From: a virus
Direction: 5' to 3' (one strand)
Virus record (IMG/VR): IMGVR_UViG_3300036861_000355
Coordinates: 1 to 39,877 of that record
Length of the DNA: 39,877 nt
The translations under genes and the position numbers were made by a program. The number at the start of each line of letters is the position of its first letter. Position 1 is the stretch's first letter. The notes under the pieces were generated by a model, which was not told the origin of the DNA, did not search any database, and saw nothing but the letters and a program-made list of their open reading frames with translations. This document shows, piece after piece, positions 1 to 39,877 of this stretch.

Positions 1-182
1 GGTGGCCAGAAGTCTAGGATTCTTTGGGCTATACTTCTAGAGAGTTTTCCCTTGTAGGACTTACAATGAGACTTGTAGATAGTCCTAGGAATGAATACTA
101 TCCTAAGGGGATTCTTCCCTGGGAATGGAGCAGGGATATCCCCAAGGGGAAGAAGCATTGCTTTATTAAGCTTAAGATTCAT
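1..182 (-). CDS. hypothetical protein, C-terminus cut by window edge
   Basis: An open frame of 60 codons runs from an ATG at 180-182 to the left edge without a stop. The ATG overlaps the TGA of the upstream gene (ATGA), as at several other leftward junctions, which supports translational coupling. The visible part begins MNLKLNKAMLLPLG and is basic and Pro-rich. I recognise no domain. It is partial: the end lies outside the window. Confidence 0.55.
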   Translation of the reverse strand, partial: MNLKLNKAMLLPLGDIPAPFPGKNPLRIVFIPRTIYKSHCKSYKGKLSRSIAQRILDFWP

Positions 183-385
183 TCGTATGTGTCCTCAGGA
201 GTTAGTCCTAGTTCTTTTAGAAGAACGGGGTATGTTAGTGAGAGGAGTTTTCTTCTTAGACTTTCTAGCGTAAAGCAAAAGCCACGCGCCCAAGAGGTTT
301 CGGGCGGATACCACAGTTCACTCGCTCTACTACATTCCCACCCTCTTTCTACTATAATTTTCTCAAGTCTCCTCAGACAAAGCAT
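179..385 (-). CDS. hypothetical protein, 68 aa
   Basis: The ATG at 385 follows an AGGAG located over the stop of the upstream gene. The protein is small, with two Cys residues and a mixed basic/acidic composition (begins MLCLRRLEKIIVERG). No family is recognised. A 125-aa plus-strand frame overlaps this locus, but the same-strand tiling, RBS and ATGA coupling to the next gene favour this one. Confidence 0.5.
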   Translation of the reverse strand: MLCLRRLEKIIVERGWECSRASELWYPPETSWARGFCFTLESLRRKLLSLTYPVLLKELGLTPEDTYE

Positions 386-390
386 ATTTC

Positions 391-966
391 CTAGCTCCTA
401 AGGTGGTTTACTAAGTCTAATGCCTTGAGGAATGCCTCACTTCTTTCCAGTTCAAACTTCCAGTCGTCAATACAAAACCTATCACAAAGGGGTATCCCCC
501 ACTTAGAAAACAGGGTAACTTCATCACATTGAACACAGCGCTTGTCGAATTGGAGCTTCTTGAATACCTCTACAAGTAGTAGATTGCAGTCATTCTTCTT
601 ACTATGTTCTTTCCTTTGTTCTACGTGTACCAAAACCATGCATCTTCTACAAGTACTATACTGTGCTCCGGGGTATCTGTTTCCAATCCAATACCTGTAG
701 TCGTTTTCGTCTAGGTTGCCCTTGGATTCTAGTATTGGAATGCCACTTAGTTTTACTTCTTTAGAACTTCTGCTTTCTCTTCCTTTACTCGCCCAAGCCG
801 GAACATCCGAGTCATCCCCTAGGTTGTATACTCCGTAGTGTTCAGAGTAGGGAGAGGAGTAGTGGGAGTAGTGGTGGATCTCCCTTTCTAGGTGCTTTAG
901 CTTTGGGAGTCTTCTGCCCCTTTGGGAGAATCTACTTCTTAGTAGGGAGATCGGAACTACTTCCAT
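391..966 (-). CDS. hypothetical protein with two CxxC pairs
   Basis: 191 aa. The N-terminal half is basic and Tyr/Ser-rich. The second half carries CRRC and CVQC pairs plus a CDRFC, an arrangement compatible with a zinc-binding fold. It overlaps the end of the upstream gene by 10 bp. It is one of many Cys-pair proteins in this arm. Function unknown; there is no nuclease or transcription-factor motif I can name. Confidence 0.6.
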   Translation of the reverse strand: MEVVPISLLRSRFSQRGRRLPKLKHLEREIHHYSHYSSPYSEHYGVYNLGDDSDVPAWASKGRESRSSKEVKLSGIPILESKGNLDENDYRYWIGNRYPGAQYSTCRRCMVLVHVEQRKEHSKKNDCNLLLVEVFKKLQFDKRCVQCDEVTLFSKWGIPLCDRFCIDDWKFELERSEAFLKALDLVNHLRS

Positions 967-1142
967 GGATAGGTCCTGAAGCGCCGCGGCTTGTTCTCAA
1001 TATCTCTTTTTGGAAACATATGATAACAACAATCCTTATCAGCACATAAAATCAGATCAACCGCGTCTGAAAGTCTTTCTCTAATCCTTCTAGGGAGAAC
1101 GTCCCATTCTTCTAGAATAATCTCTTCGATAGGAGAAAGCAT
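957..1142 (-). CDS. hypothetical protein, 61 aa, Cys-containing
   Basis: Starts MLSPIEEIILEEWDVLPRR, an acidic then basic helix, followed by CADKDCC and a basic tail. The ATG directly follows the near-perfect palindrome AGAGTAATACTCT, which recurs elsewhere in the window. Unknown function. Confidence 0.55.
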   Translation of the reverse strand: MLSPIEEIILEEWDVLPRRIRERLSDAVDLILCADKDCCYHMFPKRDIENKPRRFRTYPWK

Positions 1143-1338
1143 AGAGTATTACTCTTTGTTAATAGGGTTTCCACTACTCCTACAGTAGCTTTCACCCTAC
1201 CAGATGTTGAGCGTTGAAGAACTCCCGCCGAGTAGGGACTGGTATCCCTAAAAGACAGAACACTCTTCATCCTACCTGTAGCTGGCCGAAGCCAGGCTTT
1301 AGGCAATAGCTATGGAAGCTACCGCTCCCATAGGGTAC
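1143..1338 (-). other. structured intergenic segment, 196 nt
   Basis: No convincing gene. Read on the minus strand it can form several short hairpins: CTATGG/CCATAG around a 12-nt loop, CTGGC-UUCG-GCCAG (a UUCG tetraloop), UAGGGA/UCCCUA, and the palindrome AGAGTAATACTCT just before the next ATG. A 52-64-codon frame crosses it (stop at 1112, possible ATG at 1270) but has a weak RBS and overlaps the next gene by 30 bp, so I do not call it. Confidence 0.4.
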
Positions 1339-1554
1339 TTACTCTGCTCTTACAGCAGCTATCCTAGAAAGCTCTTGTACAACAACTCTGATTCCCGCTC
1401 TCACTCCTTCTAAAAATAGATTAAGGTGAAGAAGCGGCATATTCGCTTTTATAATTTTATTAAATTCCTCTCTTAGACAGAGAGATTTACGTCTGTCGGT
1501 CCTCCGCCTAGACGCAGAGGTCACACGTCTGCTACCGCCTTTGCGTCTCTCCAT
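1339..1554 (-). CDS. small Arg-rich protein, RRxxDRR / EGxRxGI family
   Basis: 71 aa. An Arg-rich N-terminus (ASRRRTDRRKS) is followed by helices ending in FLEGVRAGI. The same two-part design appears at 9172-9390 (FRDGFRTGI) and, more loosely, at 6021-6203 (FMEGFRRGL), suggesting a paralogous set. The start has a strong GGAAGGAGG provided by the end of the upstream gene. Nucleic-acid binding is plausible from charge only. Confidence 0.65.
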   Translation of the reverse strand: MERRKGGSRRVTSASRRRTDRRKSLCLREEFNKIIKANMPLLHLNLFLEGVRAGIRVVVQELSRIAAVRAE

Positions 1555-1556
1555 AA

Positions 1557-1724
1557 CTAGCCTCCTTCCAACTTCTTACAATCCCTAGGTACCCACCCCA
1601 CTACATAAACTGGGGGTCTATATCTAGTTTTCTCTTGGTGCTTCATTCCCATTAGGCGCTTCCGTTTCCTTCGAGTCATCTGACTCGTAGGTTTCCACTT
1701 TCCACCTTTGCTTCCACTGGCCAT
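1557..1724 (-). CDS. hypothetical basic protein, 55 aa
   Basis: A short gene between the RNA ligase and the Arg-rich protein. The ATG at 1724 follows AAAGAGG. The sequence begins MASGSKGGKWKPTSQ, then TRRKRKRLMG, and ends VGWVPRDCKKLEGG. Its last codons supply the GGAGG ribosome binding site for the next gene. Very basic; no family recognised. Confidence 0.6.
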   Translation of the reverse strand: MASGSKGGKWKPTSQMTRRKRKRLMGMKHQEKTRYRPPVYVVGWVPRDCKKLEGG

Positions 1725-1741
1725 AGCTATGTGCCTCTTTT

Positions 1742-2356
1742 TTAGAAGTCCTTCGTTTTAAGTTTTACTATTAGTCTACTTCCGTTTTTGTCAAACAGTG
1801 TTTCTATGGTCCTTCCTACCATTCCCTCAGCTTGACGTTTACCCTCATTCAAACGCGAAGGAAATCCCTGCCGAACTAATTCAGTAGCTTCTTCAAGCGT
1901 GAAGTTCCCAATAAAGGGGACAGTTTCCAAACCTAGCTTGACTGCTATGTCAAGAACATTTTCTCTGTTCAGCCACCATTTACCTTCGACTAGAATGTCG
2001 AAAACTATGAATCTCTTCTCAGTACTATAGTCACCCCCGCCCTTTTGTATACCCGCACCGTATCCTTCCCCGTAGATTACTACTCCAGTCTGTTGGAAGA
2101 TTTCTTGTAATTTAGAAGCACTTACATTCTCATATAACCATTTTATTAAATCTCCAGGTATTTGGGCCTTGTCCGTCCTTCCACCAAAGGATAACTTTCC
2201 GCCTTCCCAAATACAGCGGATGTTCATACCGTCAATCTTTTCAGTGAACTGCCATGTCTTAATGAGCCCATAGACACGGTTCTTCAAAACAGCAGGGTTT
2301 ACTTTGAACGAGCGCAGGTCCCGCTCGTATAGTGTTTCTATTTTTAGGTACTCCAC
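1742..2356 (-). CDS. RNA ligase (nucleotidyltransferase superfamily)
   Basis: 204 aa. Ligase motif I is EKIDGMNIR near residue 40, with the Lys that takes AMP. Motif III/IIIa-like segments are VVIYGEGYG and FIVFDILVEG. Motif IV is EGMVGR, and motif V ends the protein as LIVKLKTKDF. This matches the PF09414-type RNA ligases, which join 3'-OH and 5'-phosphate RNA ends using ATP. The start is GTG, preceded by AAAGGAG at the right distance. It lies immediately downstream of a tRNA gene and an RlaP-like enzyme, which supports an RNA repair role. No C-terminal substrate domain is visible, so it is a minimal ligase. Confidence 0.88.
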   Translation of the reverse strand: MEYLKIETLYERDLRSFKVNPAVLKNRVYGLIKTWQFTEKIDGMNIRCIWEGGKLSFGGRTDKAQIPGDLIKWLYENVSASKLQEIFQQTGVVIYGEGYGAGIQKGGGDYSTEKRFIVFDILVEGKWWLNRENVLDIAVKLGLETVPFIGNFTLEEATELVRQGFPSRLNEGKRQAEGMVGRTIETLFDKNGSRLIVKLKTKDF

Positions 2357-2371
2357 TACTACTCCTTTACT

Positions 2372-2448
2372 TGGTAGCGCAGACGGGACTTAAACCCGTA
2401 GTCTTTTGATTGAAAGTCAAATGAGTTAGTCGGTTATTCTACTGCGCC
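2372..2448 (-). tRNA. tRNA-Glu: tRNA-Glu (anticodon TTC)
   Basis: 77 nt including an encoded CCA. Acceptor GGCGCAG pairs with CTGCGCT (one G-U). The anticodon stem TTTGA/TCAAA closes the loop CTTTCAA, giving anticodon UUC. The T-arm is ACGGG-TTTAAGT-CCCGT. The D-stem has one mismatch. Its 5' end overlaps the last codons and stop (TAG) of the upstream RlaP-like gene by 10 nt, so tRNA processing would cut that mRNA. Confidence 0.93.
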
Positions 2449-3242
2449 ATATGCGTTAGTATGTCAACCTTATATCCCATGCCCTTTTCCATTAGTGATA
2501 CAAGTAAGTCTTCAATCTTGTCATACTGTGGTTCCACTGGGAGGGGGGAACTCTCATAGGCTTCTTTGGACTTTAGAAAAAGGTCCTCTATCTGTGCCCT
2601 AACTTCTGGAAGCGTAACCTTGCCAGTTTTTATTGCTACTAGTTCTTCCCAGTCGGCCCGTCTTACATTCAACTGCCCTGTTTGAAGGAACTCGATCCCT
2701 TGACGTAGCAGACGCACGCAATGCGAAGCATTTTTGGTGTCGTATCCAAACTTCAGCACTAGTCCCTTACGTTTCTCCCCCATATAGCCCTGGAATTCCG
2801 CTGCAAAAATCTTCTTAAACTGTGCATAGGCATAGCCATTGAAGGCGTTGAAGACGTGCTTACCCACAAATAACTCTTTATAGGCCCGCAGTCTCCAGCC
2901 AAGATCAGTTGTATACTCTCTGATAAGCAAGTCATTTGGAACCCAGAGTAAGCTAAGAACGTTCGGATTGCCTTGACTCAGAAGTCTAACCAACTTCGGC
3001 AATGAGTACAGTACTATATCAAACGGCCCACTTACAATTTCTTTTGTCCCCCGACTGCCCCATTCTTTTAATCCTAGTACAAAACGTGGGGATGGAACAA
3101 CTGCCCCCATTAAATCAATGTCGTCTACCCCTGTGGGTGCCGTAGGGTCAATGTAGGTATTATGCGCGACACTCCCACGATAGGCTAGTAATACTAGTCC
3201 TTCAGAGTTCTGGCCTAAGGCTTCTGTCAATTTCTCAAGCAT
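2439..3242 (-). CDS. RlaP-like nucleotidyltransferase (DNA polymerase beta superfamily)
   Basis: 267 aa. The nucleotidyltransferase signature is near the N-terminus: RGSVAHNTYI (residues ~22-31), then a VDDIDLMG with the metal-binding Asp pair. FDIVLY probably supplies the third Asp. The rest is helical. This is the pattern of PF10127 (RlaP/YcgL-type), often linked to RNA repair genes. Here it is followed by a tRNA and an RNA ligase. The ATG has no clear ribosome binding site and sits at the edge of a long structured leader; an ATAAC/GTTAT hairpin could involve the start codon. The exact substrate (RNA ends, tRNA) is unknown. Confidence 0.82.
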   Translation of the reverse strand: MLEKLTEALGQNSEGLVLLAYRGSVAHNTYIDPTAPTGVDDIDLMGAVVPSPRFVLGLKEWGSRGTKEIVSGPFDIVLYSLPKLVRLLSQGNPNVLSLLWVPNDLLIREYTTDLGWRLRAYKELFVGKHVFNAFNGYAYAQFKKIFAAEFQGYMGEKRKGLVLKFGYDTKNASHCVRLLRQGIEFLQTGQLNVRRADWEELVAIKTGKVTLPEVRAQIEDLFLKSKEAYESSPLPVEPQYDKIEDLLVSLMEKGMGYKVDILTHMAQ

Positions 3243-3817
3243 AACAAATGTGTCTTGAAGTTATTCTAGTCGCTATTGCCCAGGTAGCCTTGCACTTTCT
3301 GCTCTCGTGTGTAGCCTGTCGCTGAAGCATAAGACCCTTCACTCTGAGAATGTTGGGGAGACTGGGGCCACGTAAGGTGCTAGCTATTACGATGTCCTTA
3401 CTCCGCGCTTTCGCACTGACCGTCGCCGGCGCGCTGAGCGGCTCGCTCGGCTGTCTCCCCTATGCTTTCTAGGATGCTCCGTTGTATTCTGTCCTTACTA
3501 TGCCCCCTAGTCAAGGGAATTCCCTAAGAAAGGCGTATCCAAGACCCGCCCTTCTAGTCTAAAGACTCCGATTCTAAGTTCTAGCCCTTGGGTTAATACT
3601 TCCGACAGACTTTCCAGAGAAGGGGCCGCCTAAGCAGCCTCTATGATATCCCCAGACTTCTGCCTCTCCCAGAGGGACTGAGTCTCTTAGAAAGGGACTC
3701 CTTACTAAAAGAACTTTCTAGAAAACCCCCACTATAGGCCCAGAAAAAGCAGGCCAAGGTAGGGACCTCCCACACGGGCTGCGTTTCACCTCCGACTCCC
3801 TTGACTAGGAGTTATTC
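3243..3817 (-). ncRNA. large structured non-coding tract, ~575 nt
   Basis: No gene of credible size on either strand. On the minus strand the RNA folds into many local helices: GGGGAGAC (3453-3460) with GTCTCCCC (3354-3361) encloses a ~90-nt domain containing GAGCG-AGC-CGCTC, GUGC-GAAA-GCGC (GNRA loop) and GTAAGG/CCTTAC. Elsewhere are GGCUGC-UUAG-GCGGCC, AGTC-TTTA-GACT inside CCAAG/CTTGG, GAGTC/GACTC, GAAAG/CTTTC and ACTCC/GGAGT. Size, ornate folding and tRNA proximity recall the phage-associated ROOL and GOLLD RNAs, but I cannot confirm either. It could also be a long 5' leader of the RlaP-like gene. Confidence 0.55.
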
Positions 3818-4000
3818 TTAGGTTGGACGTGCCTCTCTACATTTGCATTCTGGGCAGAGTACCCTACTTGGCTTAACTTTTCCCTTAAGTATAGCGTGAA
3901 AGAATGAGAAATGGCAATTCTTACACACGTAGAGACAGCTGTAAGTAGTAGGATCGGGGTTCATTTTACTCAAGTTCCCAGGGAAGTAATCCTGTTTCAT
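3818..4000 (-). CDS. zinc-ribbon-like small protein
   Basis: About 60 aa. Two Cys pairs, CKNC and CPECKC, are separated by a helix, as in zinc ribbons. The start is uncertain: ATG at 4000 (GAAGAG just upstream) or ATG at 3964, right after the stop of the upstream gene. Unknown role. The large structured tract begins directly after its stop. Confidence 0.55.
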   Translation of the reverse strand: MKQDYFPGNLSKMNPDPTTYSCLYVCKNCHFSFFHAILKGKVKPSRVLCPECKCREARPT

Positions 4001-4094
4001 CAAACTCTTCACATACGCACTCTTCTTGTGTTCCTCCGCAAGTTCCACAGTGCTCGTTGGGTTGTGGTAGTATTCTCCAAGCCCAAGTGCTCAT
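3966..4094 (-). CDS. small Cys-pair protein, 42 aa
   Basis: Starts MSTWAWRILPQPNEHCGTC with an AAAGGAAAG ribosome binding site ahead. It carries CGTCGG and CVC. I chose this ATG over a longer upstream frame because the longer form would overlap the neighbouring gene almost completely. Unknown function, probably metal binding. Confidence 0.5.
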   Translation of the reverse strand: MSTWAWRILPQPNEHCGTCGGTQEECVCEEFDETGLLPWELE

Positions 4095-4107
4095 TATTTT
4101 CTTTCCT

Positions 4108-4287
4108 TTATGCAGTTTGGCTCTCATCTTTAGGGCTTCTCCCACGACCATGACATTCGGGACACCGCAAGCAAACATCCCATGATGTGGTCCTGGTTTT
4201 ACCCTGCCGTATGACAACGTACCCATTCCCGCCACACCGGCCGCAGACGAAGAGTGGCTTGCCGTGGTGGAGTTTAGTTCTCGTCAC
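4108..4287 (-). CDS. DnaJ-type Cys-repeat small protein, 59 aa
   Basis: GTG start at 4287 overlapping the TGA of the upstream gene (GTGA). It has CGRCGGNG and CLRCPECHGRG, the CxxCxGxG pattern of DnaJ-type zinc fingers, without a J-domain. A longer frame (ATG 4368) would overlap the upstream gene by 85 nt. Likely a small zinc protein; role unknown. Confidence 0.55.
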   Translation of the reverse strand: MTRTKLHHGKPLFVCGRCGGNGYVVIRQGKTRTTSWDVCLRCPECHGRGRSPKDESQTA

Positions 4288-4772
4288 TTCCTCACCGCCT
4301 CCAGCGCGGCTTTGGCTTCTCGGATGCCCCTCTCGGCATAAGGCCGATTGATATTCCACTTGGTCCATCCTCCATCAAGAAGCCATTTCATGTGCTTAAT
4401 GGCCTTCTCCAGCGCCGCCACTAGGGCGTCGCGCTGGCTCTCCAATGCCTTGATTTGCTCGTTTCTATGAGCAGCAAGGGCAAGCGCCTTTTCGGAGCCC
4501 TCGTCGAATCTATCCTTGAGTGCTTGAACCTTGATCGCAAACTCTCGCTCGCAGGCCGTGCAGTATCCGCACTTGTTATCTTTGCGTCTCTCGATCCGCC
4601 CGCTTTGGGTATTCGGCCACCAGCTTCGGCCATCCTCTTTTAACTTCCCAACGTGAACGCCAGGAATCCTTCGCTCCACCCAGTCCACCATCCGATGGCC
4701 TGTAATGCTGCAAGGGGATGGTTGACCTAGCATCTTTCTGATTCGACGGAGGTAGCTCTCACGGACTGACAT
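4284..4772 (-). CDS. hypothetical coiled-coil protein with Cys cluster, 162 aa
   Basis: ATG at 4772 preceded by AAAGAGGGA. The N-terminus is basic; CGYCTACE lies mid-protein, followed by a predicted coiled coil (KALALAAHRNEQIKALES) and an amphipathic end. Base composition is visibly richer in GC than the neighbours (many GCC, CGC, CTC codons), suggesting a more recent arrival. Function unknown. Confidence 0.6.
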   Translation of the reverse strand: MSVRESYLRRIRKMLGQPSPCSITGHRMVDWVERRIPGVHVGKLKEDGRSWWPNTQSGRIERRKDNKCGYCTACEREFAIKVQALKDRFDEGSEKALALAAHRNEQIKALESQRDALVAALEKAIKHMKWLLDGGWTKWNINRPYAERGIREAKAALEAVRK

Positions 4773-4811
4773 GGTTCCCTCTTTCATACTATAGATCATC
4801 AGCCCCTGGGC

Positions 4812-5012
4812 CTATAGCTTAAGCTTTCTAAAGCACTCTTCCCTTCCACAGAAGTCTACCCCTTCCCTTCTCTCAGTCACACTCCTAGAGCATATACAAG
4901 TTGTGTCTGGGTCTACCATTCCTAGTCCTTTGCATACTTTGCAAACTGTGCTTCCAGTCTTAGGATTATAGTAGAAGCCATTTTTACAGAGGGGGCAGAG
5001 TTCTACTCCCAT
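4812..5012 (-). CDS. zinc-ribbon-like protein with four Cys motifs, 66 aa
   Basis: Begins MGVELCPLCKNGFYY; then CKVCKGLG, CICS and CGREEC. The first half is a two-CxxC ribbon of DnaJ/rubredoxin-knuckle style. ATG 5012 is preferred to a TTG at 5036. The ATG is preceded by the palindrome AAGAGTAACTCTT, like the one before 957-1142. Unknown role. Confidence 0.6.
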   Translation of the reverse strand: MGVELCPLCKNGFYYNPKTGSTVCKVCKGLGMVDPDTTCICSRSVTERREGVDFCGREECFRKLKL

Positions 5013-5019
5013 AGAAGAG

Positions 5020-5097
5020 TTACTCTTTGTATACAAAGAAAGCTAGAATCAGCACTAAGAGCCATACGGCGCAAGCTATTACCAAGGGCCACTTCAT
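5020..5097 (-). CDS. 25-aa single membrane-helix peptide
   Basis: MKWPLVIACAVWLLVLILAF then FVYKE. One hydrophobic helix with a short charged tail. The ATG overlaps the TGA of the upstream gene (ATGA); an in-frame ATG five codons upstream is an alternative. It resembles the 25-aa peptide at 5283-5360, which also ends YKE. Possibly a membrane-targeted host-takeover peptide. Confidence 0.5.
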   Translation of the reverse strand: MKWPLVIACAVWLLVLILAFFVYKE

Positions 5098-5273
5098 ATT
5101 TTCGCCAGGCATTTCCAACAGGCTTTATGTGAGTGCATACTTAGACCAAACATACTTATGCTTGGAAGAATTGAATAGAAGTAAGTTGTCTTAAGACAAT
5201 AGTAGCATCTGGCGGGGTGCTTCTTTCTGTAGATCTTGTGCCCATCTTCATTTACTTTGAATCTAAGCTTCAT
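5094..5273 (-). CDS. zinc-ribbon-like protein, 59 aa
   Basis: ATG at 5273. Begins MKLRFKVNEDGHKIYRKK, then CYYC, a hydrophobic middle, and a final CWKC: a CxxC-x(n)-CxxC ribbon. It is coupled by ATGA to the downstream membrane peptide. Unknown function. Confidence 0.6.
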   Translation of the reverse strand: MKLRFKVNEDGHKIYRKKHPARCYYCLKTTYFYSILPSISMFGLSMHSHKACWKCLAKI

Positions 5274-5282
5274 TTGAAGTGG

Positions 5283-5360
5283 CTATTCTTTGTAACGAGA
5301 GGGTAGTAGAAGTAACACTAGGCAATACACCATGAAAGCTACTACAAAGTAATAATTCAT
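5283..5360 (-). CDS. 25-aa single membrane-helix peptide
   Basis: MNYYFVVAFMVYCLVLLLLP then SRYKE. A single hydrophobic helix with positive tail. The ATG overlaps the stop of the upstream Cys-rich gene (ATGA). It may be a relative of 5020-5097 (same length, same last three residues). Its position in an unbroken coupled chain is the main reason to call it. Confidence 0.5.
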   Translation of the reverse strand: MNYYFVVAFMVYCLVLLLLPSRYKE

Positions 5361-5773
5361 TGGGCTCTACTTTCTATCTGAACTAGTACATTGCCTTTGT
5401 TACCTCTGGGAATCTCTACATGCTCCCTTACTCCCATAGGAGTAAAGCCCATGTAGTAGGGATTCCCACTCCTCCCTAGAAGGAGCCGAACCATCTTCTT
5501 TAGAAACTTAGCTTCTTCAGGAAACACAGCTTGTAGAGGACCACACATCCATACTCCACAAGACACAGGCTTGTCGGTACAGCCCCTTTCTCCTAGTCTG
5601 GAGCAGCCATTACAACAACCCCCGCCCCAGAAGAATACATCCTTTATTCTAAAGCCTCCCGTGTGGCGCTCAGCCCTTATACACCTAAGACACACTTCTC
5701 TCATTGCTGTACGTTCCCAGTATTTCTCTAGGGCCTTGAGTATAAGTTTGTCTGTAAAGGAAGGTAGAGTCAT
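5357..5773 (-). CDS. Cys-rich hypothetical protein, 138 aa
   Basis: Cys motifs CLRC (residue ~28), CCNGC, CTDKPVSCGVWMCG fall within the first 80 residues; the C-terminus is a basic mixed domain. The number of Cys (about ten) suggests metal or Fe-S binding. It is coupled at both ends by ATGA. No family recognised. Confidence 0.62.
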   Translation of the reverse strand: MTLPSFTDKLILKALEKYWERTAMREVCLRCIRAERHTGGFRIKDVFFWGGGCCNGCSRLGERGCTDKPVSCGVWMCGPLQAVFPEEAKFLKKMVRLLLGRSGNPYYMGFTPMGVREHVEIPRGNKGNVLVQIESRAQ

Positions 5774-6042
5774 AAGCCCAGTGCTTCTTTAACACAAAGT
5801 CCGCAAAGCCCAGTGGAATTATAGCCTCCTTCGTTATGTGCGACTATGACTACAGGACAAATATAATACTCTGGAACTAGCTTATTTGTAAGAAGTTCTC
5901 TAGTAAAGGGACCTCTACAATGCCTACAATGTTCTTCGTAGTTTGAAAGTATGTAGTCTGTGTGAATTTCAAAGCTAGGTCCTTCCCAAAGGGAACCCTC
6001 CGCTACCACTGCCTTCTTAGTCATATTCTCTGGGCTCTCCAA
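5770..6042 (-). CDS. Cys-pair hypothetical protein, 90 aa
   Basis: CRHC around residue 40 and CGLC near the C-terminus, spaced like a treble-clef or HNH-like zinc knuckle, but no HNH catalytic motif is visible. It overlaps the upstream gene by 22 nt and the next by ATGA. Function unknown. Confidence 0.6.
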   Translation of the reverse strand: MESPENMTKKAVVAEGSLWEGPSFEIHTDYILSNYEEHCRHCRGPFTRELLTNKLVPEYYICPVVIVAHNEGGYNSTGLCGLCVKEALGL

Positions 6043-6203
6043 GCATGGAGTTCTAGTCCCCTTCTAAAACCTTCCATAAAGGGAGTTTTGGAACAGCATG
6101 GACAACCCGAATGGAGAGTCCATAGTCTTTCTATTTCCCTTCTTAGCTTACGGTCTATCCTCCTCTCTAGCTGGAAGACTTTGATACCAGTTTTTCTACG
6201 CAT
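6021..6203 (-). CDS. small Arg-rich protein with CPCC and EGFRRG motif
   Basis: 60 aa. The N-terminus is dense in Arg/Lys (LERRIDRKLRREIERL), followed by CPCC, then FMEGFRRGLELHAWRAQRI. The FxEGFRxG ending is shared with 1339-1554 and 9172-9390, so it may belong to the same paralogous set. It overlaps both neighbours. Confidence 0.58.
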   Translation of the reverse strand: MRRKTGIKVFQLERRIDRKLRREIERLWTLHSGCPCCSKTPFMEGFRRGLELHAWRAQRI

Positions 6204-6292
6204 AGTTTAATAGTTTCTCCAAGGAGTCCTACTAGAAGTCCCAAGGCCCACCCCACTAGGCAACCTAAAGCTATGGCCTTTAGGGGGTTCAT
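6167..6292 (-). CDS. small membrane peptide, 41 aa
   Basis: MNPLKAIALGCLVGWALGLL continues as VGLLGETIKL: one Gly-containing hydrophobic helix followed by a polar tail. The ATG overlaps the TGA of the upstream small frame (ATGA). It overlaps the next gene by 37 nt. Called on hydrophobicity and coupling only. Confidence 0.45.
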   Translation of the reverse strand: MNPLKAIALGCLVGWALGLLVGLLGETIKLCVEKLVSKSSS

Positions 6293-6396
6293 TCAGCCCA
6301 CAGTTGGAAGTGCTGAGAAACGTATTTCTCTCGAATTAAGTACCTTAATCCTACTCTCAGATGTTCCTCCCCAAGGCCGAATGTTTCCTCTGTCAT
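6289..6396 (-). CDS. short hypothetical protein, 35 aa
   Basis: MTEETFGLGEEHLRVGLRYL, then a basic/aromatic end. A GAGGA lies just upstream of the ATG, but too close to be ideal. The same frame stays open for about 40 codons upstream and reads protein-like (REEKFLQREIFQAVLRK), overlapping 6402-6530. It may therefore be the tail of a longer gene joined by a frameshift. Confidence 0.35.
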   Translation of the reverse strand: MTEETFGLGEEHLRVGLRYLIREKYVSQHFQLWAE

Positions 6397-6401
6397 CTTC
6401 C

Positions 6402-6530
6402 TCAAAACTGCCTGAAATATTTCCCTTTGTAGGAACTTCTCTTCTCGCCAGCATCGTGGGGGAGGTTCCCCGCATCTACTGGCTCCCCTGCCTTGAATAC
6501 AAAGAACTCCCGCTCAAAGCCGAATTTCAT
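6402..6530 (-). CDS. short protein resembling amidoligase N-terminus, 42 aa
   Basis: Starts at an ATG overlapping the ATP-grasp stop (ATGA). Reads MKFGFEREFFVFKAGEPVDA then GNLPHDAG. From memory, phage COOH-NH2 ligase type 2 proteins open in a similar way (FGxxxEFF followed by xLPxDAxG), and such genes often neighbour ATP-grasp ligases. Here the frame stops after 42 codons, so it is either a remnant, a frameshifted gene (see 6289-6396) or a chance resemblance. Confidence 0.4.
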   Translation of the reverse strand: MKFGFEREFFVFKAGEPVDAGNLPHDAGEKRSSYKGKYFRQF

Positions 6531-7264
6531 TCGTACCCCCCCTTCTCCCACTCCACTATCCTCTCGGCCAACTTTCTAACACACTGTCTACCCTCTCCCT
6601 CTACTCCCGGCGCAGAATTAACCTCAAGTACGTAGTACTTTCCATCATCTCCTTTGAGTATATCTACCCCTCCAAAGTCCAAGTCCACAGCCTTTAGGGC
6701 TTTCTTAGCTACCTCCCTAATAGCCTCTGGAAGTCCCGTCCTTAGCTGAAACCCCCACCCTTGTCCGTGGTTTCTGTTTATACTCCCTCTTCTTTTCTTC
6801 TCAGGGTGTGCTAGAACTTTCTCATACACTCCTAGGTTCTTGTCTCTGAATACCCACACCCTATACTCAGTAGAAGAAGGAATGTACTCTACGAAGTAAT
6901 CTCGGGGTCTTTTAAAGTTATCCGCCCCACTTCTAATTCCCTGAGGAAAGAATACTATGTCCTTCCCTTTAGTGTGATTGTATAGGCGGCCCAAGACTGG
7001 AATCCCAGGAGGCACCTTACCATTCCACTCCCAGAATCTAGGTACTAGAAGCCCTGCCGCCTTAAACTTCACTAGCTGCATATACTTGTTGTACTTCCCC
7101 GCATTAGCATTAAGTACTGGAAGCTGGGAGTCCCTTACTCTAATCCCATAGCTTACTATCCCCCCTACGGGGGAGGAAGTCTTTACTCCTAGGTCTTCTA
7201 CTAGAATTCTAGTAAGGAGTCTTCCAGTGTAGGACCTTCTGCCTATTAGGATTCTTAGACTCAT
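6527..7264 (-). CDS. ATP-grasp family ligase (RimK-like)
   Basis: 245 aa. The C-terminal ATP-grasp core is clear: a substrate/ATP loop around YFVEYIPSSTEYRVWVF, then FGGVDILKGDDGKYYVLEV and NSAPG, the metal-binding E-x-N signature. RimK-type enzymes use ATP to join a carboxylate to an amine, for example adding amino acids to a protein or peptide. The substrate is unknown. In phages such genes often sit beside a COOH-NH2 ligase, and the next frame downstream resembles the start of one. Size and domain order look complete. Confidence 0.8.
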   Translation of the reverse strand: MSLRILIGRRSYTGRLLTRILVEDLGVKTSSPVGGIVSYGIRVRDSQLPVLNANAGKYNKYMQLVKFKAAGLLVPRFWEWNGKVPPGIPVLGRLYNHTKGKDIVFFPQGIRSGADNFKRPRDYFVEYIPSSTEYRVWVFRDKNLGVYEKVLAHPEKKRRGSINRNHGQGWGFQLRTGLPEAIREVAKKALKAVDLDFGGVDILKGDDGKYYVLEVNSAPGVEGEGRQCVRKLAERIVEWEKGGYE

Positions 7265-7277
7265 AGCTTAGACCCTC

Positions 7278-7487
7278 CTATTCCGAGTTGTAGATGCGCC
7301 CCGTTCTAACTAGAAACCTGTAAAACGCCTTTATTCTTTCTTCGTCATGCGTGTTCATGTCCACCTTTCGTAAATACTCATACATTACTGAATGAAAGCC
7401 TTCTCTAGTGTCTTCATCTAATCTTCTGCCAAAGATTGAGTGCTTTCTTCTTTCGCCGAAAGAATTCCGCCTTCTGTCTTTAGGCAT
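7278..7487 (-). CDS. small Arg-rich protein, 69 aa
   Basis: Begins MPKDRRRNSFGERRKHSIFG then RRLDED: repeated RR pairs as in 1339-1554 and 9172-9390, followed by an acidic, aromatic helical part. The ATG shares one base with the TAA of the Ro-like gene, so it is likely co-translated with it. Charge suggests RNA or DNA binding; this is inference. Confidence 0.62.
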   Translation of the reverse strand: MPKDRRRNSFGERRKHSIFGRRLDEDTREGFHSVMYEYLRKVDMNTHDEERIKAFYRFLVRTGRIYNSE

Positions 7488-8812
7488 TACTTCTCTTCTT
7501 CCTCTCGTTCAACTGCCATAATATAGTCAAGAACTCTTTCACTCCACCCGTCAATGTGAGTCCACCCGTTCCCGTAGCTTATCCCATGCTGGTAAGGTGC
7601 TACATTCACTACATACCCATGTTGCCAGCCACAGGCTGGAATACTCTGATGCGACTGTTCGTCTGTTATGACTATGATTCTATCCGCTGTTGCCCATATC
7701 TTGAGCGCCTCAACTAGTGCTTTAGCGGTGTAGGTTCCTGCATGATGTTGAGAATTATAAATTAGGTCCCTAAGCGCAAATCCCCTTCTAGGTGCTACTT
7801 CTACAAACTTCTCAGAGAACGTCCCCACATAAGGGGAATCCGACTTCTCTCTGAGTAGAATAGCTAACGCTGAGGCAGCAGATAGTCTAGTCATGTCTGA
7901 CTTACTTGAGATATTACCATCCATACTCCCCGAAACATCTATCAAGATGGCTGTCTTTCCTGGAAATACACCCAGGTCTTCAGCCGCCTTAAACATAGCC
8001 TTTTCAATGGCAGGCTCAAGCCTAGAGGCATACTTTGCTGCCGCAATAAATCTGAAGGGCAACGCTCTCCTAGCTCCCTTCTCTAGTCTTTCAGTGATTA
8101 GCTTTTCATCTACCCCTACTGAAAGCATGTTCCTCAAATTTCTGAGTACTGCCAACCCCCCAAGTTTACCTTCTCTAAGTAGGCGCTCCCAGGTTTCTTT
8201 CTTGTCTTTTCCCGCTGAGAGTGCTACTTCCCAAGTGTCAGGAGACTCTAGGGTATTATCTACTAACTTCTTCCAAGTATCAGCTTGTTCCTTGTCTTTT
8301 GGAGTAGCATGTACTAGAAATAGTACATCCCTTAACTTCACCTTAGCTTTAGACTGATCGTACTTCGCTAAGTCGTATGCATCGAACTTCTGAAACGCCT
8401 TAGCTAATCCCCTCTTTACCCCTGCTGAGAGCGGATGCTTCCCTTCTTTCCAGTAGATAGCCATGAACTCCGAAAGTTCATCCGCCCTTTGGATTACTCT
8501 TACTAAAGCCTCCCTTACTACGGCTCCAGCTCCTTTCACTTTTGACAGCTCACAAAGTAAGAAGAGTGGCGCGTGTCTGAGCTGCATTCCCTCTCTAGCT
8601 TCTATCGCTAGTGCTGCTACTTTCTCAGGACTCACCTTAGGCACTAGGGAAGCAATTCTACTCGCAATACTACTCCCCTTCTCGTAGAAAGTGTCCTCCC
8701 AAAGAAGACAAGTCAGGAGTGTTCGCTTTAGCTCCGCGTAGGGACTTACTTTCTGAGCTTTAGCCCCTTCGTGTGTGAGAACGGGGTCTTCTGACTTGTT
8801 TGTCTTGGACAT
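7487..8812 (-). CDS. rsr: Ro60/Rsr-like RNA-binding protein (TROVE + vWA)
   Basis: 441 aa from ATG 8812, which has GGAGAG at good spacing; a TTG twelve codons upstream would lie inside the neighbouring RNA. Residues ~20-285 are a helical TROVE ring with family signatures KFDAYDLAKYD and LPFRFIAAAKY. Residues ~290-441 are a vWA domain with the MIDAS set: DVSGSM, a Thr in GTYTAKAL and the Asp of IVITDEQSH. Ro proteins bind Y RNAs on the ring surface and misfolded or fragmentary RNA in the hole; bacterial Rsr works with nucleases such as PNPase. It is shorter than typical bacterial Rsr (just over 500 aa). Two tandem structured RNAs lie directly upstream, as expected for Y RNA genes. Phage Ro homologues are known from mycobacteriophages. 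Confidence 0.93.
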   Translation of the reverse strand: MSKTNKSEDPVLTHEGAKAQKVSPYAELKRTLLTCLLWEDTFYEKGSSIASRIASLVPKVSPEKVAALAIEAREGMQLRHAPLFLLCELSKVKGAGAVVREALVRVIQRADELSEFMAIYWKEGKHPLSAGVKRGLAKAFQKFDAYDLAKYDQSKAKVKLRDVLFLVHATPKDKEQADTWKKLVDNTLESPDTWEVALSAGKDKKETWERLLREGKLGGLAVLRNLRNMLSVGVDEKLITERLEKGARRALPFRFIAAAKYASRLEPAIEKAMFKAAEDLGVFPGKTAILIDVSGSMDGNISSKSDMTRLSAASALAILLREKSDSPYVGTFSEKFVEVAPRRGFALRDLIYNSQHHAGTYTAKALVEALKIWATADRIIVITDEQSHQSIPACGWQHGYVVNVAPYQHGISYGNGWTHIDGWSERVLDYIMAVEREEEEK

Positions 8813-8835
8813 TTTTACTCTCCAGTTAAAAAGTA

Positions 8836-8900
8836 GAGGCAGGAACAAACGGCTAGGGTGTTTTCTCAGAATGAAGTAACCCTAACCTTCACCGTGCCTC
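8836..8900 (-). ncRNA. Y-RNA-like small RNA, copy 1 (~65 nt)
   Basis: Minus-strand RNA closed by GAGGCA/TGCCTC, then an asymmetric internal loop (5' CGGUGAA, 3' GUUUGUUCC), then a 9-bp helix GGTTAGGGT/ACCCTAGCC capped by a ~19-nt loop. Copy 2 keeps the internal loop and the TAGGGTTACTTC stretch while both helices change with compensating bases. A U-rich CUUUUU follows. It ends about 24 nt before the Ro-like start codon. The design (closing stem, conserved internal loop, upper stem) fits Y RNAs; sequence identity to YrlA could not be tested. Confidence 0.68.
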
Positions 8901-8911
8901 AGTTCTATACT

Positions 8912-9010
8912 AGCTGGCGGGAACAAGCGACAAGGGTAACAAGTGCGCTGCCTTTCGGCCCGCTTCCTCTTTTCATAGAAGAAGTAACCCTAGTCTGCAC
9001 CGCGCCAGCT
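8912..9010 (-). ncRNA. Y-RNA-like small RNA, copy 2 (~99 nt)
   Basis: Closed by AGCTGGCG/CGCCAGCT (8 bp). Same internal loop as copy 1 (5' CGGUGCA, 3' GCUUGUUCC). Upper helix GAC-U-AGGGTTA / TAACCCT-U-GTC. Unlike copy 1 it carries two further hairpins: CTTCTTC/GAGGAAG, and GCC-GAAA-GGC inside GCG/CGC (GNRA loop). A two-hairpin head is compatible with the tRNA-like effector module described for YrlA RNAs, but no TTCGAAT-type T-loop is visible. It lies between the stop at 9020 and copy 1, co-oriented with the Ro-like gene. Confidence 0.68.
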
Positions 9011-9019
9011 TTTTCTACA

Positions 9020-9169
9020 CTACTTCCATAGCTTAAACTCTATCCTTCTCCCACAAGTAAAGCAAGTCCTGTGAGGACCACTTTCACCTGAGAGGGTAGT
9101 GGGCCTTCCCTTGTTGGGGTGCAAGCACTTCCCTACTAGAAAGTAGAGAAATGCCAGAATTAATTCCAC
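9020..9169 (-). CDS. membrane-anchored CxxC protein, 49 aa
   Basis: GTG start at 9169 preceded by GGAGTAGAG, overlapping closely with the upstream gene. Reads (M)ELILAFLYFLVGKCLHP, a short hydrophobic helix, then CFTCGRRIEFKLWK. Its stop is 10 nt before the first Y-like RNA. Unknown function. Confidence 0.52.
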   Translation of the reverse strand: MELILAFLYFLVGKCLHPNKGRPTTLSGESGPHRTCFTCGRRIEFKLWK

Positions 9170-9171
9170 CT

Positions 9172-9390
9172 CTACTCCTCCCTCATCCTTTGGGCTTCAA
9201 TCCCTGTTCTAAACCCATCTCTGAAGTAGTCCTCTGCCGAGTAATTAGAGTACCATGCTAGTACAGGACTGGTTCTAATACCCCTAAATTTGCTTTCTAC
9301 CAGTTTTCTTAGCTGAGAGTAAATTCTTCTATCTTCCACCCTCCGTCTCTTGTCAGGTATCACATGCGGGGTTGCCCTTCTGTCCTTCAT
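9172..9390 (-). CDS. small Arg-rich protein, RRxxDRR / DGFRxGI family
   Basis: 72 aa. The N-terminus has DRR and KRRRVEDRR, followed by helices and FRDGFRTGIEAQRMREE at the end. Closest in layout to 1339-1554. The ATG overlaps the upstream TGA (ATGA). Likely nucleic-acid binding by charge only. Confidence 0.65.
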   Translation of the reverse strand: MKDRRATPHVIPDKRRRVEDRRIYSQLRKLVESKFRGIRTSPVLAWYSNYSAEDYFRDGFRTGIEAQRMREE

Positions 9391-9587
9391 GTTTCACTCC
9401 CCTCTATCATTACATCTACGCATTCTCTGCCAGTGGCACTAGGTACAGTAACTACTCTCTCTCCTCCTTCTTTGATATTGTCCCAGTCTATTAGAAGGAA
9501 TTCAATTTTCTTGTCGGAAGAAACCGCTTGTACTACTCCCCCTTCTATCACCACTACTACTCTATTCGTCTTTTTCTTCCAGTACAT
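9387..9587 (-). CDS. small conserved-type phage protein, 66 aa
   Basis: A Lys-rich start is followed by VVVVIEGGVVQAVSSD, then IEFLLIDWDNI. The pattern 'VVVxxGGVVQxVxSD...hhxIDxDN' is one I know as a recurrent small protein of phages and bacteria with no assigned function. Complete in length. Confidence 0.65.
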   Translation of the reverse strand: MYWKKKTNRVVVVIEGGVVQAVSSDKKIEFLLIDWDNIKEGGERVVTVPSATGRECVDVMIEGSET

Positions 9588-9591
9588 ACAC

Positions 9592-9894
9592 TTAAACCTT
9601 ATGGTCCTTTGCCTTAAACTCCGGGCAAATACTAAGGAATATTCCCCTTCTATCCTCCTTACTAAACTCCGTCCTAGAAAGTATATTCAACAACCTCTGC
9701 GCCACTATCTTTCTCCCTACTCTCCTCACAAAAGCATCCTTCTTAGAGCATATAGTACCTACTAGGAACGTCTCTGTGTCCTCTCCTACCTGAAACTCTA
9801 GCTTGGCTGTGGTGCATCGCCTGTTAGTCAAGGGCGAAACCCCATGTTGAACAAACACCTTTACTTCTCTTCCTGAAGGGAGTTTTACTCTCAC
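9592..9894 (-). CDS. hypothetical protein, 100 aa
   Basis: GTG start overlapping the TGA of the upstream gene. A beta-rich N-terminus (MRVKLPSGREVKVFVQHG) is followed by a basic helix (VRRVGRKIVAQRLLNIL). No motif recognised. Position in the coupled operon supports reality. Confidence 0.6.
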   Translation of the reverse strand: MRVKLPSGREVKVFVQHGVSPLTNRRCTTAKLEFQVGEDTETFLVGTICSKKDAFVRRVGRKIVAQRLLNILSRTEFSKEDRRGIFLSICPEFKAKDHKV

Positions 9895-10133
9895 CCTATC
9901 AATACCTCCAGTTCTCTGTTTGGCATATACTTAGTCTTTGGCAATACTTGCCTGTGATTTGTACTATAGTAGCAAGTAGGACAAGGGAGGGGCTTGTAGT
10001 CATGATCCTTGCACAAGTATTGCCTAGCTCCGGGGTCTATGTGAGGGAAGTGTATAACACTCACTGGTTCCCTTCCACAGTTTAGGAAGCTACATCCCTT
10101 GGACTTCTCGCCTAAGTAGAGACTTTCGGTCAT
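9891..10133 (-). CDS. Cys/His hypothetical protein, 80 aa
   Basis: Cys at CSFLNC, then a His-rich stretch (VIHFPHID), CKDHD and CPTC: a possible zinc site of mixed Cys/His ligands. No family recognised. Confidence 0.6.
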   Translation of the reverse strand: MTESLYLGEKSKGCSFLNCGREPVSVIHFPHIDPGARQYLCKDHDYKPLPCPTCYYSTNHRQVLPKTKYMPNRELEVLIG

Positions 10134-10135
10134 AG

Positions 10136-10429
10136 CTAATTACTCCAACTACTCCCGAACTCCCCCTGCTTACTTCTAAAGAACACCATACAAGCAGCTA
10201 GTCCTTCTTTGTATATCTTCTCGTAGTCCTCCCTGAAGTCCCCGTTAGGGATGTAGTACCTATACTTCCCATCTTCAGTGTATACTATCGCCGTCTCATC
10301 TAGCCCATCCCCCGCAAAACAACCAATTCCTAGTATATCTGTGTTGGGCAAATACGAGATGAAGAAGCCCTTTCCTTGTAGTACTATGTTCCATCCCCCG
10401 GGACCGGCTTTCCATTTTGCTTTGGCCAC
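10136..10429 (-). CDS. hypothetical protein, 97 aa
   Basis: A beta-rich protein with aromatic strands (WNIVLQGKGFFISYLP, KYRYYIPNGDF) and a helix ending CMVFFRSKQGEFG. Compact single-domain size. Tightly packed between neighbours by 2 bp gaps. No homology recognised. Confidence 0.6.
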   Translation of the reverse strand: MAKAKWKAGPGGWNIVLQGKGFFISYLPNTDILGIGCFAGDGLDETAIVYTEDGKYRYYIPNGDFREDYEKIYKEGLAACMVFFRSKQGEFGSSWSN

Positions 10430-10431
10430 AG

Positions 10432-10707
10432 CTAGTTCACCTTTCCGAAGCTGTTCCTATACTCTTCTTCCGTCGCTTTCTCTTCTTCTATTCTCAGCTT
10501 ATACCCCATCTCTAGCATTGAACCCATTAGCGTACCCATGACCCGCTGAAGTGGTACTCCCACTTTAGCCATAAGACAACAACTTAATACAATGGAAGCG
10601 CCTATTTGCGTCTTCTCTAAATTCAAGCTCCATTCGGCAGGAAGTTTTCCCGCAGCGTTCTTTTTCGCCAATTCCTCTAAGACTTTCGTGGCTAATTCTA
10701 AAGTCAT
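10432..10707 (-). CDS. hypothetical helical protein, 91 aa
   Basis: Amphipathic helices throughout (LATKVLEELAKKN, VMGTLMGSMLEMG) and a charged end. The start overlaps the upstream stop (ATGA-type). Unknown function. Confidence 0.6.
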   Translation of the reverse strand: MTLELATKVLEELAKKNAAGKLPAEWSLNLEKTQIGASIVLSCCLMAKVGVPLQRVMGTLMGSMLEMGYKLRIEEEKATEEEYRNSFGKVN

Positions 10708-10886
10708 ATTAGCCCCTTCCAGGACTCTCTACTCCATACTCCGTCTAGCGCTTTCTTGAACTCTTCCCCCGAGAGGAATTCTCCTTCCTTATGTAGAACT
10801 CCCCTAAAGCGCTTCTTAGCTTTAGGCCGAAGTCTATAGCGTATCCGCCTAAAGTACCTCTCCTTAGCTGTTATTCTTGTTGCCAT
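10704..10886 (-). CDS. small basic protein, 60 aa
   Basis: Begins MATRITAKERYFRRIRYRLR then PKAKKRFRG, strongly basic, followed by an acidic amphipathic half. It overlaps the nuclease-like gene upstream by 16 nt. It could be an RNA-binding partner; this is inferred from charge alone. Confidence 0.58.
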   Translation of the reverse strand: MATRITAKERYFRRIRYRLRPKAKKRFRGVLHKEGEFLSGEEFKKALDGVWSRESWKGLI

Positions 10887-11455
10887 TGAGGTTCACTGTA
10901 GCAAGGGACTGGCGTAGCCATTCCCCCGCACCACTTGCACTCCTCTACTATCTCCTTTGTGAGGATTCTTCTTTCATCGCAAGACGACAAAAGCTCTGAG
11001 TGATTAGCACTAGGAGAGTAGTAGAGTATGACTACTACTCCTGCCTCCTTCGCTACTTCAATAGCCGGGACCATATCCGAGTCCCCCATCAGAAGCACTA
11101 GAGTATCCACCTGCCTGTTTACTGACATTCTCACAATGTCAATAGCCATCAGGGTGTCTACTCTCTTTTGCTTAAACTCCAGTCCCACCTTCTGAAGCAA
11201 ACCCTCCCTAAACTCAAACCTAGGGAGCATCCTCAGACTATGCACAAACCCTTGCATAGACTCATACTTCTGTTGCTCCAAAGGGAGTGGGGGACTCCCT
11301 CTCCAAGGGAGACAATGGTAGTAGTAAGTCCTAAGTCTATCCATACCCTCAGATAGCTTAGCACTCAACTTCCCTTGGTCTAGACGTATTCTCCCGAAGT
11401 CTTTCAGGAGAATTTTGTCTAAGTATCCGCCGTCAATTAGAACTGAGCATCTCAT
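10871..11455 (-). CDS. NYN-domain (PIN-like) ribonuclease
   Basis: 194 aa from ATG 11455 (GAAGGGG upstream); a GTG at 11494 is an alternative. The domain starts at once: VLIDGGYLD carries the first Asp, KRVDTLMAIDI the second set, and LLMGDSDMVPAIEVAKEAG the third, with VVILYYSP after it. This is the NYN/DUF88 (LabA-like) arrangement, a PIN-like metal-dependent RNase fold with its acidic residues intact. A Cys pair (CKWC) lies at the C-terminus. The target RNA is unknown. Presence in the same operon as Ro, ligase and RlaP genes points to RNA processing or decay. Confidence 0.83.
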   Translation of the reverse strand: MRCSVLIDGGYLDKILLKDFGRIRLDQGKLSAKLSEGMDRLRTYYYHCLPWRGSPPLPLEQQKYESMQGFVHSLRMLPRFEFREGLLQKVGLEFKQKRVDTLMAIDIVRMSVNRQVDTLVLLMGDSDMVPAIEVAKEAGVVVILYYSPSANHSELLSSCDERRILTKEIVEECKWCGGMATPVPCYSEPQWQQE

Positions 11456-11504
11456 TGACAGAGCCCCTTCAAGAGAACGGCTAGCTTTAGCCACAGTCTC
11501 ATAG

Positions 11505-11687
11505 TCATTTCTTAGGCTTTCTTCTTTCGTATTTCCCTAACTTATACCCCGCTAGAAGTCCCTCTTCCATTCTATCGTCCCGGAGGGGCTTTCGGTTCCC
11601 TAGCGCATCAAAGCCATAACCTTCAGCCGCTAAGTCCCTTAACTTACGTCTGTAGACTTTGGCTTTAGTGTGGGCTTTTCCGGCCAT
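11505..11687 (-). CDS. small basic protein, 60 aa
   Basis: ATG at 11687 after GGAAGAAG; a GTG five codons earlier is possible. Begins MAGKAHTKAKVYRRKLRDLA and ends in a Lys/Arg tail; a MEEGLLAGYKLG segment loosely recalls the EGxRxGI motif of the Arg-rich set. It overlaps the upstream gene by 49 nt. Confidence 0.55.
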   Translation of the reverse strand: MAGKAHTKAKVYRRKLRDLAAEGYGFDALGNRKPLRDDRMEEGLLAGYKLGKYERRKPKK

Positions 11688-11905
11688 TTTTCTTCTTCCC
11701 ACTCAGGACAAACGCAGCGCATACAACGGCCCGTGTGGCAAAGCGCACTACATTCCAATCTTTCTATGTATTCTTCCAAAATGGCGTGGGAAACCGCCAG
11801 ATGGCCACATACACAGTAAATGCGGTTATCTACGGGGCTCCTTAACGTTTGTTCTCCGACGTTATTTCCAACTTCGCGGAGCAACCCGTCCTGTGCGCTG
11901 TCCAT
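11639..11905 (-). CDS. Cys-rich hypothetical protein, 88 aa
   Basis: CVCGH near residue 32, then CSALC and CMRCVCPEW: six or more Cys suitable for two zinc sites, with a Pro/Lys-rich tail. A comparable 'CxCGHxxxxH...C' layout occurs in small zinc proteins of actinophages, but I cannot assign a family. Confidence 0.6.
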   Translation of the reverse strand: MDSAQDGLLREVGNNVGEQTLRSPVDNRIYCVCGHLAVSHAILEEYIERLECSALCHTGRCMRCVCPEWEEEKWPEKPTLKPKSTDVS

Positions 11906-11911
11906 TTTCTC

Positions 11912-12004
11912 TTATCCTTCGTGGCAAAGCCACAGCCACCACACCCCGGTTGATACTACTGGGGGATTCTTCTTGACTACTCCGTGGTTACAACGTTTGC
12001 ACAT
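11912..12004 (-). CDS. micro-protein with CxxC, 30 aa
   Basis: ATG at 12004 preceded by GGGAG over the stop of the upstream gene. Starts MCKRCNHGVVKKN; ends with a Trp-rich stretch. Called because of the clean RBS, snug fit and CxxC like its neighbours. Confidence 0.42.
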   Translation of the reverse strand: MCKRCNHGVVKKNPPVVSTGVWWLWLCHEG

Positions 12005-12007
12005 GGG

Positions 12008-12190
12008 TTACTCCCAGTACGTTCCCCCAAGCGCTCCCTTTACCTTGGTAAGCCCACAGTCCCGTAGGGCTTGCTCCCGTTCTTTCTTGGAAACCCTAGT
12101 CTCCTTAGGAGCCCCACACTGACAAGCCAGACAGAGGTTCTCTCCGTCCCTTGTGGCTATCTCAGCGCCACACCTGCTACAGACCTTCAC
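12008..12190 (-). CDS. zinc-ribbon protein, 60 aa
   Basis: A GTG start overlaps the upstream TGA (GTGA). CSRCGAEI near the start and CLACQCG at residues ~20-26 form a classic two-pair ribbon, followed by a charged helix (KKEREQALRDCG). Possibly a transcription- or translation-associated ribbon; unproven. Confidence 0.62.
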   Translation of the reverse strand: MKVCSRCGAEIATRDGENLCLACQCGAPKETRVSKKEREQALRDCGLTKVKGALGGTYWE

Positions 12191-12783
12191 AGTGTATGCT
12201 CCTCTCCAAACTTCTCTTGTGTCATACTCCCAGGTACAGACAACCCGTCTAGGAGAGTTCTTACTCTCCTATCTTCCAAGGCAGAAAACCAAGCCTGCAC
12301 AGGTAGCCTCTTAGCTGGCTTGTATGGGACGATAGGTTCAAACGGCTTTGCTCTAGCTAGGGTTTTCCTCACTCTAGCCTTTGCTCCGGGCCGTAGCTTA
12401 GGCGCGACTGGTTCCCGTGTCTCTCCGTGTACAAACTGGAGTAGCCTACGGTTTCTAGGCAGTTCTACCACGTCTGATTCTTCTTCCTCTCGCACCTTGG
12501 GTTGTTTCTTGCGAAGTCTAAACCGGCTTTCCACGCTCTTGTTTATCGCCAGTTCCTTGTCCCTGTCCGATTCCGCTACCAAGGCAGCAATCAGACCCGA
12601 CAGACCCGCCGCAGTCCTAACAGGCGGTTCCTCTGGCGGCGTTGGTACAGGTGTCAGGGAAGAATGCGGAGGGAGAGGAATCAAAGGGGTTTGCTCCGTC
12701 CACTTGTGTTGCCTAGCACGCCGTATTCTCTGACCTGCTGGCACAGGCTTGGACGGAAACACCCGAATAGGTTGACGTTGCAT
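12187..12783 (-). CDS. Pro/Arg-rich hypothetical protein, 198 aa
   Basis: Low-complexity, basic protein with a Pro-rich segment (PLIPLPPHSS, PTPPEEPP), a helical middle and Arg/Lys clusters. Probably largely disordered. It is the first gene after the terminator at 12803-12835; its ATG lies only about 20 nt past the U-tract with a GAGGGG RBS, so its mRNA probably comes from read-through. A plus-strand frame of 220 codons overlaps it but breaks the strand pattern. Confidence 0.55.
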   Translation of the reverse strand: MQRQPIRVFPSKPVPAGQRIRRARQHKWTEQTPLIPLPPHSSLTPVPTPPEEPPVRTAAGLSGLIAALVAESDRDKELAINKSVESRFRLRKKQPKVREEEESDVVELPRNRRLLQFVHGETREPVAPKLRPGAKARVRKTLARAKPFEPIVPYKPAKRLPVQAWFSALEDRRVRTLLDGLSVPGSMTQEKFGEEHTL

Positions 12784-12802
12784 CGGGATAACCCCTCAGG
12801 AC

Positions 12803-12835
12803 AAAAAAGTGGGCAAGAGGAAGGTCCTCTTGCCC
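12803..12835 (-). terminator. rho-independent terminator after 12863-13165
   Basis: On the minus strand an 11-bp perfect stem GGGCAAGAGGA / TCCTCTTGCCC with a 3-nt loop is followed by ACTTTTTTG. It sits between the stop at 12863 and the next start at 12783, so it separates the first leftward gene from the long operon and may be partial. Confidence 0.85.
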
Positions 12836-12862
12836 TGGAGACTGCTGCTGGCCGACCGCCGT

Positions 12863-13165
12863 CTATCGGCGCGTGATAACTAGGCTGAAGTACGCGGGAC
12901 GGCCTTTCCCAATGTGGTACGTGACAGGCGCGGTTTTGCCCTCTTCCGTGTACGTGCCCGGAAATTCCATTCCCGCGACGTTGAAACCCCGGTTCCCTGC
13001 CGCAGTAATGGAATGATGCTGAAGAATGTCGTCCACTTTCAGCAACATAGCAACGTGTCCTGGGGGTACTGGCTTTCCTTCCGGTAGCACCTTGCAAGGC
13101 ACTGGTATTCCCGGTAGTTCATCGGAAATGAGGGGCTTGGGGGGCTTGCGTTCTTTCTCTGCCAT
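12863..13165 (-). CDS. first leftward gene: hypothetical protein, 100 aa
   Basis: ATG 13165 with GGAGAAAGGAAA upstream. The N-terminus is Lys/Pro-rich (MAEKERKPPKPL), then a compact beta-rich domain (HVAMLLKVDDIL, GNRGFNVAGMEFPG) ends FSLVITRR. No family recognised. It has its own perfect sigma-54 promoter, a hairpin-bearing leader and its own terminator, so it is probably expressed as a separate, abundant transcript. Codon use is rather GC-rich compared with the virion genes. Confidence 0.65.
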   Translation of the reverse strand: MAEKERKPPKPLISDELPGIPVPCKVLPEGKPVPPGHVAMLLKVDDILQHHSITAAGNRGFNVAGMEFPGTYTEEGKTAPVTYHIGKGRPAYFSLVITRR

Positions 13166-13169
13166 AGGT

Positions 13170-13242
13170 AGTTTCCTTTCTCCCAGTAAAGACTGGGGTA
13201 ATGTTTGTACTGTGTACGTGGCGGACTTGCGCCGCCCGTGCG
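13170..13242 (-). promoter_or_regulatory. structured 5' leader of 12863-13165
   Basis: Between the predicted sigma-54 start (about 13242) and the RBS are two hairpins on the minus strand: GGCGG/CCGCC (13220-13236) and CCCAGT-CTTT-ACTGGG (13182-13197). The RBS lies just after the second stem, outside it. They could stabilise the mRNA or tune translation. Confidence 0.5.
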
Positions 13243-13252
13243 AGGGAACCAG

Positions 13253-13268
13253 TGCAAGGCCCGTGCCA
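13253..13268 (-). promoter_or_regulatory. sigma-54 (RpoN) promoter
   Basis: Minus-strand TGGCACGGGCCTTGCA matches the sigma-54 consensus TGGCACGrnnnTTGCw at every defined position, with correct -24/-12 spacing. The predicted start is near 13242, giving a ~77-nt leader to the ATG at 13165. Sigma-54 promoters need an ATP-dependent enhancer-binding protein; tandem iterons lie upstream at 13320-13372. Confidence 0.8.
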
Positions 13269-13281
13269 AACCTGTAACTTG

Positions 13282-13491
13282 CTGAAAACAAAGGGAATGG
13301 TTCAAAATGTGCCATCGGAAAAGTGGTAGTTTGGTACCATAAAGTGGAACCACCGTTCAAAAAGTGGAACCAGAGTACCACTATGGCCCGGAAGTCGTTG
13401 ATTCGACTGAACTTAGGCCGCTCCGGCTCCGAATTCGACCCGAAACCCCGGCAAAAACTACTTTGCGACGCCAAGTTACTGAAAACAAAGG
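13282..13491. repeat. 13-bp direct repeat pair flanking the control region
   Basis: CTGAAAACAAAGG occurs at 13282-13294 and 13479-13491, 197 bp apart. The flanks are also similar (AACTTG and AAGTTA just upstream). The copies bracket the iterons. They may be regulator sites or a recombination scar. Confidence 0.5.
13320..13372. repeat. three AAAGTGG iterons, candidate activator sites
   Basis: AAAGTGG begins at 13320, 13341 and 13361, spacing 21 and 20 bp (two helical turns). The last two copies extend to AAAGTGGAACCA. Relative to the predicted sigma-54 start they lie at about -78, -99 and -119, the usual zone for enhancer-binding proteins. Confidence 0.65.
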
Positions 13492-13549
13492 AGCTTCCCC
13501 CCAGGGGGGCGGCCTCCGATTCTCTTCATAGGTCCCCCCACTCGAAATT

Positions 13550-13699
13550 GAAATTTAGAAATTTCTCTAAAGCATTGATTCTAAAGAGTCTTCAGCACCG
13601 AAAGCTCTAAAAAGTCGGACTACTAGGAGATAGAGTATATACTCTAGTAGTGTATAGGCAGAATAACTGTAACGATTTTTGTAGTATTAGAATCTAATA
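13550..13699 (+). promoter_or_regulatory. palindrome cluster before the rightward genes
   Basis: Three inverted repeats lie within 150 bp upstream of the terminase genes: GAAATTT-AG-AAATTTC (13550-13565), a perfect 16-bp TAGAGTATATACTCTA (13631-13646), and TATTAGA-A-TCTAATA (13685-13699). The last two share TAGA...TCTA half-sites. The area is AT-rich and probably holds the rightward promoter, but I see no convincing -35/-10 pair. The rest of 13166-13705 holds no credible gene. Confidence 0.5.
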
Positions 13700-13705
13700 T
13701 AGGTG

Positions 13706-14158
13706 ATGAGAGTATACGAGAGAACTAGGCTTCATAGAATAGCCGCTAAGATGGTGCGGCAGAAGGTGAGTCTTAGGCAGGCAGTTGTAGATTTGAACCT
13801 AGACCCCGTTACTCCTGAGGAGGCAATTAGACTTGAGGAGTCCCCCGCTTTTCAGGAATGCTTCACTAAGGAGCTTTATAGGTTTTTTAAGGAGTTAGGG
13901 GAGGACGTAGATAGGAATAAGGGAGCACTAGTTGGGGAGATGCTTTACTGTGTAAGGAAGCTGACTGAAGAGGGCTCCTACGACAAGGCTTTAGAGGGAT
14001 TGTTTAAGATTGCTAGGGTAGAGGGGCATGTGGGTGGAGAGTCGAATGTCAATGTGTTTGCTAATGTTACCGCCAAGGACATAGAGGAGGCTCGAAAAGA
14101 GCTTAGTAAGAATGGGAAATCCACTTCTAAGGGAATTGTCCAAGATACCATCCAGTAA
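13706..14158 (+). CDS. terminase small subunit-like protein
   Basis: About 150 aa, first rightward gene, overlapping terL by 47 nt. An N-terminal helical, basic part (RLHRIAAKMVRQKVSLRQAV) resembles a helix-turn-helix DNA-binding head; the centre is helical and the C-terminus is a charged tail. Assignment rests mainly on position, size and fold type. A GTG one codon earlier is an alternative start. Confidence 0.7.
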   Translation: MRVYERTRLHRIAAKMVRQKVSLRQAVVDLNLDPVTPEEAIRLEESPAFQECFTKELYRFFKELGEDVDRNKGALVGEMLYCVRKLTEEGSYDKALEGLFKIARVEGHVGGESNVNVFANVTAKDIEEARKELSKNGKSTSKGIVQDTIQ

Positions 14159-15623
14159 GGATGCCCTGGCAGTACTGGAGGCTTTTGAGAAGAAGCGCCG
14201 GGAGGACTACTTTGTTAAGTACTGGGGTCCTACGGAGCATCAGAAGCAGGTATTTAGTGAATTTACCTCTGAAGTTAAGACGTTTGTGGTAAGAGGGGGC
14301 AATAGGAGTGGGAAAACTGAGCTTGGGGCCGCTATGACTATGGCCTGGGCCTTAGGGAAGGAGTATTTTAAGGGAGAATCAGCCTGGGAGTGGGTAAAAG
14401 ACCTCCCCATACCAACTCCACCGAATAATATCTGGATAGTAGGGTTGGACTTCCCTATGGTAAGGGATGTCCTGTGGGGGGAGAAGCTTAGAAGGGGTAG
14501 AAATCACCCCCCGATGCTCCCCAAGGACCCAGAGGTAGTAGTTAAGGTGTCGGATTCGGAGTATCAGGTAGTTTTCTTCAACGGGAGTATGATTACTTGT
14601 AAGTCGGCGGATTCTGGAAGGGAAAAGTTCCAGGGAGCTTCAGTAGACTTTATTTGGATAGACGAGGAGCCGGATGTAGATATTTACAATGAATGCTACC
14701 AGAGGACTGTAGACTGTGCCGGGAAATTGCTAGTTACCCTTACTCCCCTTACGGATATGTCTTCTGGAGTAAAGGTTCCTTGGGTTTATGAGCTTTCGGA
14801 GGGAGTTAAGAGTGGGGCGATTAAGAATGTTAAGTTTTTTAGTCTTTCGGTAATGGACAATCCCTTTGTGCCGGAGGAGGAGAAGGTAGAGCTTCAGACG
14901 AAGTGGGCCAACCATCCTGAGGAGAGGGCAAGACTTTACGGGGAGTTTATTCAGAGGAGTGGGCTAGTTTATCCGATGTGGAATTCCAAGGTTCATATAG
15001 TCAATAGCTTTAGGAGTCCCAGGAGTTGGTTTAGGGTGGCGTGTATTGACCCTGCTCCAGTAGGTACTACAGCGGCCCTGGGAGTAGTAATTGAACCTGG
15101 GAGTAACGACTACTACTTTGAAAGGGAGTATTACAAAGCAGATCAAACAGTCTCGGACCATGCTAAGGATATTCTAATGGCCTTTAGGGGGGAGCCTGTG
15201 GATGTTTGGTTGATAGACCCTAAAGCGGGGGCTCAGAAGCAAGCGGAGAGTCACAAGACTATACAGCAGCTTTATAGGGACAACGGAATTCCAGTTAGAC
15301 TCGCAGAACTAGACGAAGACTATGGAAGAAGTGCTATGGGGGAGTATCTCTCGGCGAGTTTGTCTGCGAATTCTAGAGGACCCAAGGCTTTTGTGATGCA
15401 GCATCTAGCTAACTTTAGAGAAGAAATAGCTAGGTATGTTTGGGCATTTTATGGTAAGGGAGAACTAAAGGGATTGAGTAAGGAGAAACCAGTGAAAAGG
15501 CGGGACCACCTAATGAATTGCGCGCAATACTTATGCGCTATGAAGTTTAAGTCTAGGATTAGGGCTTCTGTCTTAAGTCAACAGGAAGTAGCCCAAACTG
15601 CTAGGTTTAATAGTTATACTTAA
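14112..15623 (+). CDS. terL: terminase large subunit
   Basis: 503 aa. Walker A is VRGGNRSGKTE (residue ~62-72); Walker B is VDFIWIDEEPD (residue ~180); the coupling motif region follows at LVTLTPL. The C-terminal RNase H-like nuclease carries VACIDPAP (~315) and WLIDPKAG (~370) as acidic sites. It packages DNA into the prohead, powered by ATP, and cuts the concatemer. Full-length for the family. The start overlaps the upstream gene; a later start is possible but would shorten the N-terminal adaptor part. Confidence 0.95.
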   Translation: MGNPLLRELSKIPSSKDALAVLEAFEKKRREDYFVKYWGPTEHQKQVFSEFTSEVKTFVVRGGNRSGKTELGAAMTMAWALGKEYFKGESAWEWVKDLPIPTPPNNIWIVGLDFPMVRDVLWGEKLRRGRNHPPMLPKDPEVVVKVSDSEYQVVFFNGSMITCKSADSGREKFQGASVDFIWIDEEPDVDIYNECYQRTVDCAGKLLVTLTPLTDMSSGVKVPWVYELSEGVKSGAIKNVKFFSLSVMDNPFVPEEEKVELQTKWANHPEERARLYGEFIQRSGLVYPMWNSKVHIVNSFRSPRSWFRVACIDPAPVGTTAALGVVIEPGSNDYYFEREYYKADQTVSDHAKDILMAFRGEPVDVWLIDPKAGAQKQAESHKTIQQLYRDNGIPVRLAELDEDYGRSAMGEYLSASLSANSRGPKAFVMQHLANFREEIARYVWAFYGKGELKGLSKEKPVKRRDHLMNCAQYLCAMKFKSRIRASVLSQQEVAQTARFNSYT

Positions 15624-15657
15624 AAAAAGTATAAAATGAAAATAGGAGATAACTAAT

Positions 15658-16020
15658 ATGGCTTTGAGTAATCCGAATGCAGTGTGGCTAGGTACTGGGC
15701 CGACACAGACTGGTCAGATTCTTTCTTCTGGAGGTTCTGATAGGCAGCGATTTGCTTATTCTGGAACTTGTGAGTCTACTGGTGGTGATGGGTCAGACGT
15801 AGCCTTTATTGTGGGGCTTATTGATGGCACTAAGACCTTGCCGTTTACCCCTTCTGCGGTGATGATTTCTAGAATTCCTGCCACTACAGGCGCTAATGAG
15901 GCAGCTAGTTCAATTGTAGGGAGCGTTTCTGCTATTGACAATGCTACCTTTACAGTGACACTATCTGCGGCTCCTGCTTCTGGTAAGGATATTAAATTTG
16001 GATTTATCGCACTTAAGTAA
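15658..16020 (+). CDS. probable virion decoration protein, 120 aa
   Basis: ATG after a clean AGGAG. Gly/Ser/Thr-rich beta protein; the C-terminal half reads as a single sandwich (ATFTVTLSAAPASGKDIKFG). Similar short beta proteins between terminase and portal often decorate heads. No enzyme motif. Confidence 0.55.
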   Translation: MALSNPNAVWLGTGPTQTGQILSSGGSDRQRFAYSGTCESTGGDGSDVAFIVGLIDGTKTLPFTPSAVMISRIPATTGANEAASSIVGSVSAIDNATFTVTLSAAPASGKDIKFGFIALK

Positions 16021-16031
16021 GGCGACAGCCT

Positions 16032-16214
16032 ATGGAGAAAGTTTGTAAGGGTGAACATAACTTCTACTGCCCGGATGTAGTAGGGGTAGAATCTGAAGGG
16101 ACTGTTCACATTCTATTGGTTTGTATACATTGCGGTGACGCAATGTGTAAGACTTTTAGAGTTGCAGCTACTCCAGGGGCTATTCGACTTCTAAGAGAAG
16201 AAAAAGGAGAATAA
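16032..16214 (+). CDS. Cys-pair hypothetical protein, 60 aa
   Basis: Begins MEKVCKGEHNFYCPD, with CIHCGDAMC near residue 37. Four or five Cys plus His suggest one zinc site. Located between two beta-rich structural genes. Function unknown. Confidence 0.6.
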   Translation: MEKVCKGEHNFYCPDVVGVESEGTVHILLVCIHCGDAMCKTFRVAATPGAIRLLREEKGE

Positions 16215-16215
16215 T

Positions 16216-16782
16216 ATGTCGCTATTTAGTGCGGAACGACCTGCCCTTGGGGATATTGTAGTTACACCTGCTGCTGCGAATGTGGTAGGGGTAACAGTCC
16301 AGGGGCTTGATGGTCAGACTTCAGATGCGTTTCAGTATAAGAATTCAGCAGGAGTAGTGGTGTGGTCTGTTCCTGTTTCAGCTACTGCTGTTCTTGTAGG
16401 AGAATCTTTTGATGTGACTTTTGGAATGGCAGCCAACGCCTCCCTGGCAGATCAGGCTTTTTATGTGGCCCCCTCTGCTGTGAGAGTTGTAGCGGTTAGT
16501 GAAGTACATTCTACTGCAGGGTCTGATGGCTCGGCGGTTAATCTTCAGGTGACAAAGGATGTTTCTACTGATGCACCTGGGGGAGGTACGGATCTACTGA
16601 CAAACAACGCTAACGCTGGCTTTAATCTTAAGGGTACAGCGAATACTACCCAGGTAGGGACTCTTACTGCTACTGTCGCAAGTCTTAAGCTTGCTGCAGG
16701 GGATAGACTTTCAGTGGACTTTGCAGGGACTTTAACTGCGGTTGCTGGAGTAGTTGTTACGGTTACGCTTAAGAGAATCTAG
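16216..16782 (+). CDS. probable structural (decoration/head fibre) protein, 188 aa
   Basis: Ala/Val/Thr-rich beta protein. The part TAGSDGSAVNLQVTKDVSTD is a pattern I know from phage structural proteins with jelly-roll folds; it ends in a further strand-rich region (LAAGDRLSVDFAGTL). It has an RBS GGAG. A terminator-like hairpin follows. Confidence 0.6.
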   Translation: MSLFSAERPALGDIVVTPAAANVVGVTVQGLDGQTSDAFQYKNSAGVVVWSVPVSATAVLVGESFDVTFGMAANASLADQAFYVAPSAVRVVAVSEVHSTAGSDGSAVNLQVTKDVSTDAPGGGTDLLTNNANAGFNLKGTANTTQVGTLTATVASLKLAAGDRLSVDFAGTLTAVAGVVVTVTLKRI

Positions 16783-16789
16783 TTTAGAG

Positions 16790-16815
16790 AGGGAGGGGCC
16801 TAAACTCCCCTCCCT
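16790..16815 (+). terminator. terminator-like hairpin
   Basis: AGGGAGGGG / CCCCTCCCT, a perfect 9-bp stem with an 8-nt loop, immediately downstream of 16216-16782. Only a weak T-run follows (TTCATATT), so it may be an attenuator or mRNA-stabilising stem. Confidence 0.5.
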
Positions 16816-16826
16816 TCATATTACTT

Positions 16827-16979
16827 ATGCCAAAAGCACTTGAAGCTAAACTTAGAAGAGAAGCATCCGCCAAAGGACTTAGCGGAAAGAGGGCAGCCGC
16901 TTACGTCTACGGAACTCTCCGCAAGACTGGCTGGAAACCTAGTAGAGAAAGAAAGGGAGCAATCCCAAAGAAGGGCTGA
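16827..16979 (+). CDS. small conserved-type phage protein, 50 aa
   Basis: MPKALEAKLRREASAKGLSG, then RAAAYVYGTLRKTGWKPSRE. The pattern 'KLxxEAxxKGLxGxxxxxYVYGTxxxxGWxP' is a recurrent small protein in phage structural modules, without known function. A strong RBS is not visible; the preceding hairpin may matter. Confidence 0.68.
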   Translation: MPKALEAKLRREASAKGLSGKRAAAYVYGTLRKTGWKPSRERKGAIPKKG

Positions 16980-16981
16980 GT

Positions 16982-17149
16982 ATGGAGTATAAAGAGATTA
17001 AGTACCCAGTAGGGTACACTAACGGGTGGCCCACGGATAGTAATGCGACTATTGAAGTAGATGTCAATAGCTACGGGGCTTGTTTCGACCCGGAGTATAA
17101 AGAGGATGATAGTAAGGGTGAGAAGGCCAACAGGTCTACGGACTACTAA
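16982..17149 (+). CDS. hypothetical acidic protein, 55 aa
   Basis: Begins MEYKEIKYPVGYTNGWPTDS; acidic and Asn/Asp-rich to the end. The ATG lies 2 bp after the previous stop. No family recognised. Confidence 0.55.
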   Translation: MEYKEIKYPVGYTNGWPTDSNATIEVDVNSYGACFDPEYKEDDSKGEKANRSTDY

Positions 17150-17151
17150 GA

Positions 17152-17442
17152 ATGGAGTGGATACTTGCTATTCTAGTAATGGGTATGTCGGTAGTTGACT
17201 ACTTACACTCTAAGCCTATACTTAAGATGAGCATAGAATTAGAGGAAAGCTATACAGTCAAATGGCTAGTAAAACAGTTTGGGCTCACAAGAGGATTGAT
17301 ACTAGGAACTATAGTTCCTACGACTTTTATAGCTATAGCTTTAGCGGAGTTTAACCTTAGAACTCTTTTGGGCATATACCTCGGGATGCATATTATGTTG
17401 AGTATTAAGAGCTTTTACAGATACTTGTTTTTCAAGCATTAG
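17152..17442 (+). CDS. small membrane protein, 96 aa
   Basis: Three hydrophobic segments (WILAILVMGMSVVDYLHS, GLILGTIVPTTFIAIALA, LLGIYLGMHIMLS). The Asp in the first helix and overall layout resemble DUF5658-type membrane proteins; 21256-21606 is a similar three-helix protein. Possible holin-related or unknown role. Confidence 0.6.
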   Translation: MEWILAILVMGMSVVDYLHSKPILKMSIELEESYTVKWLVKQFGLTRGLILGTIVPTTFIAIALAEFNLRTLLGIYLGMHIMLSIKSFYRYLFFKH

Positions 17443-17451
17443 ACTTAGGCT

Positions 17452-17535
17452 CGCCATGCTACGATGGGAGTTCACTCCCCTTTACTCCTCGTTCCCACTC
17501 CCGCCTCCACGAGTTGAGTAATAAGTAGCATGGCG
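17452..17535. ncRNA. 84-nt three-way-junction RNA element
   Basis: Outer stem CGCCATGCTA / TAGCATGGCG (10 bp, perfect, 17452-17461 with 17526-17535). Inside are two hairpins: GGGAG-TTCA-CTCCC and ACTC-CTCGT / ACGAG-TT-GAGT with a pyrimidine-rich loop. Together they make a closed three-way junction ending 10 nt before tRNA-Thr. Strand and function are unknown; co-transcription with the tRNA on plus is most likely. Confidence 0.55.
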
Positions 17536-17545
17536 TATTCTCTAT

Positions 17546-17622
17546 GCCGGAGTAGCTCAAATTGGTAGAGCGGCTGTTTTGTAAGCAGCGGGTTGGGAGT
17601 TCGAGTCTCTCCTTCGGCCCCA
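17546..17622 (+). tRNA. tRNA-Thr: tRNA-Thr (anticodon TGT)
   Basis: 77 nt with encoded CCA. Acceptor GCCGGAG/CTTCGGC; D-arm GCTC-GAGC; anticodon stem GCTGT/GCAGC with loop TTTGTAA, giving UGU; T-arm GGGAG-TTCGAGT-CTCTC. All arms pair well. Confidence 0.94.
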
Positions 17623-17640
17623 CAGAAAGAAGTATAGACA

Positions 17641-17949
17641 ATGAAGTTTACAGCCCTAGAGAAACAGAAGTTCATAGACGAGGTAGTTGGGTCGGAGGGG
17701 AAGAAAGTAATTCTAGTATGTGAGGAGCATCTCTGGGCAGCGGGGGGTCAAACCCCTCCAACAAGTGGCTGTAGGGAGTGCTGGATGGCCTTCTACCTTT
17801 CCATACTCGCTAAATGTCCCCCGCACTTAAGGGATCAAAGGCTCTCAGAACTAGAGACAGGCATAAGACACGCAACGGAGGAAGTAGAGAGAGGGAAGTT
17901 TGACTTTGTTCCGTTTAGGCATCCGCAAATGAAAATAGAGAAAAACTAA
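17641..17949 (+). CDS. hypothetical protein, 102 aa
   Basis: Basic helical start (MKFTALEKQKFIDEVVG), then CEEHLW and a GCRECW that could form a metal site, and a charged helical tail. It follows the tRNA by 18 nt. No family recognised. Confidence 0.6.
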   Translation: MKFTALEKQKFIDEVVGSEGKKVILVCEEHLWAAGGQTPPTSGCRECWMAFYLSILAKCPPHLRDQRLSELETGIRHATEEVERGKFDFVPFRHPQMKIEKN

Positions 17950-17959
17950 GGAGAAGACT

Positions 17960-18178
17960 ATGGGTGTAATTAGCGGGGACTTGAAAAATGCTTTTGCTTC
18001 AACAGATACGAACGGGACAGTCACAGGCGAGTCCCTGCAGAGTATAACGACATTTACTCCCTATGAGTATTACTGGCCCTATTGGCAGAAACCTATTTAC
18101 CCTGGAATTTGCCCTGGGTGTGGGAGATGTTTGTATTGTGGCCACAGAAATAGTCCTAGCTATACTATAACCTGCTAA
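17960..18178 (+). CDS. small protein with Cys cluster at C-terminus, 72 aa
   Basis: RBS GGAG 8 nt ahead. The middle is aromatic (YEYYWPYWQKPIYP), then CPGCGRCLYCGH. The CxGCGxCxxCG cluster is typical of a short metal-binding knuckle. Function unknown. Confidence 0.62.
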   Translation: MGVISGDLKNAFASTDTNGTVTGESLQSITTFTPYEYYWPYWQKPIYPGICPGCGRCLYCGHRNSPSYTITC

Positions 18179-18185
18179 TACTTCT

Positions 18186-18320
18186 ATGATGGCGCTTTGG
18201 ATGTACTTTTGGGACTCAGCAGACTGGACGCCCCCTGCTCCGCCCCCTCCTACTACTAATGAGCCCCTAGGCGGGAAGGTTCAAAAGACCCTGAAGATTC
18301 TAAGACTTAGAAAGACCTAG
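18186..18320 (+). CDS. short Pro-rich hypothetical protein, 44 aa
   Basis: MMALWMYFWDSADWTPPAPP followed by more Pro, then a basic end. It fills the gap between two genes. Called at low confidence from fit and composition. Confidence 0.42.
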   Translation: MMALWMYFWDSADWTPPAPPPPTTNEPLGGKVQKTLKILRLRKT

Positions 18321-18325
18321 AGCTA

Positions 18326-19585
18326 ATGGCTAACGCGATAATTCAAGTTCCAGTAGATAGTACAGGAAAAAAGGTAGATACCTCTGAACTTACAGTAGGG
18401 GTTAATACTGTAGAGAGGCAGAGGATAGTACTTTCGGATGATGCTGCTGCGGCAGGCTTAGCAGCAGTAGTAAATGCGGCCCCTACTACTGAGTATGGAC
18501 TAGTTACTAGGAATATACCCTCTGGAACTCAGCCTATCTCAGGGACAGTTACAGCAAATGCAGGTACAGGAACCTTTACTGTAGGAGACGGGGGAGCTTC
18601 CCTTACGGTAGATGCTCCAGTAGGGACTCCGGTAGCAGTAAGGGTTACTAATGACTCGGTTGGGTTTGCTACTATAGCTACTGACAGAACTACCGCTGCT
18701 GCTCCTTTCTCAGTTGAACTCTCGGATGGCGCTGCTTTCTATACTGGAGTAAAGACAGGTCAATTACCTTCGGCTTTAGTAGGGAGTAGACTTGATGTAA
18801 ACATTGGGGCCTTTGGGGCACAGCCAGCCGCTTCCCATACTAGAAATGCTGCTTTCTCTCAAGCTAATGCAGTAGGAGGGGAGCTAGACGATACTTCTCC
18901 TGCGGCAGCCACAGAAGGAAATGTTAGTCCAGTAAGGATTACTGCTCAGAGAGGATTTCATGTAAACCTCAGAGACAACTCCGGGGGTGAACTTGGAGTT
19001 TTAGCTACCCCCCTTAGGGTTGATCCTACAGGTACTACCGCCCAACCTGTTAGTGGAACTATTACCGCAAGTCAAGCCACGGCTTCTAGTCTTAATGCTC
19101 AGGTAGTAGGGAACATAGCTAGTGATGGAGTAGACTCAGGGAACCCAGTTAAAATAGGCGGAATCGCCAGACAAGCTAATCCTACAGCAGTAGCGGCGTT
19201 AGACAGAGTAGACTTATTCTGTGATGATGTGGGTAGACAAGTAGTTCAACTGCATCAAGCCAGGGATCTTGTTAGTCATCAGAGTACTCAGATTGTTAAC
19301 TCAACTGCTGAAACAACCATTATAAGTCAAACCGCCTCAGAGTTTCATGATATTATCGCACTAGTAATTACTAATCAGACCGCTACAGCGGTCAATGTCA
19401 CTATTAAGGACTCTACTGCGGGTACAACCAGGATGATAGTGGCGTTAGCAGCTAACGGAGGAGCAGTAATTTGCCCTTCGACTCCTATCCCTCAGCTTGC
19501 AGCAGTAAACAACAACTGGACTGCTACCTTGTCGAATGCTACTACTACTGTGAATGTCTTTGCTCAGTTTGCTAAGAATGTGTAA
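18326..19585 (+). CDS. structural protein (head decoration/fibre type), 419 aa
   Basis: Thr/Ala/Val-rich. Contains 'QPISGTVTANAG' and 'QPVSGTITASQAT', then AQVVGNIASDGVDSGNPVK and a C-terminal beta domain. These stretches are familiar from phage virion proteins annotated only as structural. Early position before the portal suggests a capsid decoration or fibre protein. No catalytic motif. Confidence 0.65.
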   Translation: MANAIIQVPVDSTGKKVDTSELTVGVNTVERQRIVLSDDAAAAGLAAVVNAAPTTEYGLVTRNIPSGTQPISGTVTANAGTGTFTVGDGGASLTVDAPVGTPVAVRVTNDSVGFATIATDRTTAAAPFSVELSDGAAFYTGVKTGQLPSALVGSRLDVNIGAFGAQPAASHTRNAAFSQANAVGGELDDTSPAAATEGNVSPVRITAQRGFHVNLRDNSGGELGVLATPLRVDPTGTTAQPVSGTITASQATASSLNAQVVGNIASDGVDSGNPVKIGGIARQANPTAVAALDRVDLFCDDVGRQVVQLHQARDLVSHQSTQIVNSTAETTIISQTASEFHDIIALVITNQTATAVNVTIKDSTAGTTRMIVALAANGGAVICPSTPIPQLAAVNNNWTATLSNATTTVNVFAQFAKNV

Positions 19586-19588
19586 AGT

Positions 19589-20266
19589 ATGCCTATAACG
19601 TTTGTAGGAGTTTCAGCGGATGTCGCAGCAGCGAGTGGTAATATAACTATTACACCACCCGCTACCTCTACTGACGACATCATGATCCTGGCGGTTACGT
19701 CACATGACAATGTGGCTATTACTCTGCCAGCGGGCTGGACTATCTACCAAGAAGCTAACAACACTACGGCAATGCGTTCCACACTTGCTTGGAAGAGAGC
19801 AGTAGGAGCAGAAGGAGCCTTTACTGTAACTCACACTGCAGGGGATGGAATAGTTGGGAGTGTAATAGTATTTAGTGGATGTATAACTGATTCTACAGTC
19901 ATAAATGCTAGTGGCCTGACTCACAACGCTTCTAGTAGCACTTGCACAGCTAACTCCATTACTACCACTGTAGCGGATGCAATGATCGTCTTTACGATGC
20001 ATGACTCCGACAATGGGAGTTCCTCTGCACAGGCTGCTACTGATCCAGCTACTTTCACCGAGAGCTTTGACAATTCCTCAACGCTTGGTTTAGACGAGGC
20101 AGTTTCCGCCGCCCATGCACTTCAAGGTACCCAGGGAGCTACAGGAAATGCAACTGGAAGTCTGAGCCTTGGTCCTGATGTTAATACTGGGGGGCTTACT
20201 GCCCTTACACCAGTGCCAGTTACTTTTGTAAATAATAGTTTAGCTATGATGGGAGTGGGGGTGTAG
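19589..20266 (+). CDS. probable structural beta-sandwich protein, 225 aa
   Basis: Begins MPITFVGVSADVAAASGNIT; strands with DDIMILAVTSHD and GWTIYQEANNT match a class of phage/bacterial beta-sandwich proteins of unknown function. No signal peptide. Located with the other decoration genes. Confidence 0.6.
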   Translation: MPITFVGVSADVAAASGNITITPPATSTDDIMILAVTSHDNVAITLPAGWTIYQEANNTTAMRSTLAWKRAVGAEGAFTVTHTAGDGIVGSVIVFSGCITDSTVINASGLTHNASSSTCTANSITTTVADAMIVFTMHDSDNGSSSAQAATDPATFTESFDNSSTLGLDEAVSAAHALQGTQGATGNATGSLSLGPDVNTGGLTALTPVPVTFVNNSLAMMGVGV

Positions 20267-20267
20267 T

Positions 20268-20777
20268 ATGGAAGTAGGGATAGTAGTGGCAGTGGTAGTG
20301 GGGGTATGGAATGCTGTAATGTTGCTCTCTGTCTATAATATTCTCAATAAGTTTAGGGCTTCTTACGAGGCAGACCTCAACAGACTAGAAGACAGACTTA
20401 AAGTAGAACTCAGAGAAGACAGAGACTCTATTCTTTACAACACTAATGGCAATTGTGCAAATCTACTTCAGCAAGCAGCAAAGCAACTAGAAGCTATAGA
20501 AAAGAGTAGAAAGGATACTTCCAATCAACTCTCAAGAGAAACCCGAGCCCTTCTACTAGCTATAGTAGAAGCCAAGGAAGAGCTTAAGCTTAAGGTAGTA
20601 GAGGAAGTAAAGAGTGGGCTAGAGGAATCACACTTCCAAGGGGCTAAAGTAGCATTAACTACTGCTGTCCCAGAGGGCGACTACCCTAGGTGTGAAGTGT
20701 GTAATTTGAAGGTAGCTAGCTATGTAGTAAGGGAGCGGGACAATAAAGTAGTTTGTAGGAATTGTATTACAAGGTAG
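20268..20777 (+). CDS. membrane-anchored coiled-coil protein with zinc ribbon, 169 aa
   Basis: N-terminal membrane helix (GIVVAVVVGVWNAVMLLSVY), long coiled coil (residues ~30-125, many Leu/Glu/Lys heptads), then CEVCNLK and CRNC, a ribbon-like end. Unusual three-part design. It might be a spanin-like or membrane-associated protein, but no lipobox is seen. Confidence 0.62.
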   Translation: MEVGIVVAVVVGVWNAVMLLSVYNILNKFRASYEADLNRLEDRLKVELREDRDSILYNTNGNCANLLQQAAKQLEAIEKSRKDTSNQLSRETRALLLAIVEAKEELKLKVVEEVKSGLEESHFQGAKVALTTAVPEGDYPRCEVCNLKVASYVVRERDNKVVCRNCITR

Positions 20778-20778
20778 T

Positions 20779-20994
20779 ATGATTGGACCTACGAGTTTTA
20801 CGTCTAGAACTACAGTGGGAAACAGAAAAACCGAGGAGGAAGAAATGGTAGAAGTAGCATTCAAGTCTTGTGTAATGCCCCCTAAAGCATTACTAGTATA
20901 TGAACCCAAAGCTTACGACATGACCCAAGAGGAACCTAGCTTCTGGGATAAGATTAAGAAATTCTTCAAAAGGAACAAATCATGGCAGTCTTAG
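20779..20994 (+). CDS. hypothetical protein, up to 71 aa
   Basis: ATG 20779 immediately follows the previous stop. A strong AGGAGG five bases before the in-frame ATG at 20845 suggests a shorter 49-aa form (MVEVAFKSC...). The C-terminus is an amphipathic basic helix (FWDKIKKFFKRNK), as in small membrane-active peptides. Function unknown. Confidence 0.55.
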   Translation: MIGPTSFTSRTTVGNRKTEEEEMVEVAFKSCVMPPKALLVYEPKAYDMTQEEPSFWDKIKKFFKRNKSWQS

Positions 20995-21287
20995 ATGCGT
21001 TGTATGTACAGGGTAAGGAGAGGGGGGCAGTAGTTGCTACTTTAGCAACTTTAACCTCCACGGCTGAACTCGCTATAGGCAATGACCTGGGTATTCTAGT
21101 TTGTTGCACGGGGGATTCTCATATTAGGTTTGGACTAACGGGTATGGGGGCTGCAGATGCTACTGACACCTACATCCCCGCCAAAACTATGGTCTCCTTT
21201 GGTATGGGACCTTGGACGCATGTGAGAATCTACAACCCTACAGGGGGTAACATAGATGTCCACTACTCTACGCTTTCTAAATTCTAA
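20982..21287 (+). CDS. probable structural protein, 101 aa
   Basis: Beta-rich: LAIGNDLGILVCCTGDSHIR, then THVRIYNPTGGNIDVHYST. Looks like a single jelly-roll or decoration domain. It overlaps both neighbours slightly (13 and 32 nt). Confidence 0.55.
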   Translation: MAVLDALYVQGKERGAVVATLATLTSTAELAIGNDLGILVCCTGDSHIRFGLTGMGAADATDTYIPAKTMVSFGMGPWTHVRIYNPTGGNIDVHYSTLSKF

Positions 21288-21606
21288 GGATATCCTTCTT
21301 GCGGCAGTGGTAGCATTGCTTTTAGCGGAAGGTCTGGATATAATCTCTACTCTTCTAGTAATGGCATTTGTACCTGGGGCTGGAGAGGGAAATCCACTGA
21401 TGCGAGACCCGAATACCTTTAAGTTCTTGCTAGGTCAAGGTCTTAAGGTAAAAGGTCTTTACTTAGGAGTTAAACTCCTCCCCTTCTGTGGGCTCCTCTA
21501 CTGGGGGAGTAGAAGTCCTGGGGTAGCTTCAGTACCCATTTGGCTCGACGCTTGGGAAGGACTCCATGTGGTGTTTTCAAATTTTACTCAATTCTTAAAG
21601 CCCTAG
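21256..21606 (+). CDS. small membrane protein (DUF5658-like), 116 aa
   Basis: Helices ILLAAVVALLLAEGLDIIST, then LKVKGLYLGVKLLPFCG and a C-terminal helix. The E-x-x-D in helix 1 followed by a GEGNPLM loop is the pattern I associate with DUF5658-type proteins. Just upstream of the portal gene. Unknown function. Confidence 0.58.
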   Translation: MSTTLRFLNSKDILLAAVVALLLAEGLDIISTLLVMAFVPGAGEGNPLMRDPNTFKFLLGQGLKVKGLYLGVKLLPFCGLLYWGSRSPGVASVPIWLDAWEGLHVVFSNFTQFLKP

Positions 21607-21609
21607 AAT

Positions 21610-23640
21610 ATGGCTGATATTACAGTAACTAAAGACGAGATAGTAAAGAGAGTCACAGGGCATCTGACTCGGATGCGAAACTTCCGCAGACCCTATGACC
21701 CTAAGAGAAGTCTTTTCTACAGACAATACGTAGGACAAAGGGACCCTCTCTATTTTCCTGATAAGACTACTCCCAGGAGCAATACTTCAGTACAGTATCC
21801 ATTCTCAAATGTAGAAACAACTGTAAGTAGAGTACACGATGCATTCTTTAGCTTCCCGCAGTGGTTTGATTGTAATGGAAGGGGAGAAAACGATAGCGAG
21901 TCTGCCGAACGAATGCAGACTGTCTTGGAGGCTAAGCTTAAGGCTTCCAGGGCAATAGAAGCCATAGAAGACTTAGCTAGAACTATCTCTATCTACGGCC
22001 ACGGGGCGCTGAAGGTAGACTGGGACTGGGGTTATGATACAGTTATTGCTACTATTCCCCAACCAGCCATAGATCCAAATACTGGACAACCTTTAATTGA
22101 CCCCACTACCGGGCAACCAGTAATTGCCGGATACTCAGTCGAACCTCAGAATATCCCTAGGAATAGACCTAAGTTTATACCTATTGATATCTATGATCTA
22201 CTCTTAGACCCAGACGGGGGGATGGCGGCCCACCTAACAGAAAAGAGCCTAGGGCAACTACTCTCAGAAGCCTCCACTAGAGATGACCTCTACTTCCCCG
22301 AGGGCATCCAAGAACTCCAGTCTAAGCTTAGAGATGAAAAGACCCCGGCGGAAATCATAATTAGGATAGCAGAATTTTGGAATGAGCACGACAAGACAGT
22401 TACTATCATTACTTTTAATGATAGCGAGGCGATTGCATGGAAGGACAGAAGGGCTGCCTACAGGGCAGCTTCCTACTCTGCCTTTAGAAACAAGGTCTAC
22501 GGGGGTCCGCCTATTGTTCTATATCATGGTCCGAATCCCTATCCTCACGGACGGATTCCTATTCTCCATACTAGCTATGTTAGACTTCCTAATGAAGTAT
22601 ATGGAATAGGAGTCATAGAACCCATCTCGGACATGACTGAGAGTCTGAGTAAGTTTGTGAGTATGGTGGTAGATAACTGGAACCTAGGAATTAACAAGAG
22701 ATTTGCCTACGACACAGGAGCAGACATAGATCACCTAGCCCTAAGACAAGCAAATGTCCCAGGGGGAATGGTGGGAGTGAGTGGGGATCCGAGTAAAGTA
22801 ATTTATCCTCTTCCCTCCTTTACTCCACAGGCAGGAGACTATAGTATTATTGAACTATACCGAGGACTAATTGAAATGACCTCGGGGATAAGTGACTTCT
22901 ACTCTAAGGGAGTAGGAAGTGGTGGGAGTAATGAGACTGCCACAGGAATCAATCAAATTATAGGAGAGAGTAATTATAGGTTTAAGTTGTTTATTAGGAA
23001 TATAGAAAACTTCATCCTTCAGCCTATGCTTTCTATGTGCGCTTCTATGGTACAGAAGTATGTAACTGATGAGGAGGAATTTCTCATTACTGATGCTCCT
23101 CCAGGGATTCCGAAGTATTTGAAGGTTAGGCCCCAGGAACTAACAGGGAACTTCAACTTTGACATAGTAGCGGCTTCTTACGCTACCAACAAAGTCATAA
23201 GACAACGAAATCTTATGGCCTTTGTGAATGTGGTGGGTCAGAGCCAATACTGGAATGAGTACGAGGCCCTGAAGGAACTCGCTAAGGTATTTGAGATCAA
23301 GAACATAAACAAGCTCCTAAAGACTCCAGAACAAGTAGCTCAGGAGCAGCAACAGCAGCTACTACAGCAGATTCAAATCCAAGAGGAGATGGCTAAAGCT
23401 GAACACGCTAGAAATGCAGAGAAGATTCTCCTCCAAGGAGCAGTAAACACTGAAGCTAAAGCTAGACTTGAGAAAGCTAAACCTAGACCCATAGGTCAGG
23501 GTGGCGCTAAGGGAACTCCTGGGAGAAGGGCTCAGTTTGAAGGAAAGGTCCCAGGCGCAGGCTTAACTTCAACCATCAGAGACCTAGCCCAAAACATGGG
23601 AGCTAATGCTCTAGGTCTAGAGGGAATAGAGGGCGGATAG
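21610..23640 (+). CDS. portal protein
   Basis: 676 aa, at the expected place upstream of scaffold and capsid. Typical podovirus portal features: an early aromatic/basic region (FYRQYVGQRDPLYFP), a wing domain, HTSYVRLPNEVYGIGVIEP followed by SDMTESLSKFVSMVVDNW, the conserved entry to the clip/stem, a GVGSGGSNETATGINQIIG segment, and a Gln-rich coiled C-terminus. Forms the dodecameric DNA gate and head-tail junction. Full-length. Confidence 0.9.
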   Translation: MADITVTKDEIVKRVTGHLTRMRNFRRPYDPKRSLFYRQYVGQRDPLYFPDKTTPRSNTSVQYPFSNVETTVSRVHDAFFSFPQWFDCNGRGENDSESAERMQTVLEAKLKASRAIEAIEDLARTISIYGHGALKVDWDWGYDTVIATIPQPAIDPNTGQPLIDPTTGQPVIAGYSVEPQNIPRNRPKFIPIDIYDLLLDPDGGMAAHLTEKSLGQLLSEASTRDDLYFPEGIQELQSKLRDEKTPAEIIIRIAEFWNEHDKTVTIITFNDSEAIAWKDRRAAYRAASYSAFRNKVYGGPPIVLYHGPNPYPHGRIPILHTSYVRLPNEVYGIGVIEPISDMTESLSKFVSMVVDNWNLGINKRFAYDTGADIDHLALRQANVPGGMVGVSGDPSKVIYPLPSFTPQAGDYSIIELYRGLIEMTSGISDFYSKGVGSGGSNETATGINQIIGESNYRFKLFIRNIENFILQPMLSMCASMVQKYVTDEEEFLITDAPPGIPKYLKVRPQELTGNFNFDIVAASYATNKVIRQRNLMAFVNVVGQSQYWNEYEALKELAKVFEIKNINKLLKTPEQVAQEQQQQLLQQIQIQEEMAKAEHARNAEKILLQGAVNTEAKARLEKAKPRPIGQGGAKGTPGRRAQFEGKVPGAGLTSTIRDLAQNMGANALGLEGIEGG

Positions 23641-23641
23641 T

Positions 23642-24037
23642 ATGGATCTTTTAAGGTATTTGAGGGGAACACAACTTCCCCCTAAGGTAGAAGTGAGAGT
23701 AGTTGAAGTAGTTAGTCCTAGGGTAGTAGCAGATTCTAAGGAAATACAAGACTCCATTAGAACTCTAGTCTATCACCCAGGATTTACCCATCTTCTGTCT
23801 AAACTTAAGTGGCAGAAGAGTATTCTAGAAGCAAAACTAAGAGAAGGGTTTCATTCTTCTCTTAGAGAAGTAGATGTTTTACAAGCTGGAATCTACTGGG
23901 CAGGGTGGTTGGAAGCTGAGCTTCAAAGAGAAGTAAACAGACTCCAAAAACACACTCTCCTAGAACCCCACAAGGAAGAGATTACGGCTTTCGAGGAAAT
24001 TCACTCTGCCCTACAAATAGTAGGAGCGGAAGTCTAA
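23642..24037 (+). CDS. hypothetical helical protein, 131 aa
   Basis: Mostly amphipathic helices, with HPGFTHLLSKLKWQKSILEA and LQREVNRLQKHTLLEPHKEE. Proteins of this size and character commonly lie between portal and scaffold in podoviruses; role unknown. Confidence 0.6.
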   Translation: MDLLRYLRGTQLPPKVEVRVVEVVSPRVVADSKEIQDSIRTLVYHPGFTHLLSKLKWQKSILEAKLREGFHSSLREVDVLQAGIYWAGWLEAELQREVNRLQKHTLLEPHKEEITAFEEIHSALQIVGAEV

Positions 24038-24055
24038 TCCCACAAGGATAATTCT

Positions 24056-24886
24056 ATGCCAGACACCACAAAACAAGATCTTTCCGAAGTCACATTCGAT
24101 GACATTTTCAACTCCGAGCCTACAACGACTCAGGAAGAACCTCTAGTAGATACTCAGGCACAACCTGAGGGAACTCCCGACTTTGTTCTTAGAACAAGTA
24201 CTGGGACAGTTTACAATTCTATCGAGGACGCACAAAGAGGAACGGAAGAGAAAGATCGTCTTATTGAATCGCTTAGACAAAGGTATATTGCAGAGAGAGG
24301 TATTGACCCAATTACTAATCAGCCTGTGAGGCTTCAGCCCCAGGAGGAAGTCAATTACCTCAGGGAGCCTGAGAAATTCTACCAGGACCTTGAAGCTGCA
24401 AACACCAATAGAGACCCCAGAGCTTTCACTCAAGTTCAAGCTAAGTTCATGTATGACTTGTTTGGACCGTATTTGCCTATTCTGACACAAACAGCTAAGG
24501 CTCAAGCGGTTGATTCAGTTAGTAATGACTTCAAGGACTTTAGGGAGTTTATAGGGTCAGAGGGCTATAGTAAATACCTGGACGACCGTCCAGTACTAAA
24601 GCAAGCGATTAAGTATGCTGAATCCGATCCTCAAGCAGCCTCTTCTCTTAGGGACTTGTATGTGCTTACATACGAAGGAGCGAGAGGTAGAAATCTCCCT
24701 GAAATAATCAAGGCAGCTAAAACTGCCCAATCTACAGCCCCCGCACCACGCCCGGCTATGACTAACTCCACTATGGCTCCGCCTTCAACTGGAGCCGAAC
24801 CTAGTTTGGCTACTTCTGAAGGTAGAAAGACCATTATAGATAGTTTTAAGTCCCGTGGGTTGGATAAGGTGCCCTTACCCTTTTAG
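24056..24886 (+). CDS. scaffolding-type protein, 276 aa
   Basis: Acidic, Gln/Pro-rich N-terminus with low complexity, a helical middle (EVNYLREPEKFYQDLEA) and a Pro/Ala linker before a short C-terminal helix (KTIIDSFKSRGLDKVPLPF). Composition and position just before the capsid gene fit a scaffold that guides prohead assembly and leaves before DNA entry. No protease motif. Confidence 0.75.
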   Translation: MPDTTKQDLSEVTFDDIFNSEPTTTQEEPLVDTQAQPEGTPDFVLRTSTGTVYNSIEDAQRGTEEKDRLIESLRQRYIAERGIDPITNQPVRLQPQEEVNYLREPEKFYQDLEAANTNRDPRAFTQVQAKFMYDLFGPYLPILTQTAKAQAVDSVSNDFKDFREFIGSEGYSKYLDDRPVLKQAIKYAESDPQAASSLRDLYVLTYEGARGRNLPEIIKAAKTAQSTAPAPRPAMTNSTMAPPSTGAEPSLATSEGRKTIIDSFKSRGLDKVPLPF

Positions 24887-24904
24887 CGGGGAAAGGACAA
24901 AGAA

Positions 24905-25238
24905 ATGTTTAGAAGTTTAGTTAAAGTTGTATTTAGTGTCCTCGGCTTCGGCGCGGATGTAATTACTGTGACTAGTGGTACTGCTGGTAATGCTGGAAGT
25001 ACTGCGGCAGAGTTAATTACCTTCATGTCAGCTACTATGCTGGATGTTGCCGAGTTGAACACAATTTTGAACCAGTTCGGAGACAAGCAGCCTCTTCCTG
25101 AGAATTCTAGTTTAACCATTAGGTTTACTAGACAGGAGAAGTTTACTGTCCCCACTACCCCCACTCAGCTTGTTCAGGGTGTTGCGCCTGATGCTTCTGG
25201 GTTGACAATCAACCAAGTTGAAGCTACGGCGGAGCAGT
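24905..25238 (+). CDS. major capsid protein, exon 1 (codons 1-111 plus 1 nt)
   Basis: N-terminal third of an N4-gp56-like capsid protein; ends ...INQVEATAEQ and one T. The unspliced frame would run 23 codons into the intron and stop at 25306. Splicing to 25801 and then 26529 gives a continuous 338-aa protein: exon lengths 334 + 113 + 570 keep the frame. The join reads TAEQ|FYDGFLVRISDL, matching the family pattern where TAEQ-F is followed by ISDLAELT. RBS GGAAAGGA upstream. Confidence 0.88.
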
Positions 25239-25800
25239 TAGTTAAATGTTACCATGCTGCTCAAAAATCGTTTCTAAATATCATGGAAAGCTACGGGTTA
25301 AATTAACCTATGCTAATCAGAGGGAAGATAGAGAGAGAAGATCTAGTATATGCTGCGTGTGCCTTTGAGTGTGAGGGTTCTATAACATTCTCTAGAAGTA
25401 TTACTTCTAAGGGATGGTATCAGATAACGCCCTTCGTCTCGATTGCCAATGTAGATGATAGGTTAGTTAATTGGCTCCAAAGTAAATTTGGAGGCCATAT
25501 TCTAACAGAGCAACCTAAGAAACTTTCAAAACGAGTTATTTATCGTTGGAAGGTTTATTCTGGTTATTGTGTAGATTTTCTTAATCTCGTTCTACCTTAT
25601 CTAAAGTTTAAACAGGATCGTGTAAAGCTAGTAATTGACTTTTGGGCGAATAGAAGTACACTTTCACGTACACAAAAGGATAACTACTGGCTTCGGTTGA
25701 AGGCTTTAAATAAGGGAGAGTCACCCGCAGAGACTAAACGAAACGATGCAGAAACCAATCTGCAAAGCGATAGTCCGACTCTGGTGGAAACGCCAGTCAG
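25239..25800 (+). ncRNA. group I intron 1 in the capsid gene (562 nt)
   Basis: P1: exon GAGCAGU (ending 25238) pairs fully with the guide GCUGCUC at 25256-25262, with the diagnostic U-G at the cut site. Core strands of P7 lie at AGAGACTAA (25729-25737) and GATAGTCC (25769-25776). P9 is CTGGTG-GAAA-CGCCAG just before the end. The intron ends in G (25800). It carries the endonuclease at 25310, whose frame runs through the core and stops at 25807 inside exon 2. Confidence 0.85.
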
Positions 25801-25807
25801 TTTATGA
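25310..25807 (+). CDS. LAGLIDADG homing endonuclease (intron 1)
   Basis: 165 aa with a single motif, YAACAFECEGSI (residues ~14-25), the degenerate LAGLIDADG helix with its acidic residue; single-motif enzymes work as homodimers. Beta-strand region VSIANVDDRLVNWLQSKFGG follows, as usual. The last ~35 residues are read from the intron's catalytic core. Cuts intronless capsid genes to spread the intron. No clear RBS; a GGTTAAATTAACC palindrome precedes the ATG. Confidence 0.85.
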   Translation: MLIRGKIEREDLVYAACAFECEGSITFSRSITSKGWYQITPFVSIANVDDRLVNWLQSKFGGHILTEQPKKLSKRVIYRWKVYSGYCVDFLNLVLPYLKFKQDRVKLVIDFWANRSTLSRTQKDNYWLRLKALNKGESPAETKRNDAETNLQSDSPTLVETPVSL

Positions 25808-25913
25808 TGGATTCTTGGTTAGAATCTCTGACCTCGCTGAACTAACCGCTCGACATAACGTTGTTGAGCGTACTATGTATATTCTTGGATTGCACGCGGC
25901 AGAGGTCTACGAT
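25801..25913 (+). CDS. major capsid protein, exon 2 (113 nt)
   Basis: Encodes FYDGFLVRISDLAELTARHN, then VVERTMYILGLHAAEVYD, the best-conserved part of N4-gp56-like capsid proteins. It is too short to be found as a gene and has no start codon of its own. Flanked by two group I introns; the exon ends CTACGAT, which forms P1 of intron 2. Confidence 0.86.
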
Positions 25914-26528
25914 TTGAACTAACTGGTCGTAGTAAAATCTGACTATATCGGTGGATCTCTCTTTAAGGAGACAATACCGAGGAAAGACCGAAATAATGAA
26001 AGATAATTGGCCGTATTTGGCCGGAATCCTTGATGGAGAAGGTTGCTTGCATATCGCTAAGTTTACTGCAAAGAACCAATGGGGAAAGCAATACCCCGAA
26101 ACCTTGCGTCTAGACATTCACATTACAACCACTTGTTTTAAGTTGACTAAGTGGTTGAATGTTAACTTTGGTGGAACTTATTACCACATTCCAATGGATA
26201 AGTATAGTCCAAAATGGAAAGATGCATGGCGTTGGCAGCCAAGTGGCAAGAAGAACAAAGAACGACTACTTCTTGGCACTCTTCCATATTTAATTATCAA
26301 GAGAGAATTGGCAGAAATATGTTTACAGTTCCTAAAGGCTCATACTGAAAAACGAACTGTAGATTGTTTAGAACTTTGCCAGAAAGCACGGGAGTTATCC
26401 CGTCGCGGTCGCTCCGTAGAGACTAATACGTCAGACTCAACATTACTTGTTGAGAAGATAGAGTCCGAACTCATTAGTGATAATGAGAGTGCATCAGCAG
26501 TGATGCTGAATGCCTAAACACTATACAG
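25914..26528 (+). ncRNA. group I intron 2 in the capsid gene (615 nt)
   Basis: P1: exon CUACGAU (ending 25913) pairs with the guide GUCGUAG at 25926-25932, again with a U-G at the cut site. Core strands AGAGACTAA (26418-26426) and GATAGAGTCCGAACTC (from 26457) closely match intron 1, so the two are related. Ends in G at 26528 (ACAG|TTG). A cut three bases later would also keep the frame. Confidence 0.84.
25996..26517 (+). CDS. LAGLIDADG homing endonuclease (intron 2)
   Basis: 173 aa from ATG 25996 (AGGAAAG upstream); a longer frame begins at 25951. Motif LAGILDGEGCLHI at residues ~9-21 is a clear single LAGLIDADG helix with both acidic residues. LDIHITTTCFKLTKWLNVNF follows as the DNA-contacting beta region. 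The C-terminus is read from the intron core. Related to, but clearly diverged from, the intron 1 enzyme. Confidence 0.9.
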   Translation: MKDNWPYLAGILDGEGCLHIAKFTAKNQWGKQYPETLRLDIHITTTCFKLTKWLNVNFGGTYYHIPMDKYSPKWKDAWRWQPSGKKNKERLLLGTLPYLIIKRELAEICLQFLKAHTEKRTVDCLELCQKARELSRRGRSVETNTSDSTLLVEKIESELISDNESASAVMLNA

Positions 26529-27098
26529 TTGATTTTCAATGTAATTGACGCCGCAACTAATGTCTATAGACCTAATGGTAGGGCTACCGACATTACTCTG
26601 CTTGCGTCTGACTTGATTGGCTACAATGACCTAGTGGCGCTTGAGGCTCTTCACATGGATCAGGGCGCACGTCCAGTTCAGGACGGGCTCTTTGCCTTTG
26701 TGACCCCGCCTCAGGTGTATGCGGGTCTTCAGAAGGACCCTGACTGGAAGTCTAGTCATCAGTTTAGGGACCCCGAGAAGATCTGGCGAGGAGAAGTCGG
26801 AGACTTGGCAGGAGTTGCAGTAGTTAGAACTAATGCTCCTGGATTCTCTCCCACTGCTCAGTCTACTTCGGGTGTGACTAACAAGGTCTATAGTTCTTTC
26901 ATTATAGGCCGACAGGCTTATGCTATCACAGACCTTCAGGGCCTTAGGGTATATACTATCGCTCCTGGTGGTCATGGGGACGAACTCTATCAGAATCGCA
27001 AGATTAGTTATAAGTTTGCGTTCAAGAGCGTGATCTTGAATCAGAACTGGATTCGTAGAGTGAGATCTTCGGGTGCTAATTCTGTAAATACTCCGTAA
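26529..27098 (+). CDS. major capsid protein, exon 3
   Basis: 189 codons plus stop. Joins as ...AAEVYD|LIFNVIDAATNVYRPNGRA. Contains LHMDQGARPVQDGLFAFV and GEVGDLAGVAVVRTNAPGF, both typical positions in the N4-gp56 capsid family, and a C-terminal strand set. Alone it lacks a proper start (the frame opens on TTG without an RBS), which is a further sign that the gene must be spliced. Confidence 0.88.
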   Translation: MIFNVIDAATNVYRPNGRATDITLLASDLIGYNDLVALEALHMDQGARPVQDGLFAFVTPPQVYAGLQKDPDWKSSHQFRDPEKIWRGEVGDLAGVAVVRTNAPGFSPTAQSTSGVTNKVYSSFIIGRQAYAITDLQGLRVYTIAPGGHGDELYQNRKISYKFAFKSVILNQNWIRRVRSSGANSVNTP

Positions 27099-27112
27099 TA
27101 CTTAACCCCGTA

Positions 27113-27136
27113 GAGGGTGGCGGGTAATCCACCCTC
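27113..27136 (+). terminator. hairpin after the capsid gene
   Basis: GAGGGTGG / CCACCCTC, a perfect 8-bp stem with an 8-nt loop, 14 nt after the capsid stop. A short AAATTT follows, not a true T-run. Likely a partial terminator or mRNA end stabiliser that raises capsid yield over downstream genes. Confidence 0.5.
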
Positions 27137-27161
27137 AAATTTCCCACAAGGAAAGAAGACT

Positions 27162-27518
27162 ATGGCGAATAGAATTGAAAACTTTAGTGATGAATTTGAC
27201 ACAGTACCTATGTCAGAATGGATACAGGCTGTTGTACCCGACACGGATGTCCTTGGTGATACTCATCCGGGGGTAAAGATAAATGACCACAATTTCCCTC
27301 CGGGGGTATACTTAGTTCCACCTAGCTATGCGAGGGAAATTAAGGGAATTCTAAAGCGCTTTGACGCCCAGACTGTTAGGAGACTCCAGCCCCATAGAGA
27401 CATTAAGGCAATTAGAGATCAAGAGGGTGAAGGAGCGAGTCAGGGAGCGAGTATTTTTCCCGCTGCCACAGGCGCTGAACTAGCTATAGCTGCTAAAGCT
27501 AGAGTTCAGGTAGAGTAG
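27162..27518 (+). CDS. hypothetical structural-module protein, 118 aa
   Basis: ATG 27162 with AAGGAAAG; an upstream ATG at 27117 lies inside the hairpin and is less likely. MANRIENFSDEFDTVPMSEW, then a compact alpha/beta region and Ala-rich end. Directly after the capsid, so possibly a head-completion or decoration role. Confidence 0.6.
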   Translation: MANRIENFSDEFDTVPMSEWIQAVVPDTDVLGDTHPGVKINDHNFPPGVYLVPPSYAREIKGILKRFDAQTVRRLQPHRDIKAIRDQEGEGASQGASIFPAATGAELAIAAKARVQVE

Positions 27519-27521
27519 AAT

Positions 27522-27944
27522 ATGCCCTGGGACACCTACAACATAGGACTACTTGCCTTAACAGCTTGGAGAGAATCTAGAGGAGAACCCCTAGAAGGTA
27601 TTCGGGCTGTTATGCACGTAGTTAGGAATAGAGTAGAAAGCTGGAAAACCCCTTGGAGTAAAGTCCTTTGTGGAAAAAACCAGTTTTCTTCCCTTACTGT
27701 TCCGGGAGATTCGCAGTTAGTAAGGTGGCCAATAGCAGGACTAGATACTAAGTTTGAGGCTATTCTAGCTTTAGCAGAGAGTATCTACAAAGGAACAGAT
27801 GAAGACAACACTCTTGGCGCTACTTACTACTACAATCCTACTACTGCTACTTCTGGGTGGTTTAAGAAGAACGTAGTAGATAGTCCGAAGTTTAGGAAAA
27901 CTACTACTATAGGAAATCACGAATTTTACGGAGAAGTCAAATGA
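27522..27944 (+). CDS. SleB-like cell wall hydrolase
   Basis: 140 aa. LTAWRESRGEPLEGIRAVMH and VVRNRV carry the catalytic Glu of the Hydrolase_2 (SleB) family, a lytic glycosylase fold; a Gly-Ala-Thr-Tyr-Tyr-Asn-Pro segment (GATYYYNPT) and SPKFRKTTTIGNHEFYG at the end are also typical. No signal peptide, so it needs the holin or is virion-borne. Degrades peptidoglycan for lysis or entry. Confidence 0.87.
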   Translation: MPWDTYNIGLLALTAWRESRGEPLEGIRAVMHVVRNRVESWKTPWSKVLCGKNQFSSLTVPGDSQLVRWPIAGLDTKFEAILALAESIYKGTDEDNTLGATYYYNPTTATSGWFKKNVVDSPKFRKTTTIGNHEFYGEVK

Positions 27945-28141
27945 AAGTCGAATACTATGTAGCGTTTCCCGCATTGAACTTTGACGAGGCAGTAAGGGCC
28001 TTTAGGAAGTGGCATGGAGTTGACCCGCAGACTGTGAAGGTAATTGGAGACTGGGACAATCCCCCAAAGGGAGTGAGTCCTCAGCCGGGTAGACTCGGGA
28101 ATTGGTATGAGTTTATGTTCTTAGAAGAGGAACTGGAGTAA
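27941..28141 (+). CDS. hypothetical protein, 66 aa
   Basis: The ATG overlaps the hydrolase stop (ATGA). MKVEYYVAFPALNFDEAVRA is a small alpha/beta domain ending in an acidic tail. Between two lysis genes, so possibly lysis-related; no motif. Confidence 0.6.
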   Translation: MKVEYYVAFPALNFDEAVRAFRKWHGVDPQTVKVIGDWDNPPKGVSPQPGRLGNWYEFMFLEEELE

Positions 28142-28143
28142 GT

Positions 28144-28563
28144 ATGGCTTTAGCCGACATTCTAGGTGGGCCTATCAAGGGAATTATAGACTCTACTTGG
28201 AGTATTATAGATAAGTTTGTTACTACTCCTGAGGAGAAGCAGAAGCTAGAGATGGCTAAGCTTCAGCAGCAATTAGCCATAGACCAAGCCCTTAGGGAAC
28301 ACGAGGTAAAGGTCCTGGAGATAGCAGGAGCTAACATTAGGGCTGAGACTACCTCTGACGACAACTACACTCGAAGAATGCGCCCCACCTTTGGGTATAT
28401 GATATGTGCTATCCTAGCGTGTAACTACATTCTATTCCCTACTTTTGGAAAGTCGCCTCTCCTCCTACCAGATGCTCTACTCTGGTTGTTTGGGTCATAT
28501 ATGTTAGGTTATACTAGTGCTAGGACTTGGGAGAAATTTACCGCCGCTAAGCTGGAGAAGTAA
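28144..28563 (+). CDS. holin (3TM / GTA-holin type)
   Basis: 139 aa. An N-terminal amphipathic segment, a Gln/Lys coiled stretch (EEKQKLEMAKLQQQLAI), IRAETTSDDNYTRRMRPTFG, then two hydrophobic helices (YMICAILACNYILFP, LLWLFGSYMLGYTSA). The 'RRMRPTF' followed by helices is characteristic of the 3TM phage holin family. Next to the SleB-like enzyme. Confidence 0.82.
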   Translation: MALADILGGPIKGIIDSTWSIIDKFVTTPEEKQKLEMAKLQQQLAIDQALREHEVKVLEIAGANIRAETTSDDNYTRRMRPTFGYMICAILACNYILFPTFGKSPLLLPDALLWLFGSYMLGYTSARTWEKFTAAKLEK

Positions 28564-30561
28564 ATGTTCAAATACGAAGATGTAGTTCAGAATGCTACTG
28601 GGGATGCTGTAAATGCAGCTACAGTAAAGATTCTCTTGACTGGGACCTCCACTTTAGCTACTATCTACTCCGACAACGGAGTTACTCCTAAGACTAATCC
28701 TTTTACTACTGATTCTTTAGGGAGATTTAACTTCTACGTAGCGGATGGCCGATACGACATAGAAGTCAGTGGAACAGGCATAACTACCTACCTTAAGACT
28801 GACATAGAGGTTCATGATGTTACTTCTAGGTCTACTGCTGATACTGACTGGGAAGTAAACAACGTTACAGTCCAAGGGAATCTTAAGCTAAACACAGACG
28901 TAGTACTTACTAGAAGTGCAGCTAATACCCTAAGACTCGCCACAGGGAATAGCTTTATTCCTCAGACTGTAGGTCAGGGGCTCGGGGCTGTAGGTTCAGA
29001 ATGGGATCTTAATGTAAGGAACTTTACTGTAACTACTTCCTTTACCTCAAGCGGGGACATCACTACTAACGGAAACTTCATCACTAAGAGTGGGACAGCC
29101 TTTACAATAACACTTGACCACGTTGCTACAGCTAATAGAGTATTTACTCTCCCTGACGTTACGGGGAATGTGGCTGTATTGCCTACAGTAGCTACCACTG
29201 AGACTGGTACAGGTGATATAGTAAGGGCTACTTCCCCTACTATTGTTACTCCTACTATAGGAAGTTTCGCAAATGCTACTCACTCCCATCTCAATGCTGC
29301 GGGAGGGGGCACTCTGGATGGGGCAGCAATTGCAGCAGGGACTATTACTATCGCTAGACTTCCAGTAGGGACAGCGAACCAACTCCTTAAGACTAATGCT
29401 GCCGCTTCTAGTCAGGAGAATGCTACTCTTTCAGTAGGTACTGCGGGCACAGACTTTGCAGTAGCTATGGGAGTAGGAACCATTACTCTTAATCTTCCAG
29501 ATGCTAGTGCTACAGTCAGAGGAGTAGTTACCACTGGAGTACAGACTTTTGGGGGTGCTAAGACACTTAACGCAACCCTTACTGGAACTACCATCAATGT
29601 GACTTCAGGCTATCAAGTAGGCGGGGCTGCCCTTAATTTTAGTCATTTGGCTGGTAGAGCTACTACCGCCCAACTTCCAGTAGGAACTGCCAACCAACTT
29701 CTTGGTACTAACGCTGGAGCTACAGACACAGAACAGAAGTCTTTAGCAGTAGGTACTGCAGGAACTGATTTCGCAATAGCACATACAGCCAATACTATTA
29801 CCTTCAATTTACCCGATGCTAGTGGGGCAAATAGAGGGGCAATTACAACTGGGACCCAGACGCTTGCAGGAGCAAAGACCTTTTCTACGGCCCCTACCTT
29901 CTCTACTATAACTTCTAGTTCAGTTTTATTCGCAGGTACAGGTGGCTTGGTTACAGCGGATAGTTCCAATTTTGTCTGGGATAACTCTGCTACTAAACTA
30001 CTAACTGTAAATCAAGTATTGGTTAAACATTCCTCGGCAGCAGGAGCTATTAACTTTCAAACGGGGGCCGCACTTGTTGGGAACAACGCCTATGTGGCCC
30101 ATACAACTAGTAATCAATTAGATATTCGTGGTGGAAGTAGTGGTCTTAGAGTACTAAACAATGCTGGAACTGTAGCAACTATAAGCATAACAGACGGAGG
30201 AGTTGCGGGATTTCTCCGTATAAGTGGTTCGCAAGGCGCGGCATTGGTCGCAGGCGACTTTGTGCTTTCCGCTGGTTTTGGTACTACAGCTAGTATAGGA
30301 ACAATTACTGGGACAGATACGGCAAGTAGGTTTACAGTTACTTCCGCTGGTACAGGCCAAGGAGCTAACCCTACAATTACTCTCACCTTCAAGAATGGGG
30401 CTTGGACAACTGCTCCCTTTGCTATAGTAGCTAGGGCCGGAGGAAGCCAACTTACAGTGGTTGCTACTTGGACAGTAACCACTACTACCTTGGTAATTAC
30501 CTTTAATGGCACTCCTGTCGCGGGTGAAACCTACACTTTCTCTACCTTCGTTATGGGCTAA
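28564..30561 (+). CDS. tail fibre / appendage protein, 665 aa
   Basis: Starts right after the holin. The N-terminal domain (residues ~1-85) is a transthyretin-like sandwich (DSLGRFNFYVADGRYDIEV), probably the virion attachment part. The middle has two imperfect ~80-residue repeats with LPVGTANQLL, VGTAGTDFA, LPDAS and AGAKTF. The C-terminal ~110 residues form a beta domain with FTVTSAGTGQGANPTITLTF. Trimeric fibre expected. Confidence 0.72.
   Translation: MFKYEDVVQNATGDAVNAATVKILLTGTSTLATIYSDNGVTPKTNPFTTDSLGRFNFYVADGRYDIEVSGTGITTYLKTDIEVHDVTSRSTADTDWEVNNVTVQGNLKLNTDVVLTRSAANTLRLATGNSFIPQTVGQGLGAVGSEWDLNVRNFTVTTSFTSSGDITTNGNFITKSGTAFTITLDHVATANRVFTLPDVTGNVAVLPTVATTETGTGDIVRATSPTIVTPTIGSFANATHSHLNAAGGGTLDGAAIAAGTITIARLPVGTANQLLKTNAAASSQENATLSVGTAGTDFAVAMGVGTITLNLPDASATVRGVVTTGVQTFGGAKTLNATLTGTTINVTSGYQVGGAALNFSHLAGRATTAQLPVGTANQLLGTNAGATDTEQKSLAVGTAGTDFAIAHTANTITFNLPDASGANRGAITTGTQTLAGAKTFSTAPTFSTITSSSVLFAGTGGLVTADSSNFVWDNSATKLLTVNQVLVKHSSAAGAINFQTGAALVGNNAYVAHTTSNQLDIRGGSSGLRVLNNAGTVATISITDGGVAGFLRISGSQGAALVAGDFVLSAGFGTTASIGTITGTDTASRFTVTSAGTGQGANPTITLTFKNGAWTTAPFAIVARAGGSQLTVVATWTVTTTTLVITFNGTPVAGETYTFSTFVMG
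29353..29910 (+). repeat. duplicated module inside the fibre gene
   Basis: Two diverged copies (about 29353-29594 and 29668-29910) encode LPVGTANQLLxTNA..., SVGTAGTDFAxA, LPDAS and xGAKT in the same order. Such shaft repeats can expand or shrink by recombination and change fibre length. Confidence 0.6.
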
Positions 30562-30574
30562 TAGGTAAATTCAC

Positions 30575-31729
30575 ATGGCAATAGTAGTAAGTCAAACTTC
30601 TTCGAGTTCTTCTGGTGGAGCTACCACCACAGCAGGAAACCTCCTTTCTTCAGTAGAAAGGGATATCCAGTATGAGTTTTTCTCTAATGGAGGTAACAAG
30701 GACCTCCTACTGGACTACCTTAACAGAACTCAACTCAGAATACTCCGGGCCTCCAGATGGAACTTTCTAGAGTCGGCAGTACTTAGATTTGTGACTGAAG
30801 CGGGTCAAACAGACTATTGGCTAGGAACCACGGGCTCTGCGCCCGCAGGATCAGTAGACACTTCCCTTAATCTTACAGACTTGGATATAGTTAAGGAAGA
30901 CTCAGTTGTGGATAGAAGTAATTTTAGGTCCCTTCTTAGAATAGAAGAATCTAATCCTATGCGTATACTAGCGTTTGAGGATGCCTCTTCTAGAGTAGGC
31001 CCCCCTAGAAATTGGCGGCATTCCATAGACACCCCAAATATTCTTAATCTTTATCCTGCTCCAGACAACAAGAACACCTACCGACCCGAGCCGGAGTCCC
31101 CTCAACTCACTTCCGCTGCAGGCGGCTCCCTGGCAGCTAGAACCTACTTCATAAGACTATCTTTTGTGGATTCAGCGGGCAACGAATCCACAGCTAGTAC
31201 TGTAGCAGCTAGACAGTTTGTACCAGCGAATCAGCTTATTACAGTAAAGGCCCCCCAACCCGCCTTTTCTAAAAGCTCCTCAGGTATTACCTACAGCTTC
31301 TACAATATATATGCTTCTACAACTGAGGGCTCAGAAACTAAGCAGAACGTCTCAACTATAGCCACTACTACCGACTGGACCGAGCCCACTACAGGACTAG
31401 TAGTTGGAGCTAATCCTCCTAGTACTAATAACTTAGACCCGGTTAGGGGCTATGTAATTGAATTTCGCTACTACAAGACTAGGCAGCAAGTCACAGATAC
31501 TTCCCAGATTCTTCAAGTCCCTAACAACTACAAAGACATACTCATAGCGGGAGTAAATAGCCTTACTTATAGGTTTCTGAAGAAGTACGAAGAGTCCCTT
31601 CTCTGGAACCGGACCTACGAGGATGGGATACTCCAAATAGTAAGGGACCTTAACCTCTTTCCTAAGGGCAATGACTTTATTAGACCTGACCCGGTATCGG
31701 TTGGCTTTCAAGGTACTCTAGGAGCATAA
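30575..31729 (+). CDS. head-tail adaptor / tail tubular protein A-like, 384 aa
   Basis: N-terminal helical part with DLLLDYLNRTQLRILRASRW resembles podovirus adaptor proteins; the middle (residues ~170-280) is an inserted Fn3-like sandwich (AARTYFIRLSFVDSAGNEST), and the C-terminal helical part repeats the adaptor pattern (YKDILIAGVNSLTYRFLKKY). The next gene has the same ending motif, so the two are probably duplicated adaptors. Confidence 0.68.
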   Translation: MAIVVSQTSSSSSGGATTTAGNLLSSVERDIQYEFFSNGGNKDLLLDYLNRTQLRILRASRWNFLESAVLRFVTEAGQTDYWLGTTGSAPAGSVDTSLNLTDLDIVKEDSVVDRSNFRSLLRIEESNPMRILAFEDASSRVGPPRNWRHSIDTPNILNLYPAPDNKNTYRPEPESPQLTSAAGGSLAARTYFIRLSFVDSAGNESTASTVAARQFVPANQLITVKAPQPAFSKSSSGITYSFYNIYASTTEGSETKQNVSTIATTTDWTEPTTGLVVGANPPSTNNLDPVRGYVIEFRYYKTRQQVTDTSQILQVPNNYKDILIAGVNSLTYRFLKKYEESLLWNRTYEDGILQIVRDLNLFPKGNDFIRPDPVSVGFQGTLGA

Positions 31730-31732
31730 GAC

Positions 31733-32425
31733 ATGGACGCATTAGAAATTACCCAAGCAGTATCAAGAGACTACAGACAAGTGTTGTCTGCTACAGGTAC
31801 GGACGCAGACCCCCTAATACTTGGGTGGGTAGATAGAATCCACAAAGATACCCTTCATTCGAGCATATACAACCACCTGGGACAGGGGATTACAACTATA
31901 GCCACTGTGGCTGGTACCTCGTCCTATGCTCTAAGTCCAACCGACGTAAGAAGAGTATTACTTGTATACGACAGAACTTTCAACAGAGAAATCCTCCCAA
32001 TAGACATAGCTTTTGCTCCTATACCTACAGCCGATCAAGCTACCCCCGCTCCGGGACAAGTAGCTTTTGACTCTGTCAGACCCCCAGGAGCTTGTATGAA
32101 CAAGACCCAAGGGCTTTGGCCGGAGTTTTATAGAATATATGCTGTCACAAACACAGGAGTTACTCCCCCAACAGTAACTACAACTATGCTTTTGTTTCCT
32201 GCTCCGGCGGTGGTAGCCTGGGCGGGGACTACTGAAGTCTACTACGAGAAGATAGTAGCTACTGTTTCCTCTTCTACTACTAAACTCCTTCTTCCAGATG
32301 ACGCTAAGGATGTAGTGGTGGCGGGGGTAAACTGGCTTACGGCTCAATATCTTAGAAGAGACAATGAGTCTAAGCATTGGTTAGAGGTATACGAGAAGCT
32401 AAAACGCGGGGATCTTATAGTATAA
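31733..32425 (+). CDS. tail tubular/adaptor protein, 230 aa
   Basis: Helical N-terminus, a beta insertion (residues ~55-150) and a C-terminal segment (AKDVVVAGVNWLTAQYLRRD) with 'AGVNxLTxxxLxxx' as in 30575-31729. Fits the gatekeeper-adaptor ring of short-tailed phages below the portal. Confidence 0.65.
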   Translation: MDALEITQAVSRDYRQVLSATGTDADPLILGWVDRIHKDTLHSSIYNHLGQGITTIATVAGTSSYALSPTDVRRVLLVYDRTFNREILPIDIAFAPIPTADQATPAPGQVAFDSVRPPGACMNKTQGLWPEFYRIYAVTNTGVTPPTVTTTMLLFPAPAVVAWAGTTEVYYEKIVATVSSSTTKLLLPDDAKDVVVAGVNWLTAQYLRRDNESKHWLEVYEKLKRGDLIV

Positions 32426-32429
32426 GCCT

Positions 32430-34409
32430 ATGCCAGAGTTTCAGACATTAGCTTTAGCGCAGGAGTTCAATCCTTACATATACGTAAGGAATTCCTTCTT
32501 TAGCGCAGGACTGGATAACTTCCATAGAGCCCCAGGCCAAGATCAGGATGCGTTTGAAGTACTAGAGAATATCCTTCCAGTAAAGAATGGAAGTCTCCTT
32601 AGAAGATGGGGTTATGGGAAGTTTAATACCTCAGCCCTTACTATAGTTCCTAGGGGGGCCTTTATCTACAGACACGATACTGATGGCTGGAGGGTCATAG
32701 TACTATCTTCTGCTTCTGAACTAGTAGCTTTAGGCGACGACGGGGCAGTACACAGGGCTAGTATATTTAGTCCTTCGGCCCTTTGTAGAATGGCTACTTC
32801 TAGGTCTTATGGCTACTTTGCCAGTGGAAGTGCCTCAGACCTAAAGAAATGGGACGGTCAGCCCGCAAGTACTATCACTAAATGGGGCATAGACAAACCC
32901 ACTACAGCCCCCACAGTAAATACTCCTTCTACCCTCGGTGGAACTAATGTGACTATAGTAAGTGGGAGAAAGTACACTATTGCTTGGTGGAATCACAATA
33001 CAGGCCATTACTCAGACATAGGACCCTTTAGTGAGAAATCCGATTCAGCCACGGCCCAGAGTATTCCACTTACTACACTCCCTACTGCTCCAGGAGATGC
33101 TCAAGTAACTAGAAAGGTACTTCTAGCTACAGCAGATGGAGGGGATGAAAGTACGCTCTACTTACTAGCAGATCAATCCTATGGCTTAGCTTTAGGGGAC
33201 ACAACTTTTACTGACGATGTGTCTGAGGAAGACCTCCTCCTTAGACCTATCTACTTTGAGACAGACGAAGAAGGAATAGAGCGTGGACTAGTAGACAATA
33301 CTCCGCCACCAGCTACAGGAACCCTTCCTATTAAACACAGAGGTAGACTCTACATGCTAGTAGGAAGTAGACTCTACTACAGTAAAAGTATCGAAGAACT
33401 TATAACCTCTACTAACACTTCTACCGGCCAATACGAAGAGGCTTGGCCGGGGGACTTCTTCCTCGACATGGCCCTTGGGGCACAGATACCCAGGGCATTG
33501 TTTTCAGACGGGGAAATCCTCTACGTAGGGACAGAAAGAGACATTCTTAGGGTAGTAGGAGACAAGCCCCAGAATTTCAGAGGACCTGGAAAGGTCTTTA
33601 CTGAAGTAGGAGTATTAAACCAAGACACTTGGCAGGCAGTCTTTCTTAATAATGTGCCGGTGGGAGCTATTTGGATTACCCCGGAGTTTAGAGTAGTAAA
33701 GAGTGATCTTAATACTTATGTTAATATTGGGGAGCCAGTTCAAACTACTCTCGATACTATCAACCCTGGAAGTGCGAGTAAATCCTCTTCAACCTTCGCT
33801 ACTATGAACGGCTTTAATCTTTATCTTTTAGCTATACCCACTGGAAGTAATACAGAATGTGATACCCTACTAGTATACAACCTTGAGACTGAACGCTGGT
33901 ATACTTGGAAACTAGGTAATGCAGGAGACGAGAGAATTCTTTTCCAGCTATTCAACATAGATGGAAACGGAAATCCGCAGATTCTCTTTGGGAGTAATGG
34001 AAGTACAATTTACAGATTCGCTTCCACCATCACTCAAGACAGAGTAGGTAACACTCCAGTTAATTTTGTATGTAAAGCTAATACCTCCTGGCTAGACTTT
34101 GGGGACCCTACAGTAAGGAAGCTTTTGAATGAACTAGAAGTAATGACAGTAGATTATACTACTCTCCAATTTACTCTAGACGGGGCCTCCCTAGACTTTG
34201 AGTTTGGGACTCCAGTAAACTACGTTACAAATACTACTCCTGTAGTAGGACCATTAGGGGACATTAAAGTATACTTAGCTGGAGTAAATCCTGCCTCCTC
34301 TAATAGAGCCGGAGACAGATTCTTCAGATTCTCCTTTACCTACACAGGACTCGGCCAGAATATGCTAAGCTACCTCGCGGCTGAAGTTGTACCCCTAAGT
34401 AGATTCTAA
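32430..34409 (+). CDS. tail nozzle / tail tubular protein B-like, 659 aa
   Basis: Large beta-propeller-like protein. Begins with a segment like FSAGLDNFHRAPGQDQDAFE, then repeated strands including GAIWITPEFRVVKSD, NLETERWYTWKLGN and a C-terminal LSYLAAEVVPLS. Length and place after two adaptors fit the podovirus nozzle. Confidence 0.72.
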   Translation: MPEFQTLALAQEFNPYIYVRNSFFSAGLDNFHRAPGQDQDAFEVLENILPVKNGSLLRRWGYGKFNTSALTIVPRGAFIYRHDTDGWRVIVLSSASELVALGDDGAVHRASIFSPSALCRMATSRSYGYFASGSASDLKKWDGQPASTITKWGIDKPTTAPTVNTPSTLGGTNVTIVSGRKYTIAWWNHNTGHYSDIGPFSEKSDSATAQSIPLTTLPTAPGDAQVTRKVLLATADGGDESTLYLLADQSYGLALGDTTFTDDVSEEDLLLRPIYFETDEEGIERGLVDNTPPPATGTLPIKHRGRLYMLVGSRLYYSKSIEELITSTNTSTGQYEEAWPGDFFLDMALGAQIPRALFSDGEILYVGTERDILRVVGDKPQNFRGPGKVFTEVGVLNQDTWQAVFLNNVPVGAIWITPEFRVVKSDLNTYVNIGEPVQTTLDTINPGSASKSSSTFATMNGFNLYLLAIPTGSNTECDTLLVYNLETERWYTWKLGNAGDERILFQLFNIDGNGNPQILFGSNGSTIYRFASTITQDRVGNTPVNFVCKANTSWLDFGDPTVRKLLNELEVMTVDYTTLQFTLDGASLDFEFGTPVNYVTNTTPVVGPLGDIKVYLAGVNPASSNRAGDRFFRFSFTYTGLGQNMLSYLAAEVVPLSRF

Positions 34410-34413
34410 TCCT

Positions 34414-35400
34414 ATGCGCCCCCTTAAGATAGATAGTTTCGACAAAGACGTTCCGGTGCTGAACAGATGGGCTCTAGAAGTAGAAGAGGAGCTAAACAGC
34501 CTAGGACACAAGGCTGCTAAAGCTTTGACTCCAGCAGAAACTACTCCAGGGATAGTAGAGGAGTACAAAGATGGAGTACTCAAAGCCCAAAGGGACAAGC
34601 TCAACTTTATAGATGGCTCCAACATTACTATTAGTATTGCGGATAATCCAGCTACTAAAAGAGCAGACATCTCTATAGCTGCTATTATTCCTCCCACTAC
34701 TCCTACTCTCTTTACTGAGAAGTTCAGGTGGAATAGAGCAGATAGAAATCAGTTTATACAAGTAATTACCACTACAGGCAGTGGAGTTCAACAGGTCCCT
34801 ACTACAGTAGTTACTACTCAGTCTTCTAGTGCTAGATTAGTATTTCCCTACTTACTTCAGCAGCATAATGTATCAGTTCCACTCTTTCAGCCTGGGAGTG
34901 CCTTTCTCTACACGCTTTCTTCTCTTTCTGCAGATTTGAACGAGGAACTAACGCTTCTAATAGACCATGGGGTAAATGGAGGTAGTGGTGATACAACTGG
35001 GATCATATTTGTACAGAACGACATTACCTCAGAAGGAAGTAATTACTACCTTCTAGGCATGGATAACTCGGGTCAAGTTAAGCTCTCAAAGTATATAGGG
35101 GGAATAGAGTATGTTCAAGGGAATGGTACAGCAGGAGGCGGCTTCGACAACAATGTGGATCAAAGGAAGAGAAGACTAGTGTGGGTTATAGATAGATTTG
35201 GTGGAAGTAGAGTATACGCTCCTGGCAATAGTCCTGGGATTATCTACGAGGTCCCTATGACCTTAGGTAATTCGACTGTATGGGCTTCTGGGAAGTTTGG
35301 CATTAAAACTAGATATGATGGAAGTAATGGCTCTGCTGTGTGGTTTAGTAGAATGCGAGTACTCTCTACTCCAGTAGAGGCAGAACAAATGTTTATGTAA
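34414..35400 (+). CDS. tail fibre / receptor-binding type protein, 328 aa
   Basis: The N-terminus (residues ~1-90) has a helix then KLNFIDGSNITISIADNPAT, typical of fibre stems. The C-terminal ~220 residues form a lectin-like jelly roll (LamG-like order of strands) with GIIFVQNDI and GKFGIKTRYDGS. Possibly binds a surface sugar. Confidence 0.62.
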   Translation: MRPLKIDSFDKDVPVLNRWALEVEEELNSLGHKAAKALTPAETTPGIVEEYKDGVLKAQRDKLNFIDGSNITISIADNPATKRADISIAAIIPPTTPTLFTEKFRWNRADRNQFIQVITTTGSGVQQVPTTVVTTQSSSARLVFPYLLQQHNVSVPLFQPGSAFLYTLSSLSADLNEELTLLIDHGVNGGSGDTTGIIFVQNDITSEGSNYYLLGMDNSGQVKLSKYIGGIEYVQGNGTAGGGFDNNVDQRKRRLVWVIDRFGGSRVYAPGNSPGIIYEVPMTLGNSTVWASGKFGIKTRYDGSNGSAVWFSRMRVLSTPVEAEQMFM

Positions 35401-35408
35401 GGAGAACT

Positions 35409-35696
35409 ATGGAGTATGTAGTGGTATTTCTAACAACTCAGCCTCTTGTGGATAATCTTCCCCTTGGGGCAGAACTAAGTAGTATAGTAGCTGTACTAGG
35501 ATTTCTTTGGAAGATCTCTAGTATACTCTCAAGCCTACAAGAGAAGGTCGCGGGAGTTCATGAGAACATGGTCTACATTCGAGATAATCACCTGCCTCAT
35601 ATTGAGTCAGAAATAAAAGACATTCGAGAGCAAGTAGTAGAGTTGATTAAGGGAGAGGGAAAAGATGGACGCTATCAGACTCGCAACCGAGGATGA
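35409..35696 (+). CDS. membrane/coiled-coil protein, 95 aa
   Basis: A hydrophobic helix (LSSIVAVLGFLWKISSILSS) is followed by a coiled coil (IESEIKDIREQVVELIKGEG). RBS GGAG. The layout resembles small haemolysin-XhlA-like or Rz-type lysis proteins, but without a diagnostic motif. It overlaps the next gene by 32 nt. Confidence 0.6.
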   Translation: MEYVVVFLTTQPLVDNLPLGAELSSIVAVLGFLWKISSILSSLQEKVAGVHENMVYIRDNHLPHIESEIKDIREQVVELIKGEGKDGRYQTRNRG

Positions 35697-36012
35697 AGTT
35701 AAGAAGCTTCTAGAAAGACCCGAGGATAGTATTGAGTTTGTACCTGGGTCTACTGTCTGGGCTATGGGAGATAACTTCGCAGTTATTCGACAAGCGGTTG
35801 AACTAGATCCAGTTTTATTTGCTCCAGAGACTCTCCCCTCTAGAAAACTAGCTTTCATTTGGGGGCTGGAGAATATGCTTAGATTCGGGAATGTCCCAGT
35901 CTATTACTTCAACATCCATGAAGAAGATGTAGCTTGGAGAGAAGTAGTCGAAAAACACGGGGCAGAAAGATCAAGTAGAAAGCCAATACATAGGTATAGA
36001 AAGTTTCTCTAA
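35665..36012 (+). CDS. hypothetical protein, 115 aa
   Basis: Compact alpha/beta protein: MDAIRLATEDEVKKLLERPE, then STVWAMGDNFAVIRQAVELD and YYFNIHEEDVAWREVVEKHG. The order resembles phage N-acetyltransferase-like proteins, but the CoA-binding loop is not obvious. Its start has GGGAGAGG upstream. Confidence 0.6.
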   Translation: MDAIRLATEDEVKKLLERPEDSIEFVPGSTVWAMGDNFAVIRQAVELDPVLFAPETLPSRKLAFIWGLENMLRFGNVPVYYFNIHEEDVAWREVVEKHGAERSSRKPIHRYRKFL

Positions 36013-36013
36013 T

Positions 36014-36790
36014 ATGGGTACAACAACTAGAACTACCTCAAGTCAGCAGCAGTCTCAGACTTCCAATAGAAGGAATGTATTCGATCCTACTTCTATGGGA
36101 GTCTATCAGCAGCTTCAGCCCCAGATTCAACAGGGTCTTACTAACCCCTTTCAGAGTGACTTCTACAACCAGCTATTCTCTATGTTTCACAGAGGAGCTT
36201 CTGAAGCAGCTAGAGGGGCCAATCAGACTCAGATGACAGGGCTTTTGGGGAGTATGCGGGGGTTAGCTGAGAATGACCCTGCTAGAATAGCCAACATGGC
36301 TCGGGCAGGTAGGGCGGGCTCTAGAAATCTAGCTAATGCTTTCTTTGGAAGTCAGGGTCAAGCCTATGGCGGAACTCAAGAGAATCTTAGACTTATGATG
36401 GGGTATTCTCCTCTTCTACTAGGAGAGGATGCCTCCGCTCAGGGTACTATGACCGGAGAACAAACCCAAAGACAGTCAGGACTAGGAACTTGGCTTACTC
36501 CCCTTCTTGGAGCAGCTATAGGCGGCTTTACTGGAGGACTAGGAGGAGGGGTTGGAAGTAGACTATTTGGTGGGGGAGCTAGTGCTGCTGGCAGTGGGGC
36601 TGTGTCTGGGTTTATGCCAAGTACGGGCAGTTTGGGTAATGTCTTTGGTGGTGGAGCGGGCTCTTTAGGAGCAGGGAACCCTGAGGGATGGGGAAGTAAT
36701 CCATTCATAAATCCTAGATTTGCAGGAAGAAATCAAAGTCCCTTTGCCCCTACAAGTAGAAACTTCTATGTTCCAGGAAGAGGATTCTAA
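36014..36790 (+). CDS. Gly-rich virion/ejection protein, 258 aa
   Basis: Gln/Ser/Thr-rich start, helical Ala/Gly middle, then a hydrophobic Gly run (LLGAAIGGFTGGLGGGVGS) that may cross a membrane, and an Asn/Pro/Gly end. Such proteins near the right end of the structural module are usually internal, ejected with DNA. Confidence 0.6.
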   Translation: MGTTTRTTSSQQQSQTSNRRNVFDPTSMGVYQQLQPQIQQGLTNPFQSDFYNQLFSMFHRGASEAARGANQTQMTGLLGSMRGLAENDPARIANMARAGRAGSRNLANAFFGSQGQAYGGTQENLRLMMGYSPLLLGEDASAQGTMTGEQTQRQSGLGTWLTPLLGAAIGGFTGGLGGGVGSRLFGGGASAAGSGAVSGFMPSTGSLGNVFGGGAGSLGAGNPEGWGSNPFINPRFAGRNQSPFAPTSRNFYVPGRGF

Positions 36791-36792
36791 AA

Positions 36793-37944
36793 ATGCCTCG
36801 TAATCCTAAGCAACCAGCAAGACCTAAACAACCTCGGGGTATGGGAGCCTTACCTCTACCTCAAGGTTATCAATTTCCTGACCCTTTTATTCAAAGGGCT
36901 AATGAGCTTTTAAAGACCTATGGGCTAGAGATGCCAACCCCCCGAAGGAATGTCTTCCTCCCAGAGCCAGGAACTCCTGGGTTTTTCGGCCAACACCCTA
37001 GAGTGGCAGGGGCTTTAGAGGGAGCCCTCTTAGGGGCAGCCCTTACTCCGCCTTCCAGGACTATAGGGGAAGGTATTTCTAATGTGGCCGGAGGTATTCT
37101 TGGGAGTATGCAGTATAGACAAGACTTAGCTCAGCAGAGAATGATGGCTCCTTTTGGACTAGCTGGAGTGCTTGGGGGGCTTCAGAAGTCTCAGGCTGAT
37201 TTAGCAAAGGAGCAAGCTGAGACTGGAAAACTTAATGAAGAGATAGCTACTTTCCCTGCACAGAGAGATCTTCTTAGGGGCCATGCAGCAGCCTATTATA
37301 ATCAAGCTAACGCTCCACATGACAACTACGAAAACCCCGTAACAGATGCCGCAGGAAGGCTTTTCCAGAGAAATAAAGTCACAGGAGAAATAGAGCAGCT
37401 AATGGCTCCCCCAATAACTTACCAAGGTGGAACTTGGCCAGGAGGGGCTCCAGCAAACTACGAAGTTCAGGGTCCCATGACAGGTTTGTCCTTTCTTAGA
37501 GAGCAAAACAGAGCCGCTAGAGTTCCTTTTATGGAGGGAATCTTCTCAGGGCTTAGGTCTAATGACCCTAAAACTAGAGTCGCAGCTAACTTCGACTTTA
37601 ACAACCTAATTAGACTTCAAGTCAATAAAGCTGCTGGTGGAGCAGGTGCTAGTCAAGAAGCCAGAGGAGACCTCGGGGGAGCAGAAAGAGAAGCCCTTAA
37701 TATTGAGATTAACTCCCTTAGACATGAAAGAGGACTAGGTTTATCTAATTGGCTTATGGGTAATAGAGCTAAGGGAATAGCTGGCTATGAGCCTAGAATG
37801 AAAGAAATAGATGATAGGTTAGAAGAAATTAAAGCTGACGTTGAAAGAAGAGCTACCAATAGACCTAAAGCTAAATCTAAAGGGGCAGTCCCAGGAAAGA
37901 AAGACACAGTAGCGGATATGCTAAGGGGCCTTCTTAAGGAATAA
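36793..37944 (+). CDS. probable internal virion protein, 383 aa
   Basis: Pro/Gln-rich start, a hydrophobic patch (GALEGALLGAALTPP), coiled coil (LQKSQADLAKEQAETGKLNE), and a basic C-terminus (KAKSKGAVPGKKDTVADMLR). The residue pattern is like internal core proteins of podoviruses. No enzyme motif. Confidence 0.6.
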   Translation: MPRNPKQPARPKQPRGMGALPLPQGYQFPDPFIQRANELLKTYGLEMPTPRRNVFLPEPGTPGFFGQHPRVAGALEGALLGAALTPPSRTIGEGISNVAGGILGSMQYRQDLAQQRMMAPFGLAGVLGGLQKSQADLAKEQAETGKLNEEIATFPAQRDLLRGHAAAYYNQANAPHDNYENPVTDAAGRLFQRNKVTGEIEQLMAPPITYQGGTWPGGAPANYEVQGPMTGLSFLREQNRAARVPFMEGIFSGLRSNDPKTRVAANFDFNNLIRLQVNKAAGGAGASQEARGDLGGAEREALNIEINSLRHERGLGLSNWLMGNRAKGIAGYEPRMKEIDDRLEEIKADVERRATNRPKAKSKGAVPGKKDTVADMLRGLLKE

Positions 37945-37950
37945 CTTCTA

Positions 37951-39877
37951 ATGCCAGAAGATTTCAAAGACAAAATCCCAGAACTAGGACTTTGGACAGA
38001 GTTAACTAAGCATCCTGACTTTAAGGCACTTTCTACTTCAAGTCAAGACTTAGTTAAGCAGAGATTCTTTAAGCGTAAGCTTATGAAGAATCCTTGGGTG
38101 CAAAAGGCTATTGAAGCTAATCCTACCAATGGCAAGATTCTCTCGAATTTCTTCTTTCAACCTGAACTACAAGCTCAGGCAGAACTACAAGCAGGGGAAG
38201 AGGAGCGAAACACTAGAGTTACATCTCAGGGGATGATCCCCTTTTCTAAGCTTACACCTGAGCCTGGAATTTTAAGAGGACTTATAACCAAACCCCTTGA
38301 GGGGCTTACTTCTCTTGAAAATGCTGGCCTAATGGTGGCAAGTGCAGTTGTACCACCTTTGGCTGGACTAGCTGCCCTTAAGAAAGGAGCTTCAGCCTAC
38401 AAAGCCTACAAAGCAGTTAAAGCAACTAGTGCAATAACTAGTGGCCTATTCGCGGCGCATATGGCTGTTGGACTAGCTGGTGCCATTCCAAAAGCTACTA
38501 AAGAGTATGTACAACTAGAAGACCTTAAAAAGACTGCTAAGGCTGCTGGAGATCAGAAGGCTTTTGACTATTACAACGACCAACAGAATGAGCTAATAGC
38601 GGGATTTATAACCAACAGTGCTCTTCTTGGTGGCTTGACCCATCATGCAGCATCAGCAGGTAGAGTAGCGGCAACCGGAAAACTTAGTGGGTACCATATT
38701 AGAAAACTAGGAAAACTAGGCTATACTTCAGAGGACCTCCAGAGTATTAATCCTATGGTGGCGGATAGACTTATAGCTAAGAACATTAAGCCGGTTGTAT
38801 TTAGAAAAGTTCAAGCGCAAGCTGCAACTGAAGCTGTGAAGCGACTCCAATCTCCCTCTGCTTCCCTTACTCAGCCTCTCCCTCCTAGAGGGGAGCAGAC
38901 TCCTCCGGTTCAACCGGAGGTAGCTACTTCAGAAGCTGTACAGACTCCAGTAGTAGAAGCTCCTGAAGCTCCTCAGGCTATACCAACTATACCTACTTCT
39001 ACTCCTTCAGAGCCAGTAGTGGCTGAAGTTAGAGCGGCAGCTAAAGCTCCAGAAGTAGAGACTCCAATTACTCCAAGTAAACCTGCCTATACTCCAACTA
39101 GTGACCCTCTAATACCCTATATAGTCGAGAAGAGAAAAAGTGCAGGCCCCCAGTGGGGAAACATTGGGGATTTGATGAAGGAGTATGGAATACCCTTTGA
39201 TAGAGCGGACTCTATCTACGATCAACTTAATCCTGAGGGTCCTCCTGAAGCCCTACCGCCTCCAGCCCCCAAGCCTAAGAAACCTAAGGGACCTAAGCCC
39301 ACAGCTCCACAGGCGGCTCCAGCGCTAGAGACTAAAGTAGAGGCAGTTGAGCCCAAGCCTCAGGTTGTAGCTACCCCGGTCAAATCCAAAAAGACCCCCA
39401 AAGGTGCAGTACCTAGGGCTGACGTTCAACCAACTGGAACCTTTCAAATTACACACTTCACAAACCTACCGCCAGACCTAGCTGGAGCCAAGCCAACCTA
39501 CAATTACGGAAAGAAAGCTTTTACTCCAGAGTTTGAAAGCGACATAGACAAAGCAGCCTACATAGCTGCCCAAACTAAACGCTCCCCAAGGGATGCAGAC
39601 TATGTTGCTTTTGTAAGACGTTTAACTGGAAAATCAGAAGACGAAGTTAGAACCTATGGACTTGAAGTAAAGGCTAGAATTAAAGAAGTAGCTTCGAGTG
39701 CAGAGCCGGGAGTAATTAGAATTCCACGGGGTAGGGACTTCGGAAAGCTGTATGCCCCTAAGGTAGAGAAAGTAGCTCAACCCCCAAAACCTACTCCTCT
39801 TCCAGAGTTTATACAAGAGATTTCTGCTCTTCCTAAAGCAAAGAAGGTAGCTGCTAAGAAGGTAACTCCTAGTTTAC
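37951..39877 (+). CDS. large polyvalent-type virion protein (N-terminal 642 aa, cut by edge)
   Basis: Open from ATG 37951 to the right edge with no stop. N-terminal ~100 residues are helical and charged; hydrophobic stretches follow (GLMVASAVVPPLAGLAAL; GLFAAHMAVGLAGAIP). Residues ~290-480 are Pro/Ala-rich linkers (repeated PxVxAPEAP, KPKKPKGPKP). A domain near the end (ADYVAFVRRLTGKSEDEVR, then TYGLEVKARI) is like modules in giant phage polyvalent proteins. Probably ejected into the cell with DNA. Any enzyme domain lies outside the window. Confidence 0.7.
   Translation, partial: MPEDFKDKIPELGLWTELTKHPDFKALSTSSQDLVKQRFFKRKLMKNPWVQKAIEANPTNGKILSNFFFQPELQAQAELQAGEEERNTRVTSQGMIPFSKLTPEPGILRGLITKPLEGLTSLENAGLMVASAVVPPLAGLAALKKGASAYKAYKAVKATSAITSGLFAAHMAVGLAGAIPKATKEYVQLEDLKKTAKAAGDQKAFDYYNDQQNELIAGFITNSALLGGLTHHAASAGRVAATGKLSGYHIRKLGKLGYTSEDLQSINPMVADRLIAKNIKPVVFRKVQAQAATEAVKRLQSPSASLTQPLPPRGEQTPPVQPEVATSEAVQTPVVEAPEAPQAIPTIPTSTPSEPVVAEVRAAAKAPEVETPITPSKPAYTPTSDPLIPYIVEKRKSAGPQWGNIGDLMKEYGIPFDRADSIYDQLNPEGPPEALPPPAPKPKKPKGPKPTAPQAAPALETKVEAVEPKPQVVATPVKSKKTPKGAVPRADVQPTGTFQITHFTNLPPDLAGAKPTYNYGKKAFTPEFESDIDKAAYIAAQTKRSPRDADYVAFVRRLTGKSEDEVRTYGLEVKARIKEVASSAEPGVIRIPRGRDFGKLYAPKVEKVAQPPKPTPLPEFIQEISALPKAKKVAAKKVTPSL

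Follow-up and report, generated by a model that had tools for sequence, protein, structure and literature searches.

A 19-bp conserved box and a sigma-54-type -24/-12 core together form a composite module that occurs in statistical excess and is conserved before different small first genes in several phages, including the virus record studied here. In this 39.9-kb record, the whole of which is referred to below as the window, a rightward arm contains the terminase, portal, and capsid genes and the leftward arm consists mainly of small genes. The promoter unit is situated where the two arms meet (the junction), on the minus strand. Judging from the arrangement of its sequence parts, we regard it as probable that this is a sigma-54 (RpoN)-dependent transcription unit that uses host machinery and answers to a host activator. 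A sigma-54-type transcription unit in a phage had been put forward in an earlier reading of the window (the original prediction), and it was borne out as a conserved module in other phages.

Parts of the unit in the window

The signature of a sigma-54 promoter is a GG and a GC exactly ten bases apart, together with TTGGC and TTGCA. The window core TTGGCACGGGCCTTGCA (13253..13269, minus strand), located 88 nt upstream of a 100-aa gene, has GG at -24, GC at -12, and ten bases between them. Within it, TGGCACGGGCCTTGCA (13268-13253, minus strand) is the sole mismatch-free match to TGGCACN5TTGCW in the window, in agreement with the perfect motif of the original prediction. The core scored 21.8 of a possible 22.1 on a sigma-54 matrix that approximates the published consensus and whose absolute scores are therefore approximate; the conservation argument is independent of this matrix. 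One Markov-shuffled window in 100 held a motif scoring 21.8, and 1.8 Mb of other phage DNA contained no word with a score of 19 or more. The predicted transcription start, set 12 nt after the C of the -12 element, is 13242.

An IHF site between the enhancer and a sigma-54 promoter is common but not required. Directly upstream of the -24 element, the window has a conserved 19-bp box, CCTTTGTTTTCAGCAAGTT (13276..13294, minus strand; -34 to -52), which had been missed previously. Its IHF-like core, TTTCAGCAAGTTA, has one mismatch to the IHF core consensus WATCARNNNNTTR (PMC7962754), and the box is located where IHF sits in known sigma-54 promoters, at about -42 (PMC3897727; see also PMC7962754). 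A second copy of the box, CCTTTGTTTTCAGTAACTT (13473..13491, minus strand), has no -24/-12 motif after it.

Further upstream, at -77 to -141, lies a repeat cluster (13319..13383) with three AAAGTGG direct repeats, three TGGWACCA sites, an GTGGTTCCAC dyad, and an 18-nt inverted repeat. The AAAGTGG repeats, on the plus strand at 13320, 13341, and 13361 (-78, -99, and -119 from the predicted start), are the three iterons noticed earlier at about -78 to -119, which proved to be part of this larger cluster. Enhancers of sigma-54 promoters are typically found 70-150 bp upstream (PMC3844500), and the window repeats, which fall in this range, are candidate activator (enhancer) sites by their position. 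They are not conserved in the relatives, where no such enhancer-like repeats were found, and a search of the viral contigs for the iteron pair AAAGTGGAACCA-N8-AAAGTGGAACCA returned none.

The 77-nt untranslated leader (13166..13242, minus strand) contains the expected two hairpins and a ribosome-binding site, GAAAGGA; its folding energy was -22.9 kcal/mol (z -2.2), and it matched no RNA family. The first gene (12863..13165, minus strand) is an ORF for a 100-aa protein, as described before, for which no homologues were found in the viral contigs, the related records, annotated phages, Pfam, or PHROGs and whose AlphaFold model was too poor for use (pLDDT 40). It is followed by the intrinsic terminator (12803..12838, minus strand) described before as textbook, with a G+C-rich 11-bp stem (12835-12811) and then a T run, ACTTTTTT, which suggests that the 100-aa protein is the main product. 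The second gene of the leftward arm (12187..12783, minus strand; 198 aa, with its own ribosome-binding site and no family match) starts approximately 20 nt past the T tract, so that it would be reachable by read-through alone unless a promoter lies inside the first gene. All of the parts described earlier were present; the term self-contained overstated the case with regard to this next gene.

Divergent from the promoter unit, a 151-aa gene in the small-terminase position (13703..14158, plus strand), a position shared by its homologues in the relatives, precedes the gene for the large terminase subunit (14112..15623, plus strand; PF03237). A simple scan of the minus strand of the junction did not find a sigma-70 promoter. 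Annotated phages yielded no meaningful close relative, at the nucleotide level, of either the junction or the promoter, and a terminase search of a genome collection, directed at the host by way of prophages, gave remote matches only. Two further elements were observed on this side of the junction: an operator-like near-palindrome, CTACTA..GAGTATATACTC..TAGTAG (13613-13655), before the terminase genes, and a G+C-rich element, AGCTTCCCCCC(N)GGGGGG (13492-13513), which is a possible candidate for a packaging (cos) site and is partly shared with contig L001 (approximately 9007-9028), where it likewise precedes the small terminase gene at the junction. In the same L001 contig (7800-8950, minus strand), a repeated leader, GCGCGCGAYRGCCCGG..GGTTCTGGT, precedes several small leftward-arm genes and apparently represents an intergenic repeat family of that contig.

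The composite module in other phages

Approximately 20 related phages were collected by their terminase and portal proteins and scanned for the box with no promoter motif imposed. Sites were found in L142, L143, L153, L136, L154, and others, and the matches in L142 (two), L143, and L153 led within a few nucleotides to TTGGC-N7-TTGC. Two composite scans of the viral collection, in which alone the GG/GC spacing was imposed, added L248, L255, L272, L280, L285, and L287, giving a box with a -24/-12 motif at ten further sites in nine other phage contigs (L142 and L245 are the same contig). The raw count of the collection scan, 39 stretches, was discounted as evidence because most of these fell into a few unrelated families of repeats; a site was counted only when it also shared bases that the search had left free, namely C-C/G before TTTG and A at -11. 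The GG, the TGC, and their spacing are invariant in all 11 composite sites, the A at -11, which no scan imposed, is found in 9 of the 11, and the distance from box to promoter varies by site (3-6 nt) while the GG/GC spacing is fixed.

The best five composite sites, including that of the window, scored 25-29, whereas the other matches listed from 0.6 Mb of relatives and 2.37 Mb of other phage DNA scored 22 or less, which separates the composite sites cleanly; the 2.37 Mb of other phage DNA held no comparable composite. With a leave-one-out matrix built from the other ten sites, the window site scored 44.3, the next-best site of the window, which is the second box, 21.0, and the best of 20 shuffles 15.3. 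Among 767 sampled bacterial genomes (379 + 388, from two phyla), there was no exact match to the composite pattern.

On the generic sigma-54 matrix, the sites of the window, L255, L280, and L272 scored 17-22, a level reached by fewer than 0.02% of GG-N10-GC words, and four other sites scored below 10 (4.2 to 8.8). The extended consensus TGGCAC-N5-TTGCW is perfect in the window and partial in several other sites (scores 4.2-21). Positions -22/-21, which in sigma-54 promoters are usually A and C, vary among the other sites. The box has a single mismatch to the IHF core in 10 of the 11 composite sites, always with T and not A at position 2 of that core, and its conservation extends over 19 bp, past the IHF core, which suggests that another protein may bind it. 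Copies of the box without a -24/-12 motif were found in L136 and L154 as well as at 13491 in the window. At L136 4720-4790 and L231 18730-18660 (G033), the box stands before another conserved stretch, AAAGTTKACATAATAGGGTATTATC, and the two together are possibly a second promoter type that uses the box.

When ten further records were searched for the window's terminase, it was present in L266 and L272 and absent from L248, L255, L280, and L251 (some of these records are fragments), which indicates that the module spans different phages. Most terminase relatives lack the composite, including ones whose records extend across the divergent junction. The comparison of relatives that the original prediction had called for was favorable for the promoter, with the composite at ten more sites, and unfavorable for the iterons, which were not conserved.

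Eight copies of the module, that of the window included, precede a small first gene of 60-118 aa with a ribosome-binding site: 100 aa in the window, 95 in L142, 113 in L248, 110 in L255, 60 in L280, 108 in L285, 92 in L287, and 118 in L153. The leaders are 48-82 nt long in the window, L142, L248, L255, and L280, approximately 67 nt in L153, and 125-169 nt in L285 and L287, and those of the window, L280, and L153 fold better than nearly all shuffles. A terminator directly after the small gene is present in three cases, namely the window, L153 (13-bp stem), and L280 (14-bp stem). No small gene stands immediately behind the second L142 site, the L272 site, or the weaker composite matches in L251 and L266, and the L143 element is directed towards the terminase and not a small gene.

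The proteins of the L142, L248, L272, L287, and L143 genes have KGxxSxxGLxRxPVxLY in common, and the rest are unrelated by sequence. Pfam and PHROGs gave no confident match for any of the small first-gene proteins, an alignment of those first-gene products that are not homologous revealed no convincing family, and a model of the commonest protein in this slot, that of the KGxxSxxGLxRxPVxLY family, was mediocre and matched nothing. A homologue of the L287 small gene was also found in the annotated uncultivated phage ctUh1700 (MW202637, Manatee Spring), near the beginning of the arm that runs away from the terminase, and a -24/-12 word, TCGGCACGACCCCTGCA, lies approximately 83 nt before the start of this KGxxSxxGLxRxPVxLY homologue. 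However, the conserved CCTTTGTTTTCA box is not evident in ctUh1700, and a second, oppositely directed -24/-12 word, TTGGCACGGTGTATGCA, stands beside TCGGCACGACCCCTGCA (L291 3759-3816, MW202637).

Upstream of the module in other phages, a different, dyad-like word, GTGTAAWWWTTTACA, chosen after the fact, was present with up to 4 mismatches at 5 of the 11 sites versus 4% of random stretches. Several other module sites also have dyads in the upstream interval.

Proposed mechanism and alternative readings

In the psp promoter of E. coli and the orp promoters of Desulfovibrio, activator sites, IHF at about -42, and the -24/-12 element follow one another in that order (PMC11720261, PMC3897727). Since the phage unit has candidate parts in the same order, we take it to be a promoter for host RpoN. 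It differs from psp and orp, which are host promoters, in being carried by the phage, in having no activator gene found with it, and in having a box conserved far beyond the IHF core. No PF00158 match was found in the window, nor any above the family cut-off in 20 related records (some of 65-70 kb), and the activator is therefore taken to be the host's. We infer that host RNA polymerase with RpoN would bind the -24/-12 element at 13269-13253, that a DNA-bending protein, most likely IHF, would occupy the conserved box at 13294-13276, and that a host enhancer-binding protein on the repeats at 13319-13383 would be looped onto the polymerase and open the promoter. The transcript would start near 13242, carry the structured leader, direct synthesis of the 100-aa protein in quantity, and mostly end at the terminator, with a minority of transcripts presumably continuing past it into the remainder of the leftward arm.

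Two other readings of the composite were weighed. A genuine promoter might be read by a factor other than RpoN, for example a sigma factor encoded by the phage or a box-binding activator of phage origin, and this would suit a box that is conserved over more bases than IHF needs, that also occurs without a -24/-12 motif and before AAAGTTKACATAATAGGGTATTATC, and that is coupled to a promoter with variable -22/-21 bases. We nevertheless consider it unlikely, given that GG-N10-GC with TTGGC and TTGCA is the sigma-54 signature, that four sites score 17-22, and that the variable distance between the box and the -24 element disfavors one protein touching both rigidly. A chance resemblance with no promoter at all is extremely improbable: an equally good -24/-12 motif did appear in 1 of 100 shuffled windows, and the finding is one selected from among many windows, but the composite is conserved in other phages before small first genes and stands far apart in the leave-one-out comparison (44.3 vs 15.3). 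The upstream repeats are a more delicate matter. That those at 13319-13383 are terminase-binding or replication-origin repeats, or a phage-repressor operator, placed by chance behind a sigma-54 promoter is a lesser but substantial possibility. Their place in the junction, a short way ahead of the small terminase gene, is the usual one for packaging sites, AAAGTGG is found before the small terminase gene on the same strand in L002 and L136 as well, and the G+C-rich element at 13492-13513 is partly common to the window and L001 at the same junction. The distance of -78 to -119 and the 20-21 bp spacing, on the other hand, are as expected for an activator that occupies a single face of the helix, and dyads were seen in the same upstream interval at several other module sites.

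For early phage genes, the usual assumption is transcription with the housekeeping sigma factor or by a polymerase of the phage. Like the sigma-70 early promoters and the phage-RNA-polymerase promoters of well-studied phages, the unit in the window would serve the first genes of a phage arm; unlike them, a promoter of the sigma-54 type needs an activator in order to fire, which would make the phage gene dependent on host signalling. If sigma-54 is needed, the promoter would be silent unless the host activator is on, and the phage would read the stress or nutrient state of its host. The psp (phage shock) promoter itself is switched on by filamentous phage infection. We suggest, tentatively, that these uncultivated tailed phages may use host sigma-54 signalling as the entry switch of the leftward arm, with exchangeable enhancers and exchangeable small first genes, and that each phage may couple its first small protein to a host enhancer-binding protein triggered by infection, such as a PspF-like activator responding to envelope stress. 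Neither a phage-borne sigma-54 promoter nor this conserved module was found described in the open-access papers searched; the promoter class is known, and what looks new is that phages would employ it, in conserved form, as a switch ahead of a small first gene. Being short and recognizable, the module can be searched for in any virome, and the first genes, which place several unrelated small proteins in one slot, are defined candidates for early host-takeover or counter-defence proteins.

RNA-repair genes and further observations on the window

The leftward arm also contains genes for Ro60-like, RlaP, and RNA ligase proteins, at 4-11 kb past the terminator. It had been proposed that an activator, perhaps one sensing RNA damage, turns on the promoter and that read-through then feeds these RNA-repair genes. 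In bacteria, operons of this kind are activated by RtcR, which acts with sigma-54 (PMC7790460), the phage resembles the RtcR / rsr-yrl-rtcBA operon in having a sigma-54-type promoter and, elsewhere, a Ro60-like (Rsr) gene, and G034 (approximately 70 kb) carries both the promoter and a Ro60 gene, the latter approximately 27 kb downstream. However, the 11-bp terminator and approximately 4 kb of other genes separate the unit from the nearest RNA-repair gene, the Ro60-like gene starting at 8812; the gene that the unit would drive is a small, unrelated one, and the promoter is not directly before rsr/rtcBA-type genes. No rtcR was found beside the promoter, and no RtcB- or RtcA-like Pfam match was found among the leftward ORFs scanned. 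The unit and the RNA-repair genes also do not go together in other phages: 15 Ro60 phage contigs (some fetched in part) lacked the composite promoter, and G024 (approximately 70 kb) has two promoter copies and no Ro60. The window's RNA ligase and RlaP had no match in G024 or G034, and by any family search the small proteins behind the promoter in other phages were not RNA-repair proteins. The proposed RNA-repair link thus did not hold up, and an RtcR-like activator switching on the Ro60 and RNA-ligase genes through this promoter is very unlikely.

Just upstream of the Ro60-like gene, two tandem structured RNAs were observed on the minus strand (9011-8912 and 8903-8829; z -4.1 and -4.5), which share GGUG...GGUUACUUC...UUGUUCC and have paired ends. 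They had no match in Rfam. Upstream of Ro60-like genes, L082 and L087 carry the same RNA words, and others carry part of them. The tandem RNAs look like phage Y RNAs.

In the rightward arm, the capsid gene (24905-27098, plus strand) is in two halves, 24905-25306 and 26529-27098, which adjoin in the relatives. Between them lie two homing-endonuclease-like ORFs, 25310-25807 and 25951-26517 (phrog_5046), which suggests introns or insertions that split the capsid gene.

Follow-up and report, generated by a model that had tools for sequence, protein, structure and literature searches.

A phage major capsid gene with two group I introns, one of which probably ends in A

The window analysed here, the whole 39,877-bp IMG/VR virus record IMGVR_UViG_3300036861_000355, carries an N4-gp56-type major capsid protein (MCP) gene at 24905–27098. 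Two group I introns split this gene, and inside each lies an I-CreI-like LAGLIDADG gene. We put at roughly 70% the probability that both introns are mobile and are spliced out to give a normal 337-aa MCP, and that intron 2 belongs to a lineage of phage introns residing mostly in major capsid genes, some members of which end in A instead of G, with the 3' splice site set mainly by P10.

Anatomy of the split capsid gene

Upstream of the MCP gene lie a terminase gene (14112–15623) and a portal gene (21610–23640). The genome also has tRNA genes at 2375–2448 (- strand) and 17546–17619 (+ strand), scoring 58.8 and 60.7 bits. The parts of the MCP gene, and the evidence by which they were placed, are as follows.

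24905–25238, + strand: MCP exon 1, 334 nt, 3' end ...GAGCAGT (protein continuity with intronless relatives, P1 pairing)
25239–25806, + strand: group I intron 1 (i1-type), 568 nt, last base G25806 (P1, P10, AEQYGFLV restored exactly)
25310–25807, + strand: intron 1 endonuclease gene, 165 aa, single-motif LAGLIDADG (PHROG 5046, E = 3.9e-18)
25807–25913, + strand: MCP exon 2, 107 nt, ATGGATTC...TACGAT, encoding (Y)GFLVRISDLAELTARHNVVERTMYILGLHAAEVYD (no gaps against 19 relatives)
25914–26525, + strand: group I intron 2 (i2-type), 612 nt, last base A26525 on the preferred reading (P1, P10, Gln148, recurrence of ATA/CAG, the slash marking the junction)
25996–26517, + strand: intron 2 endonuclease gene, 173 aa from ATG 25996, with a longer GTG start at 25951; I-CreI-like, motif YLAGILDGEG
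26526–27098, + strand: MCP exon 3, 573 nt including the stop, beginning CAG TTG ATT TTC (alignment, TIGR04387 score of the joined protein)

The junctions were compared with intronless MCP relatives, first a set of seven and later 19 close ones in an alignment that includes the window; 72 distinct uninterrupted relatives belong to the same MCP clade. A search for host relatives with the MCP alignment across 84,980 bacterial and archaeal genomes returned none. The joined 337-aa product is gap-free around both junctions and scores 143.5 bits against NCBIfam TIGR04387 over residues 37–327 of 337 (curated cut-off 60 bits over full length), which places it in the N4-gp56 family.

A preliminary description of this DNA had joined exons of 334, 113 and 570 nt into what it called a perfect N4-gp56-like protein of 338 aa, with both introns ending in G. 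The family, the length of exon 1, two of the four splice-site coordinates and the terminal G of intron 1 stand, whereas the end of intron 1 and the start of exon 3 had to be moved. The 338-aa product had two residues too many at junction 1 (AEQ-FYD-GFL, against AEQYGFL in the relatives) and was one residue short at junction 2 (YD-LIFN, against YDQLIFN or YDILIFN). Its joins scored 123.1 bits, rising to 134.0 bits when only junction 1 was corrected. Protein length, HMM score and P10 all spoke against junctions at 25800/25801 and 26528/26529, which were rejected.

Two group I introns with a 7-bp P1 ending in U·G at each 5' splice site, matching P7 strands and a LAGLIDADG gene apiece had also been proposed, and all of this was borne out, with N4-gp56-family exons and covarying cores as further support. 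The core elements located in the two introns, all on the + strand, are listed by the position of the first element.

25267–25273: intron 1 P3 5' strand ATCGTTT, pairing with AAACGAT at 25741–25747 (sequence; the RF00028 alignment spans the 3' half)
25732–25736: intron 1 P7 5' strand GACTA, pairing with TAGTC at 25771–25775 (sequence and RF00028 alignment)
25938–25943: intron 2 P3 5' strand TCTGAC, pairing with GTCAGA at 26430–26435 (five of six pairs with compensatory change across 13 relatives)
26421–26425: intron 2 P7 5' strand GACTA, pairing with GAGTC at 26461–26465 (four pairs, last position A·G)
26470–26487: intron 2 P9 hairpin CTCATTA-GTGA-TAATGAG (compensatory change in six of seven pairs)
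26494–26509: intron 2 P9.1 TCAGCA-GTGA-TGCTGA (compensatory change in five of six pairs)

P1 with U·G, a core of P3–P7 pseudoknot, P4 and P9, and the P7 G-C pair identify the introns as group I. Against Rfam RF00028 the two introns scored 18.7 bits (intron 1) and 20.5 bits, below the threshold of 50, and endonuclease-free relatives scored 50–66 bits; we attribute the low scores to the endonuclease insertions.

Intron 1 is a conventional group I intron. Its P1 pairs exon bases GAGCAGT (25232–25238) with the internal guide GCTGCTC (25256–25262) over 7 bp with U·G at the end, and its P10 pairs ATGG (25807–25810) with CCAT (25252–25255) next to the P1 guide, the standard P10 geometry. Moving the intron end from 25800 to G25806 yields AEQYGFLVR, in which AEQYG is invariant in 20 MCPs, and leaves the intron with a terminal G.

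The 3' end of intron 2 and its relatives

The P1 of intron 2 likewise has 7 bp, between exon bases CTACGAT (25907–25913) and the guide GTCGTAG (25926–25932), and ends in U·G. When exon 3 starts at 26526, the product reads EVYDQLIFN and CAG encodes Gln148, a residue present in 16 of the 19 close relatives. The last base of intron 2 is then A26525, and at this boundary P10 pairs CAGTT (26526–26530) with AACTG (25921–25925) plus a G·U, adjoining P1; the 6 bp including the wobble ranked top among 25 shifts (p = 0.003). All four introns at this capsid site (window, L108, L099 and its copy L109, L132) read ATA/CAG, and the P10 of L108 keeps its pairing with a changed sequence (CAGC with GCTG, against CAGT with ACTG). 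In textbook group I introns a terminal G is near-universal. Because intron 2 lacks it on the preferred boundary, we classed it as a group I variant and not as a standard member. A shifted 5' site (GATTTG/TTG, giving DLLIF) scored 141 bits, but it replaces U with G and leaves no U·G.

An in-frame G lies three bases downstream of A26525, and the preliminary description had ended intron 2 there, at G26528 of the CAG, so that the MCP would go without Gln148. That boundary preserves a conventional terminal G, and the product stays in frame and still reaches 134 bits with junction 1 corrected. It is nonetheless an unlikely boundary: it takes one residue out of a region in which 19 relatives align without gaps, it leaves the CAG of P10 inside the intron, and P10 from TTG consists of a single pair (G·T, followed by a T/T clash). 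All four introns at the site keep the CAG, and the introns of L088 and L093 have no nearby in-frame G, so the family would need a terminal A regardless.

The reading with A26525 as the last base was compared with related introns. A DNA pattern of the P7 region retrieved 29 contigs with an i2-type intron, and nearly all placeable ones lie inside major capsid genes, from several different MCP groups. For 17 of these introns both splice sites could be set by protein continuity and P1, which has 6–7 bp in every case. The terminal base is G in ten of them and A in seven; the A-ending introns, and an eighth, are given below.

Window, L108, L099: same capsid site, TACGAT/CAG
L088, L093: IH/P motif, CAT/CCT; the IHPF motif is intact in the intronless L006
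L103: GCT/CAA
L104: TGT/AT
L132 (eighth): at the capsid site of the window

At the junctions CAT/CCT (twice), GCT/CAA and TGT/AT no nearby G keeps the protein, and L088 and L093 lack a downstream G that would restore the frame. L104 and L115 share an insertion site, with 3' ends A and G, respectively, and the i1-type intron of L099 also ends in A (GTCTA/CAGTTC). Most members terminate at the sixth base beyond a conserved CCTAAACA-like motif, A-ending and G-ending introns alike, so the A occupies the usual position of the G.

This recurrence bears on whether decay or mis-assembly gave intron 2 of the window a G-to-A change at its end, in a genome that splices poorly, is dead or is chimeric. The window itself is known from one record only. 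However, at least eight introns, drawn from different metagenomes, share the terminal A, L099 is repeated identically over more than 5 kb by L109 from a separate metagenome assembly, and the endonuclease and capsid frames of the window are intact, which makes decay or mis-assembly improbable.

All seven A-ending introns have 3–6 contiguous P10 pairs at the boundary, and in six of the seven the best P10 falls exactly there, while the ten G-ending introns have 5, 1, 3, 0, 1, 0, 0, 0, 0 and 4 pairs. P10 was longer in the A-ending introns (Mann-Whitney, one-sided p = 0.0036, post hoc, related introns); since the test followed the spotting of the pattern and the introns are related, we treat the correlation of P10 length with terminal base as a lead. 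L115 combines a terminal G with a 5-bp P10, and i1-type introns of the clade, read by hand, often pair a long P10 with G ends (L066, 5; L068, 4; L070, 4), so a long P10 alone does not imply a terminal A.

The cores of 13 i2-type introns covary. Of their cells, 94.8% are paired, compared with 76.2% in shuffles, and compensatory change is seen in 17 of 28 pairs (71 cells, against 20 in shuffles); when the partners were slid by one to three columns, pairing fell to 31–37%. Compensatory changes occur in P3, P4, P9 and P9.1, with P3 and P9 clear, and the support for P7 is partial (four of five positions, some A·C). That the locus holds no introns at all, with the 133-aa 5' frame and the 189-aa 3' frame as separate proteins around two free-standing endonuclease genes, is scarcely credible: these frames are open in the unspliced DNA, but exon 2, the most conserved part of the MCP, would go untranslated, the gene is uninterrupted in 72 relatives, and covariation links the paired strands of the group I core.

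The G-C pair of the guanosine-binding site in P7 is invariant in all 13 cores, among which we found no change of the guanosine pocket that explains the terminal A. An A·C neighbouring this pair in five members does not track with the terminal base. With the G-C pair unchanged, A is expected to bind poorly in the second step of splicing. By analogy with known group I introns, each ribozyme would cut the transcribed precursor RNA at its own U·G with guanosine and then join the exons. For intron 2, a strong P10, in which the 3' exon lies on the guide beside P1, would be the main element presenting the 3' site, rather than a terminal G in the guanosine pocket; an A would fill the pocket in the second step.

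Endonuclease genes inside the introns

Both predicted endonucleases resemble I-CreI and I-MsoI in their single LAGLIDADG motif, similar length and profile matches; they differ in lying in phage capsid introns and in having a C-terminal tail from the ribozyme core, and their activity is a prediction. In PDB profile searches the intron 1 protein (profile A4) matched an engineered I-CreI chain (1e-7) and I-CreI (0.003), and the intron 2 protein (profile A3) matched I-CreI (1e-6) and an engineered I-CreI-type chain (2.7e-14). With the motifs YLAGILDGEG and ACAFECEGS, these matches assign the proteins to the I-CreI type of LAGLIDADG endonucleases, although the intron 2 protein reaches only 13.6 bits against Pfam LAGLIDADG_1, under the cut-off. 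Both frames match PHROG 5046, which is labelled HNH endonuclease; since they also match I-CreI, that label looks like a mislabel. Annotated LAGLIDADG relatives of the intron 1 protein occur in Streptomyces phages. A direct protein search of IMG/VR gave no homologues of it, and they were recovered through a DNA pattern instead. A relative of the intron 2 protein, 53% identical, lies in the L009 capsid gene.

The C-terminal tails of the two proteins are translated ribozyme core (window 25733–25807 and 26413–26517), so that the same bases must satisfy protein and RNA constraints together. In intron 1 the 3' part of the gene doubles as ribozyme core, and the stop codon TGA (25805–25807) straddles the junction of intron 1 with exon 2. 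The tail in the i2 family reads SVETNTLD...IESELIGDYESAP, and the TAA within the conserved CCTAAACA motif, which precedes the 3' splice site, serves as the endonuclease stop codon. The GAGGAAAG of the P4–P6 region (window 25974–25996) stands where a ribosome-binding site for the ATG of the intron 2 endonuclease would be, and for this reason folding of the intron and translation of its endonuclease may be mutually exclusive.

In mixed infections the endonucleases presumably spread the introns to capsid alleles that lack them. The intronless MCP sequence TACGATCAGTT is a candidate substrate of the intron 2 endonuclease. In L099 and L109 the site-D intron has lost most of its endonuclease gene and kept the ribozyme ends, suggesting that this A-ending intron must still splice after its loss of mobility.

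Introns in the capsid gene clade and in other phages

Two introns in one capsid gene had been noted as a dense case, and this holds, but the clade as a whole is an intron hot spot that had been overlooked. Among 92 distinct loci of the MCP clade the gene is continuous in 72 and interrupted or incomplete in the other 20, and the introns occupy about nine sites, numbered here in MCP residues of the window.

Site ~22: L010, L091, L101
Site 50: L182
Site 56/57: L010, L066, L068, L070, L099, L132, L078
Site 59: L072–L076, L121
Site 112: window intron 1
Site ~126: L121
Site 147/148: window (intron 2), L099, L108, L132
Site 150: L009, L082
Sites ~281 and 300: L078, L081

Two introns in one MCP gene occur in L099 and L109, L132, L010, L078, L121 and L103; thus, they are common in this clade. 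In L103 (minus strand) a 231-nt A-ending intron is followed by a short exon and a second P3–P4-like signature (CTATATCGGTGG), indicating a capsid gene with at least two closely spaced introns. L078 (710–1800) has two introns near the 3' end of the MCP gene around an exon of ~54 nt or slightly more, and its second junction region, near residue 300, has an in-frame stop and does not point to one splice site. The residue 50 intron of L182 (1913–3000), with apparently two LAGLIDADG motifs, can be read with a 5' exon ending in G and a terminal G, or with a 5' exon ending in U, a terminal C and a 3-bp P10. In L082 a 34-nt insertion (3328–3361) at residue 133 (GAGCGT/AATTATGGTGCGCTCCTAAGCGTCATACACTAAG/ACC) breaks the MCP frame; it has a P1-like pairing with U·G (GAGCGT with GCGCTC) and a terminal G, and may represent the bare ends of a shrunken intron, a bypassing element or an assembly scar.

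Phage Twort, as Landthaler and Shub reportedly described in 1999, has several group I introns per gene with very short exons; like the window it combines multiple group I introns in one phage gene, but that gene is said not to be a capsid gene and the intron ends to be conventional. Introns in capsid genes are already known (PMC3706429). In mycobacteriophage LittleE a group I intron in the major capsid gene, with splicing demonstrated by RT-PCR, likewise contains a LAGLIDADG-like endonuclease gene (PMC3706429); it differs in being a single intron with the endonuclease on the opposite strand, a conventional terminal G and another MCP family. Lactococcal phage Tuc2009, as cited in PMC3706429, has a group I intron in a capsid-subunit gene, again a capsid-related gene, with a single intron and in another phage group. 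Experiments on group B IStrons show that group I ribozymes can use a non-standard base at a splice-site position formerly held to be near-invariant (PMC4227781), but there the unusual base is a G replacing U at the 5' splice site, not one at the 3' end. To a specialist, the recurrent terminal A would be the surprise; no natural group I introns with one were found in the open-access literature searched, which is not proof of absence.

We lean towards a capsid-specialised lineage of phage group I introns that exchanged the terminal G for A several times, with the guanosine pocket unchanged and P10 carrying the choice of the 3' site. If this is true, the terminal G would be replaceable and not required in a natural group I intron, and, if splicing is confirmed, natural introns lacking it would allow a direct test of how the second step depends on it and of its substitution by P10. 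Rules that demand a terminal G in intron finders and annotation will misplace or miss such junctions, as happened in the preliminary description. Capsid genes are standard markers for phage classification, and in affected phages such annotation will split or lose them.
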